Under the pieces are notes generated by a model. It did not search any database and was not told the DNA's origin. It was given only the letters and a program-made list of their open reading frames with translations. The position numbers and the translations under genes are program-made. From Chloroflexota bacterium (GTDB lineage: Bacteria; Chloroflexota; Ktedonobacteria; Ktedonobacterales; Ktedonobacteraceae), in NCBI GenBank assembly GCA_005881495.1, contig VBHI01000089.1, positions 1-13,154 on the forward strand: a stretch of 13,154 nucleotides of DNA. The letters are read 5' to 3'. This document shows, piece by piece, positions 1-13,154 of this stretch (position 1 is its first letter; each line of letters begins with the position of its first letter).

Positions 1-2
1 TG

Positions 3-710
3 TTGCATATGCTTGCTGCCTCCAGACCGGTCACGCTCGCAGCCGGAGAGGTGTTGCTGCATGAAGGTGAGTATGGGCGTGATTTGTACTTGATCCTGGA
101 AGGCCGCCTGGAGCTGGCCGCGGCCGTCATTGATAATGCAGAGTTGCTTGTGGCAATTCTCAGACGTGGCGAGTATGCCGGTGAGGATGGCATGCTTACG
201 GGACATCCATACAAAGCATCAGCGCGAGCACAGGTTTCCACGCTGGTCATGCAGGCGCCAGAGCAGGTAATGCAGCGGCTGATGGAGATTGTTCCCAGTG
301 TGCGCAACCACTTTGAAAGCTTTAACAACGCCCGTTCGCTACAATCTATCCTGAAACGTATGGCTCTCTTTCAAGGGGTCTCTGATGCCGATATCCAGTG
401 GCTGATCCAGCAGACGCCCGTGAAGCAGTATGAACGCGGTCAACAACTCTTTGCGCAGGATGAACAGGGCGTACAAAGCAGACGTCCTTCTCGTGAGACC
501 TTGCATATTCTCTTAGAGGGTTTTGTGAAGGTCGCACGTCGTACAGGGCAGAATCCAGGCGATGAACGCATTATCGCCTATCGCCAGGGGGGAGACTATT
601 TTGCCGGTGGTCTTGACCTGTTAGGCGATGGCCAGGCGGTGACAGTGTCGACCATCAACCGCTGCCGCGTAGCCGAGGTGCCGCGTCATACTCTGCTGGC
701 TCTATTCTAA
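3..710 (+). CDS. Tandem cyclic-nucleotide-binding-domain protein, N-terminal part of a broken cNBD-ferredoxin fusion (5' partial)
   Basis: This is probably the sensor part of a redox protein. Residues ~9-90 form one cNMP-binding-like beta-roll (GEVLLHEGEYGRDLYLILEG, then GEYAGEDGMLTG). Residues ~119-235 form a second (ALFQGVSDADIQWLIQQ, ILLEGFVKVARR, GGDYFAGGLDLLG). No helix-turn-helix follows, so this is not an ordinary CRP/FNR regulator. Whether it binds cAMP is unknown. The frame is open to the left edge, so the TTG at 3 need not be the start and the gene probably begins outside the window. It ends at TAA 708-710 in the middle of a typical domain end (LLALF, stop, RYPEVNQRF). The same frame then continues without a break into the ferredoxin at 723-1514. 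The best reading is one ancestral gene split by a nonsense mutation. Domain identity is confident; loss of function is inferred. Confidence 0.75.
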   Translation: MHMLAASRPVTLAAGEVLLHEGEYGRDLYLILEGRLELAAAVIDNAELLVAILRRGEYAGEDGMLTGHPYKASARAQVSTLVMQAPEQVMQRLMEIVPSVRNHFESFNNARSLQSILKRMALFQGVSDADIQWLIQQTPVKQYERGQQLFAQDEQGVQSRRPSRETLHILLEGFVKVARRTGQNPGDERIIAYRQGGDYFAGGLDLLGDGQAVTVSTINRCRVAEVPRHTLLALF

Positions 711-722
711 CGCTATCCAGAG

Positions 723-1514
723 GTGAACCAGCGCTTCGCTATGCGTATACAGGAATATCTTGAAACAACCGTATCAACCCGGGGCTATGCGCTTGCCACC
801 AGTTCGCAGCAGCATTTCGCTCCTGCTGGAAGGTTAGCCGACCTCAATGTACAGGCTGGGCTCCATTCACTGGTGAATGATGGCGTCGTTGAGGGGACCG
901 AGGTGCTGGTAATTGACCTGGACAAATGTATTCATTGTGATGAATGCGAAGAAGCATGCACGCGACGACATGGGCATTCGCGTATGAACCGCAAGGGGAT
1001 GGTCGTTGGTAATATCAGTATCGCCACTGCCTGTCGCCAGTGCCAGGACCCGGTATGTATGCTTTGCAGCCGGGCCGGTATTGCGCGCCATCCCAACGGC
1101 GAGGTCTATATTACCCAAAGCTGCATTGGCTGCGGCATCTGCGCGGAACGCTGTCCCTACGGAGCAATTTCCATTGTGAGCATTGAGGATGAGCATATTG
1201 CCAGTTCTTCCTGGCAACGCTTCAGTGGCTTCTTCACAAAAGGCGGGGGCAAAGAACGTGGACGCAAAACATTACCTGTAGTGAGCGCAGTCACTGCTGG
1301 CGGAAGCTACGCAGCGCCAGGGCCGTTCGATATCTCCTTACCGGCTAATGGTTACGATACCATGCGCAAGAAAGTGGCTATCAAGTGCGACCTGTGTGCC
1401 GGGTACGCCGACCAGGCATGTGTTCAGGCCTGTCCAACAGGAGCGGCGCTGCGCATCCAACCGACAACATTCTTTGGTTCAACCGAAGAGATTCTCAGCC
1501 GAAGGGCAAACTAA
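723..1514 (+). CDS. DmsB/HybA-type ferredoxin with four [4Fe-4S] clusters (C-terminal part of the broken fusion)
   Basis: This is an electron-transfer subunit expected to pass electrons between an oxidoreductase and a membrane partner. Counted from GTG 723, sixteen cysteines fall in four groups: C69/C72/C75/C79 (CIHCDECEEAC), C104/C107/C112/C115 (CRQCQDPVCMLC), C134/C137/C140/C144 (CIGCGICAERCPYGAI) and C222/C225/C233/C237 (CDLCAGYADQACVQACPTGA). This is the arrangement of the DmsB/NrfC/HybA family. No signal peptide is visible. The first ~60 residues do not belong to the ferredoxin fold and read as the tail of the preceding cNMP-binding domain. GTG 723 has no properly spaced ribosome binding site (AGAGG directly abuts it) and shares its frame with 3-710. 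Independent initiation is therefore doubtful, and the segment probably reads RYPEVNQRF from the upstream gene. It ends 13 nt before the cytochrome gene, suggesting one operon and one complex. Confidence 0.78.
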   Translation: MNQRFAMRIQEYLETTVSTRGYALATSSQQHFAPAGRLADLNVQAGLHSLVNDGVVEGTEVLVIDLDKCIHCDECEEACTRRHGHSRMNRKGMVVGNISIATACRQCQDPVCMLCSRAGIARHPNGEVYITQSCIGCGICAERCPYGAISIVSIEDEHIASSSWQRFSGFFTKGGGKERGRKTLPVVSAVTAGGSYAAPGPFDISLPANGYDTMRKKVAIKCDLCAGYADQACVQACPTGAALRIQPTTFFGSTEEILSRRAN

Positions 1515-1527
1515 GAAGGATCAATTG

Positions 1528-2400
1528 ATGGCACTGGTAACGAAACCACCTATGCAACAACGCACGGTTCGACGTATTTGGAAAACGCCTGGCTCACGGT
1601 TCAACTGGTTTTTCCTGCTTCTCTCCCTGGTCATCCTCGGGTGCGTCTACCTGCTCTATCGTTCCGCCCTTGCTACGCAGCTCTATCCCGGCCCATATAA
1701 TGATCCTTTTCGCCAATTCGGTATTGTTTCCTTTTGCCTGGTACTGCTGGTAGCCGCCTATACATTGCGCCGGCGTTTTGTACGTAGCCTTCCTGGCAAA
1801 GTGCAGAACTGGCTCTGGCTGCATATCTGGTTTGGCGTTATCAGTATCTTGATCGCCTTCATGCATGAAAACTTCCTCAATATCACCCATGATTTTGCCT
1901 TGAGTGTATCTCGTTTCACCGAAGCGTCCTTCGGAATGTCGGCCCTGTTAGCGCTGCTCCTGCTGGTGCTGACAGGTGTTCTTGGCCGGTTGCTGGATAT
2001 GTGGCAGGCGCGTGTCATCGCCAGCGAGGCCGATACCAATGGGGTAGGTATCACGCGTGCTGTTGAGGATCGGCTGTTTGAACTGGAGTTAGCGATTGAA
2101 CGACTCAGCGCGGGCAAATCAGCCCAATTCAAGCAGTATTGCGACCAGGCCATACAGATGCAAGGCGCGCTTCCACAACTCTTACCAGTGCTGGCTCCTC
2201 ATGAAGTCAAGGACTTTCAACGCGCCTATGAAGTACTCGGCGACCGCGCCCAGCTTGAACATTCACTGCTGCGCCAGCGACGCGCACGCCTGCTTATGCG
2301 CATGTGGCGCTATCTACATATTTCTTTGGCTTGCCTTGCGGTTGTCGTCATTGGTTATCATAGTCTATTTGAGTTGTGGAAGATGCTGGTTTTGCCTTGA
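1528..2400 (+). CDS. Diheme cytochrome b-like integral membrane protein
   Basis: This 290-residue membrane protein probably exchanges electrons between the ferredoxin just upstream and the quinone pool or another membrane partner. About five hydrophobic helices are seen, near residues 26-46, 64-82, 96-115, 133-155 and 262-284. Two carry histidines spaced H-x13-H: H99/H113 (LHIWFGV to AFMHENF) and H264/H278 (LHISLAC to GYHSLFE). Two such pairs are the classical way of holding two b hemes. A charged, probably cytoplasmic segment (about 158-255, rich in E, R and Q) separates the last two helices. The ATG at 1528 is preferred over in-frame starts back to 1348 because AAGGA (1516-1520) lies seven bases before it, and the earlier starts overlap the ferredoxin gene. 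The heme role is inferred from residue spacing; the substrate is unknown. Confidence 0.7.
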   Translation: MALVTKPPMQQRTVRRIWKTPGSRFNWFFLLLSLVILGCVYLLYRSALATQLYPGPYNDPFRQFGIVSFCLVLLVAAYTLRRRFVRSLPGKVQNWLWLHIWFGVISILIAFMHENFLNITHDFALSVSRFTEASFGMSALLALLLLVLTGVLGRLLDMWQARVIASEADTNGVGITRAVEDRLFELELAIERLSAGKSAQFKQYCDQAIQMQGALPQLLPVLAPHEVKDFQRAYEVLGDRAQLEHSLLRQRRARLLMRMWRYLHISLACLAVVVIGYHSLFELWKMLVLP

Positions 2401-2408
2401 TAAGGCTC

Positions 2409-2427
2409 CCAGAGGTCGACCGCAAGG
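2409..2427. repeat. Dispersed GGTCGACC intergenic repeat, left copy
   Basis: The 19 bases CCAGAGGTCGACCGCAAGG just after the cytochrome stop recur exactly at 10090-10108. GGTCGACC is self-complementary. A degenerate copy of the theme (AGAGGACGACCG) follows at about 2433. It is probably a dispersed intergenic repeat, with no evident function. Confidence 0.6.
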
Positions 2428-2544
2428 CCAGCAGAGGACGACCGATATGCATCAAACTAAGACACAGGTCCCGGATTCCAGAGGGCGAGGGCGGCTGGGC
2501 ATAAGAGCAGAGAGTGCACGTCGTTGAATGGGATGGCCCATTCT

Positions 2545-2781
2545 TGTCACCCTGAGCGCAGCGAAGGGTCTGTCCCGCTGGGTCTCGGGATGCTTCGTTG
2601 CCCTCAGCGTGATAGGGTGGGTGCCCTTGTCACCCTGAGCGTAGCGAAGGGTCTGTCTGGATGGGCGTCGAGATGCTTCGCTGCTCTCAGCATGACAGGG
2701 TGCCCTTGTCACCCTGAGCGTAGCGAAGGGTCTGTCCCGCTGGGCCTCGGGATGCTTCGTTGCCCTCAGCATGACCAGGGT
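2545..2781. repeat. Three tandem imperfect-palindrome repeats (MITE/REP-like)
   Basis: There are three units at 2545-2618, 2628-2701 and 2707-2781, each ~75 bp and starting every 79-83 bp. Each starts TGTCACCCTGAGCG(C/T)AGCGAAGG and ends with the approximate reverse complement (GATGCTTCGYTGCYCTCAGCRTGA). Each unit could therefore fold into a long imperfect hairpin. Units 1 and 3 are more alike (CCGCTGGG centre) than unit 2 (TGGATGGG centre). The family is a widespread non-coding repeat whose spurious translation reads CHPERSEGS. It may be a non-autonomous mobile repeat or a transcript-end structure between the cytochrome operon and the next gene. Confidence 0.8.
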
Positions 2782-2972
2782 CTCACGGTAAAAAGAAGCT
2801 CTGCGCATCTGGACAGCAACGGGAAATAATGGTAGATTGAGGGCGTTTCCTAACCATCGAGCGTCTCGCTGTAATTCAAAAGATCAGCTTAATGCATCAA
2901 ATGTTGTAAAATGAAACGGCAAAAACTGGCCTGGGTAGCATCTATGGCAGTATTCAGGCGCCCATCAGATAG
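2782..2972. other. Intergenic region with no recognised gene
   Basis: This AT-richer stretch between the palindromic repeats and the ribosome binding site of the beta-propeller gene should hold that gene's promoter. I could not find a convincing -35/-10 pair. No RNA gene or strong hairpin was seen. Confidence 0.5.
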
Positions 2973-2989
2973 AAGGAGGCTCTTTTATA
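2973..2989 (+). promoter_or_regulatory. Shine-Dalgarno site in front of a probable degraded or ATA start codon
   Basis: AAGGAGG at 2973-2979 is followed, after an ideal 7-nt spacer, by ATA at 2987-2989. That ATA is in frame with the beta-propeller protein and would give a natural lipoprotein signal (n-region SKSCTRLASLRSSV, then the hydrophobic core). The first standard start, ATG 3035, has no such site. ATA is best read as a former ATG or a rare near-cognate start. Confidence 0.45.
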
Positions 2990-3034
2990 GTTAGCAAATC
3001 TTGTACTCGTCTCGCATCACTTCGCAGTTCAGTC

Positions 3035-3568
3035 ATGCTTGCACTGCTCCTGTTGCTTGCCGGCCTGGTGGGTGGATGCGCTACATCGTCACCGCCTGGC
3101 CCATCGCCAACGTCCACTCCCACACCAGGAATCAGAGGCATCTTCCATGAGTACGCACTCCCTCCATCAAAGCTTGCGCCAGGCGATATCGTAGCGGGCC
3201 CAGATGGCAATCTCTGGTTCACCGAAGTGGCTAACGGCCAGACTGGCAAGATCGGGCGCATCACCCTGACAGGTACCGTTAGTGAGTTCTCATTGCCCAC
3301 AGCAAATGCTCTCGCTCTCGATATCATAGCGGGCCCAGATGGCAATCTCTGGTTCAGCGAAGGAAACAAGATCGGGCGCATCACGCCATCGGGGAAAATC
3401 AGCGAGTTCTCGCTCGCTCCTCACACCTCTGCCCAGCGTATCGCAGCAGGGCCAGACGGCAACCTGTGGTTCACCGAAGAAGACTCGATCGGGCGTATGA
3501 CCCTTACAGGCCAGATCAGCGAGTTTCCACTCCCTCCTTCCCATAGAGGGCCTCTTGGCATCACAGCG
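3035..3568 (+). pseudogene. Virginiamycin B lyase-like beta-propeller lipoprotein, N-terminal half (split by transposon)
   Basis: This is the front half of an exported seven-bladed beta-propeller. It starts with a lipoprotein signal (LLLLLAGLVGGC lipobox, cysteine 16 from ATG 3035), then a proline/serine/threonine linker. Blades follow with the repeated motif (I)xAGPDGNLWF(T/S)E, then KIGRIT, then G.(I/V)SEF.LP. Three blades are complete and the fourth stops at GIT-A. Codons after 3568 come from the transposon end and give TGCATR before a stop at 3592. Blades 1 and 2 share a perfect 30-bp stretch (3192-3221 and 3327-3356), showing recent repeat duplication. The family includes streptogramin lyases, but most members have unknown function, so lyase activity is not claimed. 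The translated start may be 2987 (ATA). The second half is at 9549-10012. Confidence 0.85.
3564..3568 (+). repeat. Target-site duplication CAGCG, left copy
   Basis: CAGCG directly precedes the left terminal repeat and matches 9549-9553 after the right repeat. Keeping one copy restores the host frame. Confidence 0.9.
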
Positions 3569-3590
3569 CCCACGGGATGCGCAACGAGAT
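3569..3590 (+). repeat. Left terminal inverted repeat of the transposon
   Basis: The 22 bases beginning CCCACGGGATGCGCAAC are the exact reverse complement of 9527-9548. Weaker inverted similarity (AGCT, GAGCAA/CAAGCAA, AGAG) continues ~25 bp inward on both sides, as expected of transposase-binding ends. Confidence 0.92.
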
Positions 3591-3740
3591 AAGCTCAAGC
3601 AAAGAGGGAAGAAATAGATTGCTAGTGCTGCTATATCGTAAAAAGGCCCGAGGAAAGCGCCAATGATCGATGTGGCTCAATATGGAAAAGCAGCCAGGTC
3701 AGATGGTATCGAGGAAAGAAACAAAGCCTGCGGCGATCGG

Positions 3741-5794
3741 TTAGGCGGTAGCAAGCAACTCAAAGCCGAAGGCGTGGGCGAAGGTGGCGGTTAGACCGTG
3801 GAGCGTGACGAAAAGCCTGGGAGCGTCAGCTGGACGGGCATTACGGGCCAGCCGCTGCTCCCAGGAGAGACGCCAATGCGCGCGCTGGGCGCGAGTCAAG
3901 ACGTTCTCAGAGGGCGTGGTAACCGGCGCTTGCGTTGGCGCGGAGCCGCTGGTCAAGCCAACTGTTTCGCTGCGAACCACCTTGAGCCATGCTCGCCGGA
4001 TGCCACAGCGTGGCCAATCTTTCCAGAGCATCGGAGCAAGGGGCAGCGATGGAGGCTCGTTGATGTGGGTGGGAGAGCCATCCGAGGGGGTGGAGGAGGA
4101 GAGCGGCCAAATTACTGCACTCACCCGTCGCGGCTTAATCGTGGCGGTGCTTTCTTGACACTGCGCACGCAAAGGACAGGAGCGACAATGGCCGCTGCGC
4201 GCGGCATACAAGACTCGCAGCGAGCCATCGCGTTCGGGACGCCGTTCTTGGGGATACAACGGGCGGTCGGCAGGGCAACGCAGTGTCCCATCAGGTTGAA
4301 GGGGAAAGGCAGAGCCGGGAAAGCCGCCGGTAAACGAAGGCCGTGCCCATTGGGCAGGACCATACGTCACCGAAGATGGGTGCTTCGAGATGGGTGCAGG
4401 TGAGCCTCCCCGAGTAGGCGGGACTGCCGTAGCTTTGGCAAATTCCGTCGTGCGCAGTTCGGACGAGGAAAGCTTTTGCCCCAGTTCTAGGCGCAGGTTC
4501 CACACCCATTGCGCGAGGATTTGGCAAAATTCCTGGCCGCATGGCGTATGGGAGAACCACCGGTCCGCGTCCTGCTCCACATCTTCATCGGTGAGCACCG
4601 TTTCAAACGAGCCGCGATGCAGGTACAGATCAAGCACATCCGAGGAGGTAAAAGCCGGCGAGGGAAGGGCGCTGACAAACAGCTCATAGACAGTGCCATA
4701 ACGCTCGATACCAACTGGCGCAGGAGAAGAGGTGGCAGCATGGGTGGCCACTACCAAGCGCACGCTGGGTCCAGTTGGGGTCAAGGGAATGCTCTCGCAA
4801 TCATAGAGCGTGCGCGTCATCCCACTTTCCGGATGGGTACTCACCTGATCCGGTGCATGTGCAAGTGCCTGCTGGACGACCTCCAGATCCAGGAGACGGT
4901 AGTCACGACTGCGGGCAATCACGCCGAGACCGGCGGCCAGAACATCGAGGAGCGGAGCAGCGTCGCCATAGAGACCATCGAGACGAAGCAGCACGGAAGC
5001 AGGAGAAAGCCCCAGTTTGGTCGCATAGTCAGTGATCACCGCAATGGCCCGCAGCAGTTCGCCACGGTAATCCCCATTGCCCGGTCCCCCAAACGTACCC
5101 AGGAACTGGTGAGTATGTGTCTGGAGCAGGACTGTGCGGGTGCGCACGACTTCTCCCGTTTGCGCCCCTGATAGCCCGGCGCGCAGACAGCCTCGAAACG
5201 ACGATGGGGGGCGGGCAGCGATTCCAGCCGCGGGAGTGCCCGTTGACGGGCAGCGTGTCGCGTTCCATCCACATCGACCACCAGCCAGTGCTCTCCCATT
5301 CGGTCGAACACGCCGCCAAGGGAAGCAAATGGATTCCGGGCTAGCAGATCCTCTTGAAAGCGCGCACGCAGGGCTTCCACGGTGGGCTGATCGAGAGCGG
5401 CAAGAAAGCGGGAAAGGGTTGAGCGATGGGGCAAACGGTTTCGCCCAAACAAGGCCATGAACGACTCAGCAAACGGAGCAAGCCGCTCGTAAAAAGCCAG
5501 CAGGGTAGATTCGCCCGAAAGAATATAGCCGATCAGCACAGCAACAAAATCGATGAGGTCGTAGTGGCCAAAGCGGGCACGGGCGAAGCGCACCTGGCCC
5601 TGGATGGTTTTGAGCATACCCTCATGGGTGAGAACCTGAGCAAAGGCTGCCACTTCTCCCATCCAGGAAGGAATGGCGGGCTTCGATTCCGGAGTAATCT
5701 GGATCGTGACTGGAGAAAGTGTCATACGATGAGGGGGTCCTCCTTCTGCGGAAACAGATGCATTGCTCTCTTTTCCTTTCTTAGGAGACACCAC
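3741..5794 (-). pseudogene. DDE transposase of IS4-superfamily type, with a -1 frameshift
   Basis: This catalyses (or once did) movement of the element. The first part (5794 down to about 5157) includes VVDVDGT, the likely first catalytic Asp. The second part (open from about 5147 to 3741) contains LLRLDGLYGDAAPL (second Asp) and LYLHRGSFE (Y-x2-R-x3-E, catalytic Glu). It ends with a zinc-binding-like C-x2-C-x5-C stretch (HCRSCPLRAQC). The frames differ by -1. Adding one G to the GGG complementary to 5155-5157 joins GYQGRKR smoothly to GEVVRTRTVLLQ, giving ~680 residues. No standard slippery heptamer is present, so a real mutation or a sequencing error is likelier than programmed shifting. 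Start is uncertain: GTG 5794 has AGGAG too close, and ATG 5725 has AAGGAGG somewhat too far. This is larger than most IS4-type transposases. Confidence 0.82.
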
Positions 5795-5807
5795 TCCTCG
5801 CTCTTTT

Positions 5808-5868
5808 GCCAGGGAGAGCGGTCATATGAGCGGGAAAATCTCCAATATGACCGTTCTGTTTCCCTGGC
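5808..5868. promoter_or_regulatory. Nested double inverted repeat upstream of the transposase
   Basis: Outer arms are GCCAGGGA (5808-5815) and TCCCTGGC (5861-5868). Inner arms are CGGTCATAT (5819-5827) and ATATGACCG (5845-5853), with a 17-base centre. All arms match perfectly. The site lies just upstream of the transposase start and downstream of the cytochrome-like gene. It could be a terminator-like or protective hairpin limiting read-through from cargo into the transposase, an operator, or an internal transposase-binding site. Confidence 0.55.
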
Positions 5869-5959
5869 ACGTTGGTCGTGTTCTCCCCTGGCTCCGTTAG
5901 AAAAGAGATTGCCAACATGAAAGAACATCACCTCAAGGGTCCGAACTCTCATCCGCGAG

Positions 5960-6718
5960 TCACCGTCCATCTCCCACCAGTCTCCACGGTCTGGTGACCA
6001 GAAGCGCAAGGATGGCGGCAAGCAGGCCAACGATCATGGGAGCAGGGATCGTCTCGTTCGTCTGGCTCCAGACCATCCACGGAGCAGCACCGGGAAACAG
6101 GAGGATGGCGGCGACCACGCCGGCCAGTAGCGCGCCAAGGTTCATGCCGAGCCGGCGCCCACGTCCCGAGGCATTGTTCTTGTCGGATGGTTTGCTCCAG
6201 TCGTCCGTGACGAGACGTGGAACCCGCCGGATGTGGGCGAGGACATGGATGGCGATCAGAGGGAGCCAGACCAGGACACTGAACCCGTGCAGGGGGAGGA
6301 GTGGGCCAGCAAAACGCGGGCCGGTCACCATGAGTCCGATCCCGCTGCCGATGACCACGAGCGTCGTGGCGATGAGCAGCGGGGCCATCACCCGCAGCGC
6401 CAGGTGGGGTGGGCCTCTGCGTACAAAGGCGGGCGATCCAGTGTAGTAGCGTAAGAAGCGCCATCCGGTACTGCCGAGCTTGACGATGAGCGGGCCGGCC
6501 AGGAACACTCCGACAAAAACGTGTATGGACAGCAACGTACGCAGAATCGCTGCGCTTACAAGCTCCACCAGGATCAGCACGAGGAGCACTGCGCCAGCCA
6601 GCGCGGTCATTCGTTCGTTGCCGTCCACTGCGGATTGCCTGTCACCATTGTGTTCGGATGTATGGGCCTGTCCCGATGGGCGCACGGGGCTCTCGGCATC
6701 TCGCTCTCGTGATTTCAT
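5960..6718 (-). CDS. Cytochrome b561/DUF4405-like integral membrane protein (transposon cargo)
   Basis: This 252-residue membrane protein has about six hydrophobic helices (roughly 38-58, 63-83, 108-132, 144-165, 190-210 and 226-243) after a hydrophilic, charged N-terminus of ~35 residues. Histidines at helix edges (H66, H105, H144, H158, H162) include an H144-x13-H158 pair (LPLHGFSVLVWLPLIAIHV), the pattern of heme-binding helices in b-type cytochromes and DUF4405-like proteins. Heme binding is therefore plausible but unproven. The start is well supported by AGGAGGA six bases before ATG 6718. The gene begins 18 nt after the ABC permease stop and is the last gene of the exporter operon. A membrane redox protein joined to an ABC-2 exporter is unusual; it may be an accessory of the transporter or an independent passenger. 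Confidence 0.65.
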   Translation of the reverse strand: MKSRERDAESPVRPSGQAHTSEHNGDRQSAVDGNERMTALAGAVLLVLILVELVSAAILRTLLSIHVFVGVFLAGPLIVKLGSTGWRFLRYYTGSPAFVRRGPPHLALRVMAPLLIATTLVVIGSGIGLMVTGPRFAGPLLPLHGFSVLVWLPLIAIHVLAHIRRVPRLVTDDWSKPSDKNNASGRGRRLGMNLGALLAGVVAAILLFPGAAPWMVWSQTNETIPAPMIVGLLAAILALLVTRPWRLVGDGR

Positions 6719-6736
6719 GACGCTTCCTCCTGTCAG

Positions 6737-7540
6737 CTACGCGTTGATATCCTGACGCCGGAACACCACAGCGCTCACCACGACAAAGCCGACCATCCAC
6801 AGCAGCGCCACAAGAAGAGCAACAGGGTAGCCCTGGGGAGGAGTGGGACCGACAGTCGAGGGAAAGGTTGAGCCCGGCAGAAAGTTGAGGACACGGACAG
6901 GGAACCACCTGGACCCTTCCTGCCACACCATGGCAATCACTCCCTCCGGGACCAGAACGTAAGCCAGGGCAATCCCTACGGCGGCGCCCACCGAGCGCGT
7001 CAGCACGGCGATCAGCATTCCCAGCAGACTGATGCCGACGAGACAGAGCACCTCATTGCCGAAGAAAGAAAGAAAGGTGCGCATTCCTTCAGACGAGGTC
7101 CAGGCAGCCGTCGAGATCCCCTGAGCGTGCGCTGCGGCGAGGATGAGCGCGGCACTGATTGCCAGGGTCAGCGTGGCGGAAATGGAAACGCCGAGCAACA
7201 GCGCAAGCATCTTGCCTGAAAGCAGGCGCAGCCGTCTCGGCTCGCGCACCAGCAGGTTGCGCAGGGTTCCCTGGGACCATTCCGCAGCGATGTTCGAGGT
7301 GACCATGATGAGCGCGATCACAATGATCAGGGACCGCGCCTGGCCCACAACGGTGATCAGTCCTTGCGGCGTCGGGAACGCCTGAATGAGAGGGGTGAGT
7401 TCCGGTCCAGTGGCTCCGGATGTGATCTGATGGAAGGTCAGGTAGGCGATAAAAGCGGTGGCGAGGATCATCACTCCCGAACCTGCCAGGACGCTCCAGC
7501 GGCGGAACTTGAGCAACTCGCTGCGAAACGCACGCATCAT
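6737..7540 (-). CDS. ABC-2 family transporter permease (transposon cargo)
   Basis: This is the membrane half of an ABC exporter, 267 residues. It starts with a cytoplasmic amphipathic stretch (MMRAFRSELLKFRRW), followed by about six transmembrane segments (near 16-35, 62-81, 109-135, 160-181, 184-203 and 238-259). The motif EWSQGTLRNLLVREPRRLRLLSGK (86-110) after the second helix is typical of ABC-2 permeases of bacitracin, lantibiotic and multidrug exporters. ATG 7540 is chosen because its ATG overlaps the ATPase stop as ATGA, and AAAGGAG lies seven bases upstream. The open frame running to 7849 is only overlap with the ATPase gene. It pairs with the upstream ATPase by translational coupling. 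The substrate cannot be read from the sequence. Confidence 0.88.
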   Translation of the reverse strand: MMRAFRSELLKFRRWSVLAGSGVMILATAFIAYLTFHQITSGATGPELTPLIQAFPTPQGLITVVGQARSLIIVIALIMVTSNIAAEWSQGTLRNLLVREPRRLRLLSGKMLALLLGVSISATLTLAISAALILAAAHAQGISTAAWTSSEGMRTFLSFFGNEVLCLVGISLLGMLIAVLTRSVGAAVGIALAYVLVPEGVIAMVWQEGSRWFPVRVLNFLPGSTFPSTVGPTPPQGYPVALLVALLWMVGFVVVSAVVFRRQDINA

Positions 7541-8499
7541 TCGTGCTCTCCTTTCAATAGGGCCAGGAAACGCTCTTCGAGGCTGGCCTCTTTCGTGCGG
7601 ATGACGATGTGGGTGGCGCCAGCCTCCCTGGCCCGTCGATTCAGTTCGGAGGAAAAGTCCAGGGGACAGGCAATCCGCAGGGAGCCGTTGTCCGGCGTGA
7701 CCGTGTAGCCCGCTTCCCTGGCGATCCTGGCCACCAGATCGAGCTGCGTCGCCTCCTCGGCTTCGACCACCAGCTCGGAGCGACGGTCCAGGAGCTCGCG
7801 GGCGGGACCGCTGAACAGAGCCTTCCCTTGATGGAGCATCACCAACCAATCCGTGACCTGCTCCAACTCTCCCAGCAGGTGGCTGCTGAGGAAGACAGTC
7901 TTGCCCTGCTCGCGCAGGCGCCGCAGCAGGTCGCGCATCTGGATGATACCAAGTGGGTCGAGGCCATTGGCCGGTTCATCGAGGATCAGCAGGTCGGGAT
8001 CAGGGAGCAGCGCCATGGCCACCCCGAGCCGTTGCTTCATCCCTTGCGAATACGTTCTCACCGGGTCTTTTGCCCGGTCACTCAGCTCGACCAGTTCAAG
8101 CACCTGGCTCACGCGAGAGCGAGGGTAATCGCCAAGGTGTGCCAGCACCTCCAGATTCGTCCGTCCGCTCAGGCTGGGATAGAAAGTAGGCGCTTCGATG
8201 AGCGCCCCAACACATGGAAGGTAACGCTCTGGATGGGTCAGCAGCTGACCCAGAATCGTCGCGCTGCCTGCACTTGGTCGCACCAGTCCCAGCAGCAGGC
8301 GAATGGTGGTCGTCTTCCCGGCCCCATTGGGGCCAACAAAGCCAGCGATAGTCCCGGCAGGGATGCTCATGGTGAGGCCATCGACGGCTTTGCGCTGCCC
8401 GAAGTGCTTGCTCAAGCCATGGGTTTCGATCGCCGGAGTGCGGCCTGGCACGTTATCCGCCGCCAGTTCCGTCTGCGAGGGATCAGGGGAGGAGGTCAT
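7537..8499 (-). CDS. ABC transporter ATP-binding protein, BcrA-like (transposon cargo)
   Basis: This 320-residue protein is the ATPase half of an exporter of the BcrA/CcmA type. Walker A is GPNGAGKTT (56-64), the signature is YSQGMKQRL (150-158), Walker B is LLILDEP (170-176), and the H-loop histidine is 207 (LSSHLLGELEQ). All catalytic residues are intact. A C-terminal domain of ~80 residues (about 240-320), with a mixed alpha/beta pattern, is usual in this subgroup. ATG 8499 is preferred over GTG 8505 because GGAGG precedes it by five bases, while the GTG overlaps that site. The gene overlaps the permease by 4 bp. By family, such pairs export peptide antibiotics, other drugs or lipids, and the adjacent TetR regulator suggests drug-inducible expression. 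That role is inference only. Confidence 0.92.
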   Translation of the reverse strand: MTSSPDPSQTELAADNVPGRTPAIETHGLSKHFGQRKAVDGLTMSIPAGTIAGFVGPNGAGKTTTIRLLLGLVRPSAGSATILGQLLTHPERYLPCVGALIEAPTFYPSLSGRTNLEVLAHLGDYPRSRVSQVLELVELSDRAKDPVRTYSQGMKQRLGVAMALLPDPDLLILDEPANGLDPLGIIQMRDLLRRLREQGKTVFLSSHLLGELEQVTDWLVMLHQGKALFSGPARELLDRRSELVVEAEEATQLDLVARIAREAGYTVTPDNGSLRIACPLDFSSELNRRAREAGATHIVIRTKEASLEERFLALLKGEHE

Positions 8500-8655
8500 G
8501 AGCACCTCCGTGGGCGTGCCTCTTGTCTGGGAGGACCGATAGACATCGTTTCATCGCGTGAAGCCTTTCCTTTCTCACTCTTCTCACTAGATGCTCGCTC
8601 TCGCCGCGCGATCAGGGAATGAGCGCGACACGCGCGAGGTCTGGCAGATGTGGTT

Positions 8656-8687
8656 AAAAACCCTCGACGAAACCCGAAAGCCGAGAG
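8656..8687 (-). terminator. Candidate hairpin terminator or attenuator after the tetR gene
   Basis: On the minus strand CTCTCG and CGAGGG pair (six base pairs, one G-U) around a 15-base loop, followed directly by five T. It lies 37 bp past the tetR stop and 157 bp before the ATPase start. The stem is short, so this is tentative. Confidence 0.35.
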
Positions 8688-8688
8688 C

Positions 8689-8707
8689 TTACTAACCGTT
8701 TACTAAC
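8689..8707. promoter_or_regulatory. Helically phased TTACTAAC direct repeat, possible operator
   Basis: TTACTAAC occurs at 8689-8696 and again at 8700-8707, exactly 11 bp apart, in the 224-bp gap between tetR and the ABC operon. A third ACTAAC-like copy in inverse orientation (GTTAGT) lies at 8723-8728. It could be a binding site for a regulator of the ABC operon. It does not resemble the operator in front of tetR. Confidence 0.3.
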
Positions 8708-8723
8708 TTGTATCCACAAAGCG

Positions 8724-9335
8724 TTAGTGCTGATCTCGTAGTGCGGGAGACGCAATGCCGTCCAGCAGCACGGTGACCTGGTGCGACACCTGAATGCTCT
8801 TCGACTCCCTCAGCATCCCCATATAGAGACTGACCAGCTCCTCGACCGGAATATCTGTGCGAATCTCTCCGGCATCTTGCGCCGTTTGAAAGAGGCCCAT
8901 AACCAGCTGCTTGATCCGGTCTCGTAGGGACAAAATAATCCGCTGGTTTTCCGGGTCCTTGATGTGCTCCCTGGCATCTCGCAGCAGCAGCATAAAGTGC
9001 TCATCAATGGGAAGCGTCAGCAGCGAGGAGGTGAGCAGAGTCAAACGCTCTCGCAAACCCTGCGTGGTTCCCATGGCCTGCTCGATCCCTGCGACCCCTT
9101 CGTCCACAAACAAGGTCTGGATCATCTTCGTGAACAGATCTTCTTTGCCCTTGGGGAAATGGTAGTACAAAGCCGAGGGCATCACCTGCACCGCGTCGGC
9201 GATCTCTTTCATGGAAACGCCTTTGTAGCCCTTCGCAAAAAAGAGGTCCTTCGCGGCGGTGAGGATCTGCTGCCAGGTGCCTTGGTCGAGGGGGGAAGCT
9301 GGACCAACTCGTTGGTGCTTCATGGGCTGCGTCAT
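8724..9335 (-). CDS. TetR/AcrR family transcriptional regulator (transposon cargo)
   Basis: This 203-residue repressor has an N-terminal helix-turn-helix at about residues 24-68 (ILTAAKDLFFAKGYKGVSMKEIADA, then VMPSALYYHFPKGKEDLFTKMI), the hallmark of the family. A variable ligand-binding domain follows. Such proteins usually dissociate from DNA when they bind a small molecule exported or degraded by neighbouring gene products. ATG 9335 is preferred over longer in-frame starts to 9353 because GGAGGA lies six bases upstream. Its promoter and overlapping palindrome (9357-9385) suggest autoregulation. It is co-directional with the ABC operon 224 bp downstream, which is its natural target by context. 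Whether it controls that operon by read-through or by a separate operator cannot be decided here. Confidence 0.9.
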   Translation of the reverse strand: MTQPMKHQRVGPASPLDQGTWQQILTAAKDLFFAKGYKGVSMKEIADAVQVMPSALYYHFPKGKEDLFTKMIQTLFVDEGVAGIEQAMGTTQGLRERLTLLTSSLLTLPIDEHFMLLLRDAREHIKDPENQRIILSLRDRIKQLVMGLFQTAQDAGEIRTDIPVEELVSLYMGMLRESKSIQVSHQVTVLLDGIASPALRDQH

Positions 9336-9356
9336 GCGTTCTCCTCCCTTCACAAT

Positions 9357-9385
9357 TTACAGAACGTTCATTAAGTTCTCTGTAA
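9357..9385. promoter_or_regulatory. Palindromic operator in front of the tetR gene
   Basis: This is a 29-bp imperfect palindrome with perfect outer arms TTACAGA and TCTGTAA and a centre containing the self-complementary GAACGTTC. It lies between the -10 box and the ribosome binding site and covers the expected transcription start. This is the usual place for TetR-type autorepression. Confidence 0.6.
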
Positions 9386-9387
9386 CA

Positions 9388-9416
9388 AGCATAGCACAGG
9401 GGGGAAATCCTGTCAA
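9388..9416 (-). promoter_or_regulatory. Sigma-70-type promoter of the tetR gene
   Basis: On the minus strand TTGACA (9416-9411) is followed by a 17-base spacer and TATGCT (9393-9388). This is a consensus -35 with a good -10 at ideal spacing. The predicted start is near 9381, inside the palindromic operator, about 45 bases before the tetR ATG. Confidence 0.7.
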
Positions 9417-9526
9417 GAAGGAATCTCAACAGGCACCAGGCTTGTCCCCCTGCATGGTGCTCTCATCAGGGAAACAGGAATGGGATCAAAAACGTCCCGG
9501 CCTTCCTTACTCTTGCTCAGCTATGA

Positions 9527-9548
9527 ATCTCGTTGCGCATCCCGTGGG
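9527..9548 (-). repeat. Right terminal inverted repeat of the transposon
   Basis: This is the exact reverse complement of 3569-3590 (22/22). It lies immediately before the CAGCG duplication and the resumed beta-propeller reading frame. Confidence 0.92.
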
Positions 9549-9553
9549 CAGCG
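9549..9553 (+). repeat. Target-site duplication CAGCG, right copy
   Basis: This matches 3564-3568 on the other side of the element. Confidence 0.9.
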
Positions 9554-10012
9554 GGGCCAGATGGAAACCTTTGGTTCACCGAGCTTGGCTCCATTGGGCG
9601 CATCACCACCATGGGAAAGATCAGCGAGTTCTTCCTGCCGACGTCCGAAGAATTCCCTTTCAACATCACTGCAGGGCCAGATGGGAACGTCTGGTTCGCA
9701 GAAACCGGCACCAATAATGGCCCCAGCAAGCTTGGACGGGTCACTCCGCAAGGCCAGATCAGCGAGTTCACGCTACCCCATTATCTCCTGAACAGCATCA
9801 CAAGCGGACCGGATGGTGCTCTCTGGTTTACTGAAGGCCAATTCAATGGGACAGGCAAAATTGGACGCGTTACCACAGCAGGCCAGATCAGCGAGTTCCC
9901 GTTGCCAACACCTGGAAGCAGCCCTGGTAGTATCACGACTGGGCCGGATCGGGCCCTTTGGTTTACCGAAAGCCATTCCAATGGGACGGGCAAGATTGGA
10001 CAACTCGTCTGA
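9549..10012 (+). pseudogene. Virginiamycin B lyase-like beta-propeller protein, C-terminal half (split by transposon)
   Basis: This is the back half of the beta-propeller gene whose front lies at 3035-3568. It opens with the rest of blade four (GPDGNLWFTELGSIGRIT). Three more blades follow (AGPDGNVWFAE, SGPDGALWFTE and TGPDRALWFTE), ending KIGQLV and TGA. Front and back together give exactly seven blades and about 330 residues from ATG 3035, a complete propeller. The frame is intact from 9554, so nothing except the insertion separates the halves. An open frame from TTG 9533 exists but starts inside the transposon end, lacks a signal peptide and is not a likely functional start. The last blade has an altered PDR in place of PDG. 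Confidence 0.87.
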
Positions 10013-10089
10013 CAGTGGCAACCACATGCATGACTATTGTAGGCATCAAGGCATTACACGGGCGTGGTGGGCTGGTTCATCATATAGGA

Positions 10090-10117
10090 CCAGAGGTCGA
10101 CCGCAAGGGTCGACCCT
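10090..10117. repeat. Dispersed GGTCGACC intergenic repeat, right copy
   Basis: CCAGAGGTCGACCGCAAGG (10090-10108) repeats 2409-2427. It is followed by the self-complementary AGGGTCGACCCT (10106-10117), so two GGTCGACC palindromes stand 14 bp apart. It lies between two converging genes (10012 and 10161) and might form a small hairpin; there is no T-run. Confidence 0.6.
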
Positions 10118-10160
10118 ACTATACACGGGCCTGGGGGGCTGATTTATCTTTTAATTTGGG

Positions 10161-13052
10161 CTACTCCTCCTCAAACGCAAAACTCTCGAATTTGAGTGTG
10201 CGGCAGTTCTCCATTACTGTTTGTACGGTGGCTTCTGATATACCGTTTTGTAATTCTGCCTGTATTTCCAGCGTCACTTTTACTTTGACTCCGTAGAGGC
10301 TGGTCAGGTGTTTTACCACTTCTTCCATGATATTGCCGGCCTGGGTGCCCATCCTGCGCTCGTCAATGATCACTGAGCCGTAGAAGCGGTGATACTTTGG
10401 CCCTGGTTGCTGTGCTACCGGCGGGAAAACTGTTGGGACGGGTAATTCCTGTATATCGGCAATGGCGGACCCACCCCGCTCGATGACGGCAGATAGAGTA
10501 CGATCTGGACCTTGATATGTCGCCGTTGGTGCGATTTGTGCAGTTTGTGCGGTTTGTGGTAAAGGCGTCACGGGGGGCGCTTCAGCGGCGATTTGTGCCG
10601 CGGCGACTTCTGGTTTGACAAGAAGGGTTTCCGCGTTGATTATTACCTGCGCCCGTTTGCCTGCTTGAAGGCCGAAGTAGCGACTCTTTTCGGCGTCCCA
10701 GCCATCCGCGTAGGCGAAGGTTTCACGCTCCCATTGCGACGATTGAATTCCCTGGCCGATAGAGTCAATAAGGACATCGATGTTTTTGAAGCGCGGCAGG
10801 TAGACATACCTGGCGAAGTATTCGGCCAGTTCTTTGATGCCGATGTGGTTTCCCCGCCATAATGGGATACGATCTAGATCACGGCGCAGCAGCGTCCCGG
10901 AGTACTGGGTGATGAGCAGATCCTCGGTTTTGAGTCTGCGACTGGCGTTGATCGCCAGGGAATTTAGTGGCTGTGGTTGCAGCTTGAATTCTTGCAATTC
11001 GTCGGGCTGGCGGGGGTCCGGCTGTTCAGGAACAATCAACCAGGTGTAGGTTTCGGGGATGCGCGCATCGACAATCTTATTCGCCTCATCGCGCTTCGTT
11101 CTGGCCTGGTTGCGTTGGAACGCGTCCAGGTTCAGCGTTTCACTTTCCTGGTTAATGGAGTCCCATGCCAGGAACTGGCGCACACCTTGCTTGAGGTCTT
11201 CCAGGCGATTGCGGTCTGCCGCGAGAAAGACCAGGGTGTTGCGATAGCCACGGCGCGTGTTCCCTCGCAGGTTCATCATCTCGTTTGCCGCTTCCCTGGC
11301 CTTGCTGTTCTGGTCACGCAGCGCATGGGTGAGATGTGGTTTGAGGATAACCAGCCGAACAGACGTTTCGTCATCGGCGATATCTGCGCCAGAGGTGGGG
11401 CAGACATGTACCCTGGCAAAGTCTCCGCGATTGCTCTGCTCAACCCTCAGACGTTTCTCAACTTCTTCGAGCACTTTCTCTTCATCCAGTTGGGCGGCGC
11501 GATCCTGGGCGAGACGTGTAACACCTGGCTGGGTGGCATACCAGTAGCGCTGACCATCCAGGTAGAGGTGAGTGGACTGATCCGAGAGGCGGCGCAGCGC
11601 GTCGCCAAAGGTCGCAACGCTTTCTCCTGGTTGGACACAGCCCAGTTTGACCTGGCCCTCGGTCAAACCTTTATTGGGGTTGCGCGGATTGGGAGCCGAA
11701 CCGAGATAGATGGTACGGGTGACGCGCCGGCTGGCGGAGTAGCGGCCAAGGTTTGGGTTATCGCGGTCAATGCGCAGCGGAAGCGAATGCGGGCCATCGA
11801 CATCTTTCTCGATGACCGGCACCCAGTTGTCTTCCATATAATGGGTCAGTTCAAACTGGACTCTCGCTTCGTCTATTGGCACGCTCGCGGGTAAGATAAG
11901 CAAACTTGCATCTTGCCGTTCCCAAAGAGCATGAATCACGGCAGCCATCAAGCGTAGGACACCGCGCGTGCGCTGGAATTTCTCGATACTTGACCAGTCG
12001 TTGTAGAGCCGGTCAAAGAGTTCAGGATGAATCGGGTAGGCAGCCTTGATACGTCGTTCATGTTCTGCCTCCCGGCAATCAGCGGAGAACTCCTGTGGCT
12101 GGCTGCGATAGAGGTCCATGAAGGCTCTGGCCACGCTATCACGCGCGGTAAAGAGAGCCGGTTGGGTGATGGGCTGGAAGAGGCGCCGCCGCACGATCTC
12201 GAAACCCTCTTCTGTATCCGCGGGTCGCCACGGAGACTCGATGCGCCCGAAGATATTTTTCAGGCGCACAGCCGCTTCTCGTCCACCCTCGCCGCCGGTC
12301 TCGGCGTCAGAGGCGGGAATGGTGGCAACGACGAGCGTCTGCGGCGCCGCTTTGGCTGCCTCCGTCAGCGACTGGGCAAAGCTCAGGTTGGCGTCGAAAG
12401 AGCCGCCCGGCAGACCAGAAATGCCGTACAACTGGCGTGCATAGACCACCCATTCATCGATGAGGATGAGACAGGGGGCCGCCGCGGTGAAAAGTTCGCG
12501 CAAAATCTCAGAGCCGGGACTGACACCCTGACGATCAGCTTCAGCGACAAGCGCGAAGCCATCTCTGCCGAGCAGTTGCCAGGCCAACTCACCCCACAGC
12601 GTATTGACGACGCAGCCATCCGCTTTGATGCGTGGTTGGCCTGGGGAGAGTTCGTAGCCGACGAGGACGGCCCGCTGGGCCTGCGGAGGCCGGGGGATAC
12701 CGGCTTCATCCAGGACTGGCTCGATTCCCACCAGGTCAGTGATGGGTGCGCCGGAAAAGAGGTGATAGAGTGCAAGCAGTGAGTGCGTCTTCCCGCCGCC
12801 AAAATTGGTCTGGAGATCGACCACGGGATCAGCGCCGCTGCCATCCAGGCGTTGGAGCGCACCGCTCAAGAGTCTGCTCAAGCCATTCGTCAAGAACGTG
12901 CGTTGAAAGAAGTCGCGCGGGATACGGTACTCGTCGGAGCCTGCGCCCCTATGCACCTGTCCCAGGTCCGCGGCGAACTCGGCGAGTTGATAGCGGCCGT
13001 TGGCAACATCAAGCTGTGGTGTTACTATATCGCGCCATGGGCGCAGTCCCAT
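10161..13052 (-). CDS. DUF499/COG1483-type AAA+-like ATPase, possible phage-defence component
   Basis: This 963-residue (from ATG 13052) predicted ATPase has an N-terminus GLRPWRDIVTPQLDVANG matching the usual start of the DUF499 family. A Walker A-like loop is NFGGGKTHS (83-91), and Walker B is LILIDEW with D199/E200. A sensor-like TIPASDAE follows near residue 245. A low-complexity linker rich in A, T and Q (about 825-850) leads to a compact C-terminal domain (KYHRFYGSVIIDERRMG to the end). The family is often found beside DUF1156 DNA methyltransferases in defence islands; here its partners would be outside the window. The frame stays open without a stop from 13052 to the window edge and reads naturally (FEEQARNETRKVAVAPIEGKPA), so the true start may be upstream. 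A weak GAGGG precedes ATG 13052. It converges on the beta-propeller gene. Confidence 0.8.
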   Translation of the reverse strand: MGLRPWRDIVTPQLDVANGRYQLAEFAADLGQVHRGAGSDEYRIPRDFFQRTFLTNGLSRLLSGALQRLDGSGADPVVDLQTNFGGGKTHSLLALYHLFSGAPITDLVGIEPVLDEAGIPRPPQAQRAVLVGYELSPGQPRIKADGCVVNTLWGELAWQLLGRDGFALVAEADRQGVSPGSEILRELFTAAAPCLILIDEWVVYARQLYGISGLPGGSFDANLSFAQSLTEAAKAAPQTLVVATIPASDAETGGEGGREAAVRLKNIFGRIESPWRPADTEEGFEIVRRRLFQPITQPALFTARDSVARAFMDLYRSQPQEFSADCREAEHERRIKAAYPIHPELFDRLYNDWSSIEKFQRTRGVLRLMAAVIHALWERQDASLLILPASVPIDEARVQFELTHYMEDNWVPVIEKDVDGPHSLPLRIDRDNPNLGRYSASRRVTRTIYLGSAPNPRNPNKGLTEGQVKLGCVQPGESVATFGDALRRLSDQSTHLYLDGQRYWYATQPGVTRLAQDRAAQLDEEKVLEEVEKRLRVEQSNRGDFARVHVCPTSGADIADDETSVRLVILKPHLTHALRDQNSKAREAANEMMNLRGNTRRGYRNTLVFLAADRNRLEDLKQGVRQFLAWDSINQESETLNLDAFQRNQARTKRDEANKIVDARIPETYTWLIVPEQPDPRQPDELQEFKLQPQPLNSLAINASRRLKTEDLLITQYSGTLLRRDLDRIPLWRGNHIGIKELAEYFARYVYLPRFKNIDVLIDSIGQGIQSSQWERETFAYADGWDAEKSRYFGLQAGKRAQVIINAETLLVKPEVAAAQIAAEAPPVTPLPQTAQTAQIAPTATYQGPDRTLSAVIERGGSAIADIQELPVPTVFPPVAQQPGPKYHRFYGSVIIDERRMGTQAGNIMEEVVKHLTSLYGVKVKVTLEIQAELQNGISEATVQTVMENCRTLKFESFAFEEE

Positions 13053-13154
13053 TGCAGGTTTGCCCTCGATAGGAGCGACCGCGACTTTCCGCGTCTCATT
13101 GCGCGCCTGTTCCTCGAAGCGTATGCGGAGTAGTTCTTGTTTCTGTCGCTCGAC

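Follow-up and report, generated by a model that had tools for sequence, protein, structure and literature searches.

Insertion sequences (ISs) that carry passenger genes with a single transposase have been described before. The transporter ISs (tISs) combine one transposase and one pair of ends with unrelated passengers (PMC9330008, PMC3129680), and in IS231/MIC231, IS4-family elements of the Bacillus cereus group, modular passenger DNA separates the left terminal repeat from the transposase (PMC2266710). According to the same review of the IS4 group, from 2008, such modular carriage of passengers had until then been seen in IS231 alone. Cassettes that depend on a transposase from elsewhere (mobile insertion cassettes, MICs) also exist (PMC6542083). 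Two elements of unrelated IS families, ISArsp12 (IS481) and ISPst2b (ISL3), carry a passenger regulator (ArsR) and a permease as a two-gene cargo, and the account of them in PMC6305408 describes no family of differing cargos. An IS1380-family IS with no match in ISfinder is reported from Ktedonobacter racemifer (PMC9689679). Here we compare with these systems an element in the window, by which we mean the whole stretch of 13,154 nucleotides analysed. An earlier note had read it as a unit transposon in which a single transposase shares one pair of ends with the genes of a regulated ABC exporter, and our analysis supports that reading.

Results

The element interrupts a host gene and is defined by the following features.

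3569..9548, minus strand: whole element, 5,980 bp, with perfect inverted repeats, target-site duplication and host frame restored
3569..3590, plus strand: terminal inverted repeat at the transposase-proximal (3') end (IRL), 22 bp, perfect
9527..9548, minus strand: terminal inverted repeat at the cargo-side end (IRR), 22 bp, perfect
3564..3568, no strand: target-site duplication CAGCG, left copy
9549..9553, no strand: target-site duplication CAGCG, right copy
3035..3568, plus strand: host Vgb-like beta-propeller gene, 5' part (PF24684, E 1.6e-41)
9549..10012, plus strand: host Vgb-like beta-propeller gene, 3' part (PF24684, E 3.9e-46)

The perfect ends, the 5-bp duplication and the exact repair of the host codon frame are thus as the earlier note had them. 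A repeat search returns 23 bp for the pair because flanking bases pair by chance; the true length is 22. Joining the flanks with one copy of the duplication gives an uninterrupted frame of 330 aa of the Vgb_lyase type, whose junction reads ...LGITAGPDGNLWFTELG..., and each half matches PF24684 on its own. Searched for within the element itself, the 22-bp end finds 14/22 matching positions at best (13/22 in 5700-6000), no higher than the 13-16 matches given by 50 shuffled sequences; the element thus has no internal end, and the second terminal repeat in 5800-5960 that the note had named as a refutation is absent. Its other challenge, a fixed site with no empty gene, is answered by intact homologues of the beta-propeller gene and by the presence of the operon elsewhere in relatives. 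The 17 bp just inside the cargo-side end resemble the fossil inner IS end of another unit, L002.

The transposase occupies the IRL side.

3741..5147, minus strand: transposase, C-terminal ORF, 468 aa (3003 relatives at E ≤ 0.001, of which 120 listed)
5036..5794, minus strand: transposase, N-terminal ORF; homology in its frame stops near 5156, frameshifted relative to the C-terminal ORF
5722..5800, minus strand: transposase leader, which may fold over the ribosome-binding region (z -2.5)

There is one transposase, as claimed, but a frameshift splits it into these two ORFs, with homology switching frame between 5156 and 5210. The search with the C-terminal ORF scored 7999 candidates, 3003 of them at E ≤ 0.001; in PLSDB, the closest plasmid transposases (four Leptolyngbya boryana records) are just 33% identical. 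A similar leader is present in the bare ISs compared. A first structure model (pLDDT 42) was useless, and the usable one came from a run with 50 more diverse rows. Its top structural match, and the closest solved fold, is the Tn5/IS50 transposase, with 12-16% identity in the alignments; searched by sequence, the PDB gave nothing at E ≤ 1 and, with the limit raised to E ≤ 5, just two rows without meaning. Tn5 is a transposon of the composite kind. In an alignment of 50 rows, the motif Y368-(2)-R371-(3)-E375 has a nearly invariant Y and invariant R and E, and the final K of YREK is replaced by an invariant D382.

The cargo lies between the transposase and IRR.

5960..6718, minus strand: six-segment membrane protein with three invariant histidines, putatively b-type-cytochrome-like
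6737..7540, minus strand: ABC-2 type permease (PF12730, E 1.7e-9)
7537..8505, minus strand: ABC transporter ATPase, DrrA/lantibiotic-protection type (PF00005, E 6.6e-27)
8724..9353, minus strand: TetR-family repressor (PF00440, E 5.8e-14)
9388..9416, minus strand: promoter-like site of tetR, TTGACA-17-TATGCT, resembling the sequence upstream of tetR in L135-L138
9357..9374, minus strand: operator-like site 1, 21 bp before tetR, four mismatches to the resident-operon palindrome
8689..8706, minus strand: operator-like site 2, between tetR and the ATPase gene, three mismatches to the same palindrome
5941..9422, minus strand: cargo segment homologous to resident operons (upstream limit 9422 from L135-L137, downstream limit 5941 from L132)
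5807..5869, minus strand: strong hairpin (z -5.1; 0/200 shuffles equally stable)

The gene list, and the single direction that the transposase shares with all four cargo genes, agree with the earlier note. Its b-type-cytochrome label finds some support in the three membrane histidines, invariant in 109/109 aligned relatives, from which the label derives, but no Pfam or NCBIfam model matches the membrane protein at E ≤ 1e-3. Its closest relative in the 47 genomes searched is 71% identical, and IMG/VR contains none. The best NCBIfam models for the ATPase, TIGR03740 and TIGR01188, both score below their cut-offs. The hairpin parts cargo from transposase at the place where a bare IS would have its own end; Rfam has no match in the window at gathering scores. 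As read from its sites, the cargo is a complete candidate transcription unit of promoter, two TetR-operator-like sites, TetR, ABC ATPase, permease and membrane protein. The unit is also resident in other Ktedonobacteria, and was therefore probably captured together with its own control. We suggest that it serves TetR-repressed export of, or protection from, some small compound. The earlier note had proposed looking for the same cargo at other sites: the same operon does occur elsewhere in relatives, but no second copy of the exact 5,980-bp element is present in the 47 genomes. A family end lies 206 bp behind one of the resident operons (L137), so not all resident copies are clearly outside the family, and beside a fifth homologous ABC pair (L132) neither an operator-like site nor a TetR was found.

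The 22-bp end occurs within three mismatches in 26 of the 47 genomes of the class, 107 times in K. racemifer (reversed control, 0 times), and IMG/VR has 0 exact matches to it. Members of the family range from bare ISs of 2.2-2.4 kb with the same ends (the short forms without cargo that the note had proposed to seek) and miniature elements of some 0.2 kb to cargo-bearing elements, which differ in their small gene sets and some of which lack a transposase; in L116 and L109 nothing between the ends matches one. Duplications measure 5 bp, save that of three identical copies elsewhere one has 4 bp. Among 110 end pairs, 76 lack an exact 5-bp duplication, and so do seven of the 14 rows entered as "bare" in a tree of the family (L041, L047, L058, L085 twice, L095 and L096). 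The duplication of L086, CCACG, resembles the family end itself and may be a chance repeat.

Regulators make up 14/67 cargo ORFs against 9/424 flank ORFs, an enrichment that is suggestive only: the 12 query regulators themselves come from cargo, an L062 ORF is counted on both sides, the column for MarR repeats an earlier file and the ORF caller missed the MarR gene of L001. The Pfam scan covered 40 ORFs from 22 units, chosen after their letters had been viewed and so not blindly, and left out end-paired units including L053, L062, L069, L072, L074, L077, L086 and L099, as well as L101-L105, L112 and L115. Its control of 100 of 399 flank ORFs lists just 25 of 149 families, from which no regulator total can be derived. 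As background, TetR_N genes number at least 50, 109, 112, 115 and 150 in five genomes (no more than 150 candidates being scored per genome).

Discussion

We conclude, with a probability of about 0.8, that the feature is a transporter IS, an IS with cargo, from a large family of Ktedonobacteria elements whose transposase is Tn5-like; its cargo was presumably gained by end capture. IS ends, an IS-family transposase and unrelated genes lie within one end pair, as in transporter ISs. What differs from transporter ISs in general is that one family has many different cargos, with a regulator in about half of those scanned. The earlier note had remarked that passenger genes usually sit between two IS copies or in Tn3/Tn7-type elements; the window's element is indeed neither a composite transposon (one transposase, no inner end) nor of the Tn3 family (no resolvase or Tn3 transposase match among six element ORFs scanned with Pfam and NCBIfam), but single-transposase carriage was already known from transporter ISs and IS231/MIC231. 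It keeps its (frameshifted) transposase and so is not a MIC. Compared with IS231/MIC231, the transposase group and host phylum differ, duplications are 4-5 bp rather than about 10, cargo occurs on either side of the transposase and some ends come from miniature elements. The note's "IS4-superfamily-like" is borne out by the Tn5-like DDE fold and the Y-(2)-R-(3)-E residues, but the IS4 family in the strict sense, defined by a complete YREK motif (PMC2266710), does not include it, since the final K is missing and the duplication is 5 bp (in one copy 4 bp) where that family has about 10; IS1634 duplications are 5-6 bp (PMC2266710). The IS1380 model NF033539 matches 26/26 transposases weakly, the best by E-value (P0002) reaching 43.6 bits where the cut-off is 180. 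ISArsp10 (IS1380) shares the 5-bp duplication and ends beginning CC (PMC6305408). Differences on the IS1380 side are a length of 1,667 bp, compared with 2.2-2.4 kb for the bare elements here, and repeats of 36 bp as given in PMC9689679.

In end capture, the transposase would pair the far end of its IS with another family end beyond a neighbouring gene, skipping the near end; the partner end would belong to a miniature element or to a further copy of the IS, and the unused inner end would afterwards decay or be replaced. The whole unit is bounded by a single pair of 22-bp ends, with one transposase gene and a 5-bp (in one copy elsewhere 4-bp) duplication. For the window's element just 17 bp inside the outer end are IS-like, so that its own route can only be inferred. 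A miniature-type end was sought there and gave no match; in a test of 24 units, 21, this one among them, have ends that do not match a miniature element.

The main competitor, which we regard as possible though doubtful, is that cargo enters inside the IS, by insertion or recombination between its 5' end and the leader of the transposase, to be swapped afterwards between elements by recombination. In this model, which follows the modular IS231/MIC231 elements, every element would keep the ends of its own IS. The cargo does lie between left end and transposase in the window, L001, L087, L088 and L089, the window and L001 are alike only over element positions 1-23 and 3842-5980, and the likeness to the L002 inner end fits such an origin. 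However, five units retain an inner end and have an exact duplication at the outer one, three outer ends derive from miniature elements, and L048, L049, L051 and L054 carry cargo on the opposite side of the transposase. Somewhat less probable is a decayed composite transposon, in which the operon once stood between two full ISs, one since deleted to its outermost end. The IS-like subterminal stretch and the proximity of family copies in L085 and L093 agree with this, but no transposase match exists between 9354 and 9526, and the 22 + 17 bp of end that remain are equally compatible with end capture.

That the second repeat is accidental, an IS having landed beside a resident operon, we reject as extremely improbable: no observation favours it, and against it stand an outer repeat of 22/22, the exact duplication and host frame, the absent inner end, the reversed-end control and identical enlarged family units at several other sites. 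The frameshift raises a separate matter. Frameshifting is used by other IS families, and if the break were recurrent, perhaps programmed, and lowered transposase output, the window copy would be autonomous. Four of the 120 listed relatives (P0037, P0039, P0075, P0085) start exactly at the start of the window's second ORF, so breakage near here recurs. We nevertheless think a programmed shift improbable: the motif at the break is uninterrupted in 110/120 listed relatives, the bare multicopy ISs compared have a single open frame and inspection by eye revealed no slippery heptamer. Barring such a shift or a sequence error, the window copy, its transposase being frameshifted, is now probably mobile only through that of a relative.

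Passenger genes on single-transposase ISs were known; here a complete self-regulated exporter operon has been carried into another gene, a transfer of an entire regulatory circuit beyond genes alone. The element belongs to a large family in Ktedonobacteria, soil bacteria, that has repeatedly acquired small sets of genes, which differ between members and often consist of a regulator and its partners. A Tn5-like family separate from IS231 shows modular passenger carriage on many occasions, in a class whose genomes are very large. Since there are apparent intermediates of capture, and the source operon is still resident in relatives, the route from IS to unit transposon becomes testable by comparison and a simple assay. 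Tentatively, Ktedonobacteria may have an open gene-capture platform built on one transposase family, in which miniature and dead copies provide ends in excess, any transcription unit between two ends can become a mobile cassette and complete regulator-plus-effector units are what persists. If so, it would amount to an integron-like stock of self-regulated stress genes that works with no integrase.

Boundaries and genes of the element

The element described in the earlier note is genuine and its outline was read correctly: perfect inverted repeats, found by a repeat search of the window, a CAGCG duplication and the restored frame of the host gene define it to the base.

3564-3568 and 9549-9553: CAGCG target-site duplication
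3569-3590 and 9527-9548: terminal inverted repeats, 22 bp, perfect
3569-9548, minus strand: element, with (from the cargo end) TetR repressor, ABC ATPase, ABC-2 permease, membrane protein and transposase

Rejoining the flanks with a single CAGCG leaves a 330-aa beta-propeller frame open across the junction (GITAGPDGNLWFTE), and either half of the interrupted gene matches the Vgb_lyase family on its own (Pfam). Uninterrupted homologues of the beta-propeller gene, with open frames measuring 351-442 aa between stops, were seen at two fetched loci (L139 and L140). Since the best likeness to the 22-bp end within the element interior is no higher than in shuffled sequence, the element does not contain a 2.3-kb IS closed by a second repeat, and the proposed single pair of ends stands. 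Elsewhere in the window, a 78-nt tandem repeat (three copies, core CCCTGAGCG-AGCGAAGGGTCTGTC) lies at 2536-2775 between a ferredoxin-type operon and the beta-propeller gene, and 10161-13154 encodes a DUF499 protein that scores 166 bits with the anti-phage-associated DUF499 model, far below the cut-off of 1200.

ORF and Pfam/NCBIfam scans bear out the single direction of the five genes, all on the minus strand. The membrane protein had been called b-type cytochrome-like. This is fair to infer from its six hydrophobic segments and from three histidines present in every aligned relative (109/109), but Pfam and NCBIfam scans returned no match and the name is not a search result.

The transposase is split in two, the frame of homology shifting between 5156 and 5210. 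Intact copies exist, since the motif at the break position is unbroken in 110 of the 120 relatives among the matches listed, 104 of the 120 being at least 600 aa long. Breakage near this position does recur, as four of the 120 listed relatives (P0037, P0039, P0075 and P0085) start exactly where the second ORF of the window starts, and recurrent slippage or programmed frameshifting might be the cause; we consider decay or sequence error likelier. We think that the window copy is probably not autonomous.

A family of bare and cargo-bearing elements

Close relatives of the transposase were traced to Ktedonobacter racemifer, Dictyobacter arantiisoli and one Ktedonobacteraceae MAG. Among 47 genomes of K. 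racemifer's class, 26 have a transposase match (E <= 0.001) and 26 a family end with at most 3 mismatches (107 such ends in K. racemifer); the reversed pattern, used as a control, has zero matches in all 47. Ends were placed with a looser pattern, for which control matches number 0-3 per strand and genome. An exact 5-bp duplication flanks 34/110 convergent end pairs in the fetched loci, versus 1/1540 shifted controls; 14 of the 34 are bare ISs (2,182-2,348 bp) and 20 are other units (2,370-8,957 bp). Thirteen short end pairs (132-660 bp) were read, four with an exact duplication. Three 2,402-bp bare ISs (L095, L096, L097) have ends identical to those of the window and lack an exact 5-bp duplication, though the flanks of two suggest one of 4 bp. 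At L070 (9201-13095), a gene whose product resembles, on inspection by eye, an integrase-core (IS21-like) transposase splits the family transposase, the duplication ATGGG being intact.

Cargo of other units of the family, by locus

With exact duplication
L001: MarR, short-chain dehydrogenase, FMN reductase
L048: PadR, two ORFs without Pfam match
L049, L051: ORFs without Pfam match
L057: PNPOx-like
L060: DinB-like
L061: TetR, AMP-binding enzyme
L088: MerR, dehydrogenase
L106: MFS, leucine-rich-repeat protein; transposase remnant
L108: TetR, alpha/beta hydrolase; transposase fragmented
L109, 2983-5352: 716-aa histidine kinase nearly filling the end pair; transposase match absent
L116: AraC, dehydrogenase, aldo-keto reductase; transposase match absent
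Without exact duplication (examples)
L073: TetR, metallo-hydrolase
L087: LysR, NmrA (4/5 bases)
L089: sigma factor, MFS
L117: XRE-type, epimerase

A transcription regulator or sigma factor was found by Pfam scan in 11/22 cargo units, the units and ORFs having been hand-picked with the ORF letters in view and thus not blind; phmmer showed an AraC-like regulator at L043. Regulators make up 14/67 cargo ORFs versus 9/424 flank ORFs, a comparison biased because the 12 query regulators came from cargo, and further by an L062 ORF present in both sets and by the L001 MarR gene missed by the ORF caller. Beside a bare IS at L086, an outer end pair (duplication CCACG) encloses a 1,330-aa ORF (4540-8532) that resembles, on inspection by eye, an NTPase with HEAT-like repeats.

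Movement and capture of cargo

One genome has three 2,721-bp copies with no differences; each lies on a contig of its own, the flanks are unrelated, and the duplications differ (TTAGA, ATTTA and the 4-bp GAAG). As their extra DNA contains a single 147-aa ORF without Pfam match, what is shown to move is a larger unit and not a known gene. Cargo that can be recognised turns up again in different genomes (L069/L077, L039/L106, L002/L021); at L039 (8254-8925) and L106 (2843-3508) it is an MFS exporter gene overlapping that of a leucine-rich-repeat protein.

We suggest that cargo would be captured when the transposase uses a distant end in place of the IS's own. Five units (L049, L057, L062, L086 and L002:14820-20729) have an exact duplication around the outer end with the inner IS end still present, although that of L086 resembles the end itself and could be chance. 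In three of them, L049, L057 and L086, the outer end continues to match miniature elements after the 22-bp repeat (E 1e-10 to 1e-17); such a match is seen for 0/200 random stretches and 0/21 other units. In a tree of 32 transposases, bare and cargo copies are interleaved (at least 8 forced changes) without significant clustering of the label (92/500 shuffles equally low), and sister elements agree in ends and transposase but not in cargo. The persisting inner ends, miniature-type outer ends, interleaved tree and swapped cargo make distant-end use, repeated many times in the family, the likeliest route.

We infer the same route for the window element. In the six bare ISs compared, a leader of about 110-150 bp precedes the transposase. 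The window keeps the inner part of this leader, but a strong hairpin (z -5.1), followed by cargo, occupies the position expected for the IS's own end (about 5840-5870). At L002:7709-11782 a decayed inner end persists at the original IS position, and the cargo-side end of the window resembles its inner 17 bp.

Origin of the window cargo

The earlier note had suggested looking at other sites for copies with the same cargo. The membrane protein is present in 7/47 class genomes (identity 71% at best), and the complete operon, from TetR to membrane protein in conserved order, occurs at four loci in three genomes (L135-L138). Over the 16-17 kb read at L135 and at L136 there is no family end. A single weak one stands far off at L138, and a good one (9455-9474) 206 bp behind the resident operon at L137, on one side only. 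The upstream limit of DNA homology is immediately before the tetR -35 box (window position 9422) in L135-L137 and 9287 in L138; in the downstream direction homology reaches into the last gene in all four. At L132, whose membrane-protein gene is separate from the ABC genes, it extends to 5941, about 20 bp beyond the last stop. In 4/4 resident operons a palindrome of TTACTGATCGTTTAGTAA type precedes tetR by 22 bp and the ATPase gene by about 130 bp; L132 lacks it. The window keeps both operator-like sites (4 and 3 mismatches; background at <=5 mismatches 0.054 per kb). The resident operon in the same order, the homology limits and the retained palindromes indicate that a complete, putatively self-regulated transcription unit was captured.

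Relation to known elements

Transporter ISs are an accepted category (PMC9330008, PMC3129680). The element is a novel form within a known kind. Published accounts describe IS231 elements, termed modular, whose passenger genes occupy the interval from the left end to the transposase, a modularity unseen in other IS families as of 2008 (PMC2266710); ArsR-plus-permease passengers in IS481 and ISL3 elements (PMC6305408); and, for K. racemifer, 601 transposase genes (PMC3236041) and an IS1380-family IS without ISfinder match (PMC9689679). The portions read of the open-access literature on Ktedonobacter or Ktedonobacteria ISs, transposons and IS1380 passengers yielded no description of cargo elements of this family. 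The main interest of the element lies in the breadth of its family and in the visible steps of cargo capture.
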